From positions 1-42,412 of the forward strand of contig CANPZR010000002.1 of NCBI GenBank assembly GCA_947589175.1: a DNA stretch of 42,412 bases, in the 5' to 3' direction. This DNA is from an uncultured Lachnospiraceae bacterium. Its GTDB lineage: Bacteria > Bacillota > Clostridia > Lachnospirales > Lachnospiraceae. Positions 1 to 42,412 of this stretch are shown here, piece by piece; position 1 is the stretch's first letter, and each line of letters opens with the position of its first letter. A program made the position numbers and the translations under genes. Below the pieces are notes generated by a model. That model had not been told where the DNA came from, did no database searches, and saw nothing but the letters and a program-made list of their open reading frames with translations.

Positions 1-1058
1 CTGATGGCTCCGCCCAGACAGGTGGCCGCGCCGCCGAACGGCTCGATCTCCGTGGGGTGGTTGTGCGTCTCATTTTTGAAAAATACAAGCCACTCCTCCG
101 TCTTCGGCCCGTCTCCGCGGTCAATCTCCACCGGCACCACAATGGAGCAGGCGTTGATCTCGTCAGACTCTTCCATGTCGTCTAACTTGCCCTCGGCCCG
201 CAGCTTCTTCATGCCGAGCAGCGCAATATCCATCAGGGAAATAAACTTGTCGTCTCTCCCCCTGTACATCTCCTCGTGGGCGCTGCGGTACTCCTCAAAG
301 GTATTCCGAATCGGCTCCGCATAGTCCCCGTCCTCAAAGGTGACATTTTTCAATTCCGTGAGGAAGGTCGTGTGACGGCAGTGGTCGGACCAATAGGTAT
401 CGAGCACGCGAATCTCCGTCATAGACGGATCTCTCTTTTCCTCGCCCCGGAAATAATTCTGAATGTGGAGGAAATCCTTAAACGTCATGGCAAGTCCCAG
501 CGAATCATACAGGGCTTTCAGCTCTCCCTCCGGCATATCCTTAAAGCCGTCAAAAATCTTTACATCCGCCGGGTCGTCAAAATTTACAATCAGCGTGTCC
601 GGCACCGTCTCGTCCGTCTCCCGGGAATCCACCGGGTTGATGCAGTAAGCCTTGATGCGCTGAAAATCTTCATCGGAGATATCTCCCGTCAGCACATAGG
701 TAGTGGCGGAGCGGATCACCGGCTCCTCCTTTTCATTCAGCAGCTTGACGCACTGTTCCGCGGAGTCCGCCCTCTGATCGAACTGTCCCGGCAGATACTC
801 CACCGAAAAAATCCGGTCTCGCTCTCCCGTCTCAAAGCTCCCCTCATAGACGATATCCACCGGCGGCTCGGAAAACACAGTCACTAATGCTTTCTGATAC
901 GTCTCTTCGGATAATGCCTCCACGTCATAGCGCACTAACACCCGGACATTCTCCAGAGATCCGATATTCAGGTATCCGGTCAGCTCCTGTCTCAGCTCCT
1001 TAGCCCGCACAGCGTAATCCGCCTTTTTCTCTACATAAATTCTCTTTACCGATGCCAT
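1..1058 (-). CDS. purL: Phosphoribosylformylglycinamidine synthase, N-terminal part (runs off the left edge)
   Basis: The first about 352 residues of a PurL-type FGAM synthase, which converts FGAR, glutamine and ATP to FGAM in purine synthesis. The protein starts MASVKRIYVEKKADYAV, and further in carries DTYWSDHCRHTTF and ETHNHPTEIEPFGGAAT, both diagnostic of PurL catalytic regions. The start ATG at 1058 follows GAGGAGG with good spacing. The arrangement fits the long single-chain PurL of clostridia, but only the N-terminal third is present, so the glutaminase domain cannot be seen. The gene lies 28 bp downstream of the foldase gene on the same strand. Confidence 0.93.
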   Translation of the reverse strand, partial: MASVKRIYVEKKADYAVRAKELRQELTGYLNIGSLENVRVLVRYDVEALSEETYQKALVTVFSEPPVDIVYEGSFETGERDRIFSVEYLPGQFDQRADSAEQCVKLLNEKEEPVIRSATTYVLTGDISDEDFQRIKAYCINPVDSRETDETVPDTLIVNFDDPADVKIFDGFKDMPEGELKALYDSLGLAMTFKDFLHIQNYFRGEEKRDPSMTEIRVLDTYWSDHCRHTTFLTELKNVTFEDGDYAEPIRNTFEEYRSAHEEMYRGRDDKFISLMDIALLGMKKLRAEGKLDDMEESDEINACSIVVPVEIDRGDGPKTEEWLVFFKNETHNHPTEIEPFGGAATCLGGAI

Positions 1059-1086
1059 GACTGCCTCCTCTTGATTTTAAAAGTAA

Positions 1087-2265
1087 TTATTCTGCCGCTG
1101 TGATGCCGCCGAGCTTGACGCGGCCCTTCCAATAGCTCTGGACCTCCGTCGTGTAATTCGGCTTGATATCGCTTTTGTACTTCGCCTCGAACTGCTTCTC
1201 CTTCTCGTCCTCTACCACCTGCTCGCACTGCTGGTCGTATGCCGAAGAATCATTGTTATCCACCATCTTGATGACATAATAGCCGTCGTCTGTCTCGATT
1301 ACATCGGATATCTCGTCATTTTTCATCTTTTTCACTTTTTTCAGCGCTTTTTCATCCAAAAAGTCCGTATCCGTCTCCAGCAGGTTCTCCGTGAGGTACT
1401 GAACGCCGGTATCGTCGTCGGTGTTGTCCTCGTCGCTGTCCGCGATGATATCCTTGGTGAAGTCTTTCGCCTTGACGGCCTTCTTCCGCACATCCTCTAT
1501 CGCCTTCTTATTCTTCTTCAAGGTAGCGGCGTCTAACTCCTTCTCATTGCCATCGTCGTCCGTGGACTTCTTGCTGATCATATAGTACTGCAGGTCGTAC
1601 TGTCTATACTTCTCTTTGCTGACCCCGGCCTTCAGTGCTTCCTCGTCAATGCCCAGGCTCTCAATAACCTGATTCTTATACTTGTCCGCCAGCGCCTGTC
1701 TCTCTATCTCGCCGCGGACCGTATCCTCATCCAGACCCCGAATCTTCTTCTGATCGTCCGTCAGCCCGTCCATAAATGTCTTTAAGTCCTCATCCGCCTT
1801 GGACTTCTCCTCATCGCTGAGGGAAACGCCGTTCTTCTCCGCCTCCATGCAGAGAATCTCCCGCTGCTTCAAACCGTCCATAACAGCCTTCTTGGCCACC
1901 TGGGCGCCCGTCCGTCCCTTGCTGTCCATGTTCTCCGCTTCCCAGAAGCTGCTGCCATAAAACTGCTGATACAAGGACTGCATGCCATTGTACTGGGCCT
2001 CTGTATTGCAAATATCATACAGGGCGTCTTTATAATAAAGAGTATCTGTCACCGACTTGCCGTCGGCGTCCGTCCCTGTCACCTTCAAAATCGGCCGCGG
2101 ACGGAGCTGGATATAAGCAACTCCCAGACAGAGTACCAGAACTAAGCATATACCGATTCCCAGAAGAACCTTGTTTCTAGTGGCTGCATCAAGCCCCTTT
2201 TTGCGGCGAATCTCCTTCTCTTCTGCCGCACCTTGATTTTTCATGATTTTTTTTGCACGATTCAT
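1087..2265 (-). CDS. Membrane-anchored PrsA/SurA-type peptidyl-prolyl isomerase (foldase)
   Basis: 392 aa. A basic cytoplasmic N-terminus is followed by one membrane segment at about residues 33-53 and a long charged extracytoplasmic domain. The C-terminal half has the pattern of parvulin-type isomerases (SurA_N-like helices, then a section containing DVIETDDGYYVIKMVD at about 320-340). There is no lipobox cysteine with a small residue before it, so it looks anchored by the membrane helix and not by lipid, unlike classical PrsA. It probably helps fold secreted proteins outside the membrane. The start ATG has GGAGG 6 nt upstream and a likely promoter is at 2324-2352. The C-terminal domain is divergent, so isomerase activity is inferred. 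Confidence 0.75.
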   Translation of the reverse strand: MNRAKKIMKNQGAAEEKEIRRKKGLDAATRNKVLLGIGICLVLVLCLGVAYIQLRPRPILKVTGTDADGKSVTDTLYYKDALYDICNTEAQYNGMQSLYQQFYGSSFWEAENMDSKGRTGAQVAKKAVMDGLKQREILCMEAEKNGVSLSDEEKSKADEDLKTFMDGLTDDQKKIRGLDEDTVRGEIERQALADKYKNQVIESLGIDEEALKAGVSKEKYRQYDLQYYMISKKSTDDDGNEKELDAATLKKNKKAIEDVRKKAVKAKDFTKDIIADSDEDNTDDDTGVQYLTENLLETDTDFLDEKALKKVKKMKNDEISDVIETDDGYYVIKMVDNNDSSAYDQQCEQVVEDEKEKQFEAKYKSDIKPNYTTEVQSYWKGRVKLGGITAAE

Positions 2266-2323
2266 TTTTAGCCTCCAAGTAATTATTTATAATAGAAAAT
2301 ACAATGAGTATTTAACAATGACT

Positions 2324-2352
2324 ATTCTAACACAAAAAAAAATCCCCCGCAA
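2324..2352 (-). promoter_or_regulatory. Likely SigA-type promoter of the foldase gene
   Basis: On the minus strand TTGCGG (-35, weak) and TAGAAT (-10) are separated by 17 bp, about 60 bp upstream of the start codon and downstream of the tRNA terminator. It gives the foldase gene its own transcript, separate from the tRNA. Confidence 0.5.
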
Positions 2353-2386
2353 TATAAAAGAGGGCGCATTTCACACAATTTCACAT

Positions 2387-2420
2387 AAAAAAACACAGAG
2401 CATCCGCTTCCGGCTCTGTG
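2387..2420 (-). terminator. Intrinsic terminator of tRNA-Leu
   Basis: Inverted arms CACAGAGC (2394-2401) and GCTCTGTG (2413-2420) form an 8-bp stem followed, on the minus strand, by a run of seven T (2387-2393). It lies 8 bp beyond the 3' end of the tRNA. Confidence 0.85.
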
Positions 2421-2428
2421 CTTTGTAA

Positions 2429-2512
2429 TGCAGGAAAAGGGACTTGAACCCTCATGGTATTGCTACCACACGGACCTGAACCGTGCGCGTCTGCCAATTC
2501 CGCCATTCCTGC
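2429..2512 (-). tRNA. tRNA-Leu (anticodon CAG)
   Basis: 84-nt class II tRNA with a long variable arm, as expected for Leu. The acceptor stem is GCAGGAA with TTCCTGC. The anticodon stem CACGG/CCGTG encloses loop TTCAGGT, giving anticodon CAG (plus-strand 2476-2478). The T arm contains GGTTCAAGTCC. The discriminator is A and the CCA end is not encoded. It has its own consensus promoter and terminator, so it is a single-gene transcript. Confidence 0.97.
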
Positions 2513-2523
2513 ATGCAAGAGTT

Positions 2524-2552
2524 ATATTATCATCTTCCGGGAAAATTGTCAA
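2524..2552 (-). promoter_or_regulatory. Strong SigA promoter of tRNA-Leu
   Basis: TTGACA (-35, 2547-2552) and TAATAT (-10, 2524-2529) are separated by exactly 17 bp on the minus strand, with the -10 about 11 bp upstream of the mature tRNA 5' end. Confidence 0.85.
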
Positions 2553-2621
2553 CCACAAAATTTCTGAATTTAAAACTTTTTAATTTTTCAAATTTGTTTT
2601 TGAATTTTTTTATAATTTTTT

Positions 2622-2650
2622 TTGTAAAATGCACAATCCCATGGTATAAT
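2622..2650 (+). promoter_or_regulatory. Promoter of the small membrane protein gene
   Basis: TTGTAA (-35) and a perfect TATAAT (-10, 2645-2650) are 17 bp apart, with TG one base before the -10 (extended -10). It is divergent from the tRNA promoter; the about 70 bp between the two is very AT-rich. Confidence 0.75.
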
Positions 2651-2709
2651 GTACGCGGAAGCAATGAGACGCCTGAAAACGCATTTTCAGTTAAATAAGG
2701 AGAATGACA

Positions 2710-3081
2710 ATGAATATAATGAATCCCGGCATGGTATTATTCGGGCTGTTCGATTCAGCCCTGGCCTTTTATCTCGTATATCATATGACAAGAGCAAGGT
2801 TCGGCGGCGAGCGCAAGGCGATTGCGCGGGTTCTGGCCGCCCTCTTCGGCACGATTGTTTTTATTATTTATTTCGCCGTAATTGTGTGGTTCAACACGGA
2901 CGTCTATGCGGCCTCGGACGTCACAAAGAGAGTGGTCTACTTAGCCCCCATCGTCCTCACGATCCTTATGACGGCCCTGATTCTCTTATCGCAGCCGCCC
3001 AAAAAAAAGGAATCCGCGGACGAGGAAGATTCCGAAGAAGATTCCGAGTCCGAGGATTCCGTCTCTGAAGATGTTCCGTAA
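2710..3081 (+). CDS. Small membrane protein of unknown function with an acidic tail
   Basis: About 123 aa. Three hydrophobic segments (about residues 8-26, 40-61 and 75-94) are followed by a charged tail rich in Glu, Asp and Ser. I do not recognise the family. In-frame ATGs are at 2704, 2710 and 2719. AAGGAG at 2697-2702 is only 1 nt from the first but 7 nt from the second, so 2710 is preferred. It is transcribed on its own from the promoter at 2622-2650 and ends just before a terminator hairpin shared with the convergent Big2 gene. Confidence 0.7.
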   Translation: MNIMNPGMVLFGLFDSALAFYLVYHMTRARFGGERKAIARVLAALFGTIVFIIYFAVIVWFNTDVYAASDVTKRVVYLAPIVLTILMTALILLSQPPKKKESADEEDSEEDSESEDSVSEDVP

Positions 3082-3093
3082 ATTTTGTCTCAA

Positions 3094-3140
3094 AGCGCCC
3101 GATGGAAGCTCTTAGAGGTAGTCTTTCAGGGCGCTCTTTT
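3094..3140 (+). terminator. Intrinsic terminator between convergent genes
   Basis: Arms AGCGCCC (3094-3100) and GGGCGCT (3129-3135) are followed by CTTTTT on the plus strand. The loop is long (28 nt). It overlaps the 3' end of the convergent gene and may also act on the minus strand, where a weaker T-rich stretch follows. Confidence 0.6.
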
Positions 3141-3891
3141 TGATTCTTCCGATATTGCACGCCAGAATAATCGCCATTACCTTTTTCTTCGCGTTGAAAT
3201 AAAAGCGGATCCGGTACTGGTCGTACTTCACGTCAGCATAGGTCTTTACCTTGTTTTTCTTCAATCCCTTCATCTTGGTAAAAGGATCCTTCGCCTTGCA
3301 GTCCTTCACCGTCAGTTCGCCGTACGCCTTCTCCACCTTAGAGAGCTTACTGTCTATCTTGATGCCCCGGTAAGTGGATTGTTTCTTGCCGCCGCCTGAC
3401 CACTTCCACTGGCCCGTCCAGGCGTAGCCGTTGTCATACCCTTTTCTCTTGCAGTAGGAAATAAAGTTCTCGCTGTTAAATTTGCCAAAATCTTTCTTCT
3501 GCATCTTAGCCACGACAGTGACGGCGCACCCTCTGGTGACTCCGTCCACACTGGCAATAATCGTAGTGCTTCCCTTCTTAAGAGCCCTGACAACGCCCTT
3601 TGCGTTGACCGAAGCAACAGACGGATTCTTGCTCGTCCATGTCACTACAGATGTAGTCCCCTTAATTTTCAAGGTAGTCTTTTTTTTCTCCATGATTATT
3701 GCACTACTTCTGTCTAATACGATCGAATCCAAATCTTCCCTGTCAACGGCCGGTCCGGAAACGGCGCCGCCCGTAACCGCGCTGGTCGTCCCCTCGGCCG
3801 CGGCGGGATAGTCCGTGCCGCCCACGGCTCCCAGAAGCAGGGCGGAACACAGTGAAATACTCAGTGCGCACTTGCTGATTCCCTTAAACAT
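3112..3891 (-). CDS. Secreted protein with a bacterial Ig-like (Big2) domain
   Basis: 259 aa from the ATG at 3891, which has GGAGG 5 nt upstream. A GTG at 3927 is also open and has an AGGAG-like site, but the downstream start gives a normal signal peptide (MFKGISKCALSISLCSALLL). A Big2-type beta-sandwich domain lies at about residues 55-130, with the typical TWTSKNPSVASVNAKGVV. The Lys-rich C-terminal half (about 135-259) is unrecognised and contains aromatic clusters such as WTGQWKWSGGGKK. It is probably exported and cell-wall or surface associated. The function is unknown; the Big2 call is from sequence pattern only. Confidence 0.8.
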   Translation of the reverse strand: MFKGISKCALSISLCSALLLGAVGGTDYPAAAEGTTSAVTGGAVSGPAVDREDLDSIVLDRSSAIIMEKKKTTLKIKGTTSVVTWTSKNPSVASVNAKGVVRALKKGSTTIIASVDGVTRGCAVTVVAKMQKKDFGKFNSENFISYCKRKGYDNGYAWTGQWKWSGGGKKQSTYRGIKIDSKLSKVEKAYGELTVKDCKAKDPFTKMKGLKKNKVKTYADVKYDQYRIRFYFNAKKKVMAIILACNIGRIKKSALKDYL

Positions 3892-4002
3892 ATAATCCTC
3901 CATTCTGGAGCGCAGCGTAATCTTCACACTGTCCTCTCCTTTTATAAGCTTTTATGTCTGTAAGATAATTTATAACACATTGTATCTCATTTGTCCAGTC
4001 CC

Positions 4003-5865
4003 TCACGCCAATTCTACTGCGCCCGTATAGAGCTGGTAATATCTTCCTTTTTGCGCCAGCAGCTCCTCGTGGGTTCCCCGCTCGATGATTTCGCCCTTCT
4101 CCAGCACCATGATGCAGTCCGCGTTGCGCACCGTCGAGAGCCGGTGGGCGATTACAAATGTAGTACGGTTTTTCATGAGCCGTTCCATGCCGTGGTCGAT
4201 GTGCCGCTCCGTACGGGTATCCACGGAGCTGGTCGCCTCGTCCAGCACCAGGATCGGCGCGAGGGATACGGCGGCCCTGGCAATATTTAACAGCTGCCGC
4301 TGCCCCTGGCTCAAGTTGATGCCGTCGCCCTCCAGCACGGTGTCGTAGCCGTGCTCCAGCCGCATGATAAAGGAATGGGCGCTGGCCGTCTTTGCCGCCT
4401 GCTCCACCTCCTCGTCCGTGGCGTCCGGCCTTCCGTAGCGGATATTTTCCCGCACCGTGCCGCTGAACAGATGGGTATCCTGCAGCACCATCGCGATATT
4501 CGACCGCAGACTCTCCCGCTTGTAGCCCTTGATGTCCACGCCGTCAATCGTGATAGTGCCCTCCTGGATGTCGTAAAAACGGTTCAAAAGATTCGTAATC
4601 GTCGTCTTGCCCGCTCCGGTGGAGCCCACGAAGGCCACCTTCTGCCCGGCGTGGGCGTACAGATTGATATCCTTCAAAATCACCTTATCCGGGTTGTAGC
4701 CAAAGGTGACGTGTTCCATGATCACCTCGCCCCGGACGTCGTTCATCTCCTTTGCATCCGGCAAATCCTCCTCCTCGGTCTGGGAGTCCATTACCATGAA
4801 TACGCGCTCCGCTCCCGCTAACGCCGAGAAGATAATGTTGACCTGCATGGACAGCTCGTTGATCGGGCGGCTGAACTGTCTGGAATAATTGACAAACACG
4901 GTCAGCTTTCCGATGGTCAGCGTGCCCATCAGGCAGAATATAGCTCCGATGGCCGCCGTGAGGCTGTAGCAGACCTGCCCGATATTTCCCATGACCGGTC
5001 CCATAATTCCGCCAAAGAACTGGGCCTTGATCTGCTTGTGGCGCAGATCGTCGTTCAGTCCGTTAAATTCTTCCACCGCGCGGTCCTCGTGGCAGAACAC
5101 CTTGACGACCTTCTGTCCGGTCACGGTCTCCTCTATGTAGCCGTTCAGCGCGCCGAGCGCTCTCTGCTGCTCCCTGTAAAATACGGAACTGCGCTTGGCT
5201 ATGCTGCCGCCCGCCTTGATCATGAGAGGCACCATGACGATTGTGATCAGCGCCAACCACACATTCATCGTGATCATGAGGACCATCGTCCCCACAATGC
5301 TGATCAGGCCGGACACCAGCTGAATGACCGTGTTGTTCATCAGCTCTCCGATGGTGTCCACGTCGTTGGTGAAACGGCTCATGATATCGCCGGTGCTGTT
5401 GGTATCAAAATAGCGGATCGGCATATCCTGCAGGTGATCGAATAAGTCCTTGCGGATGCGGATCAGCGCCCGCTGGGAAACTCCGATCATAATTCTCTGC
5501 TGTAAATAATTGGCCACGACTCCTACGCCGTACACCCCTAACATCACCAGCACGCCCTGCAGCAGCTTCTGCACGCCGGCCGCCAAAAGAGCCGCCCGCT
5601 CCGATTCCTGCGCCGCAAGGATTTCTCCCGCCGATTTCGTGATCTGGTCGATAATCGGGGAGAGCAGGTAGGAGCCTGCCAGCGTGGCGCCGCTGAATAC
5701 AATGACGCAGACCAGCGCTATCACCACAAGCGGCCAGTCGCTTTTCATATATCCGAGGAGCCTCTTGATGACCGCCCCGGAGTTTTTGGGCTTTCCGCCC
5801 TTCATTCCGCGGGGACCGCCCGGTCCCCTTCCCGGGCCTCTGCCCGGTCCTGGCATGGGACTCAT
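4003..5865 (-). CDS. Heterodimeric ABC exporter, subunit B (TMD-NBD; catalytic Walker B, variant signature)
   Basis: 620 aa half-transporter of the multidrug exporter type. It has an unusual Gly/Pro/Arg-rich N-terminus (about 1-25), six membrane helices to about residue 330, and an ATPase domain with Walker A GSTGAGKT (about 415), signature LSQGQ (about 520) and Walker B ILVLDEATSSVD (about 542, with the catalytic Glu). The start ATG has GGAGG 7 nt upstream and overlaps the stop of subunit A by 4 bp (ATGA), so the two are translationally coupled. The substituted signature matches the Asp-for-Glu change in subunit A, indicating a pair of BmrCD/LmrCD/TM287-288 type with one degenerate ATP site. 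The substrate is unknown; export of drugs or peptides is inferred. Confidence 0.93.
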   Translation of the reverse strand: MSPMPGPGRGPGRGPGGPRGMKGGKPKNSGAVIKRLLGYMKSDWPLVVIALVCVIVFSGATLAGSYLLSPIIDQITKSAGEILAAQESERAALLAAGVQKLLQGVLVMLGVYGVGVVANYLQQRIMIGVSQRALIRIRKDLFDHLQDMPIRYFDTNSTGDIMSRFTNDVDTIGELMNNTVIQLVSGLISIVGTMVLMITMNVWLALITIVMVPLMIKAGGSIAKRSSVFYREQQRALGALNGYIEETVTGQKVVKVFCHEDRAVEEFNGLNDDLRHKQIKAQFFGGIMGPVMGNIGQVCYSLTAAIGAIFCLMGTLTIGKLTVFVNYSRQFSRPINELSMQVNIIFSALAGAERVFMVMDSQTEEEDLPDAKEMNDVRGEVIMEHVTFGYNPDKVILKDINLYAHAGQKVAFVGSTGAGKTTITNLLNRFYDIQEGTITIDGVDIKGYKRESLRSNIAMVLQDTHLFSGTVRENIRYGRPDATDEEVEQAAKTASAHSFIMRLEHGYDTVLEGDGINLSQGQRQLLNIARAAVSLAPILVLDEATSSVDTRTERHIDHGMERLMKNRTTFVIAHRLSTVRNADCIMVLEKGEIIERGTHEELLAQKGRYYQLYTGAVELA

Positions 5866-7616
5866 CCTGCCACCTCCTCTCGGTCTTTCTGTGAATAATA
5901 AATCTCCTGATACGTCTCGCAGCTCTCAAGCAGCTCCTCGTGGGTTCCCTGTCCCACAATCTGCCCCTCGTCCATGACGAGGATCCGGTCCGCTCCCTCC
6001 ACTGAGGAAATGCGCTGCGCGATAATCAGCTTGGTCGTGTCCCTTAAGGAAGTGGAAAAGCTCTGCCGAATCTTGGCCTCCGTCGCCGTGTCCACGGCGC
6101 TGGTGCTGTCGTCCAGAATCAATATCTTCGGCTTTTTCAACAGGGCCCTGGCAATACACAGACGCTGCTTCTGCCCGCCGGACACATTGACGCCGCCCTG
6201 TCCCAGTTCCATATCGTACCCCTCGGAGAAGTCCCTCACGAAAAGATCGGCCTGCGCCTCTCGCGCCGCCTCGTAGACCTCCTCGTCGGTGGCATTTTCA
6301 TCGCCCCAACGCAGATTGTCCATGATGGAGCCGGAAAACAGGGTATTTTTCTGCAACACCATAGCTACGCCGTTGCGCAGGTTGTTCAGCGAATAATCCT
6401 TTACATTGACGCCGTCTACTAACACTTCTCCCTCGGTGCAGTCATAGAGCCTGGGAATCAGCTGCACCAGAGAGCTCTTGCCGGAACCGGTAGAACCGAT
6501 AATTCCGATAATCTCTCCCGGATTCGCCGTAAAGTTTATATTCTGCAGCACATTGTGCTTGTGCTTTTTGTAATAGCGGAATCCCACATTCCGGAACTCG
6601 ATTTTTCCCTGGGTGACCAGGCGCTCTTTCTCTTTTGCCTCATTGTCATTGAGGTCGATTTTCGTGTTCAGCACCTCCAGAATACGATGGGAGGACGCCA
6701 ACGCTCGGGAGCCCTGGATCATGATCATCGACATCATCATCAGCGACATGAGAATCTGGGTGACATAGGTGGTAAACGCCGTCAGATCGCCCACCGGCAT
6801 ATCCCCTACCAGAATCTGCTGCCCGCCGAACCACACGACCGCCATAACCGTGATATTCATGGTCAGCGTCATGATCGGCATAGTCAGAATCACCACCTTC
6901 ATGGCGCGTAGCGTCTTGTCCTTCAAGTCCAGATTGGCCGTGTCGAAGGTCTCTTTTTCAAAATCATCCCTCACAAAAGATTTCACTACCCGCTGATTCG
7001 TGATATTTTCCTGAATCCGCGAGTTCAGCGCGTCGATCCGGTTCTGCATCGTGTCGAACCGCGGAAACGCCGTCCGCATCACCAGCACTAACGCCACCAC
7101 AAGCAGCGGTATCACCACGCAGAGCACCAGCGCCAGCCTTGGATTCATGACAAATGCCATGATCAGTCCGCCGATCATCATGCCCGGCGCCCGCAGCATC
7201 ATGCGCAGCGCCATAGCGATGACATTCTGCATATTGGTGATGTCGTTGGTCAGACGGGTCACAAGGGAACCCGTGGAAAATTTTTCAATATTGGCAAAGG
7301 AAAACTTCTGCACCTTGCGGAATACGTCCCGCCGCAGATCCGCGGCGAAGTTCACCGACGCCTTTACCGCGAAATAGGCTCCCAAGACGCCTCCCAGCAT
7401 CATGAGCAGCGCCGTCAGGATCATGACGCCTCCTATCATAAGAATGAACCCGGTGCCTTTGGGCTCCACGCCGATCTGCTGCCCCACGCCGTAATTGATG
7501 ATCACAGACATCAGCTTGGGCAGGACCACCTCGCCCAGAACCTCCACGATCATAAAAATCGGTCCCAGAATAAAACACCAGATGTAAGGCTTTACATATT
7601 TAGCATACTGTCTCAC
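5862..7616 (-). CDS. Heterodimeric ABC exporter, subunit A (TMD-NBD; degenerate Walker B)
   Basis: 584 aa. Six membrane helices (to about residue 325) precede the ATPase domain with Walker A GSTGSGKSS (about 375), canonical signature VSGGQKQR (about 480) and Walker B ILILDDSTSAVD (about 501). The usual catalytic Glu after Walker B is Asp, the mark of the non-catalytic site in heterodimeric exporters. The GTG start at 7616 has AAGGAG upstream and overlaps the end of the MarR gene by 17 bp. Together with subunit B it should form one exporter under MarR control. Confidence 0.93.
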   Translation of the reverse strand: MRQYAKYVKPYIWCFILGPIFMIVEVLGEVVLPKLMSVIINYGVGQQIGVEPKGTGFILMIGGVMILTALLMMLGGVLGAYFAVKASVNFAADLRRDVFRKVQKFSFANIEKFSTGSLVTRLTNDITNMQNVIAMALRMMLRAPGMMIGGLIMAFVMNPRLALVLCVVIPLLVVALVLVMRTAFPRFDTMQNRIDALNSRIQENITNQRVVKSFVRDDFEKETFDTANLDLKDKTLRAMKVVILTMPIMTLTMNITVMAVVWFGGQQILVGDMPVGDLTAFTTYVTQILMSLMMMSMIMIQGSRALASSHRILEVLNTKIDLNDNEAKEKERLVTQGKIEFRNVGFRYYKKHKHNVLQNINFTANPGEIIGIIGSTGSGKSSLVQLIPRLYDCTEGEVLVDGVNVKDYSLNNLRNGVAMVLQKNTLFSGSIMDNLRWGDENATDEEVYEAAREAQADLFVRDFSEGYDMELGQGGVNVSGGQKQRLCIARALLKKPKILILDDSTSAVDTATEAKIRQSFSTSLRDTTKLIIAQRISSVEGADRILVMDEGQIVGQGTHEELLESCETYQEIYYSQKDREEVAG

Positions 7617-8091
7617 GGTTCTCTCCTTTCTCCGCTGCCGCCGTAAATTGTTCCATATTATGGTACAGCCGGTTTAAATATTCCCATAGCTTATGTTGTT
7701 CTTCTTCCGTGAAATCCTGATACATCGCCCTCTCCAGGCTCTCATAGTAATCTTTCGCGCTCTCCACGACCCTGCGGCCCTCGTCGGTCAGCTCCACGCA
7801 ATTTGACCGGGTGTCCCCATCCTTCACCTCGCGGCTGACTAATCCCGCTTTCTCTAACGCCTTCAGCGACACGGCGATGGTGGCCGCCGACACGTCCAGT
7901 TCCTCCGCCAGCTGCAGCTGGGACTCAAAGGAATGGCAGGACAGCGCCATCAGCACCCGGTGCTGGCCCCGGTGAAGCCCGATATTTTCCAGATTCTTCT
8001 CCAGGATGCGCCGGTGCAGCAGATTAGTGACGACCATCTGCCGGGTAGGGTCCTCCGGACCGCTCTCTCTCTTACATTTCTCTGACGTCAC
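7600..8091 (-). CDS. MarR-family transcriptional regulator
   Basis: 163 aa. The winged-helix region includes LAEELDVSAATIAVSLKALE (recognition helix, about residues 65-85) and the wing LVSREVKDGDTRSNCVELT. The start is GTG at 8091 with GGAG 7 nt upstream. It is the first gene of a three-gene operon with the ABC exporter and overlaps the exporter start. MarR proteins bind palindromes as dimers and usually repress their own operon until a ligand binds; the nested dyad at 8113-8160 over the promoter is the obvious target. The ligand is unknown and is likely an exporter substrate (inference). Confidence 0.92.
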   Translation of the reverse strand: MTSEKCKRESGPEDPTRQMVVTNLLHRRILEKNLENIGLHRGQHRVLMALSCHSFESQLQLAEELDVSAATIAVSLKALEKAGLVSREVKDGDTRSNCVELTDEGRRVVESAKDYYESLERAMYQDFTEEEQHKLWEYLNRLYHNMEQFTAAAEKGENRETVC

Positions 8092-8112
8092 GATTTCACT
8101 CCTTTCGCTATT

Positions 8113-8160
8113 TAATTAACCAGTTAATCATTAGACAGTTAATGATTAGCATGTTAATTA
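8113..8160. promoter_or_regulatory. Nested palindromic operator of the MarR-ABC operon
   Basis: Two inverted repeats share the same centre (about 8136.5): outer arms TAATTAAC (8113-8120) and GTTAATTA (8153-8160), inner arms TAATCATTA (8125-8133) and TAATGATTA (8140-8148). It covers the end of the -10 element and the likely transcription start. Two MarR dimers could bind, or one dimer over the inner arms. Confidence 0.8.
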
Positions 8161-8184
8161 TACGGCAGAAAAAATTTTTGTCAA
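8157..8184 (-). promoter_or_regulatory. SigA promoter of the MarR-ABC exporter operon
   Basis: Perfect -35 TTGACA (8179-8184) and perfect -10 TATAAT (8157-8162) with a 16-bp spacer. A promoter this close to consensus would be strong unless repressed, which fits the operator lying directly over its start site. Confidence 0.88.
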
Positions 8185-8233
8185 GATGGTATACAACTTT
8201 TTACAAATAATTCATAGAATGTTATGAAATAAT

Positions 8234-9487
8234 ATGGAAACGGATATCAATATGGAATATGGAAAACTGGATGTAAATGTCACGTCAGAGCTGGATAACC
8301 GACCGATTCCCGGCGCCACGGTGCGGATTGTCAGTGAAAATGAGCCGGAACGCACGCTGGCGCAGTCTGTCACGGACAGCCAGGGACAGACAGACGAAAT
8401 TGAGCTCATGGCGCCTCCCCTGGAATACAGCATGGCCCCCGGCGCCAACAAGCCCTATTCGGAGTACACCCTGTACATCAGCGCCCCAGGGTATGAGACG
8501 CTGGAGATAAACGGAGCTGAGATTTTCCCGGAGGAAACCGCCATCCAGAACGCGAAACTCCTTCCCCTGGCCGAAGGCGAACCGGACAGCGCGGAGCTCT
8601 TTGTAATCCCGGATCACACGCTGTGGGGGGATTACCCGCCCAAAATCGCGGAGAGCGAGATCAAATCCGCCGGGAGCAGCAGCGAAATTGTTCTGAGCCG
8701 GGTGGTCATTCCCGAATACGTCGTCGTCCACGACGGTCCTCCCACCGACAGCAAGGCGGAAAATTATTATGTGAAATACAAGGATTACATCAAAAATGTG
8801 GCCTGCAGCGAGATCTACTCCACCTGGCCGCTGGCCGCCATCCAGGCCAATGTGCTGGCAATCCAGTCCTTTACGCTGAACCGGGTGTACACGGAGTGGT
8901 ACCGGAATAAGGGATACGATTTTACCATCACTTCGTCCACCGCCTACGACCACAAGTGGATTCCGGGGCGCAACATCTTTAACAGCATTTCCCAGGTCGT
9001 GGACGAGATTTTCAGCAGCTACCTCTCCAGGCCCAACGTGGAGCAGCCCATCCTCACCCAGTACTGCGACGGCAAAAACGTGTCCTGTCCCGGCTGGATG
9101 AGCCAGTGGGGTTCCAAGGCGCTTGGCGACCAGGGCTACACCGCCATTGAAATTCTGCGGAATTACTACGGCGATTCCCTCTATATCAATGAGACGGAAG
9201 AAATATCCGGCATTCCCTCCTCCTACCCCGGCTCCAGCTTGAAACGGGGCTCCAGCGGAGACAAGGTGCGACAGATGCAGCGACAGCTGAACACCATCGC
9301 GGGAGCCTACCCCCTGATCCCCAAGATCGCCGCGGACGGCATTTTCGGCTCCAAGACCGAGGAGGCGGTAAAGGTGTTCCAGAAGGTATTCAAACTGACA
9401 CAGGACGGAATCGTGGGGTTCAAGACTTGGTACAAAATCTCGGAAATTTATGTGGCGGTCAGCCGGATTGCCGAGCTGAACCCGTGA
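8234..9487 (+). CDS. SpoIID-like protein with carboxypeptidase-regulatory and peptidoglycan-binding domains
   Basis: 417 aa. Domains in order: a carboxypeptidase-regulatory-like beta domain (about 10-95, with RPIPGATVRI), a SpoIID/LytB-like region (about 165-320, with PLAAIQANVLAIQSFTLNR and a later DGKNVSCPGWMSQWGSKA), and a C-terminal PG_binding_1 domain (about 335-410, GSSGDKVRQMQRQL and DGIFGSKTEEAVKVFQ). SpoIID proteins act on peptidoglycan during engulfment, so a role in wall or spore-coat remodelling is likely but unproven. No signal peptide is visible, which suggests forespore or mother-cell localisation or non-classical export. There is no clear ribosome binding site at 8234; ATG 8252 is an alternative start. 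Confidence 0.8.
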   Translation: METDINMEYGKLDVNVTSELDNRPIPGATVRIVSENEPERTLAQSVTDSQGQTDEIELMAPPLEYSMAPGANKPYSEYTLYISAPGYETLEINGAEIFPEETAIQNAKLLPLAEGEPDSAELFVIPDHTLWGDYPPKIAESEIKSAGSSSEIVLSRVVIPEYVVVHDGPPTDSKAENYYVKYKDYIKNVACSEIYSTWPLAAIQANVLAIQSFTLNRVYTEWYRNKGYDFTITSSTAYDHKWIPGRNIFNSISQVVDEIFSSYLSRPNVEQPILTQYCDGKNVSCPGWMSQWGSKALGDQGYTAIEILRNYYGDSLYINETEEISGIPSSYPGSSLKRGSSGDKVRQMQRQLNTIAGAYPLIPKIAADGIFGSKTEEAVKVFQKVFKLTQDGIVGFKTWYKISEIYVAVSRIAELNP

Positions 9488-9498
9488 TGACAGGAAAA

Positions 9499-9535
9499 GG
9501 GCTCCCGCGCCGGTTCATCGCCCGCGCGGAAGCCC
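9499..9535. terminator. Bidirectional terminator between the SpoIID-like gene and the rml operon
   Basis: GC-rich hairpin: GGGCT and CCGCGC (9499-9510) pair with GCGCGG and AGCCC (9524-9535), with a one-base bulge on each side. On the minus strand it is followed by TTTTCC, ending the rml transcript. On the plus strand a T run lies about 12 nt further on, so termination there may be weaker. Confidence 0.8.
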
Positions 9536-9543
9536 GTTCACTC

Positions 9544-10149
9544 TCATTTTTTTAATTCCCGTATTCCCGGCCAGTTCTGGTCCCGCTCGTTCAGATTCAG
9601 CGGCGTGCCGTCCGCCATCGCGTATCCGGCGCACAGACCGCTGCCCGGGTACTCCCCGACGACCTCCGGCCACGCGATTCCGATATCCGGATCGTTCCAC
9701 ACCAGTCCGCCGTCGTCCCCCGGATGGTAAAAATCGGTGCACTTATAGCAGAACTCCGCAAAATCGCTGAGCACCAGATACCCGTGCGCAAAGCCCTTCG
9801 GGATATAGAACTGCTTTTTATTCTCCTCGGATAACTCCAGTCCGTACCATTTTCCATAGGTAGCGGAGCCCTCCCGCAGATCTACCGACACATCGAACAC
9901 CCGTCCCCGGATTACCCGGACGAGCTTTCCCTGCGGATACTGCTTCTGAAAATGCAGGCCCCGCAGCACTCCCTTTTCCGAGCTGGACTGGTTGTCCTGC
10001 ACGAAAATCATGTCCAGGCCCGCTTCCTTCATGTCATTTAGATTATATGTCTCCATAAAATATCCCCGGCTGTCCCCGTGCACCGCCGGCTCGATCACGC
10101 AGAGGCCCTCAATGCCGCCCACGTTTTTTTCTACTTTAATCTGTCCCAT
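9544..10149 (-). CDS. rmlC: dTDP-4-dehydrorhamnose 3,5-epimerase
   Basis: 201 aa cupin enzyme for the third step of dTDP-L-rhamnose synthesis, epimerising dTDP-4-keto-6-deoxyglucose. Family residues are visible: GDSRGYFMETY, the catalytic His in GVLRGLHFQ (about residue 60), the RVFDVSVDLR strand, and the conserved Tyr in FCYKCTDFY. The start ATG at 10149 is chosen because AGGAGG lies 4 nt upstream; a GTG at 10167 overlapping the rmlD stop is also open. It is the last gene of rmlA-rmlB-rmlD-rmlC. Rhamnose probably goes into cell-wall polysaccharide. Confidence 0.95.
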   Translation of the reverse strand: MGQIKVEKNVGGIEGLCVIEPAVHGDSRGYFMETYNLNDMKEAGLDMIFVQDNQSSSEKGVLRGLHFQKQYPQGKLVRVIRGRVFDVSVDLREGSATYGKWYGLELSEENKKQFYIPKGFAHGYLVLSDFAEFCYKCTDFYHPGDDGGLVWNDPDIGIAWPEVVGEYPGSGLCAGYAMADGTPLNLNERDQNWPGIRELKK

Positions 10150-10163
10150 TTCTCCTCCTAAGC

Positions 10164-11099
10164 TCACATTATGTCCCGCAGATACCGCTGCAGCGCGTCC
10201 CGCCAGTCCGGCAGCGGGGTAAATCCCTGCTCCCGCAGCTTGCTCTTATCCAGTCTTGAATTTTTCGGCCGCCTTGCCTTCGAGGCGCCGTACTCCTCCG
10301 TCGTCACCGGCTGTACCTCCAGATGGTCCCCGTCGTACTCCTCGTGCCCCAGCGCGGCCGCCTGCCGGAAAATCTCCACCGCGAAATCATACCAGCTGAT
10401 ATAGCCGCCCTCATTCGACGCGTGGTAATAGCCGTATTTTTCGCTCTGGACCATGTCCGCCAAAAGCGCCGCCAGATCGTATGTGTAGGTAGGCGTGCCG
10501 ATCTGGTCGTCCACCACCCGGAGCTGTTCATGGTCTTTTCCCACCTTCAACATCGTGCGGATAAAGTTATTTCCATTTTTTCCGAAAACCCAGGCGATGC
10601 GGACGATAAAATACCGGTTCAGATTTCCTGCGACCGCCCGCTCCCCGTCCAGCTTGGTCTGTCCGTAATAATTTAACGGCGCGTATGCCTCGCAGTCCGG
10701 CTGCCAGGCTTTTGTCCCCTGCCCGTCAAATACATAATCGGTGGAAATGTAAATCATCTTCGCGTCCACTGCGGCGCACGCCCTCGCCACATGCTCCGTC
10801 CCTTCCGCGTTGACGCGGCGCACGGTCTCCTTTTTGTCCTCGTCCTCGGCGAGATCCACCGCCGTCCACGCCGCGCAGTGAATCACCGCGTCCGGCCGGA
10901 TCCGCTGAATCGTCTCCATCACCGCTGCCTCATCCGTGATATCCAGCGGCTCATACGGCGCCTGCGCCGCCGCGCCGCCCAGGGTGCCACTGTAGGAGGG
11001 CGCCACATCCGAGCCCACGCAGGAGACGCCGCGCCCGATGAGCTCGTTCACCACATCGTACCCCAGCTGGCCCCCCACGCCTGTCACAAATACTTTCAT
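10164..11099 (-). CDS. rmlD: dTDP-4-dehydrorhamnose reductase
   Basis: 311 aa short-chain dehydrogenase/reductase making dTDP-L-rhamnose. The N-terminal nucleotide-binding motif is GVGGQLGYDV, followed by ISTDYVFDG and the catalytic YYGQTKLDGE (Tyr-x3-Lys). The start at 11099 (MKVFVTGVGGQ) has GGAGAGG upstream; an upstream in-frame ATG at 11111 adds four residues and is less likely. The stop lies 14 bp before rmlC. The about 100-bp gap to rmlB holds three tandem hairpins. Confidence 0.95.
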   Translation of the reverse strand: MKVFVTGVGGQLGYDVVNELIGRGVSCVGSDVAPSYSGTLGGAAAQAPYEPLDITDEAAVMETIQRIRPDAVIHCAAWTAVDLAEDEDKKETVRRVNAEGTEHVARACAAVDAKMIYISTDYVFDGQGTKAWQPDCEAYAPLNYYGQTKLDGERAVAGNLNRYFIVRIAWVFGKNGNNFIRTMLKVGKDHEQLRVVDDQIGTPTYTYDLAALLADMVQSEKYGYYHASNEGGYISWYDFAVEIFRQAAALGHEEYDGDHLEVQPVTTEEYGASKARRPKNSRLDKSKLREQGFTPLPDWRDALQRYLRDIM

Positions 11100-11115
11100 A
11101 ATCCTCTCCATTTCC

Positions 11116-11175
11116 GAGCGAACAAGTTCGCTCTAGCGACTTGTCGCGAATATGCGATAGAGAAAGCAGTTTCTC
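11116..11175. repeat. Three tandem short hairpins between rmlB and rmlD
   Basis: Three perfect inverted repeats stand side by side: GAGCGAAC/GTTCGCTC (11116-11133, 2-nt loop), GCGAC/GTCGC (11136-11147, 2-nt loop) and GAGAAA/TTTCTC (11160-11175, 4-nt loop). They have the look of a REP-type intergenic element within an operon. The stretch can be read as protein for a short way but is not a gene. Possible roles are mRNA stabilisation or processing between rmlB and rmlD. Confidence 0.6.
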
Positions 11176-11201
11176 ATCTGCCATCCATAGCGATCCTCCG
11201 C

Positions 11202-12227
11202 CTACCGGTTTCCATACATTTTTTCATAATAATTCTGATATTCCCCGGAAATAATCGTCTCCCACCACTCCCGGTTGTCCAGATACCACTGGATGGTCTT
11301 TTGGATTCCGTCCTCGAACTTCGTCTCCGGCAGCCACCCCAGCTCCTCATGAATCTTCGTGGGATCGATGGCATAGCGCATATCGTGACCTTTCCGGTCC
11401 GTCACATAGGTAATCAGACTCTCCGGCTTGTCAAGCGCCTTGCAGATCATTTTCACGATATCTATATTTTTCATCTCATTGTGGCCGCCCACATTGTACA
11501 CCTCGCCCACGCGTCCCCTGTGAATCACCAGATCGATTGCCTTGCAGTGGTCCTCCACATAGAGCCAGTCCCGCACGTTCTCGCCCTTGCCGTAGACCGG
11601 CAGCGGCTTGTCGTTCAGCGCGTTGGCAATCATCAGGGGAATCAGCTTTTCCGGAAAATGATAGGGCCCGTAGTTGTTGGAGCAGCGGCTGATCGACACC
11701 GGCAGCCCATACGTCCGGTGGTACGCCAGCACCAGAAGGTCCGCCGCCGCCTTGCTGGACGAGTAGGGGCTGGACGTGTGAATCGGCGTCTCCTCCGTGA
11801 AGAACAGATCCGGGCGGTCCAACGGCAGATCCCCGTACACCTCGTCCGTGGACACCTGATGATACCTCTCAATGCCGTACTTCCGGCAGGCGTCCATCAG
11901 GACAGAGGTGCCGATAATATTCGTGTCCAAAAACACCTGCGGATTCTCAATCGAGCGGTCCACATGGCTCTCCGCCGCGAAATTCACCACCATGTCCGGC
12001 TTTTCCTCCTCGAAAAGACGGTATACCGCCTCCCGATCCGTAATGCTCTCCTTGACAAAGCGGAAATTCGGATTGTCCATCACCGGTTCCAGCGTGGAGA
12101 GATTCCCCGCGTAGGTCAGGCAGTCCAGACAAATAATCCGGTAATCCGGATATTTGTCCAGCATATAAAAGATAAAATTGCTTCCGATAAAACCGGCGCC
12201 GCCGGTCACAATCACTGTTTTACTCAT
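11202..12227 (-). CDS. rmlB: dTDP-glucose 4,6-dehydratase
   Basis: 341 aa extended short-chain dehydrogenase for the second step of the dTDP-rhamnose pathway. Visible: NAD-binding GGAGFIGSNF (residues 9-18), SAESHVDRSI-type motif (AAESHVDRSIENP), STDEVYGDL with the catalytic Thr-Asp-Glu, and YSSSKA (Tyr-x3-Lys). Length is normal for RmlB. A GGGAG lies about 12 nt before the ATG, so the ribosome site is somewhat distant. It follows rmlA by about 80 bp in the same operon. Confidence 0.96.
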   Translation of the reverse strand: MSKTVIVTGGAGFIGSNFIFYMLDKYPDYRIICLDCLTYAGNLSTLEPVMDNPNFRFVKESITDREAVYRLFEEEKPDMVVNFAAESHVDRSIENPQVFLDTNIIGTSVLMDACRKYGIERYHQVSTDEVYGDLPLDRPDLFFTEETPIHTSSPYSSSKAAADLLVLAYHRTYGLPVSISRCSNNYGPYHFPEKLIPLMIANALNDKPLPVYGKGENVRDWLYVEDHCKAIDLVIHRGRVGEVYNVGGHNEMKNIDIVKMICKALDKPESLITYVTDRKGHDMRYAIDPTKIHEELGWLPETKFEDGIQKTIQWYLDNREWWETIISGEYQNYYEKMYGNR

Positions 12228-12310
12228 ATCTGGTTATATTCTCCCTTATTCTCTTGCTTTCACTTTCACATTCTCTTTTACTCTCGAACACGCAATCTTG
12301 TGCGATTTTG

Positions 12311-13207
12311 TCATCGCAGCGCGTCTAAATACTTGCCCTCCAGCACGTCCATCAGATACTGGCCGTACTGGTTCTTTTTCAGCTCCTCATAAATCGCCAG
12401 CACGTCCTCTCTGGAAATCCAACCGTTCAGATAGGCGATTTCCTCCAGGCAGGCGATTTTGCGGTGCTGGTGCGTCTCCATCGTCTTGACAAAATTCGTG
12501 GCCTCCACCAGACTCTCATGGGTCCCGGTGTCCAGCCAGGTAAAGCCCTGCCCCAGCAGCTCCACGTTCAGCCGTCCCCGCTCCAGATAAATCCGGTTCA
12601 GGTCGGTGATCTCCAGCTCTCCTCTGGCAGACGGCTTCAGGTTTTTCGCGTATTCTACTACCATATTATCATAAAAATAAAGGCCTGTCACACAATAATT
12701 GCTCTTGGGCTTCTGGGGCTTCTCCTCAATCGAGACAGCCTTTCCATCCGCGTCGAACTCCACAATGCCGAACCGCTCTGGGTCGTCCACATAATATCCA
12801 AAGATTGTAGCGCCATTGCCGGATTCCGCCGTTTCTACTGCTGTCTCCAACCGCTTTCTCAGACCGTGCCCGGCAAAGATATTGTCCCCCAGCACCATCG
12901 CCACCGAGTCCCCGCCGATAAAATCCGCGCCGATCACAAAAGCCTGCGCCAGCCCGTCGGGGCTCGGCTGAACGGCGTAGCTCAGATGCACGCCGAACTG
13001 GCTGCCGTCTCCCAACAGCGCCTCGAACCGGGGCGTGTCCATCGGCGTGGAGATAATGAGAATCTCCCGGATCCCCGCGTTCATCAACACCGACATCGGA
13101 TAATAGATCATCGGCTTGTCGTAAATCGGCAGCAGCTGTTTACTGGTAACCTTCGTGAGGGGATACAGCCGCGTGCCGGAGCCCCCCGCAAGAATGATTC
13201 CTTTCAT
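12311..13207 (-). CDS. rmlA: Glucose-1-phosphate thymidylyltransferase
   Basis: 298 aa nucleotidyltransferase making dTDP-glucose from dTTP and glucose-1-phosphate, the first step of the pathway. It begins [18 protein letters not shown] (signature GGSGTRLYP) and has [24 protein letters not shown] and [14 protein letters not shown] 13207 is chosen because the protein family begins there; GGAGG lies 10 nt upstream. It is first in the rml operon, so the promoter at 13285-13315 should control all four genes. Confidence 0.96.
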
Positions 13208-13284
13208 TTCATTGAAACCTCCGTTCCGGAGCATAGGGGAAAAATCGTTCCTCCGATTCCTGCCCTTTTTTCTCCATTAAGGAC

Positions 13285-13315
13285 AGTATAAAAGGTGACG
13301 CAACGTCACCTTCAA
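13285..13315 (-). promoter_or_regulatory. rml operon promoter with a MerR-type spacer dyad (or terminator hairpin)
   Basis: On the minus strand TTGAAG (13310-13315) and TATACT (13285-13290) are separated by 19 bp. The spacer is almost filled by a perfect dyad, AAGGTGACG and CGTCACCTT (13292-13312) around a 3-nt centre. A long 19-bp spacer with an operator inside it is the geometry of MerR-activated promoters. The same hairpin followed by TTTTATA could instead be an intrinsic terminator for the MerR-methyltransferase gene upstream. Both readings are possible at once. Confidence 0.6.
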
Positions 13316-13326
13316 GTAGTTTTTTG

Positions 13327-13370
13327 AATTCTTTCAAAAATAATTTTTAAAAATTATTTTTGAAAGAATT
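13327..13370. repeat. Perfect 44-bp AT-rich palindrome
   Basis: Arms of 22 bp (13327-13348 and 13349-13370) with no unpaired centre, beginning AATTCTTTCAAAAAT and almost wholly A and T. It starts 3 bp after the stop codon of the MerR-methyltransferase gene. It could be a terminator for the long envelope operon, although there is no GC-rich stem and no T tract on the minus strand. Confidence 0.75.
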
Positions 13371-13373
13371 TTT

Positions 13374-14558
13374 TCACCTGGCAACAAACACCCCGGCATC
13401 CTTAGTAATCTCCAGCGGCTTTCTCAATTTGCCCTCCACGAACTGTCGGAATTTATTATATTTTTCCAGTATAAACTGATTCTGATTGCCGTGACAGGAC
13501 AATATATACTCGATGAGCGGCTCCGGCTGGTCCACGATCAGCCGATCCTCGTAGGCCCTCCACTCCACTAAGTCAAAATGCGGCCGCAGCCAATCCGCTC
13601 CGTTTTCCTTTCCGAATCTCTCATATAAATTCTCCGCCGACAGGATAATGCGCTGGTCAAACTGCCGCGCCAGCTCGCTGATTTCCCTCATATGCGCCTT
13701 TCCATACGCGCCGCACACAAGCGTCCCGCCCGGCTTTAAGACGCGGCGTACCTCCCGGAACACCCGGTTCATGTCCTCGCAGTAGAACAGCATGTGGTTT
13801 GCGATCACGCAGTCAAACTGCCCGTCCGGAAAGGGAATCTCGTGACAGTCAAAGGAATCAAAGGAAAATCGCCCGTCCTGCAGCCTTTCCTCCCTGCGCA
13901 GCTCTCGGATCATCCCCTCCGAGATATCCGACAGCACGACGCGGACGGCAGCTGGCAGGCGGTCCAAATTCTCCAGCCACAGCTTTCCATTCCCGCAGCC
14001 GATTTCCAGCACCTCCGCCCCCGGACGGATATCGCATTGCTCGTAAATCCAGGGAAACCACCCCTGCTTATTCAGGGAAAACAGGCTGTGGAGCCGGATT
14101 CTGGCCGTGATATTGGCAGAGTTTTTGTACTGCGTCTTTAAGCTGTTTTCTACACCTGTAAGATGTATAAGTTCCAGCATCTGGCTCCAGTCAATCTGAT
14201 GATTTTCCCGGAGCATTTTAGTGGTGTCGCTGATGGCCCGGTCTACCATCTGCAGCTGCTCGATCCGGTCTCTTATCAGCTTTTGCTGCAGCCCCAGAGA
14301 CCGCTGCAGGACCCCGTCGTCCATCTCCTCGATCAAGAGCTCCCGGATGTCCTCCAAGGAAAAGCCCAAGTACTTAAACAGCATAATCTGCTGAAGCCGC
14401 ACAAAGTCCGAATGGGAATAATATCTGGCCCCCGCCTCACTGACGAAAGAGGGCTTTAAGATATTCTGTTTGTCATAATAGCGCACCGTGCGCACGGAAA
14501 TATGCGCCATGCGCGCAAATTCTCCGGAAGAATAATACCCCTCAGGCCTCATGCCCAT
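13374..14558 (-). CDS. MerR-family regulator fused to a SAM-dependent methyltransferase
   Basis: 394 aa. The N-terminus is a MerR winged helix (about 8-75: SGEFARMAHISVRTVRYYDK, ARYYSHSDFVRLQQI), then a dimerising helix (about 85-125), then a class I methyltransferase (about 150-345) with motif I VLEIGCGNGKLW (about 186) and FDCVIANHMLFYCEDMNRV. In MerR proteins the C-terminal domain senses the effector, so the methyltransferase may be a SAM or substrate sensor or a working enzyme. It is last in the envelope gene string, 21 bp after the S41 protease, and sits directly before an rml promoter with MerR geometry. The target and substrate are unknown. Confidence 0.9.
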   Translation of the reverse strand: MGMRPEGYYSSGEFARMAHISVRTVRYYDKQNILKPSFVSEAGARYYSHSDFVRLQQIMLFKYLGFSLEDIRELLIEEMDDGVLQRSLGLQQKLIRDRIEQLQMVDRAISDTTKMLRENHQIDWSQMLELIHLTGVENSLKTQYKNSANITARIRLHSLFSLNKQGWFPWIYEQCDIRPGAEVLEIGCGNGKLWLENLDRLPAAVRVVLSDISEGMIRELRREERLQDGRFSFDSFDCHEIPFPDGQFDCVIANHMLFYCEDMNRVFREVRRVLKPGGTLVCGAYGKAHMREISELARQFDQRIILSAENLYERFGKENGADWLRPHFDLVEWRAYEDRLIVDQPEPLIEYILSCHGNQNQFILEKYNKFRQFVEGKLRKPLEITKDAGVFVAR

Positions 14559-14579
14559 CCCTGCCTCTCACAAAAATAC

Positions 14580-15821
14580 TCACTCTGAAATTTCCTTCTC
14601 AATGACTTCCTCCGCCTTCGCCAGCTGGTTATCATCCTTGGCTCCCAGTTCCTTAGATGTGCCTGTGTATTCCACTTTTACATCCGGTGCAAGCCCCTTT
14701 CCGTGAATCGACCGGCCGCTGGGAAGAAAATATTCCCCGGTAGTCAGCTTGATGCCGCCTCCGCAGGAATCTGCCAGCGAGTAGACCGCCTGGACGATTC
14801 CCTTTCCAAAGCTCTGCTCGCCCACCAGCACAGCCGCATCCCGGTCCTGCAGCGTACCCGCGAACACCTCCGAGGCGCTGGCGCTTCCGCCGTTGATCAG
14901 CACCGCCATAGGTTTGTCAAAATGCTTCTCATCGGTGGATTTAAACTGCGTATCTCCCTCATCCCGGCTCTTTTCCGTAATCAGATTGCCCGCCGGCAAA
15001 AGCCGGTCCAGCATGCCGATCACTGCTGACAGCGCGCCGCCGCCATTGTTTCGGACGTCCACGATCATACCCTTCTGTCCCTGCTTATCCAGCGCCGCGA
15101 TACCATCCTCGAACTGCTTTACCGTCTCTTTGTCAAAATTCTTTATGTCAATGTATCCGATCTTGCCCTCCAGCATTTTATAGGAAACCGACTGGTTCAC
15201 AATTTCCCCGAGAATCACCGTAATCTCCTTTGTCACCGTCTTCCCATTTTCCTTTCGGGCCACTGTAAATACAACGGAGGATCCCTTCTCGCCCTTTACA
15301 AGCGCCGTCGTCTCCGTGAGAGACAGGTTCGACACGTCCTGTCCTCCTACTTTCAGAATTTCGTCTTCTGCCTCTAATCCCGCCCGGGCCGCCGGCTGAC
15401 CCTCCGTGACGGATTGGATGTACTTTTTTCCGGTCTCGCCGTCTCTCATGAGCACGGCTCCGATTCCCACAAATTCACCCTCGATGTCTCTCATGGAGTC
15501 CTCGTACTCCTCGTCCGTAAAGTAAAACGAATACTTGTCGCCCAGCGCGGACACCATGCCCTTCGCCGCGTAATCCGCCATCTTCTCGTCCGAGACGTCC
15601 TCCGGCTTCCAATAATATTTGTCGATGTAGTGATCCACGGCGCTGGCCCTCATCCAGACCTCGTCCGCCACATCGGAAGACCACCACCGGGGCATTACCC
15701 CGGTCAGCTGGAGAATAAACAGGACAAGAACACAGATCATAATTCCGGTCAGCAGGCCTACGGCATAAAACCAGCCGACTTTCTCCGGCTTATTTTTATC
15801 TTCTTTTTTCATATTAACCAC
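14580..15821 (-). CDS. S41-family C-terminal processing peptidase (CtpA-like)
   Basis: 413 aa from a GTG at 15821, which has GAGG 5 nt upstream; an in-frame ATG at 15812 is the alternative. Reading further upstream is open by chance and overlaps the M23 gene, so it is rejected. It has one membrane anchor (about 16-38), a PDZ domain (about 115-195, GIGAVLMRDGE and GLEAEDEILKVGGQDV) and the S41 protease core with the Ser-Lys dyad in GGSASASEVFAG and GEQSFGKGIVQ, about 25 residues apart. It acts outside the membrane on wall-associated proteins. The position after ftsEX and the M23 hydrolase suggests control of cell-division hydrolysis. Confidence 0.93.
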   Translation of the reverse strand: MVNMKKEDKNKPEKVGWFYAVGLLTGIMICVLVLFILQLTGVMPRWWSSDVADEVWMRASAVDHYIDKYYWKPEDVSDEKMADYAAKGMVSALGDKYSFYFTDEEYEDSMRDIEGEFVGIGAVLMRDGETGKKYIQSVTEGQPAARAGLEAEDEILKVGGQDVSNLSLTETTALVKGEKGSSVVFTVARKENGKTVTKEITVILGEIVNQSVSYKMLEGKIGYIDIKNFDKETVKQFEDGIAALDKQGQKGMIVDVRNNGGGALSAVIGMLDRLLPAGNLITEKSRDEGDTQFKSTDEKHFDKPMAVLINGGSASASEVFAGTLQDRDAAVLVGEQSFGKGIVQAVYSLADSCGGGIKLTTGEYFLPSGRSIHGKGLAPDVKVEYTGTSKELGAKDDNQLAKAEEVIEKEISE

Positions 15822-15865
15822 ACCGTCCTCTATATCAAATTCATATCCATAGCAGCACAGCTCGG

Positions 15866-17083
15866 TCAGGGCTGGCTGACATAATCCATCGGATCCACAT
15901 AGGCGCCTCCCTTTGACACCCCGAAGTGCAGATGAGAGCCTGTGGAAATGCCCGTAGAACCGGCGTAGCCGATCACCTGTCCCTGAGCAACTGTATCCCC
16001 CTCGCTGACCGCCAGCCGGGAGCAGTGCATATAAACCGTATAAAATCGTCCGCCGTGGGAAATCATCACATAATTGCCGGCGCTGGCGCTGTATGTAGCT
16101 GTCACCACCGTTCCGGCTGCCGCCGCCACGATTTCCGTTCCCATGGGAACGGCGATATCCACGCCCTTGTGATACGTGCTGGCTCCCGCCGTGGGGCTGT
16201 TCCGGTATCCATAGGGAGAGGAAATGCGCCCCGATACATTCAGCGGCCACCGCAGGGAGCCGTCCCCGCCGGCGCTTCCGCCCCGCCCCGCGGCATTTTC
16301 CCGGTCGATTTCAGCCTGCTTCTCCTCCAGCAGGCGCTCTACCTCGGCCTCCGCCTCCGCGGCCTTTTTGGCGTAATCAATCACCTGATCCCGGGAGACG
16401 TCTAACTGCTCCTTATATCGTTTGAGTTCTTCCTTTTTTTTCTTTTTCAGTTCGGACAGCGCGTTTTTCTCCGCCGCCTGCTCCTCCTGCATTCCCTCCA
16501 GCTCGCTTAACTTCCCCTCAATCTCCTCGCGCTTCTGCTCGACAGCGTCCCGCGTCCTCTGATAGTCCTCAAACATCCTCTCGTCGTAATCGCCGATCTT
16601 TTCAATGTACTCCGCCCGGTTGAGAAGGTCTCCTATGTCCCGGGAGCTAAAGAGAATATCCAGGTAATCCTGATTTCCATTTTCATACATATACTTTATG
16701 CGCTTTTTCATCGTATCATACTGCTTTTGTTCCGTCTGCTCCGCGGCTTCCAGCTCCTGCTCCGCGGCTTCCAGCTCCTGCCGGGCCGATTCGATCTCGC
16801 CCGCAAGGGCTTCCAGCTCTTCCCCCAGCTTCGTGCTCTTTCGATCCAGCTTCTCAATGTAGGCCATGGTATCTTCCCTGGACTGCTCCATTTCCTCTAT
16901 TTCCCTTTGAAGCTCCTCCGATTTTTGCACATATTCCTCGTTTTCATTCTGCGCCTCGTGAATTTGTTCGTCATAATTGACTGCCAGCGACCGAACCACT
17001 GACCCACGGCCGGACATCCGCCCATAAACCGCCGCCAACAAAAAAATCCCGCAAAAAATAACCGCAAAAGCTCGTCTCTTCAT
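15866..17083 (-). CDS. Murein hydrolase of EnvC/PcsB-like layout: coiled coil plus M23 (LytM) domain
   Basis: 405 aa. Export signal or anchor at about 4-22, then a long coiled coil (about 35-265, many Glu, Lys and Gln), a Gly-rich linker, and an M23 peptidase domain (about 275-400) with zinc-site motifs YHKGVDIA (His-x3-Asp) and HLHFG. Catalytic residues look intact, so it may cut peptidoglycan itself, unlike degenerate EnvC. The coiled coil is the part that docks on FtsX in related proteins. It lies 30 bp downstream of ftsX, so it is the likely FtsEX-activated hydrolase. The start ATG has GAGG 9 nt upstream. Confidence 0.93.
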   Translation of the reverse strand: MKRRAFAVIFCGIFLLAAVYGRMSGRGSVVRSLAVNYDEQIHEAQNENEEYVQKSEELQREIEEMEQSREDTMAYIEKLDRKSTKLGEELEALAGEIESARQELEAAEQELEAAEQTEQKQYDTMKKRIKYMYENGNQDYLDILFSSRDIGDLLNRAEYIEKIGDYDERMFEDYQRTRDAVEQKREEIEGKLSELEGMQEEQAAEKNALSELKKKKKEELKRYKEQLDVSRDQVIDYAKKAAEAEAEVERLLEEKQAEIDRENAAGRGGSAGGDGSLRWPLNVSGRISSPYGYRNSPTAGASTYHKGVDIAVPMGTEIVAAAAGTVVTATYSASAGNYVMISHGGRFYTVYMHCSRLAVSEGDTVAQGQVIGYAGSTGISTGSHLHFGVSKGGAYVDPMDYVSQP

Positions 17084-17113
17084 CCTTTATTTCCTCCGTT
17101 CCTGCCCATGATG

Positions 17114-18025
17114 TCAAATATATAAATTCCGTCTCACCGTGATAAAGCTTCCCAAAAAGCCAATGCCTATCCCCAGCGCCAGAGAGACCGGCACCAGCGC
17201 GGAAAATACGCCCCCTGTGCTGAGAAATGACAGGTTATCCGCAAAGACCGAAAAATGCTCTGTGATATAGTCCAATATGCTCCCATAAGAAATCGACAGG
17301 ACAATCAGGGGAATAGCGGAACCGATCAGGCCGATTACAATTCCCTCCACGATAAAGGGCGACCATATGAAAAAATCCGACGCCCCCATCAGCCTCATTA
17401 TGGCAATCTCCGGTTTTCTCACCGTGATGCCGGTAGAGATTGTGGAGTGGATGAGAAATACGGACACCAGTAACAGCACTCCGATCAACGTCACAGAAAT
17501 GCCTCCCACTAAGCTGCTCACGCTGGACAGGTTCCCGGCCACCTCGGCGGAACGCTTGACCTCCCGGACGCCATTAATGGTCTCTATATATTCTACAAGT
17601 GTATCCTGCTTGCTTATATCCTTGAGATACACCTCGTAAGAGGCGGAGTCCGCCAGCGGATTATCCTCTCCGAAGCTGTCTGCCAATTCCGGGGAATCCT
17701 GAAAATTCTCCTCCTGGAACTTACGCCAGGCCTCCTCCGCGGACACATACACAATGTGATCCACCTCGTCCCGGCTCTGGATAGCTTCGCCAATTGCCTG
17801 AATCCCCTCATCGCCTAAGCCCTCCACAAAAAAGACAGACATCCCCACCGACTGCTCCGCCGTCTGTATAATATGCTTAAAATTGCTTATGGCAAAATAA
17901 AAAATACCGAATAAAAACAGGCACGCCGCCACCGTGCCGATCGAGGCCAGCGTAAACATCCGGTTTTTCCGCAGATTTTTCAAACCCTGCCGGATGCTGT
18001 AACCGAACACATTAATCTCTCTCAT
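17114..18025 (-). CDS. ftsX: Cell division protein FtsX
   Basis: 303 aa permease-like protein with four membrane helices: one near residues 22-45, a large extracellular loop (about 46-170), then about 172-196, 222-245 and 267-293. It shows FtsX hallmarks LKNLRKNRMFTLASIGTVAA, the loop end TINGVREVKRS, and VRKPEIAIMRLMGAS. With FtsE it transmits ATP hydrolysis to an extracellular peptidoglycan hydrolase, here probably the adjacent M23 protein. It overlaps ftsE by 14 bp. Confidence 0.96.
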   Translation of the reverse strand: MREINVFGYSIRQGLKNLRKNRMFTLASIGTVAACLFLFGIFYFAISNFKHIIQTAEQSVGMSVFFVEGLGDEGIQAIGEAIQSRDEVDHIVYVSAEEAWRKFQEENFQDSPELADSFGEDNPLADSASYEVYLKDISKQDTLVEYIETINGVREVKRSAEVAGNLSSVSSLVGGISVTLIGVLLLVSVFLIHSTISTGITVRKPEIAIMRLMGASDFFIWSPFIVEGIVIGLIGSAIPLIVLSISYGSILDYITEHFSVFADNLSFLSTGGVFSALVPVSLALGIGIGFLGSFITVRRNLYI

Positions 18026-18725
18026 ACTGATAACCGCCCTTTTCCTCGTCTCCCACCAAAACTCCCTGATCCAGAGTCACGACCCGCTTCTGCATCATAT
18101 CTACAATATCGTTATTATGCGTTACAACTACAACTGTAGTCCCTATTTTGTTCACTTCCTGCAGAAGCATCATGATGTCCCACGCCGTCTGGGGATCCAA
18201 GTTCCCTGTGGGCTCGTCGGCCAGCAGAATCGCCGGCTGGTTCACTAACGCCCTGGCAATGGCCACCCGCTGCTGCTCCCCTCCGGACAGCTCCCCGGGA
18301 TACGCTTTTTCCTTTCCCTCCAGTCCCACCATCTCCAACATAATGGGGACATGAATGGCGATCTCCCGCTTCGTCATGCCGATGATCTGCTGGGCGAACG
18401 CGATGTTCTCGAACACCGTCTTATTTTTCAGAAGTCGGAAATCCTGAAAGACCACGCCGATCTTCCGCCGATACAGAGATACCTGCTTGCGGCTCAGACT
18501 GGTCACCTGCCGGCCCGCCACATATATTTTTCCAGAAGAGGGATTTAATTCCTTTAAGAGCAATTTAATAAAAGTGGATTTGCCCGATCCACTTTTACCA
18601 ACTACAAATACAAACTCATCCTTTTCAATCCGTATAGATACGTCATTCAATGCATCTACTCCTGTAGAATACTGTTTAGAAACATGATCCAGATAAATCA
18701 TCGGAACGGATCTGTTCTCATCCAT
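18012..18725 (-). CDS. ftsE: Cell division ATP-binding protein FtsE
   Basis: 237 aa ABC ATPase with Walker A GKSGSGKST, Q-loop VFQDFRLL, signature LSGGEQQR, Walker B ILLADEPTGNLD and the switch His in VVTHNND. It starts 16 bp after the regulator gene, and GAGGGG lies about 12 nt before the ATG. A shorter start (MIYLDHVSKQY, 8 residues in) has no better ribosome site. It pairs with FtsX to drive wall hydrolysis in division or sporulation. Confidence 0.96.
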   Translation of the reverse strand: MDENRSVPMIYLDHVSKQYSTGVDALNDVSIRIEKDEFVFVVGKSGSGKSTFIKLLLKELNPSSGKIYVAGRQVTSLSRKQVSLYRRKIGVVFQDFRLLKNKTVFENIAFAQQIIGMTKREIAIHVPIMLEMVGLEGKEKAYPGELSGGEQQRVAIARALVNQPAILLADEPTGNLDPQTAWDIMMLLQEVNKIGTTVVVVTHNNDIVDMMQKRVVTLDQGVLVGDEEKGGYQYERD

Positions 18726-18741
18726 TGTAATGTCACACCCC

Positions 18742-19836
18742 TCAGAAATCCATAGCCTCCAGATAATTCATATACTTCACCACCATCAGCGCGATCTGGA
18801 ACGTAATGGCGTCCTCAAACGTCCGAAGATCCAGCCCCGTGCTCTTCTGCAGCTTATCCAGACGATAGACCAGCGTGTTCCGGTGTATATACAACTGTCT
18901 GGACGTCTCGGAGACATTCAGATTATTCTCAAAAAACTTGTTAATCGTTGTCAGCGTTTCCTCGTCAAAATCATTGGGCGAGCTGTCGTCAAAAATCTCT
19001 TTGATAAACATTTTGCACAGGGGCATGGGAAGCTGATAAATCAGGCGCCCGATCCCCAGGTTGCTGTATGCCATCACCCGTTTTTCATGATAAAAAATCT
19101 TGCCCACGTCCAGAGCCATCTTGGCCTCCTTGTAGGAACGGGATACCTCTTTGATCTCATTGACAATCGTCCCGTAGGCCACATGCACCCGCGCCATGGC
19201 CTCCGTGTTCAGCATATCCAAAATGATCTGGGCCGTCTTGTCCAGATTCTCATAGGTGTCTGTCGGGGCAAGCTCTTTGACCAGAATGATATTTTTCTCA
19301 TCTACCGCCGTAATAAAGTCCCGGATACCGCCGGCAAACAGGCCCCGGACAGTCTCCAGCGCCTCGCTGTCCTTCTCCTTGCTTGTCTCTATAATGTAAA
19401 CGACGCGCCTTGCGTTCATCTGGATGTGAAGCTTCTTCGCGCGGTTATATATGTCCACTAAAAGCAGGTTATCTAACAGAAGATTTTTAATAAAATTATC
19501 CCGGTCGTACCGCTCCTTATAGGCAATCAAAAGACTCTGAATCTGAAATACCGCGATCTTTCCAATGGTGTAGTCCTCCTCGGAATCCCCCATGGCTACG
19601 ACGATGTACTCCAGCTGCGTGTCGTCATATACCTTAAAAAACTGGTTGCCCTGAAGCGTCTGGCTGTCCGCCTGGGACACCACGAAAGCGCTGATGGACT
19701 CCCCCAGCTTCTCATGCTCGTCGTCAGCTGTGGTCTCCGCCAGAACTTTCCCTTCCGTGTCCAGCACGCACATGTCTACCTTTGTAATCCCCTTTAATCC
19801 ATCAATCGTATTCTGCAAAATCTGGTTTGATATCAC
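18742..19836 (-). CDS. PucR/CdaR-type transcriptional regulator
   Basis: 364 aa. The C-terminus has the HTH_30 helix-turn-helix typical of PucR and CdaR proteins (about 310-355: LNVSETSRQLYIHRNTLVYR, then LDLRTFEDAITFQIAL). The N-terminal about 120 residues form a sensor-like domain; the middle is GGDEF-like as in this family. GTG start at 19836 with GGAGG 7 nt upstream. It is placed directly upstream of ftsE on the same strand, so it may control the ftsEX string or respond to a small molecule; the ligand is unknown. Confidence 0.85.
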   Translation of the reverse strand: MISNQILQNTIDGLKGITKVDMCVLDTEGKVLAETTADDEHEKLGESISAFVVSQADSQTLQGNQFFKVYDDTQLEYIVVAMGDSEEDYTIGKIAVFQIQSLLIAYKERYDRDNFIKNLLLDNLLLVDIYNRAKKLHIQMNARRVVYIIETSKEKDSEALETVRGLFAGGIRDFITAVDEKNIILVKELAPTDTYENLDKTAQIILDMLNTEAMARVHVAYGTIVNEIKEVSRSYKEAKMALDVGKIFYHEKRVMAYSNLGIGRLIYQLPMPLCKMFIKEIFDDSSPNDFDEETLTTINKFFENNLNVSETSRQLYIHRNTLVYRLDKLQKSTGLDLRTFEDAITFQIALMVVKYMNYLEAMDF

Positions 19837-19863
19837 TGCTGCACCTCCACACTAAATAATATC

Positions 19864-20367
19864 CTAAGTAACCTTCCTTCTTCCTGTTTGATTGTAACAT
19901 TTTTTTATAAAAAAGTAAAGACACCATAATATTCCGCCCACTGCTGCCCCCGCCGTATCGATCAGCACATCCGTCGCCTTTCCGGTGCGCCCCGGCACAA
20001 ATAACTGATGCACCTCGTCCGTGGCCGCGTAGGCCGCCGTCAGAAGAACCGAGTACAGCCACTCCTTTTTCATGGGCAGGCCCGCCAGACGGCGCACAGC
20101 CCCGCAGTGCAGAAGATTCGCAATCAGAGCCGCCAGCACGGCATACTCGGCGGCATGGGCAGATTTGCGCACAAAGAGCTCAATGCTCCTCGCGAACTCA
20201 TCCTGCCTCTCCGGCGTCCACTCCCCATATCCCGGCACGAACCATTCCCCCACCACATGGCCCACTCTCAGGCTCATCTGGGAGGATTCATCCGCGTCCT
20301 GGGCCGACATGAAAAATATCAGCGCCATCCAGCCCACCACCATAATTATCGCTATCTTTCGCCTCAT
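19864..20367 (-). CDS. VanZ-family membrane protein
   Basis: 167 aa with about four hydrophobic segments. VanZ signature residues are visible: RKSAHAAEYAVLAALIANL (about 68-86) and DEVHQLFVPGRTGKATDVLI followed by DTAGAAVGG. VanZ proteins are linked to low-level teicoplanin resistance and envelope functions, but most have no assigned task. GAGG lies 8 nt before the start. It lies in the same string as the deacetylase (29 bp upstream) and the regulator (27 bp downstream). Confidence 0.9.
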   Translation of the reverse strand: MRRKIAIIMVVGWMALIFFMSAQDADESSQMSLRVGHVVGEWFVPGYGEWTPERQDEFARSIELFVRKSAHAAEYAVLAALIANLLHCGAVRRLAGLPMKKEWLYSVLLTAAYAATDEVHQLFVPGRTGKATDVLIDTAGAAVGGILWCLYFFIKKCYNQTGRRKVT

Positions 20368-20396
20368 AGTTATACCTCATTTTATCGCAACATCTC

Positions 20397-21224
20397 TCAT
20401 CGCCAGCTGGCCGGGAACATATAGTCCTCTCTGTGGTCCAGTGTGTCAAACTCATATCCCTGCTCCCGGATGTAATCGATTATCTCCCCCAGCACGGCCG
20501 CCGTATGATCCATAGCCATCGAGTCGTGCAGGAGAATAATCGGCTCGTCATACCGGGTGACGTCTTTTTGGACGTTCTGAAAAATCGTGTCGGCAGGCAC
20601 ATGAGCTCCTATGGAATCCTCGCCGGACACGTTCCAGTCAAAGCTGCGCACTCCCATCCCCTTCAGGCGCTCCAGCAGACGGTCCACGAAACCGCTTATA
20701 TATCGGTTATTGCTTCCCCACGGAAACCGATGCAGGACGGGCTTCTGTCCGGTCGCCTTTTCAATGGCGCTCTCCGCCTTTTTGTAATCTTCAAAAAAAA
20801 GTTCCTCGCTGCCATACATTTCATTCTGTTCATGGGAATAGGTGTGAACTCCGATGGCATTTCCCCCCGCCAGCATATCTTTCAAAATCTGCTCCCTCTC
20901 CGGCGTGATCTCCTGGCCCACAAGGAAAAAAGTCGCCACTGCATCCTTTTCCCTCAATGTCTCCAGAACCTTTTTGGTGTTGTCGCTGGGACCGTCGTCA
21001 AAGGTCAGATAGGCCACTTTTTTCGTCTTTTTCTCCGGGGAATCTTTCTTTTCCGAATCCCCTATTTTCTGATTCTCATTTTTCATCTGTGTAAGAAGCT
21101 GCCCGGACGGTACGCAGACAGCCGTCTCCTGGGCGCTCTCTCCTGAAAAGAAGGATTCCCTTATCTCATGGTAAGCCAGCGCGCAGAGCGCGCACAGACA
21201 CAGGATGTACCCTGCCTTTTTCAT
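20397..21224 (-). CDS. Membrane-anchored polysaccharide (peptidoglycan) deacetylase
   Basis: 275 aa. A short N-terminal membrane segment (about 3-20) and a charged linker precede a NodB-type deacetylase domain (about 65-265). Motifs: TFDDGPS (metal and catalytic Asp), HTYSHE (metal His), RFPWGSNNRY, DWNVSGEDS and IILLHDS. It likely removes N-acetyl groups from peptidoglycan outside the cell, which changes lysozyme sensitivity. No strong ribosome site precedes the ATG. It is first in the envelope gene string, 81 bp after thiC, with no clear terminator between. Confidence 0.9.
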   Translation of the reverse strand: MKKAGYILCLCALCALAYHEIRESFFSGESAQETAVCVPSGQLLTQMKNENQKIGDSEKKDSPEKKTKKVAYLTFDDGPSDNTKKVLETLREKDAVATFFLVGQEITPEREQILKDMLAGGNAIGVHTYSHEQNEMYGSEELFFEDYKKAESAIEKATGQKPVLHRFPWGSNNRYISGFVDRLLERLKGMGVRSFDWNVSGEDSIGAHVPADTIFQNVQKDVTRYDEPIILLHDSMAMDHTAAVLGEIIDYIREQGYEFDTLDHREDYMFPASWR

Positions 21225-21305
21225 CTCACATCACCATTCTAAGGACTATCATTCCATTCTATTCAGAACGCGGTCAAATGTGCCGCCTTTCCACAATCCC
21301 GTACG

Positions 21306-22613
21306 TCAATCCATGATATCTACATTTTCCCCCCGGAGGATCTTGTTGATATTGCGCACGGCGCACATCTTTCCGCACATAGTACAGGTATCCTCCCTCT
21401 CCGGCGTACTCTCCGCCCTGTAGCGGCGGGCCTTCTCCGGATCGATCGCCAGCTCGAACTGCTTTTCCCAATCCAGGTTGCGGCGCGCCTCGCTCATCTG
21501 GTAATCCCAGTCGCTGGCTCCCGGCAGTCCCTTCGCCACGTCGGCGGCGTGGGCGGCAATCTTGGAGGCGATGATGCCCTCCTTTACATCCTCCACGGTC
21601 GGCAGGCGCAAATGCTCCGCCGGTGTCACATAGCAGAGGAAGGACGCCCCGTAGGAAGCGGCGATGGCTCCTCCGATGGCGCTGGTAATGTGATCGTATC
21701 CCGGCGCCACATCCGTGACAAGCGGCCCCAGCACATAGAACGGCGCTCCCTTGCACACCGTCTGCTCAATCTCCATATTGGCGCGGATCTGGTTCAGGGG
21801 CATATGTCCCGGTCCCTCGATCATGACCTGTACATTCTTCTCCCAGGCCCTCTGGGTCAGTTCTCCCAGCGCCACCAGCTCCGAGATCTGGGAAATATCT
21901 CCCGCGTCCTCGATGCTCCCCGGACGGCAGGCGTCTCCCAAGCTGATCGTCACATCATACTGCTGACAGATCTCCAGCAGCTCGTCGTATCTCTCGTAAA
22001 AAGGATTCTCATTGCCGGTCAGCTCCATCCAGGCAAAAATAATCGAGCCGCCTCTCGACACAATATTGGTGTGGCGCAGGTTCTGCTTAAAACGGTCCGC
22101 GGTAGCCCGATTGATGCCGCAGTGGATGGTCATAAAGTCCACCCCGTCCTCGGCGTGCATCCGCACCACGTCCATCCACTCGTCCGATGTAATGTCCTTC
22201 AGCGCCTTGTTATAATATACCACAGCGTCGTAAATGGGCACCGTCCCGATCACCGCCGGGCACTCGGACGTGAGCTTGCGGCGGAACTTCTGGGTATCCC
22301 CAAAGGAACTCAGATCCATAATCGCCTCCGCCCCCATGTCAATGGCAGCCTGTACCTTCTGCATCTCCACATCCATGTCCAGGCAGTCCCTGCTGGTTCC
22401 CAGATTCACATTGATCTTCGTCTTTAAAGCCTTTCCGATTCCGTACGGCTTCAGGCACTTGTGATTCTTGTTGGCCGGTATGACAATCTGTCCCCTGGCC
22501 ACAAGCTCCCGCAGCGCCTCCACATCCATTTTCTCGTACTCGCTGACCGCCTTCATCTCCTCGGTGATCAGTCCTTTCCTGGCAGCATCCATCTGCGTCG
22601 TATAATCGCTCAT
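21306..22613 (-). CDS. thiC: Phosphomethylpyrimidine synthase (HMP-P synthase)
   Basis: 435 aa radical-SAM enzyme converting aminoimidazole ribotide to HMP-P for thiamine. Conserved blocks include [43 protein letters not shown] and [14 protein letters not shown]. The C-terminal iron-sulfur motif is CTMCGKMC (about residue 412), with three residues between the second and third Cys; the well-known form has four. The protein is short because it lacks the N-terminal domain of enterobacterial ThiC, as in other clostridia. The start ATG at 22613 has GGAGG 5 nt upstream; an upstream in-frame start in the leader is rejected. It is controlled by the TPP riboswitch and terminator ahead of it. Confidence 0.96.
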
Positions 22614-22630
22614 AATTTCCTCCATTCCAC

Positions 22631-22658
22631 AAAAAAGCCGCATCCTCACAGATGCGGC
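22631..22658 (-). terminator. Riboswitch-controlled terminator before thiC
   Basis: Arms GCCGCATC (22637-22644) and GATGCGGC (22651-22658) with a 6-nt loop, followed on the minus strand by six T (22631-22636). It is placed between the TPP aptamer and the thiC ribosome binding site, so it is the expression platform: TPP binding should favour this hairpin and stop transcription. Confidence 0.9.
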
Positions 22659-22681
22659 ATAATCGTACTTCCTAAACTGGA

Positions 22682-22764
22682 TTTCCTACGTTGGCATTAC
22701 CCACATCAGGTCCATGGGTCGAAGGGCGCACCTTCCTCTCAGCCTGTCTGCAAGCTCCCCGCAT
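22682..22764 (-). promoter_or_regulatory. TPP riboswitch aptamer
   Basis: The minus strand shows the THI-box consensus in order: GCGGGGAGC near the 5' end, GGCTGAGAGG, GACCCATGGACCTGATGTGG, then GTAATGCCAACGTAGGAAA. It sits between the promoter at 22782-22810 and a terminator hairpin, which fits transcriptional control of thiC by thiamine pyrophosphate. Confidence 0.96.
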
Positions 22765-22779
22765 ATTCAATTCCTCTAT

Positions 22780-23229
22780 TCAGTATACCTTACGTTCCTT
22801 CTTTTGTAAACAACTTTCTTCCATAAGATGAAACAGAGCGATCTTGTAAATCAGCACGATTTTCACATCCCGGTCGCAGTAGCGGTTCCGCACATACTCC
22901 GCCGCCTTATACGCATAGCTGCAGATCAGAACAGCCAACGACGCAAACAGCACCGCCTGTGAAAGCCCCAGACACAAAAGAATGAGAACCGCCGCCGCGG
23001 CCGCCATCGTTACGCGGGCAAAATTCCGGCTGATGCGGATCGAGCTCTGCACCGACTCCAACAGCCCCAGCATAGACTCATTGAGGGCGTCCGGCGACTG
23101 GCGGCGCAGGCTCTCATAGATATCAAAAAAAATATCCATGCTCTCTCTCTTTTGCAATTTATCCCTGTATATATAATAACGGCTCCGGCCAAATTCCTTC
23201 TCGATGAGTTTTCCCAAAACGCTTTTCAC
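22780..23229 (-). CDS. Unknown membrane protein with two hydrophobic segments
   Basis: 149 aa from a GTG at 23229, chosen because AAGGAG lies 8 nt upstream; an ATG at 23250 adds seven residues but has no ribosome site. The N-terminal about 70 residues are charged and helical, followed by a double hydrophobic stretch (about 73-113) and a cytoplasmic C-terminus ending in basic residues. I do not recognise the family. A TTGACA lies about 80 bp upstream, but its -10 is unclear. Its 3' end carries the thiC promoter. Confidence 0.65.
   Translation of the reverse strand: MKSVLGKLIEKEFGRSRYYIYRDKLQKRESMDIFFDIYESLRRQSPDALNESMLGLLESVQSSIRISRNFARVTMAAAAAVLILLCLGLSQAVLFASLAVLICSYAYKAAEYVRNRYCDRDVKIVLIYKIALFHLMEESCLQKKERKVY
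22782..22810 (-). promoter_or_regulatory. Promoter of the thiC transcript
   Basis: TTTACA (22805-22810) and TATACT (22782-22787) with a 17-bp spacer on the minus strand. It lies inside the last codons of the upstream membrane-protein gene and starts transcription about 10 bp before the TPP aptamer. Confidence 0.82.
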
Positions 23230-23250
23230 TGAAAATTCTCCTTCTTCCAT

Positions 23251-23518
23251 CTGGTAAATTTCATATATCTTATAGTATTCATCCAGATCTTATTTGGTTA
23301 TTCATAATTTGTTAACATTTTGTCAAAACAATCAACACATATGAATGGTATACTGATTTACGAAAAGAATTTCTTTTTCATAAGCATTTTTGGTTTATAA
23401 CCAAACTTTCTCCTCTTTTTTTATTTATATTTACAGATTTAAAGGGAAGATGGTCCCCGCCATCTTCCCTTCTAATCTTTTAACAGCGTTTAATTTCCGT
23501 TCGTTCTTCTCCGTTTTT
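23251..23518. other. AT-rich intergenic region between sbcC and the membrane-protein gene
   Basis: This holds the sbcC terminator at 23442-23471 and, nearer 23300-23340, the putative upstream region of the membrane-protein gene (TTGACA on the minus strand). A short inverted repeat TTTGGT/ACCAAA lies at about 23390-23405. No gene with a start and ribosome site is visible on either strand. Confidence 0.5.
23442..23471 (-). terminator. Terminator at the end of the jet-sbcDC operon
   Basis: A perfect 12-bp stem, AAGGGAAGATGG (23442-23453) with CCATCTTCCCTT (23460-23471), and a 6-nt loop. On the minus strand it is followed by TTTAAATC, a modest T tract. It lies about 50 bp beyond the sbcC stop codon. 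Confidence 0.75.
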
Positions 23519-26500
23519 CTACAAATCGCGCTCAATGGAAATCTGGCTTCCGTCTTTCGTCTTTTTGACCTTGATCTGCTGCGGGATATTTTCCATAAGC
23601 TCTTCCCGGTGACTGATGATGCCCACCAGCTTGTTGCTCCCGGTCAGGTTGATCAAAATCTCCATGGCGCTGTCTATGGATTTCCGGTCCAGCGTCCCAA
23701 ATCCCTCGTCCACAAAGAGCGCGTCCATCTGCACGCCGCCCAGATGGGAGGACACGGTATCCGACAGGCCCAGGGCCAGGCTCAGGGATGCCTTGAAACT
23801 TTCTCCGCCGGACAGATTTCCCACGGGCCTCCGGTGTCCCGTGTAATTGTCCAACACCTCAAGATCCAGAAAATTACTGCTTCTCTTTCCCAGGGAATCT
23901 TCCTGCCGGTACAATTCGTACTGCCCGTCGCTCATGGGCAGAAGCCGCCGGTTGGCGGCGGCGATGATCCCGTCGAATCCCGCGGCCTGTATGTACTGCT
24001 CCAGTGTAATCTTTCCGTTTCCCGTGGTGCCCCTGACCAGATTGTAGAGCCTCTGGCAGATCTCGTTCTCTTTGCCCGCTTTTTCTAAATCCTCCTTCCG
24101 GTCCAAAATACGCTTCTGCTTATCTTCATTCGTCCGAATCCGGTTTTCACTACTGATATAATTTTTCCGGATCCGGTCTGTTTCTTCTTTCTGCTGATCG
24201 CACACCGCCGTTAATGCCGCGATGTCCGTCATCGTTTTTCCTTCCGCATCGGCCCGGGCGTCCGCGAGCTGCCTTTTATTTGTCGCGTCGGCCTGGGCAT
24301 AGTCATGGAGCTCTCGGTCCGACGCCGCGATGTCTTCTTCACTCACCACATAAGACAGCATTTCCTCCACCGAAGAAAAACCGTTTGCGCTGACCGCATC
24401 ATCCCGTTCTTTTTTCGAAATTTCCTCGTCTTTTTCCTTCTGCTTCATGCTGTCATTCAGTGTATTCAGCTTTGACCGGATGGATGTGACCTCTCCATCC
24501 GCTCTTCTCTTTTCCTCCTCCGCTTCCGCGATACTGCCTTCTATCCGGTCTTTCTCCGCCTCAGCCCGATTCCACTCTTGTTGTGCCATTTCCCAGTTCG
24601 GATAGCTCAATTCCTCCAGCATCTTTAACGCGGTTTCCGTCTCCGCCAGCTCCCTTTTGACGCTTTGCTTATCAACATCGATCTTTTCTCTCTGAGAACG
24701 TAGATTCTCCATCTCCTGTCCCTGAGCGGCTTCAAGGTCAGTTTCCGCCTTTTTACGCCTCTCACAGTCTTCGTTCAGAGAATTACATTTTTGCCTGTTC
24801 GCCTCTGACAGCGTCCTCACCCGATCTCTCGCTCTCCCCGCTGTCTCCATCAGCTTCTCAAACGGCTCACCCTCCGCCTCCATGGCCAAAAGCGGGTTCT
24901 TCACACAATCCAATATGGCATTCCTAATCCGGGCCTCAATTTCTTCCAGAGATGTCTTTGCCTTTTCCGCCTCCGTGTTGACCTGGTTCTTTTTCTCCTG
25001 AAGATTGGATTCTTTTTTCTGGAGCTTTTTAAAATCCCCTTCGGAAATAGAATTCTCTTTCAGGCTGGCCGGTTCCGGATGATGCACGGAACCGCACACC
25101 GGACATTTTTCACCCTCTACAAGCTTTGCCGCCAGAAGTCCCGCCCGGCTGTCTTCAAGGATGCGCTCCGCCTCCGCTCGACGGCTGCTCGCCTCCTCAT
25201 ACTTACTGCGCGCGTCCAAAAAATCCTGTTGCTTTTGAGCGAGGGCTTTCTTCCTCGTTTCCCTCTCCGGTATCTGATCGTCCAAAATCCTATCCAGATT
25301 CTCCAAAAGAGCTGTCAGATCCTTGCTCTCGTTCTGTGCCGCAATCTGCTCAGCCGGCCGGTCTTTTAATTCCCGGACTGTGTCAGTAAGAACCTTTATC
25401 CTCTCGTTGAGAGATTTCTCACATTCCTGTAATTTCTCTTCTTCCGCGTGAATATTTTGATCCCGTGCTTCCAGTTCCTCCCATCTTTTTTGGAGCGCCT
25501 CCCTCTGCCGGTATTTCTTCTCATCATCGCGGATTCTGCTTATGACCAGCTTTAATTTCTCTGCCTCCGGCTCCTGCTTTTTTGCATTGTCAAGAACTTC
25601 TCTGGCCTGACCGGCATCCGTTTCGGCCTCCGCAAGGCGGAATTTTGTCTCCTGAATCCACTCTCCTGTCAATGACACGTCGTCTCGTCTTTTTTCCCAC
25701 ACGTCATAAGACGGCTTCACAAAATAGGTGGCCTTCTTCCTCCGCTCCAACAGCAGGGACATTTCATCCATTTTTTCCCTTATTTTTTCAAGCTCCTCAC
25801 GCTTCTGTTCCAGCCGGTCTCTTTTCTCAATGAAATTATTATTTGTCCTAGCAAGGGCAAGCTGATCCTGATTCTCCTTTAACTTCGCCTCCGCTTTTTC
25901 AAGCTCCTCCCGCTCCTGTTCCAGCTGTTCCCTGTCCAGCAAAATCAGACGCTCTATTACCGACAAAATCTCCTCCAGATTCCACACGCTTCCCGACTGC
26001 CCGGCCCGGCTTTTGAGATCCTGCAGCTCGTCCAAAAGTTCGTCCCCTTCGCGGGCCGTCACATCTTCAAAATGCTGAATAATGCTGTTCTCCGCGTCCT
26101 CTTTCCTCCTTCTGCCAGCGTCCATCCGCTCTTTCAGGATAGCTTCTATTTTTTTATATCCGCTCGTCAAAAATATAGTGCGCAGTATCTCCGTTCTCTG
26201 CTCCGTTCGGGCATTCAAAAGTCCCCAGAATTCCCCCTGGGCAATCATCACGATCTGTTTGAACTGTTTCTCGTCAATATGCAGCAGTTCCTTTACCGCA
26301 TTATTGACCCGTGTCACTCCCTCGATTGACTGCTGGCCTTCTTCATAAAAAGTCGCCGCTTCACTTTTCAATACCGTGCCGGAACCGCGCTGTTTTTTCC
26401 TCTCATAAGACGGCTGCCTCCGAACGTGAAATTTCCGCCCCTGATGGGTGAAATAAAAATCCACATAACTCTCGACCGAATCATCAGCATATTCGCTCCT

Positions 26501-26701
26501 CAGATTTTTCGTGTCCCTGTAGGAGCCGCTGGTCGTCCCATATAGCGCAAAACATATGGCGTCAAAGAGCGTAGTCTTCCCCGCGCCTGTGTCTCCGGAT
26601 ATCAAAAACAGCCCCTTTTCCTCAAAATCGCTAAATTCAATTTCAGGAATTTCCCCCGCAAAGGGGCCAAGTGCGCTTATAATCAGTTTAACCGGCCTCA
26701 T
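23519..26701 (-). CDS. sbcC: Exonuclease SbcCD, ATPase subunit
   Basis: 1060 aa SMC-like/Rad50-type ATPase. The N-terminal Walker A is GDTGAGKTTL, followed by long coiled coils around a zinc hook KCPVCG (about residue 533), and a C-terminal ABC head with NLSGGESFKASLSLAL and LFVDEGFGTLD. With SbcD it opens hairpins and protein-blocked DNA ends. The ATG at 26701 overlaps the sbcD stop by 14 bp; a GTG three codons upstream is also possible. It is the last gene of the operon that begins with the Wadjet genes. Confidence 0.96.
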   Translation of the reverse strand: MRPVKLIISALGPFAGEIPEIEFSDFEEKGLFLISGDTGAGKTTLFDAICFALYGTTSGSYRDTKNLRSEYADDSVESYVDFYFTHQGRKFHVRRQPSYERKKQRGSGTVLKSEAATFYEEGQQSIEGVTRVNNAVKELLHIDEKQFKQIVMIAQGEFWGLLNARTEQRTEILRTIFLTSGYKKIEAILKERMDAGRRRKEDAENSIIQHFEDVTAREGDELLDELQDLKSRAGQSGSVWNLEEILSVIERLILLDREQLEQEREELEKAEAKLKENQDQLALARTNNNFIEKRDRLEQKREELEKIREKMDEMSLLLERRKKATYFVKPSYDVWEKRRDDVSLTGEWIQETKFRLAEAETDAGQAREVLDNAKKQEPEAEKLKLVISRIRDDEKKYRQREALQKRWEELEARDQNIHAEEEKLQECEKSLNERIKVLTDTVRELKDRPAEQIAAQNESKDLTALLENLDRILDDQIPERETRKKALAQKQQDFLDARSKYEEASSRRAEAERILEDSRAGLLAAKLVEGEKCPVCGSVHHPEPASLKENSISEGDFKKLQKKESNLQEKKNQVNTEAEKAKTSLEEIEARIRNAILDCVKNPLLAMEAEGEPFEKLMETAGRARDRVRTLSEANRQKCNSLNEDCERRKKAETDLEAAQGQEMENLRSQREKIDVDKQSVKRELAETETALKMLEELSYPNWEMAQQEWNRAEAEKDRIEGSIAEAEEEKRRADGEVTSIRSKLNTLNDSMKQKEKDEEISKKERDDAVSANGFSSVEEMLSYVVSEEDIAASDRELHDYAQADATNKRQLADARADAEGKTMTDIAALTAVCDQQKEETDRIRKNYISSENRIRTNEDKQKRILDRKEDLEKAGKENEICQRLYNLVRGTTGNGKITLEQYIQAAGFDGIIAAANRRLLPMSDGQYELYRQEDSLGKRSSNFLDLEVLDNYTGHRRPVGNLSGGESFKASLSLALGLSDTVSSHLGGVQMDALFVDEGFGTLDRKSIDSAMEILINLTGSNKLVGIISHREELMENIPQQIKVKKTKDGSQISIERDL

Positions 26702-27845
26702 GGATAACACCTGCCTCTCGCGCCGCGTCCATCATTACATCCATCTCTTCTTCCGTAATCTCACAGCCGTACATCAGTCTGTAAAATTCCTCCATCAGCT
26801 CCGGGAAGGATCTCTCCCCGGCAATTTGGCCGATGTCCGCCTGCTCCACCTCTCTTGTGTGAGAATTGTCAAAGTCGATCCGAACCGTATTCGGATAAGT
26901 CTGCTGGAATATCCCCATGGCGTCGTTGATGATATCCTCGTCCGTCAATGTGGCGTAAATAAAATCCTCTGTCCCGCTTACATTCTTTTTGTCCAACAAT
27001 TCCTTCATCGTCCCCTTTATATGCCTCAGATTCCGCATGGGCTTCAGGGGAATGAGCTCGATCCGGACCTTTTCCCCGGCGGATACCGTAACGAGTGGAA
27101 CCGACTTTTCATTACAAGCCTCACTGAGCGAATATTTAAGGGGAGAGCCCGCGTACCGGACCTCATCCCGCCCGACTCTCTGGGGCGAATGGATATGCCC
27201 CAGCGCCACATAGTCAAAATCATCCAGACAGTCGTATCCAATTTTTTCAACTGTCCCCACGCTCTGCGTGCCCATGCCCTCCGAACCGGCTAACGCGGGA
27301 TCCTCTCCCTTTCCCGCGACAAATTGATGGGCAACCAAAATATTTTTAATATTTTTATTTATAGGCGTATTTTTTAAAATAGTCCGGACCGCGTCCTCAT
27401 AATTTTCTATGGCTTCCTCCGGGAAAAAATGCCTCACCTGGGAGGCCTTTACAAACGGAAGCATATATATGTCTATCTCCGCATCCCCGTCAGAAACGCT
27501 CTGCTTGTGGAGCGTCCCGTCAAAGACGGCCTCTATAAAAATCTGATTCGCCTTAAACAGATCGCTTCCGTAGTGCAGGCGATCGTCCGAATCGTGGTTC
27601 CCGCTCACCATAAATACCTTTATTTTCCGCCTGGCCAGCTCATTCAGAAAATAGTCCAAAAGCCTCGTGGCCGCTTCGCTGGGCACCGTCTTGTCGTACA
27701 CGTCCCCGGCGATCCACACGCCGTCTATGGATTCTTCGTCCGCAATATGAAGAATCTGATCGAGTATATACCTCTGGTCCTCAATCAAGTCAAAATCGCT
27801 CAATGATTTGCCTAAATGTAAATCTCCTATATGTAAAAATTTCAT
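26688..27845 (-). CDS. sbcD: Exonuclease SbcCD, nuclease subunit
   Basis: 385 aa Mre11-type metallophosphoesterase. All phosphoesterase motifs are visible: GDLHLGKSL, IAGDVYDKTVPS, VSGNHDSDDRL, VAHQFV and ALGHIHSPQ. AAAGG lies 7 nt before the ATG. It follows jetD by 36 bp with no terminator between them and overlaps sbcC, so it appears co-transcribed with the Wadjet genes. Confidence 0.96.
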   Translation of the reverse strand: MKFLHIGDLHLGKSLSDFDLIEDQRYILDQILHIADEESIDGVWIAGDVYDKTVPSEAATRLLDYFLNELARRKIKVFMVSGNHDSDDRLHYGSDLFKANQIFIEAVFDGTLHKQSVSDGDAEIDIYMLPFVKASQVRHFFPEEAIENYEDAVRTILKNTPINKNIKNILVAHQFVAGKGEDPALAGSEGMGTQSVGTVEKIGYDCLDDFDYVALGHIHSPQRVGRDEVRYAGSPLKYSLSEACNEKSVPLVTVSAGEKVRIELIPLKPMRNLRHIKGTMKELLDKKNVSGTEDFIYATLTDEDIINDAMGIFQQTYPNTVRIDFDNSHTREVEQADIGQIAGERSFPELMEEFYRLMYGCEITEEEMDVMMDAAREAGVIHEAG

Positions 27846-27881
27846 AATATGCCTTTCTAATTTCTCGATATCTCCTAATCG

Positions 27882-29168
27882 CTACAAATGATATGTCTCC
27901 AGCATGGCTTCCTGATACGCCGCTTTCTTTTCCCGAAGCATCATTTTTTTGATTTCCTGCAATCCCTCTGCCTTTACCTGATCCAGCTTTTTCAGACGGC
28001 TCTCTTCAATTCCAAGCTGGGAAATATACCGCATGTAATACTCTTCTTTGTAGTTCCAGAAACGGACGCGGCTTCCATATCGATCCTTTAGTTTCTGGGC
28101 AATCATCAGCCCTTCCGGATCGTAATCGCCCGCATAATAAATATTATTCCGACATGTCAGCATGTCTAACAGCACCCACACGGCCAGCCGAAGCTGCCCA
28201 TTGCCGCACAAAAAAGAGTTCTTCGGATACTGCTCGCAGAGCCAGGAAAAGACCGCTGGATTTTCTACCATGTAGACCGGATCTGCGTCCGCCCACATCT
28301 CCCGCATGTCTCCCAGCGCGCGGAGCGTAATCTGAACCGGCTGGCTCTCTCTAAAAAATCCCTCTATTCCCTCGTGCATCCGCCCATCTTTTTTCCTGCC
28401 ATGAATCCGGTATGCCAATACTACATTTGACAGATCATCTTTTAAAATACCCGCCCGGTAAAACAGCTGTCTCTTTTGCTCCGTCTTAGAAAATCCCTCT
28501 GTTCCCTCGTCGGTAAAAATGTATTTCAGATAATCGTACAGCAGCCGCTCCCCCTGTCTGCCCCTGTCAAAAAAATGCGGATCCCCCGTGGTTCTCGCTG
28601 CAAATACGGCAATTGTCTCCACCTCTCCCCGCTGGGACGGAAAGCTCTTTACGGCCTCCAGTACGTTTTGAAGGACCGCGCGGAAAGAGTCCGCGTCCTC
28701 CCGGTACTGGCTCATAGCCGCCCGGTGGTACAGATTGGCGGTACCATCCGCCATCTCCTGGAGCCACTGCCGCTGCCGCTCTTCTTTGCACTGTGATAAA
28801 AGCTCTTCAAAAAATGTATCCTTTTGCCGCTGCTCCCGGGTCTTTTTTTCTCTTTTCGTCTCCAGCGTCCGCCCAAAATAGCAGCAGAGAATCTCCTCCC
28901 ACGCAAGTCCGTCAAAACGGCTCCCCTCTAACGCCTTTTCCATTGTCTTGCCAGAGATCTGAACCGGTTCTTTTCCGATATAATCCTTCTGTAAAAATCC
29001 GCCAATCTGCACCTTCTCCTCCCGGCTCAGCCCCTCCAGCCGAATGCTCCCGCCCATATGGCCCAGACTTTCGCATTTCTCCCAAAAGAGTTGAAAAACC
29101 TTGTGAAATACGGGACGATTCTTAAAATACCGGATACATTCCTCCATCTTATCACAGCACAATTTCAT
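27882..29168 (-). CDS. jetD: Wadjet protein JetD (type II, DUF2399/TIGR02679-like nuclease)
   Basis: 428 aa. The C-terminal Toprim-like motif GDYDPEGLMIAQKL (about residue 347, Asp-x-Asp-x-x-Gly) matches the topoisomerase VI-like JetD of Wadjet. In characterised Wadjet systems JetABC extrudes plasmid DNA as loops and JetD cuts small circular DNA. The N-terminal half carries a helical DUF2399-type region. A GTG at 29171 and the ATG at 29168 are adjacent; the ATG is preferred, with AGG a few bases upstream. It overlaps jetC by 17 bp. The family assignment is from pattern recognition and gene order. Confidence 0.9.
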   Translation of the reverse strand: MKLCCDKMEECIRYFKNRPVFHKVFQLFWEKCESLGHMGGSIRLEGLSREEKVQIGGFLQKDYIGKEPVQISGKTMEKALEGSRFDGLAWEEILCCYFGRTLETKREKKTREQRQKDTFFEELLSQCKEERQRQWLQEMADGTANLYHRAAMSQYREDADSFRAVLQNVLEAVKSFPSQRGEVETIAVFAARTTGDPHFFDRGRQGERLLYDYLKYIFTDEGTEGFSKTEQKRQLFYRAGILKDDLSNVVLAYRIHGRKKDGRMHEGIEGFFRESQPVQITLRALGDMREMWADADPVYMVENPAVFSWLCEQYPKNSFLCGNGQLRLAVWVLLDMLTCRNNIYYAGDYDPEGLMIAQKLKDRYGSRVRFWNYKEEYYMRYISQLGIEESRLKKLDQVKAEGLQEIKKMMLREKKAAYQEAMLETYHL

Positions 29169-32100
29169 CACCTATTTCCTTTGCTATTTTTCGCACTTTC
29201 CCATTCCACACAAAGGGAAACACCGCTACGTACTTCACATTCTCCGGTCGGTGCAGCTCGTAAATAGCCAGCGATGGCACCGTCTCATAATCCCCCCACA
29301 GAATCTGGGAATTGATAATAAAATTAAATTCAAATTCCACCATAAGCCGGAACATATCTTTAACATTCATTTCATCGACTCCGGCAAATGCCTCATCCAG
29401 AGAAATCATCCTCGGGGCGTCGTCCCTGGCGCCTCTGTACTTTGCCACAACAGCAGAAAACAGAGGTACATACATCGCCATCGCCTTTTCTCCGCCGCTG
29501 AATGTAAAAAACACCCGGTCTGTGAGTTCCTTCTTTTTCTCGCCGGTCTTCTGGCACTCCAGCTGAAATTCAAACCATTGCCGGTAATCCAGTATTTCCC
29601 GCATAATTCCATGGAAGGATTGATATCCCGCGCCCTCCTCCGCCTGCCTGCGCACCTCGTTAATTTTCGAGCGAAAATGCCCTGACAATTTTTCTATATC
29701 CTCCTCCCGCATGATTTCCGCGTCTTTCTGCAAAAGCTCTACCAGGGCGTTTGTGTCCAGCTGACCTTCCTTTTCCGCCCGCTTGCTCCTCCATCGGAGA
29801 CTGAGCCGCAGGCCGCTGGACGTCTGCATGGATTCCATAAGGGCGTTCATGTTTTCCACCCAGCGCCTGCTGGCATGAATCCTCGCCCGGATTTTCTTGC
29901 TGATCGTATTTGCCAGGATATCCTCGAACAACTCGCGGTCCTTGTCGCTGAGCAGGCGCTCCCGTTCCTCCCTGTCCGCTTCCAGCTTCTGCCGAAGTTC
30001 CCGGAATGAAATAGACGCGCCCCTGTATTTGGCACGAATATCCAAGCGGGATATCCGAACTCCCAGCTCGGAATACGCCTCGCTCAGCTCTTCAAAATCT
30101 GTCTGTAATGTAATCTGGTACTCTGTCAGGTGTACCTTATACTGATGAAATACTTCCTGCACCTTCCCATACAAATCCTCCTGGCTTTTCTCCCCGGTCA
30201 TTCCCCGCAGCATCCTCTGGACGTCTCTGGCCCTCTCCTCCGGCAGCTTTTCTCCGCTTTCCTCCGACAGTACGGACACATCTTCCACAGACAGCCTGTA
30301 CTCGCTGTCAAACACCTCTTCCAGCTGTTTTTTCCGCATTCTCTCCCTGGCAAAAAGCTCTTCGTTTGTCTGACGGTCTCCGCGAAGCTGCTCGATCTTG
30401 TCCTCCAGGTTTGTCTCTCTCCTGGCCGAGACCACAATCTCGTTCTGCAGCTCGCCCAGGCGCTTCACGCAGTAATCCAGACGATCGCGGATCTGCTCAT
30501 AATCCGTCAGCGCAAGCTGCTCGCGCACAGATAAAAGCTTCGCTTCCTGCTTTTTTTGGGCAGCTGATATACGGCCGATCTCATAACGGATATCGTCCAA
30601 ATCCTGATCCAGCTCCTGCAAGCTCTCTTCAAACCCTTCAAGCATGCGGGTGCCGTTTAAATAAGCGCCATGTCCCTTTTTGACATCTGATAGCAATCTG
30701 TCATATTGTCTCAGGTTTTCCATCTCTTTTTGAAATGCCTCAAGACGGTGGGGAAGATATGCCTTTGCGCAGATTTCCTGAGCCTGAAGACTTACATCCT
30801 CCCACTCCGCCCGCTTCCGCTCCGACTCTTCTTCTTTCCTGCGCAGCGCGGACAACATGTCCGACAGATTCTTTTCCTTTTCGTCTAACTGCTTTCCGGC
30901 CGTCTTCAAATCCTCATCTCTGGGAAAAGCCGAAAATTCTTCTTTTAATGTACATAGCCGGTTCTCCCGCTCACGCAGCTCCGCCTCCAGCTTCCCCAGG
31001 CTATCCTCCAGCTCACCCTGTCTCTGCCGCAGCTCGCGCAGTTTTTCCTCCTTGTAGCGCTCCCTTGAAGCCGCCCCTATAAATCTGGCCGCATAAGTCC
31101 GGCTTGTGTTTCCCTCCATGAGCCCTATCTGATAACGGCCCTGACGGTCGGTCCAGGTCCCGGTCATTCCCTCACTGCCACGCTCCAGCCCGATTGCCGA
31201 CAGCGCCGCGCTCACCTGCATATACCGCCAAATGTCCTCCTGCCCATTTTCCACGTCCAGAAGATCCGCCAGGCTGCCGCCTCGTGCAGGAACCGCATCA
31301 CTGAAAATATATTTGTCACAATGTCCGGCATCCAGCGCCATCACCGAATCCCGATATTCCCCCGGCACAATCAAGGCATCCAGCAGGCCCATCTGCAGAA
31401 GGGCTTCTTCAAGCTGTCCCCTCTCGCCGTCTGTCAGCTCGTCCTTAAAATCCACGGTTTTATAAAATTCCAGGAAGGGAATTTCAAGCTCTCTTAATTT
31501 TTCCCTGTTCCGCAGCACCTCAGGCGTCCGCTCCGGCTCCGGTTCCCTGACGCTCTCCCACTCTCCGATCTCAATCTGCAGCTGCTCCAGCTCTTCTTTC
31601 AAGGGCTGACACTGACGGATAATCCCGCTCTTTTGATCCCGCAGATCATCCTCAATACAGTTATGCCGGTTGCGGACAGACTGAATAATCTCCGAATAGT
31701 CGTCCCCGTACCGGTAACTCTCGATCCATCTTGCAATTTCCTGCAGCTCTTCCGATGGAACATGCAGTTCTTTATTTTCCTTTTCCCACCTGTAAATCCG
31801 TTCCAGCAATTCGCTCTTTGTCTCATGAAGCAATTCGGCATACTGCCCGCATTCCCGCTCCGCGGCGTCACGCGCAGCCTTGGCTTCATCCAGCTCCTGC
31901 AGGGCGCGGTCGTAAGCGTCGCGGACATACTTTTCTTTCTCCAGAATACGGATGCCCTCTTCCACCCTGTCGCGGTGCGCCTGAAATAATTGCTCGTGGG
32001 CGGCAAAGGAATACTCCTCGTCCCGCCTCTCGCGCAGCTCCTGAACCAAAAAGCCGCTATCGTCAAAGGGACTGTCCTCCATAAGATCTTCCATTTCCTC

Positions 32101-33273
32101 CAGAGAACGCAGAACCTGATCCCATTCCCGTTCGTTTTTCTCCTGCTGCCCCTTTCTTTTTTCTTCCATATCCAGTCGATTTTCCGACTTACGCGACTCC
32201 TGCCGCTCCTTCTCCTCTAACTGATCTCCACAGTCCCCGATCTCTCCAAGAATACGCTGTTCTTCATCCTTCAGCCGCGCCGCGTCACTCTGGGAAAGCG
32301 AGTCCTTTTCCTCCTGCATGACCTCCTGCTCCCTCGTCAGCGCCGTGTAATTCTCCCGTTCCCCGGTCAGGGCCGCCTCCGTTTCTTCCAGCTGTCTCGT
32401 CAGCTCACCGGCCATTTTTTCATATCTGTCACATTCTTTTCCTGCTTCCAGATACGCCTCCGCCTTGTCATACAGAACTGCCCGGACATACTGTTCATAG
32501 GTGCGCGCAATCTGATCCGCCGCGCCAATGCTGTCCTTCAGAGAATCCAGGCTGGTTCTCATATTGTCCATATTTTCTATGGCTTCTGACATCGGGCGCA
32601 GATCCTCCTCCGACAGCGTCTGCAGGGAATTGCTCAGAATATCATTGATCACAGAGGGCTTAAAATCCTTTGAAAGCTTCGGCGTGCGAAGCTGTATAAG
32701 CAGCTCCAGCAGCTCCTTGTACTCCTCGATTGTGTCAAATCCGAACAAAAGGCGGTTCACGCAGCTGACGTACTCACTCTGCGTATCCATCACCTTTCCG
32801 CCATCCTCTAAGCGGTTGCGCAGTTCCGTTCTGGAAAAAGGTATTTTGTTATGAACGTCGCGGTAGAGAAAAAAATCCTTCCCGATTCTTCTTCCATCTG
32901 TAATGCAGAAATACCAAGACTCCAGTTTTTTATTTTTTCTTGCGCGAAGTCCGATGCCGATAGTCACGTACTGATCGGTCTCGCGGCGCCTGCACTCCAG
33001 ATAGAGATAGCCTGTCCGCTCATCGCGCTCATCCCCTTCCTCCAGAAGATAATTTTCCATCTTCCTCGCCCGCGATCCAAACGGATCCAGCCGCTCCGGG
33101 CGCATATTCCCATCCAGCAGAAGAGGAATAAGGCTCTGCATCGTCACGGATTTTCCGGAACCATTTGCCCCGCGCAATAACATCCTGCCATCCAAAAAAT
33201 AATATTCTTCCTCATCGTAATACCAGAAGTTGATCAGCCCCACTCTGTGCATCTGCCATTTATCATTTCTCAT
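29152..33273 (-). CDS. jetC: Wadjet protein JetC (type II, TIGR02680-like SMC/MukB-type ATPase)
   Basis: 1373 aa. Walker A GANGSGKS at residues 35-42, preceded by the family-typical LINFWYYDEEEYYFLDGRML and followed by PLLLDGNMRPERLDPFGSR. A very long coiled coil fills about 230-1200. The C-terminal head has FSGGEKAMAMYVPLFSAV (about 1240) and Walker B MISLDEAFAGVDEMN (about 1290). It is the motor of the Wadjet complex and would extrude DNA loops. The ATG at 33273 has GGAGAG 4 nt upstream; an upstream in-frame ATG overlaps this site. jetB ends 17 bp before. Confidence 0.95.
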   Translation of the reverse strand: MRNDKWQMHRVGLINFWYYDEEEYYFLDGRMLLRGANGSGKSVTMQSLIPLLLDGNMRPERLDPFGSRARKMENYLLEEGDERDERTGYLYLECRRRETDQYVTIGIGLRARKNKKLESWYFCITDGRRIGKDFFLYRDVHNKIPFSRTELRNRLEDGGKVMDTQSEYVSCVNRLLFGFDTIEEYKELLELLIQLRTPKLSKDFKPSVINDILSNSLQTLSEEDLRPMSEAIENMDNMRTSLDSLKDSIGAADQIARTYEQYVRAVLYDKAEAYLEAGKECDRYEKMAGELTRQLEETEAALTGERENYTALTREQEVMQEEKDSLSQSDAARLKDEEQRILGEIGDCGDQLEEKERQESRKSENRLDMEEKRKGQQEKNEREWDQVLRSLEEMEDLMEDSPFDDSGFLVQELRERRDEEYSFAAHEQLFQAHRDRVEEGIRILEKEKYVRDAYDRALQELDEAKAARDAAERECGQYAELLHETKSELLERIYRWEKENKELHVPSEELQEIARWIESYRYGDDYSEIIQSVRNRHNCIEDDLRDQKSGIIRQCQPLKEELEQLQIEIGEWESVREPEPERTPEVLRNREKLRELEIPFLEFYKTVDFKDELTDGERGQLEEALLQMGLLDALIVPGEYRDSVMALDAGHCDKYIFSDAVPARGGSLADLLDVENGQEDIWRYMQVSAALSAIGLERGSEGMTGTWTDRQGRYQIGLMEGNTSRTYAARFIGAASRERYKEEKLRELRQRQGELEDSLGKLEAELRERENRLCTLKEEFSAFPRDEDLKTAGKQLDEKEKNLSDMLSALRRKEEESERKRAEWEDVSLQAQEICAKAYLPHRLEAFQKEMENLRQYDRLLSDVKKGHGAYLNGTRMLEGFEESLQELDQDLDDIRYEIGRISAAQKKQEAKLLSVREQLALTDYEQIRDRLDYCVKRLGELQNEIVVSARRETNLEDKIEQLRGDRQTNEELFARERMRKKQLEEVFDSEYRLSVEDVSVLSEESGEKLPEERARDVQRMLRGMTGEKSQEDLYGKVQEVFHQYKVHLTEYQITLQTDFEELSEAYSELGVRISRLDIRAKYRGASISFRELRQKLEADREERERLLSDKDRELFEDILANTISKKIRARIHASRRWVENMNALMESMQTSSGLRLSLRWRSKRAEKEGQLDTNALVELLQKDAEIMREEDIEKLSGHFRSKINEVRRQAEEGAGYQSFHGIMREILDYRQWFEFQLECQKTGEKKKELTDRVFFTFSGGEKAMAMYVPLFSAVVAKYRGARDDAPRMISLDEAFAGVDEMNVKDMFRLMVEFEFNFIINSQILWGDYETVPSLAIYELHRPENVKYVAVFPFVWNGKVRKIAKEIGDEIVL

Positions 33274-33290
33274 AACTCTCTCCATTGCTA

Positions 33291-34427
33291 TTATTCATTC
33301 TGCTGTTGAAAATCCGCCGGATACTCTCCCGCAATCTTCCCGACCACCGGATTTACAAACACATCACTGCCGCTCATCTGTATCAGCTGAAGCTCTTCCA
33401 TATACTGCGTAATCTCCCTGATGAGCTCTGCCGTCGTCTTTTCCCTGTAGGTCTTGATAAAACCGTTTCCATACATCGTCTTGCACGTTTCAATAATCTG
33501 CTCAAATTTTGCCCGTGAAATGCAGATTCTCTCATTCGCCGGCACCTCGATTTTCCCCTGTTCAACTTCGCGCAAGAGCAGCCCGCCGCACAAGAGCGCA
33601 ATATCCGAGAGCGTATTTTCTTCCGGAAAACACCGCCCCATGCGACTCTCCTCGCCTAACACCATAAAAGCGCTTGTCCGATGAATCTGAAGGCTGCAGT
33701 CAAACAGCTCCTCCAGCTCGCCCCGAAGCATCCCCCGGTAATTTCGGATATAGGCAAAATCCTCTTCGTTGCGATCCGTCTTGCTGATTCCCATAGACAT
33801 GATCAGATTGCGGTACACCCGCTGCCTGCGGACGATTCCGCGATCCGCGTTGATATCAATCCACTCCTCATTCAGAAAATCCTCCTGTCCCGTATATCCC
33901 ATGATGTCTCTGGTGAAATTCCGGGTAAAATATTTGGATACTCCTGTATTTTCATATAAAACCTCGCTGTCCGCGTCTTTTGCAAATCCCTCCTCATCCC
34001 CATCGTTTACATTCATCATGCCGCACCCGACACAAAATTTGATGACGCGGATCAAACTGCGCCGATGGTGGTAGACGGTCCAGTCCGTATCCATCTCCTG
34101 ATTCTGTCCCTGCACATATTCTGTGAGCTCCGACAGAACGAACTGCTCCTCCGGCTCCTTATCCTCTAAAAACATAAGGACACAGCAAAAATACACATAG
34201 TCCCGGATACCCTTAAATTCCAATATTCCCATCCAGTTCTCCGGCTCCGCGGGCACTTTTTCCGCCTTGACAAGCATAGGATTGACAATTACCTGATAGC
34301 CCATTTTTTCCATGAGAAATTTTTTTACTTCTCCCAGCTCATCCTTGAGCTGATAATACAGTTCTTTTTCCCGCGATTTCAGAATCCAGCGGCGACTGAG
34401 CAAAATCTCCAGCGCCTTCACTGCCAT
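33291..34427 (-). CDS. jetB: Wadjet protein JetB (type II, DUF2398/TIGR02678-like, MukE-type)
   Basis: 378 aa, of the TIGR02678 family found only beside JetA, JetC and JetD. Features include ALEILLSRRWILKSREKELY near the N-terminus and a helical body with charged repeats such as RRQRVYRNLIMSMG. It is the KITE (MukE-like) subunit that bridges the JetC heads. ATG 34427 is chosen: GGGGAGGAGG directly precedes it and it overlaps the jetA stop by 10 bp. A longer upstream reading is a chance extension through jetA. Assignment is firm from context, moderate from sequence alone. Confidence 0.93.
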   Translation of the reverse strand: MAVKALEILLSRRWILKSREKELYYQLKDELGEVKKFLMEKMGYQVIVNPMLVKAEKVPAEPENWMGILEFKGIRDYVYFCCVLMFLEDKEPEEQFVLSELTEYVQGQNQEMDTDWTVYHHRRSLIRVIKFCVGCGMMNVNDGDEEGFAKDADSEVLYENTGVSKYFTRNFTRDIMGYTGQEDFLNEEWIDINADRGIVRRQRVYRNLIMSMGISKTDRNEEDFAYIRNYRGMLRGELEELFDCSLQIHRTSAFMVLGEESRMGRCFPEENTLSDIALLCGGLLLREVEQGKIEVPANERICISRAKFEQIIETCKTMYGNGFIKTYREKTTAELIREITQYMEELQLIQMSGSDVFVNPVVGKIAGEYPADFQQQNE

Positions 34428-35908
34428 CCCTCCTCCCCGGTAAATACCAATGTGTATGCGGGCATCGTAAATTCTCCATCGGTGCAATGAAGCACACAAG
34501 TCTCCCCTGCATTTTCCTCGATATAATACTCCCGTCCCTCCTCCGTCTTCGCCCTCTTGCTTTTTCTTTCCAGCGCCTTGGAGAGCCATGTCAGAAAAAC
34601 ATTCCGAATCTGCGGCTCAATCACTGGAAGTTTAGAAAAATCCAGACGGCCGCCCTCAATATATCCCTGCAGCAGAGCCCGTTCCCGCTGCGCGCGTTCC
34701 AGAATCTGGCGTCGGGTCCTCTCCTTTTCCTCCGTGCGGTACACAATTCCTGTCCTCTGGGTCTTTCCGCGGTAAGTGCGCACTCTCGGCTGTATCGTGA
34801 CCCAATGCGGCGGTTCCTCGTACACGCCGCTGTTGATGCTCTCCGTCTCCCGTATCACATCCGCTTTTAAGTGCAACGGCTTCTCAATGCCAAAGACACA
34901 GGCGGACAATCTGTGGGCCTCGTTCAGATTCCGGCATTTCATAAACATCTGTGCAAGCTTTTTGTACTCCTCCCGCCGATTCGCCCCGCGATTGCTCCAC
35001 TCGCTGATCCGCATGGCATAACGGGTAATCTTTCGTATGATTTCATTTGTCGTGTCAAATACCTTGCCCGCCTCTGACTCTTTCCCGTCTCCTCCATAAA
35101 ACCATCGGACAATGCTGTCCCATCGTCCCATGATATTCTCCCACACCTTTTCCTCCGACACTTCCACATCCATACGCGGAATCGCCAGCTCATACTCCTT
35201 CACGCTCGTCAGAATTTCCTCACATGTACGCTCATCCACTCCTTGAATATACTTCTCAATCATGGCCGCGTTCATCTGCAGGCTCTTCACAAAATTCCTC
35301 AGGTATTCAATCAGACGATCCTTGAACACGAGAAACTCTTTCGTCTTCATCATCTCTTCCGCTTTCACACTATTGAGCGTTCTCATGTAATCCTGATAAT
35401 TCTGGTTCAAGCGGACAAAATCATTGTTCAGGTCGTTCCACCATCCGTAAATCCTCTCGCCCGGCTGTCCCCGCATATCCTTCATCCGTGAAAAATGCAG
35501 GCGGATCCGTTCAAGCAGCGTCGGCTCCAGAGACGCCCCCTCAACAAACAAATTCTCCAGACGCACCACCATGCGCTCAATTTCAACCGAATATTCGGAT
35601 AACTGATAGCGGAATTTTTTATTTTTAAATTCCTCTATCGTGCTGACCTTGCGGGCATCCTGAATCGTGGCAAGGTTCCCCCACTCCACCAGCACAGCGA
35701 GATCCTGCTGGCACTGCTCCATCGTATAATCTGAAAAAAGAGGGTCCTGCCTGAGCTCCTCATACACTTCTTCCTGATACATCCAATATCTCAGTTGCTC
35801 ATAATATAAATAAAAAAGCCGCACAATAGGACGATACCGGTCTGTATTTTCCACATTCAGATACTTCGCCTCTGTGAGCGGCTTCGTCAATTTCTCTGTG
35901 ACCTTCAT
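34418..35908 (-). CDS. jetA: Wadjet protein JetA (type II, DUF2397/TIGR02677-like, MukF-type)
   Basis: 496 aa, TIGR02677 type. The N-terminal winged-helix-like region (about 15-90: YRPIVRLFYLYYEQLRYWMY, then a helix with EELRQDPLFSDYTMEQCQ) is followed by long helices. It is the kleisin (MukF-like) subunit joining JetC to JetB. The start ATG has AGGAGAGG 9 nt upstream. It is the first gene of the operon; the promoter with an overlapping LexA box lies about 60 bp upstream. Confidence 0.94.
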   Translation of the reverse strand: MKVTEKLTKPLTEAKYLNVENTDRYRPIVRLFYLYYEQLRYWMYQEEVYEELRQDPLFSDYTMEQCQQDLAVLVEWGNLATIQDARKVSTIEEFKNKKFRYQLSEYSVEIERMVVRLENLFVEGASLEPTLLERIRLHFSRMKDMRGQPGERIYGWWNDLNNDFVRLNQNYQDYMRTLNSVKAEEMMKTKEFLVFKDRLIEYLRNFVKSLQMNAAMIEKYIQGVDERTCEEILTSVKEYELAIPRMDVEVSEEKVWENIMGRWDSIVRWFYGGDGKESEAGKVFDTTNEIIRKITRYAMRISEWSNRGANRREEYKKLAQMFMKCRNLNEAHRLSACVFGIEKPLHLKADVIRETESINSGVYEEPPHWVTIQPRVRTYRGKTQRTGIVYRTEEKERTRRQILERAQRERALLQGYIEGGRLDFSKLPVIEPQIRNVFLTWLSKALERKSKRAKTEEGREYYIEENAGETCVLHCTDGEFTMPAYTLVFTGEEGWQ

Positions 35909-35951
35909 AAGGGGTAGCCTCTCCTTCCTTCGTCTTACGCTTACACTGTAT

Positions 35952-35965
35952 CGAACATATGTTCA
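35952..35965. promoter_or_regulatory. LexA (SOS) box on the jetABCD-sbcDC promoter
   Basis: CGAACATATGTTCA contains the perfect palindrome GAACATATGTTC and matches the Gram-positive LexA consensus CGAACRNRYGTTYG at all but the last base. It abuts the -10 element and covers the likely transcription start, where a repressor would block initiation. Confidence 0.82.
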
Positions 35966-35993
35966 GTATATCATGAATCCATTCTCGTGTAAA
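35965..35993 (-). promoter_or_regulatory. SigA promoter of the Wadjet-SbcCD operon
   Basis: TTTACA (35988-35993) and TATACT (35965-35970) are separated by 17 bp on the minus strand. The next start codon is jetA, about 55 bp further on. No other convincing promoter is seen between the operon's genes. Confidence 0.82.
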
Positions 35994-36025
35994 GGTTATT
36001 TTCTATTTTTTTCCTGCTGCTTTTT

Positions 36026-36649
36026 TTACTGCTTCATCACCCAGGCAAACGCCTTCGCCATTCTCTGATCGGTCTCCCTAAAATGCCCGCCCGGATTCCA
36101 TTCCAGAACGCAGGTTTTCCCCTGCCCTTTCAGCCAGTCATAGGTCTCGCGAATCCTCTCCCCCACGGTAGCCATAACGGGGTTCCGCGTCTTCTCCTCC
36201 TTGCTGCCAAGGCTGAGATACACCGTGTCGCTCTGAAATTCATGCTCTTTCATATATTCCACAAATCCCGGAAACCAAACCGAGGGGGACGCCGCGGCAA
36301 CCCCCTCAAATATACTCGTCTGGCACGCTGCCCATAAAGCAAACAGCCCCGCCAGCGAATAACCGCCGATGTAGTATCTCTTGCTCTGGTCGGTACAATA
36401 AGCAAGCACCTCCGAAAGCGTGCGGGCCGCCCCATCCCCAAAGTCTTCTTCCCCATACACCGCAGGGGCGCTCCACGGAGACAAATCCAAATTCCAATTC
36501 TCCACCTGAAAAGCAATTAACCGGAATCCTTCATCAACATTCTCACTTATGAAAGCAAATTCTTTTTCAAGCAGCGCGGCTTCGTGGGCATTGACCATCT
36601 GTATCAGAATTGTAGACGCTGATGGGGAACCGTATTCAAATGTAAGCAT
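36026..36649 (-). CDS. Alpha/beta-hydrolase-fold esterase
   Basis: 207 aa from ATG 36649, which has AGGAG 7 nt upstream. The nucleophile elbow is GGYSLAG (Ser, about residue 103) and a C-terminal GGHF gives the catalytic His, as in putative esterase (EsD-like) proteins; an acidic residue near 165-175 would complete the triad. The chain is short and has no signal peptide, so it is cytoplasmic. The substrate is unknown. It lies upstream of jetA with no visible terminator, but the Wadjet operon has its own promoter. Confidence 0.8.
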   Translation of the reverse strand: MLTFEYGSPSASTILIQMVNAHEAALLEKEFAFISENVDEGFRLIAFQVENWNLDLSPWSAPAVYGEEDFGDGAARTLSEVLAYCTDQSKRYYIGGYSLAGLFALWAACQTSIFEGVAAASPSVWFPGFVEYMKEHEFQSDTVYLSLGSKEEKTRNPVMATVGERIRETYDWLKGQGKTCVLEWNPGGHFRETDQRMAKAFAWVMKQ

Positions 36650-36712
36650 TGTAAATCTCCTATTTTTTGCGCATTTTGCCGGGACTCTCATATCCTCTCT
36701 TGTTGCTTTTAC

Positions 36713-37111
36713 TTAATTTGCGTTCAGCTTAGACAAAAGAGCTTCCTGAAGCGTCTGCGAAAAATTTATTCCCCGTCTTGTGGCCTCATCGTTCATCCAC
36801 TCCGGGATGCTCAACGTCTTCTTTACTGCTCTTGACCGACTTTTTCTCCAATATTCATACATGTCAATCTCAACCACCATAAGGCAGCCGCCCTCTTCCG
36901 CTTTAATCGCATCCGGCTCCGATGCTTCCGGAATCTTTTCACCTGCCTCCATCATGCTTGAGATAGACAGACCGAGCGCATCCACCGCCATCTCATACGA
37001 CTGTTTCATATCCTCACCCTGTGTCATACATTCTGGGATATCCGGGAATGTCACCCAGAACCCGCCTTCCTCCGCTCTGTGAAAAATGGCAGGGAAAAAA
37101 AGTCTTTCCAT
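36713..37111 (-). CDS. hicB: HicB-family antitoxin without an adjacent HicA toxin
   Basis: 132 aa. The N-terminus is a HicB-like fold (FPAIFHRAEEGGFWVTFPDI, PECMTQGEDMKQSYEMAVD). The C-terminus has a ribbon-helix-helix-like segment (KKTLSIPEWMNDEATRRGI, then SQTLQEALLSKL). HicB normally neutralises and represses HicA. No about 60-aa HicA frame is visible on either side, so it seems solitary, either a remnant or a stand-alone regulator. AGGAGG lies 9 nt before the ATG at 37111. Confidence 0.85.
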   Translation of the reverse strand: MERLFFPAIFHRAEEGGFWVTFPDIPECMTQGEDMKQSYEMAVDALGLSISSMMEAGEKIPEASEPDAIKAEEGGCLMVVEIDMYEYWRKSRSRAVKKTLSIPEWMNDEATRRGINFSQTLQEALLSKLNAN

Positions 37112-37232
37112 ACGTGACAGCCTCCTTTTCCTTATCTTGATTATATTACGTATTCTTACGTATTGCAAGACTTTTTACATAATTTACACAATTCTACATT
37201 CATTCATGATAAATGACTACCAAATTCAAGTT

Positions 37233-37298
37233 TCACCAATCTTACCTTTCCTCCTCATACTCCTCGATTGCGCCATCTACGCCATACGCATATTCCCT
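37233..37298 (-). pseudogene. 3' fragment of a second copy of the Cys/Ser-rich secreted protein gene
   Basis: About 70 bp closely matching the 3' end of the gene at 40895-41374. It still reads EYAYGVDGAIEEYEEER but then meets a premature TAA, where the full gene continues EGEDW. The shared stretch runs from about 37226 to 37298 against 40888-40959. Only this end is present. Confidence 0.8.
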
Positions 37299-37300
37299 CC

Positions 37301-37507
37301 CTATCTCTTTTTCTTATTTTCCATACTTGAAACAACTGCTCCCAATTTTAACGAATCTTCCAGTGTCCATTTCTTTCCAGAACCAATACTCGCTCCCATT
37401 GCTGCTCCGAAAACAGCTCCCTTGTCAATTTTCTTGTTCTTATCAAAAGCTCCTCCTGTACCCAACGCTGCTCCTACAATCGCATCCTTGTCTCCAAATA
37501 ATCCCAT
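37301..37507 (-). CDS. Small glycine-zipper-like protein of unknown function
   Basis: 68 aa from ATG 37507, with AAGGGAG 6 nt upstream. It has Gly/Ala-rich stretches (MGLFGDKDAIVGAALGTGG, GAVFGAAMGASIGSG) with small residues every four positions, then a charged C-terminus (MENKKKR). It may insert in a membrane. The fragment at 37233-37298 follows directly. I do not recognise the family. Confidence 0.6.
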   Translation of the reverse strand: MGLFGDKDAIVGAALGTGGAFDKNKKIDKGAVFGAAMGASIGSGKKWTLEDSLKLGAVVSSMENKKKR

Positions 37508-37536
37508 ATTAATCTCCCTTCCGACCACTATGTAGT

Positions 37537-37617
37537 CTAAAACATCAACAAATATTTAATTGTTATCAAAGTAAATTTCCTGCAGCCTTCACAAAATATC
37601 TTTTCTTTCTTGGTCAT
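37537..37617 (-). CDS. Possible 26-aa microprotein with a Cys-x2-Cys pair
   Basis: Reads MTKKEKIFCEGCRKFTLITI and six more residues. GGAGG lies 5 nt before the ATG, which is the main support. The FCEGCRKF pair suggests a truncated zinc-ribbon or the start of a decayed gene. It could also be chance. Confidence 0.35.
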   Translation of the reverse strand: MTKKEKIFCEGCRKFTLITIKYLLMF

Positions 37618-37699
37618 TCACACCTCCCGCTTTCTTGTGTTGTGAATTCACATTGCTCTTAAATTTTTGCCGACTCCATGTTATGCTCCATATTATTTA

Positions 37700-37842
37700 T
37701 TTTTCTTGGTTATCTTGCACTTCCATTCTACATCCTTACCAGTACCATAAAACGGTCTTGTTCTTCGAACTTATGTTTCCCTTATGGTCGAAAATATAAG
37801 TGCGACCATGCTGGACACACCCTATAAAAACTATGCCAGTTC
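37700..37842 (-). repeat. Structured repeat, copy A
   Basis: On the minus strand, from the 3' end of the 86-aa gene onward: a terminator-type hairpin (GTGTGTCC with GGTCGCAC, 37800-37820) followed by TTATATTTT; a second stem (37770-37780 with 37790-37800); and a GTTC/GAAC mini-hairpin (37760-37770). The loop of the second stem, CCATAA, can pair with TTATGG (37745-37750). Positions 37700-37812 closely match copy C. The right part and the gene 3' end match copy B. Confidence 0.85.
37800..37820 (-). terminator. Terminator hairpin in repeat copy A
   Basis: Stem GTGTGTCC/GGTCGCAC with a 5-nt loop (one T-T mismatch, one wobble) followed by TTATATTTTC on the minus strand. It would end the transcript of the 86-aa gene. 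Confidence 0.6.
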
Positions 37843-37848
37843 ATTTTT

Positions 37849-38109
37849 TTACTTTATGCCGTATTTTTCCTGCAACCGCTTAACTTCTTGGCCGAACCGA
37901 CGTGTGATTTCCCTTCTTTCTTTCATTTCCGGATTTCCGTCGATTCCGGCATTTCTTGGCTTGTCTTTATACTTTTCCTCAATAGCCTCCGCCTGACTCA
38001 TTGTTTCTTCCATCAATCGTTTTCCTTCCTCCATATATGCGTCCCATGCTTCTTTATCGTTTCTTTCTTTCATACTTGAAGCCATACTTTTTCGCCAACC
38101 TCCTGACAT
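37849..38109 (-). CDS. Small charged helical protein of unknown function
   Basis: 86 aa, hydrophilic, probably one or two long helices (MKERNDKEAWDAYMEEGKR, RFGQEVKRLQEKYGIK). GGAGGG lies 7 nt upstream of the ATG. Its last residues, EKYGIK, and the DNA after them match the end of the 72-aa gene at 40342-40560, so the two are related cassettes with different bodies. A promoter lies at 38128-38156. No family is recognised. Confidence 0.65.
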   Translation of the reverse strand: MSGGWRKSMASSMKERNDKEAWDAYMEEGKRLMEETMSQAEAIEEKYKDKPRNAGIDGNPEMKERREITRRFGQEVKRLQEKYGIK

Positions 38110-38127
38110 TTGACTTCCCTCCGGATA

Positions 38128-38156
38128 ATTCTATCATATTAAACTATGCTTATCAG
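38128..38156 (-). promoter_or_regulatory. Promoter of the 86-aa gene (shared cassette promoter)
   Basis: CTGATA (38151-38156) and TAGAAT (38128-38133) with 17 bp between. The spacer part GTTTAATATGA recurs before the genes at 40788 and 42115, and a similar TTTTATATGA at 40068. Confidence 0.65.
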
Positions 38157-38250
38157 TACTTTATTAAGCTATTCTTTAATTTCTTTTGCATCTTGTCAGC
38201 ACAATATTGCACAAATGCGGATAAGTTCATGTTTTTCAACTTTGCTGTGT

Positions 38251-38853
38251 CTATCTAACAATCCGAAATATTCTCGAGTCATATGTATGAGAATCAACTA
38301 CTGATACTCTACAATTTATCCATTGAAGTTTTTTGTTCATACTATCCTGTAACGCTTTCATGATCATCTTTTTGGATCGCGTCTTCCCAGCAAAATCGCC
38401 TTCAAGAAACAAAATAACATATTTCTTTTTCGAATCATCAGGAAAGCTGTCACTTAACATAAATTGTATACATTCCCTTAAATCGTCCACACACTCTTTT
38501 GTATCTTCAAAGGATTTTGCCCCAACCAAAGCAGCTAATGTCATTGCTGCTTTCTGTGCTACTTCAATATCCAGACTATCTCTGCCCTCCACATCAACAG
38601 AAGTATGTGTCGTATCGTGTTTTTGGTTATTCGGGAAAATTCTCCACCGACAATTTCCTTCATTCCCAGTACAGTTCTTTACTTCTATAAAAGCAATCTT
38701 ATCTTTATTAACAGAGATAAAATCAACACCCTTTGCTCCCGGTAATTTATTGAAATAATCCCTATAAAATTTTGTATCATCAAATTTTATCACCGTATCA
38801 TTCTCTGAAAACTGAAACTTTAATCCACTTTCTTTCCTGATATTATTCTCCAT
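38251..38853 (-). CDS. Small PD-(D/E)xK-type protein, likely nuclease, partner of the ATPase
   Basis: 200 aa from ATG 38853, with GAGG 7 nt upstream. Residues 44-59 (VDFISVNKDKIAFIEVK) give D44, E57 and K59, the spacing of a PD-(D/E)xK nuclease core. A second conserved-looking strand, YVILFLEGDFAGKTRSKK (about 147-164), may add basic substrate contacts. It overlaps the ATPase gene by 11 bp, so the two form an operon. It does not match HNH (Septu) or Toprim (PARIS, Gabija) effectors by eye. The nuclease call is an inference from the motif; the role could be defence or genome maintenance. Confidence 0.6.
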   Translation of the reverse strand: MENNIRKESGLKFQFSENDTVIKFDDTKFYRDYFNKLPGAKGVDFISVNKDKIAFIEVKNCTGNEGNCRWRIFPNNQKHDTTHTSVDVEGRDSLDIEVAQKAAMTLAALVGAKSFEDTKECVDDLRECIQFMLSDSFPDDSKKKYVILFLEGDFAGKTRSKKMIMKALQDSMNKKLQWINCRVSVVDSHTYDSRIFRIVR

Positions 38854-39907
38854 AAATAATCCTCTGTTCTCTATCATACATCGCATCAAATTCCTCCATA
38901 ATTGCATTATGTTCCAAATCAGATGCTGAATTTTTTATTTCGTAACTAATATTTCGTGTTTTTTCATCCCTAAACAATGAAATAAATCTGATATCCAATT
39001 TTTGGGGATTTAATTCCGGATAAGCTTCAATCATATTAAACTCCTGTTGAATAAAATAATCATGTGTGGAAACAAAAATCTGTACTCCCATCTGTGCTAA
39101 AGCAACCATTGCCTGTACAATTGGGTGAATCATTTTAGGATTCATATTCGTTTCTGGCTCATCCCAGAATAAAATTGTATTTTTATTTAAACTTCCTGAA
39201 AGAATCATATAAACAATCATGGATAGCTTTCTATATCCATCTGAAAGCAATCCCATCTCAAATTCACCTTCACCTTTGATTTTGAAATAAAATTTCTTGT
39301 TTTTCTGAACAATTTGTCCTTTCATTATGTCTTCCAAATTATTTAATACCTGATTCTGTTCAGTAGTGTTAGGACCTTTTGAAATTGGTCGATCCAAAAG
39401 TTTTGCAAGGTCATAATACATCTCTTCGAAATCTATATGATATTCATCATATAACGACACAAAATGTTCTACCGTAGAAATCATTTCCTTTGTAGGAATA
39501 TAAATAACATCATATTTCTCTGTTTTCTTACTTTGTACTATGGAAACATCTGCATGATTTTCCTGTCTATTTCCAAATCCAACTGCAATCTTTTGATTCT
39601 TATCCAAATCGAGAGAAAATTCTGTTCTGTTACTTCCTTGTTTACGGCTTACTAATCTGCCAATTTTCATTTCATCAGGACGGAACACACCTTGGATTTT
39701 TTTTACAAAAATCTGCTCTTCCATCTCTTTTGTCAAATTATCTCTATTTCCATTACTAAGCGGTTTTATCAAAGAATACATCACTTTCAAAATCGTTGTT
39801 TTTCCGGTGCTATTTTCACCACTAATAACATTAATGTTATCTGACCAATTCATTTCTGCATTTTCAAACGCCATAAAATTATTTAATGTTAACTTTTTAA
39901 TTTTCAT
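38843..39907 (-). CDS. ABC/AAA-type ATPase (AAA_15/AAA_21, OLD-like head)
   Basis: 354 aa without a Toprim domain. Walker A GENSTGKT at residues 30-37, signature LLSDGYRKLSMIVYMIL, Walker B TILFWDEPETNMNPK and switch His in FVSTHDYFIQQ. This head is typical of ATPases in phage-defence pairs (Gabija, Septu, PARIS, AbiL). AGGTGAT lies 8 nt before the ATG. By eye the gene is much more AT-rich than the jet genes, a sign of recent acquisition. Its partner is the PD-(D/E)xK-type protein downstream. Confidence 0.88.
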   Translation of the reverse strand: MKIKKLTLNNFMAFENAEMNWSDNINVISGENSTGKTTILKVMYSLIKPLSNGNRDNLTKEMEEQIFVKKIQGVFRPDEMKIGRLVSRKQGSNRTEFSLDLDKNQKIAVGFGNRQENHADVSIVQSKKTEKYDVIYIPTKEMISTVEHFVSLYDEYHIDFEEMYYDLAKLLDRPISKGPNTTEQNQVLNNLEDIMKGQIVQKNKKFYFKIKGEGEFEMGLLSDGYRKLSMIVYMILSGSLNKNTILFWDEPETNMNPKMIHPIVQAMVALAQMGVQIFVSTHDYFIQQEFNMIEAYPELNPQKLDIRFISLFRDEKTRNISYEIKNSASDLEHNAIMEEFDAMYDREQRIIYGE

Positions 39908-40061
39908 ATCTATTTATCACCTCATTCTTCACTCTATATTTTTGCCTATAAATCTATTTTTAATGCCCTCTTCCCTTCCTGAGACAGAATAAATGTTTTA
40001 ATAATCCCTGAGGAATTCGCAATTTTAACAATTATCCAGATAAATCCCCTAATTATGTGCT
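39908..40061 (-). other. Leader of the ATPase gene, containing a coding remnant
   Basis: The predicted transcript runs about 150 nt before the ATG. Within it, 39946-40059 reads without stop as a 37-aa tail ending LSQEGKRALKIDL, but has no start codon and lies at or after the predicted transcription start. It looks like the 3' end of a lost gene. No other strong structure was seen. Confidence 0.4.
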
Positions 40062-40090
40062 ATTCTATCATATAAAACCCTGTTTTTCAA
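40062..40090 (-). promoter_or_regulatory. Promoter of the ATPase-nuclease pair
   Basis: TTGAAA (40085-40090) and TAGAAT (40062-40067) with exactly 17 bp between on the minus strand. It resembles the shared cassette promoters (TATATGATAGAAT) and overlaps the end of the doubtful frame at 40068-40331. Confidence 0.65.
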
Positions 40091-40331
40091 TAATAATCGT
40101 AGAAATGATAATTTCCTTCTCTCTTTTGCAATTAAAAGGGGATCCATCAGCCAGCGATATCTGACGAATTCTCTGTTTCTTTTTATAAGCACATCTAGCA
40201 CTTTTACCATATATGTCTACAAGCCGTTCTCTATATTCATCATTATTCTCTACGCAAGCCGAACGGTCTTGTTCTTCGAACTTATATTTTCCTTGCAGTC
40301 GAAAATATAAGTGCGCCCATGCTGGGCGCAC
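40068..40331 (-). CDS. Doubtful 87-aa frame that starts inside repeat copy B
   Basis: The first about 25 residues (MRPAWAHLYFRLQGKYKF and on) are encoded by the structured repeat itself and start in its terminator hairpin, with no ribosome site. The rest (DEYRERLVDIYGKSARCAYK and on) is hydrophilic and could be the remains of a real gene joined to the repeat. I recognise no domain. It is listed as a possible gene remnant. Confidence 0.25.
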   Translation of the reverse strand: MRPAWAHLYFRLQGKYKFEEQDRSACVENNDEYRERLVDIYGKSARCAYKKKQRIRQISLADGSPFNCKREKEIIISTIIIEKQGFI

Positions 40332-40341
40332 CCTATAAAAA
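40251..40341 (-). repeat. Structured repeat, copy B
   Basis: First hairpin GTGCGCCC/GGGCGCAC (40311-40331, perfect), then a perfect 11-bp stem CTTATATTTTC (from 40301-40311) with GAAAATATAAG (from 40281-40291), then GTTC/GAAC (40271-40281). The loop TGCAAG (40292-40297) can pair with CTTGCG (40253-40258); copies A and C have CCATAA/TTATGG there instead, so the pairing is kept while bases change. Homology to copy A continues into the end of the 72-aa gene. The left end is shorter than in A and C. Confidence 0.85.
40311..40331 (-). terminator. Terminator hairpin in repeat copy B
   Basis: Perfect 8-bp GC-rich stem GTGCGCCC/GGGCGCAC with a 5-nt loop, followed on the minus strand by TTATATTTTC. 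It lies 10 bp after the stop of the 72-aa gene. Confidence 0.75.
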
Positions 40342-40560
40342 CTATGTCAGTTCATTTTTTGGCTTTATGCCGTATTTTTCCCTGATTTCATCCACACGCC
40401 TATCCATTTCTTTGTCGATATAGGCATAATACTCCCTGTTGGTATCCAGGCCACGATTTATGCCCTCTTTTTTTAGGCGGGCCATAACTTTGAGCGTTTC
40501 ATTGGTAGCCCACCGAAGAACGTCCATACATTCTTCGTCCGCTTTCTCCTCATTCGTCAC
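40342..40560 (-). CDS. Small charged helical protein of unknown function (72 aa)
   Basis: GTG start with AGGAGG 7 nt upstream. The protein is hydrophilic and helical (DEECMDVLRWATNETLKVMA, EYYAYIDKEMDRRVDEIREK) and ends EKYGIKPKNELT. The EKYGIK end and following DNA match the 86-aa gene at 37849. It follows the 69-aa gene by 18 bp. A decayed copy whose interior is deleted lies at 41807-41884. Confidence 0.65.
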   Translation of the reverse strand: MTNEEKADEECMDVLRWATNETLKVMARLKKEGINRGLDTNREYYAYIDKEMDRRVDEIREKYGIKPKNELT

Positions 40561-40578
40561 GCTTCCACCTCCTGTAAC

Positions 40579-40788
40579 CTATTTCCAGATATTCTGCTTC
40601 CAATATAACCATTGTGCTTCGGTCTCCAATGTGACTGCTCCGTCTCCTTTCAATCCTTTTTTGACGTACTCTTTGACCAGATACATATGTTTGTCATTCC
40701 CATGTGTTCCATATTTTCTCCCTTCTCCGTCCGGCTTCGCATGCCCGCTGCCATTTCGGTCAGTGTCGTTCGGCTTCTCTCTTGACAT
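40579..40788 (-). CDS. Small hydrophilic protein of unknown function (69 aa)
   Basis: Gly/Asp/Lys-rich start (REKPNDTDRNGSGHAKPDGE), then KHMYLVKEYVKKGLKGDGAV and an aromatic end WLYWKQNIWK. No ribosome site precedes the ATG, and the -10 of the shared promoter (TAGGAT) includes this ATG. So either another promoter is used, or the true start is further in. A frameshifted second copy at 41903-42115 supports it having been a real gene. No family is recognised. Confidence 0.5.
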   Translation of the reverse strand: MSREKPNDTDRNGSGHAKPDGEGRKYGTHGNDKHMYLVKEYVKKGLKGDGAVTLETEAQWLYWKQNIWK

Positions 40789-40815
40789 CCTATCATATTA
40801 AACCATGCTTGTCAG
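40787..40815 (-). promoter_or_regulatory. Shared cassette promoter overlapping the start of the 69-aa frame
   Basis: CTGACA (40810-40815), 17 bp, TAGGAT (40787-40792). The sequence around it closely matches that at 38128-38156. The -10 covers the 69-aa start codon, an odd arrangement. Confidence 0.55.
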
Positions 40816-40894
40816 CGCTTTATTAAACTATTCTTTTAATTTTTTGACAAGTTTGCAGACCAGCCAGTAGCCGCAAACGAAAGCTGATCAAATT

Positions 40895-41374
40895 TCACCA
40901 ATCTTCCCCTTCCTCCTCATACTCCTCGATTGCGTCATCTACGCCATACGCATAATCCCTGTCATTATTATATCTGTCGTAATCATAGTCTCCGTCCATA
41001 TAGACATCATCATATCCATCATCGTAAGATTCATATGACTTCTTTTTGGTTGTTGTACTTTTCTTAGTATTACCGCTATATGATGGGCGTTTGGTCGTAG
41101 TTGATTTGCTGCTGTAACTGCTGGTGCTTTTCGAATCACTCTTGGACGAGCTGCTTGAGGATTTGCTGCTATAGGAATAACTCCCATATGCGGATGCGCT
41201 CCCGCTTGACGGCTTGTGCAGATTACAATAACCACTGTATTTAGCCCGTTCGTTATTACAGCCGGGAGCAAGGCATTCGGGCACATTTGCATCGTCCATA
41301 ACAGCGCCGGCCCATGCGACGCCTACGAACACAAGAAAGACTACAGCACACAGTACCAAAGTAGAATTTTTCAT
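40895..41374 (-). CDS. Secreted low-complexity protein with a Cys-x4-Cys/Cys-x2-His knuckle
   Basis: 159 aa. A signal peptide (about 1-23) is followed by a small motif CLAPGCNNERAKYSGYCNLH (about 34-53) that could bind zinc. Next comes a Ser/Lys/Thr/Tyr-rich stretch (about 56-115) and an acidic Asp/Tyr/Glu-rich tail. AAAGGAG lies 9 nt before the ATG. It is probably exported or surface attached, function unknown. A 3' fragment of a second copy is at 37233-37298. The 80-aa gene lies 81 bp upstream. Confidence 0.75.
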   Translation of the reverse strand: MKNSTLVLCAVVFLVFVGVAWAGAVMDDANVPECLAPGCNNERAKYSGYCNLHKPSSGSASAYGSYSYSSKSSSSSSKSDSKSTSSYSSKSTTTKRPSYSGNTKKSTTTKKKSYESYDDGYDDVYMDGDYDYDRYNNDRDYAYGVDDAIEEYEEEGEDW

Positions 41375-41455
41375 ATAGATCAGCTCCTTTAAAAATATAA
41401 GTATTTTTATAATTTCTTTGGGATTCCGAAAAAAGTATTCGTAACATCCATCAGT

Positions 41456-41698
41456 TCACAACTGTTTCTCCTTTTTCGCATATTTAAACTCGACCGCTTC
41501 TCCAGGCGCGTCATACTTGCCTTTTAAGTGCTGTTCATAGAAATATTGCCGCCCATGCTTTCTAATATCCTCTATTGCCTTTTCGCAATCATGGTGATAG
41601 CCAGGCGGTGTAACTCTGTTATTTGATTTCCACTCTGTAATCTTTGACGGCAAATAAAAAATACAGATTATTATGATTGTGCCAATTATAGTACCCAT
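41456..41698 (-). CDS. Small single-pass membrane protein of unknown function
   Basis: 80 aa from ATG 41698, which has GGAAGGG 6 nt upstream. An N-terminal membrane segment (about 1-17, MGTIIGTIIIICIFYLP) precedes a hydrophilic cytoplasmic or outer part containing HHDCEKAIEDIRKHGRQYF. It directly follows repeat copy C. No family is recognised. Confidence 0.6.
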   Translation of the reverse strand: MGTIIGTIIIICIFYLPSKITEWKSNNRVTPPGYHHDCEKAIEDIRKHGRQYFYEQHLKGKYDAPGEAVEFKYAKKEKQL

Positions 41699-41724
41699 AA
41701 AAATCCCTTCCTTTCTCAAACAGG

Positions 41725-41845
41725 TTTTTCTTGGTTATCTTGCACCCCTATTCTACATCTTTACCAGTACCATAAAACGGTCTTGTTCTTCGAACTTATG
41801 TTTCCCTTATGGTTGAAAATATAAGTGCACCCATACTGAGCGCAC
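41725..41845 (-). repeat. Structured repeat, copy C
   Basis: Nearly identical to copy A over 41725-41837. Hairpin GTGCGCTC/GGGTGCAC (41825-41845, two wobble pairs), second stem 41795-41805 with 41815-41825, and loop pairing CCATAA (41807-41812) with TTATGG (41770-41775). Beyond 41845 the homology to A and B stops, because the cassette gene before it has been cut short. Confidence 0.85.
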
Positions 41846-41884
41846 GCTTTCCCATTCCTTTTGAGCCAGATCTTCATTCGTCAC
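41807..41884 (-). pseudogene. Truncated copy of the 72-aa gene fused into repeat C
   Basis: Keeps the ribosome site and first codons of the 72-aa gene (GTG start, MTNED), then after about 13 codons runs into the repeat (ending VHLYFQP). The middle and end of the gene are deleted. Confidence 0.7.
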
Positions 41885-41902
41885 GCTTCCACCTCCTATA
41901 AC

Positions 41903-42115
41903 CTATTTCCAGATATTCCGCTTCCGATATAACCTCATCGTGCCTCGGCCTCCAATGTAACTGCTCCGTCTCCTTTCAATCCTTTTTCAGCGTACTCTTT
42001 GACCAGATACATATGTTTGTCACTCCCATGTGTTCCACCTTTTTCTCCCTTCTCCGTCCGGCTTCGCTTGTCCGCTGCCATTTCGGTCAGTGTCGTTTGG
42101 CTTCCATCTTGACAA
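41903..42115 (-). pseudogene. Decayed copy of the 69-aa gene
   Basis: Matches 40579-40788 along its whole length, but the start ATG is now TTG, an extra base in the GRKYG region shifts the frame, and a second change near the end removes the aromatic tail. The promoter part keeps TAGAAT (-10), but the -35 side is missing. Confidence 0.8.
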
Positions 42116-42285
42116 TTCTATCACATTAAACTATTCTTTTTAGCCACAACAATAACCTGCATCCATTGCTGTATTCCATGCTGTCTCTTTATTATCGTAT
42201 GCATCTTTAATAAAAACAAAATTTTTTCTCCATATTACTTACTTTCAAACTTGCTTTTTCTGTTTACATCGGTTATAATAATTAA
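42116..42285 (-). other. Gene-free right-hand stretch with a coding remnant
   Basis: About 300 bp at the right end have no intact gene. On the minus strand, 42140-42232 reads without stop as a tail (KNFVFIKDAYDNKETAWNTA and on, ending AGYCCG) but lacks a start codon, so it looks like the 3' end of a broken gene. It lies just upstream of the decayed 69-aa copy. Confidence 0.4.
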
Positions 42286-42337
42286 GGAGACTCCCCTTCG
42301 CCCATATTGGTGGAGGGGTAAAGTCTCCATTATTTTT
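42286..42337. terminator. Long bidirectional terminator hairpin
   Basis: Outer arms GGAGACT (42286-42292) and AGTCTCC (42322-42328) enclose a further 10-bp arm pair, CCCCTTCGCC with GGTGGAGGGG (two wobbles), and a CATATT loop. On the plus strand it is followed by ATTATTTTT; on the minus strand by TTAATTATTATAA. It probably ends a minus-strand gene lying beyond the right edge. Confidence 0.7.
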
Positions 42338-42412
42338 GGCTCATCATCAGAATGTGTGGAATAAAAATTGGCTTAAAGCCTCATAAACATTGAAAAAGCA
42401 TACGATCTCTGT

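Follow-up and report, generated by a model that had tools for sequence, protein, structure and literature searches.

Repeated cassettes in a Lachnospiraceae defence island that probably carry orphan polymorphic-toxin tails and immunity genes

The window analysed here is the whole of contig C2 (CANPZR010000002.1; 42,412 nucleotides) from the draft genome of an uncultured Lachnospiraceae bacterium (G000, GCA_947589175.1), which comprises 2.72 Mb in 360 contigs and is 81.5% complete. Three related cassettes lie within 4.5 kb of this window, namely copy A (41725-42144), copy B (40262-40858) and copy C (37700-38199). The cassettes, like every feature treated here, are on the minus strand. Only one further genome has the cassette locus, the sister-species MAG G032, which is 87% complete and ~96% identical to the window (contig CANRJU010000006.1). 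The features of the locus are as follows.

27882-35908, minus: Wadjet type II, complete JetA2-B2-C2-D2 operon (PADLOC)
37226-37298, minus: relic of the 3' end of a 159-aa gene, adjoining the border of presence and absence of a HicB-like gene; 93% over 73 bp to 40888-40960
37700-37870, minus: cassette C 3' module and repeat with degenerate hairpin; 93% over 114 bp to A, 91% over 120 bp to B
37849-38109, minus: cassette C 86-aa ORF, a divergent immunity-like gene whose true start is likely the ATG at 38073; HMM E=4.5e-6
38054-38110, minus: cassette C probable toxin-tail relic, SNVRRLAKKYGFKYERKKR and stop, a weak match (8.4 bits, E=0.21)
38128-38156, minus: cassette C predicted promoter, CTGATA-17-TAGAAT
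38251-39907, minus: HEC-02A/B candidate defence pair, an AAA ATPase and a DUF6661 protein (PADLOC)
40262-40381, minus: 3' module common to B and C, consisting of the last codons of the small gene, the terminator and the subsequent repeat; 91% over 120 bp
40309-40333, minus: cassette B intrinsic-terminator-like hairpin, where the structured repeat begins; fold z=-4.1
40342-40560, minus: cassette B 72-aa gene, immunity-like and intact, with a GTG start overlapping the toxin-tail stop and the Shine-Dalgarno sequence AGGAGGTGG; HMM E=6e-17
40550-40624, minus: cassette B toxin C-terminal tail relic, VILEAEYLEIGYRRWKRDE and stop, with 2 nt lost upstream relative to copy A; HMM E=0.0037
40579-40788, minus: 69-aa ORF covering the leader and the frame-shifted toxin-tail relic, probably spurious
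40787-40815, minus: cassette B sigma-A-type promoter by consensus match only, CTGACA-17-TAGGAT, with extended -10
41725-41848, minus: cassette A terminator hairpin (41845-41825) and subsequent repeat
41840-41884, minus: cassette A small-gene remnant with type-2 core, ~14 codons, cut by a deletion at GTGCGC
41874-41948, minus: cassette A toxin C-terminal tail in the ancestral frame, RHDEVISEAEYLEIGYRRWKRDE and stop; E=9.7e-6 locally
42115-42144, minus: cassette A promoter region, placed by alignment and not called by prediction, with a degenerate -35 (CTAAAA)
42284-42412: end of the window, adjoining the CRISPR array of the sister species

G032 is colinear with the window at 96-97% identity across 28-41.8 kb and runs beyond the end of the window's contig into a CRISPR array, csn2, cas2, cas1 and cas9 (type II-A; locus L013, 14275-19983). 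The cas genes of G000 are found on contigs C214 and C197 at 98-100% identity to those of G032, so the CRISPR array is probably where the window ends. The cassettes are placed between CRISPR-Cas II-A, HEC-02 and Wadjet II and thus lie in an anti-phage defence island.

Self-BLASTN of the window upheld the claim of a first-pass annotation that the segment is present twice, as a continuous 274-bp alignment joins 40547-40816 to 41871-42144 with 89.4% identity (E=2.9e-98), well above anything chance would give. A further match joins 40262-40334 to 41776-41848 at 86% (E=6e-18). The third copy had been overlooked. Copy C has its promoter, 3' module and repeat in common with the other two, and its repeat, at 93% over 114 bp, is nearer to that of A than B's repeat is. 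The homology continues past the shared gene (274 bp at 89%, plus the repeat at 86-93%), as in a segmental duplication. Copies A and B differ by 1-nt and 2-nt indels, with TTG in A where B has ATG, and no origin was recognised for the ~150 nt upstream of the toxin tail in either. Promoter-like sites were called in two of the three copies, and terminator-like sites also in two. The most plausible reading of the structured repeat is an intrinsic terminator and adjoining flank. Its reading as an RNA family was dropped, as an Rfam search matched no family and the hairpin fits a terminator with its flank.

Comparison between strains, for which cassette number and order had been proposed as a check, found all three copies in G032, in the same order and at matching positions. 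Paralogs A and B differ by ~11% while orthologs differ by ~4%, and the duplication is therefore older than the species split. The internal deletion previously described in copy A, fusing the start of the 72-aa gene to the repeat, was also borne out. Relative to G032, ~180 bp are absent from this copy, and the small-gene start is joined to the terminator hairpin and structured repeat. The deletion lies between 6-bp GTGCGC repeats, leaving microhomology at the junction. Position A in G032 holds an intact 73-aa ORF, so the loss is private to the strain of the window. An assembly artefact is unlikely, given that the shared indels were seen in an independent MAG and that microhomology at the junction extends over no more than 6 bp.

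A four-way alignment of A and B from G000 and G032 revealed a different history for the small gene and for its surroundings. Upstream of the gene, 10 sites group by position and none are swapped, and downstream 18 are positional and again none swapped, giving 28 to 0 for the flanks in total. Within the gene itself, the first 41 columns that can be compared show the inverse pattern, with 13 sites swapped and 0 positional. This indicates that gene cores moved between cassettes A and B while the flanks stayed in place. A simple reciprocal swap after the species split was rejected, as the type-1 cores (G000-B and G032-A) are 18% apart with a dS of 0.37, compared to about 0.03-0.07 for neighbouring genes. 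A pool of older alleles is thus needed rather than one recent swap. The exchange of cores looks like homologous recombination. The active turnover of cassettes proposed earlier is supported by this core swap, the private deletion in A and the presence or absence of the HicB-like gene, but the duplication itself is old.

The 72-aa gene belongs to a family with relatives in phages. An HMM constructed from phage genes only, without window sequences, was run over six frames of the window and 20 kb of G032 and matched exactly the intact cassette genes of each genome (E=9e-23, 3e-18, 6e-17, 4.5e-6 and 9e-6; next match 0.3). The 72-aa gene is under purifying selection with a dN/dS of 0.26-0.39, and the small gene of copy C has a dN/dS of about 1.1, from 9 changes. 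The 72-aa protein is modelled as two predicted helices (pLDDT 87). Foldseek with this hairpin returned no specific match, and scans of the small proteins against Pfam, PHROGs and NCBIfam assigned no family. An Imm-NTF2 match at 40068-40331 (E=0.0013, under the curated cut-off) was discarded as the start of its ORF passes through the repeat. A second, unrelated genome (G279; locus L042, 5974-6192) has an orphan member of the family, preceded by a toxin-tail scrap that ends in IGYRRWKY and a stop codon. Type I-C cas3-cas5-cas8c begin some hundreds of bases downstream of this orphan.

Relatives from other genera lie directly 3' of phage minor head proteins, within the head module and before the scaffold gene. 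The N-terminal part of these head proteins is either Phage_Mu_F or Phage_min_cap2, whereas a C-terminal domain of ~142 aa, taken here as the toxin domain, is common to them. The phage small genes encode 62-105 aa and sit where an immunity gene would, with a start overlapping the toxin stop codon. When viral contigs were searched with the toxin domain only, a family gene overlapped the toxin stop in 5/5 loci (L044, L045, L047, L048 and, weakly at E=0.0024, Fusobacterium phage FNU_1P). The ORF in FNU_1P (L060, 2920-3177; MZ503612.1) is an unannotated 85-aa frame that overlaps the minor capsid gene's stop codon and has a weak match to the immunity-like family. Two further viral matches, L027 and L028, were dropped as they involve 33 residues from an unrelated phage protein. 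The toxin domain carries a conserved E..HNHP...SxxD motif, which is suggestive of a JAB/JAMM metalloprotease. Its best Foldseek matches are cytidine deaminases (E=0.037, TM about 0.35).

The position of the phage copies, in the head module right after the minor head protein and ahead of the scaffold, would also suit an accessory of head morphogenesis such as a MuF chaperone, in which case the chromosomal copies would hinder phage assembly or do nothing. This is considered unlikely, as the small gene accompanies the C-terminal domain whichever of the two unrelated N-terminal types, Phage_Mu_F or Phage_min_cap2, the head protein has, and the family small gene is absent from phage loci with divergent C-termini.

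Remnants of the same C-terminal domain precede the small genes in the cassettes. A profile of the toxin C-terminus, built from phage loci only and without window sequences, was searched against 39 genomes of the genus. It matched the copy A tail at 41880-41957 (profile positions 114-142, E=9.2e-4) and the orthologous site in G032 (E=4.5e-4). In copy A the tail terminates within the start of the 72-aa gene, the same arrangement as in phages, and the DNA at this junction is near-identical between cassette and phage (GGTTACAGGAGGTGGAAGCGTGACGAATGA vs. GGCTATCGGAGGTGGAAGCGTGAATGATAG). Once the profile was extended with the new phage loci and applied to six frames of 62 kb (the window plus 20 kb of G032), its best four matches were copies A and B of the window and of G032, and C matched more weakly. 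In a control of 500 dinucleotide shuffles per region, 0/500 scored as high as A, B or C. A full toxin is absent from G000 and G032, where only the last 20-25 codons are left, although this absence is provisional because both MAGs are incomplete (81.5% and 87%).

These tails bear on the 69-aa ORF, which the first-pass annotation had listed as the first of two genes in the segment. Searches of 299 family genomes, 50,697 phage records and IMG/VR turned up no homolog of it. The ATG of this ORF and the predicted -10 box of the cassette B promoter overlap, and its last third is the toxin C-terminus read out of frame, the correct frame being kept in copy A. The ORF is present only in copy B because a 2-nt difference closes the toxin frame there. 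It is probably not a gene. The copy B orthologs of the two species differ by only 5 substitutions (3 synonymous and 2 nonsynonymous), so a coding role is still conceivable. The signs of decay read earlier in copy A must be revised in turn. The change from ATG to TTG is real, but TTG is still a legal start and the claim of a lost start codon is weak. The indels behind the reported frameshift also exist, but the two species have them in common, and the derived state of the 2-nt indel is that of B. Copy A has indeed lost its second gene, but over the 69-aa segment the direction of decay is inverted, as A keeps the toxin frame. The earlier reading, in which a cassette of two genes (69-aa and 72-aa) underwent ordinary segmental duplication and one copy is decaying, is improbable. 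It accounts for the homology and the deletion, both of which are real, and for a 69-aa ORF that both species keep open in copy B. However, it is opposed by an ORF without homologs whose ATG lies in a predicted -10 box, by the toxin frame passing through the 3' third of the segment in copy A, and by the age of the duplication relative to the species split.

The repeated segment is instead probably an orphan polymorphic-toxin tail with its immunity cassette. The source would be a MuF or minor-capsid protein of a temperate phage, one that ends in a toxin-like domain and is followed by an overlapping gene in the immunity position. Three such 3' ends appear to persist in the chromosome, each with ~20-25 toxin codons, the overlapping small gene, a terminator and a promoter in front. 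The proposed order of the unit is promoter, short leader with toxin-tail scrap, strong ribosome-binding site, immunity-like gene and terminator. The predicted two-helix product may neutralise a toxin domain that is injected with phage heads or made by the prophages of competitors, and we infer that the small protein acts in this way against phage-delivered toxin as acquired immunity within the defence island. Common flanks on the promoter and terminator sides would let homologous recombination swap divergent cores. The present state would then be a gene in A lost here by the GTGCGC deletion, an intact B and a diverged family member in C.

It may be that the cassettes are instead passive prophage debris, all that is left of prophages after decay and chance duplication, and offer no protection. 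The dead gene of copy A in this strain, the loss of the toxin and the dN/dS of copy C, albeit from few changes, agree with such debris. Conversely, no further phage gene was seen among the scanned proteins of 36.7-42.4 kb, and three copies with promoter-like and terminator-like sites in two each, purifying selection on the 72-aa gene and a location among three defence systems are not expected of it. Debris is therefore held to be rather unlikely, and an orphan tail and immunity cassette is still preferred.

The cassettes resemble the MuF polymorphic toxins of temperate phages (Jamet et al. 2017, PMC5576092), in which small ORFs follow 89.4% of the toxins and are proposed to be immunity genes. 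Here too the relatives of the small gene lie directly 3' of MuF or Phage_min_cap2 proteins, and the window keeps the last codons of a MuF-type toxin with an overlapping small gene. The phages of these relatives infect Firmicutes and, weakly, include one Fusobacterium phage, with the C-terminal extension on a head protein. Unlike MuF systems, the window has no MuF protein and its cassettes are chromosomal, present in three copies, equipped with their own promoter and terminator, and located in a defence island.

As in the T6SS orphan immunity arrays of V. cholerae (Kirchberger et al. 2017, PMC5361080), immunity genes here would outlast their effector and diversify by homologous recombination at shared flanks. 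In V. cholerae, however, this follows effector displacement within a T6SS cluster, whereas here the toxin belongs to a phage head protein and the cassettes are paralogous. The AID and rAID arrays of Bacteroidales (PMC12247911) are similar in holding orphan, divergent immunity genes without a toxin, presumed to protect against the toxins of others. They differ in their T6SS source, compared to Lachnospiraceae and a phage-borne source toxin here, and no tyrosine recombinase, which accompanies rAID arrays, was seen among the scanned proteins of 36.7-42.4 kb. As in an orphan immunity array, immunity-like genes occur without a cognate toxin in these incomplete MAGs, and several homologous ones are clustered. 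Integron cassettes likewise pair each small gene with a structured repeat behind it, but here the repeat is a terminator hairpin with its 3' flank and exchange looks like homologous recombination. This comparison was dropped as there is no integrase among the scanned proteins of 36.7-42.4 kb and no Rfam match.

No description of orphan MuF immunity genes was found in the literature searched, the nearest being PMC5361080 and PMC12247911. As a more general proposal, for which we hold somewhat less than even confidence, bacteria may keep orphan immunity arrays in defence islands against phage-injected MuF toxins and diversify them by core swapping. Hosts that keep and shuffle such genes beside CRISPR-Cas and Wadjet would indirectly support MuF toxins being of consequence in the gut. 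The cassettes and phage loci also provide defined gene pairs for testing the action of MuF toxins on recipient cells. More broadly, relatives of a scrap that is read out of frame can be the key to decoding duplicated small genes with a structured repeat.

Several minor observations concern the surrounding sequence. The terminator hairpin at 40309-40333, GTGCGCCCAGCATGGGCGCA, recurs unchanged at the 5' ends of intron-like elements from other Lachnospiraceae (L014, L015 and L018), two of which are followed by a reverse-transcriptase-like ORF. An origin as a group II intron relic was not retained for the hairpin, as only 20-30 nt are shared with these 5' ends. A HicB-like antitoxin-type gene (36713-37168, minus) is present in the window and absent from G032. 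The 159-aa protein (40895-41374, minus) has a signal-like start, a zinc-ribbon-like Cys/His stretch and a tail rich in Ser, Lys, Tyr and Asp. Further away, a perfect 44-bp palindrome lies between two genes at 13327-13370 and is probably a bidirectional terminator.
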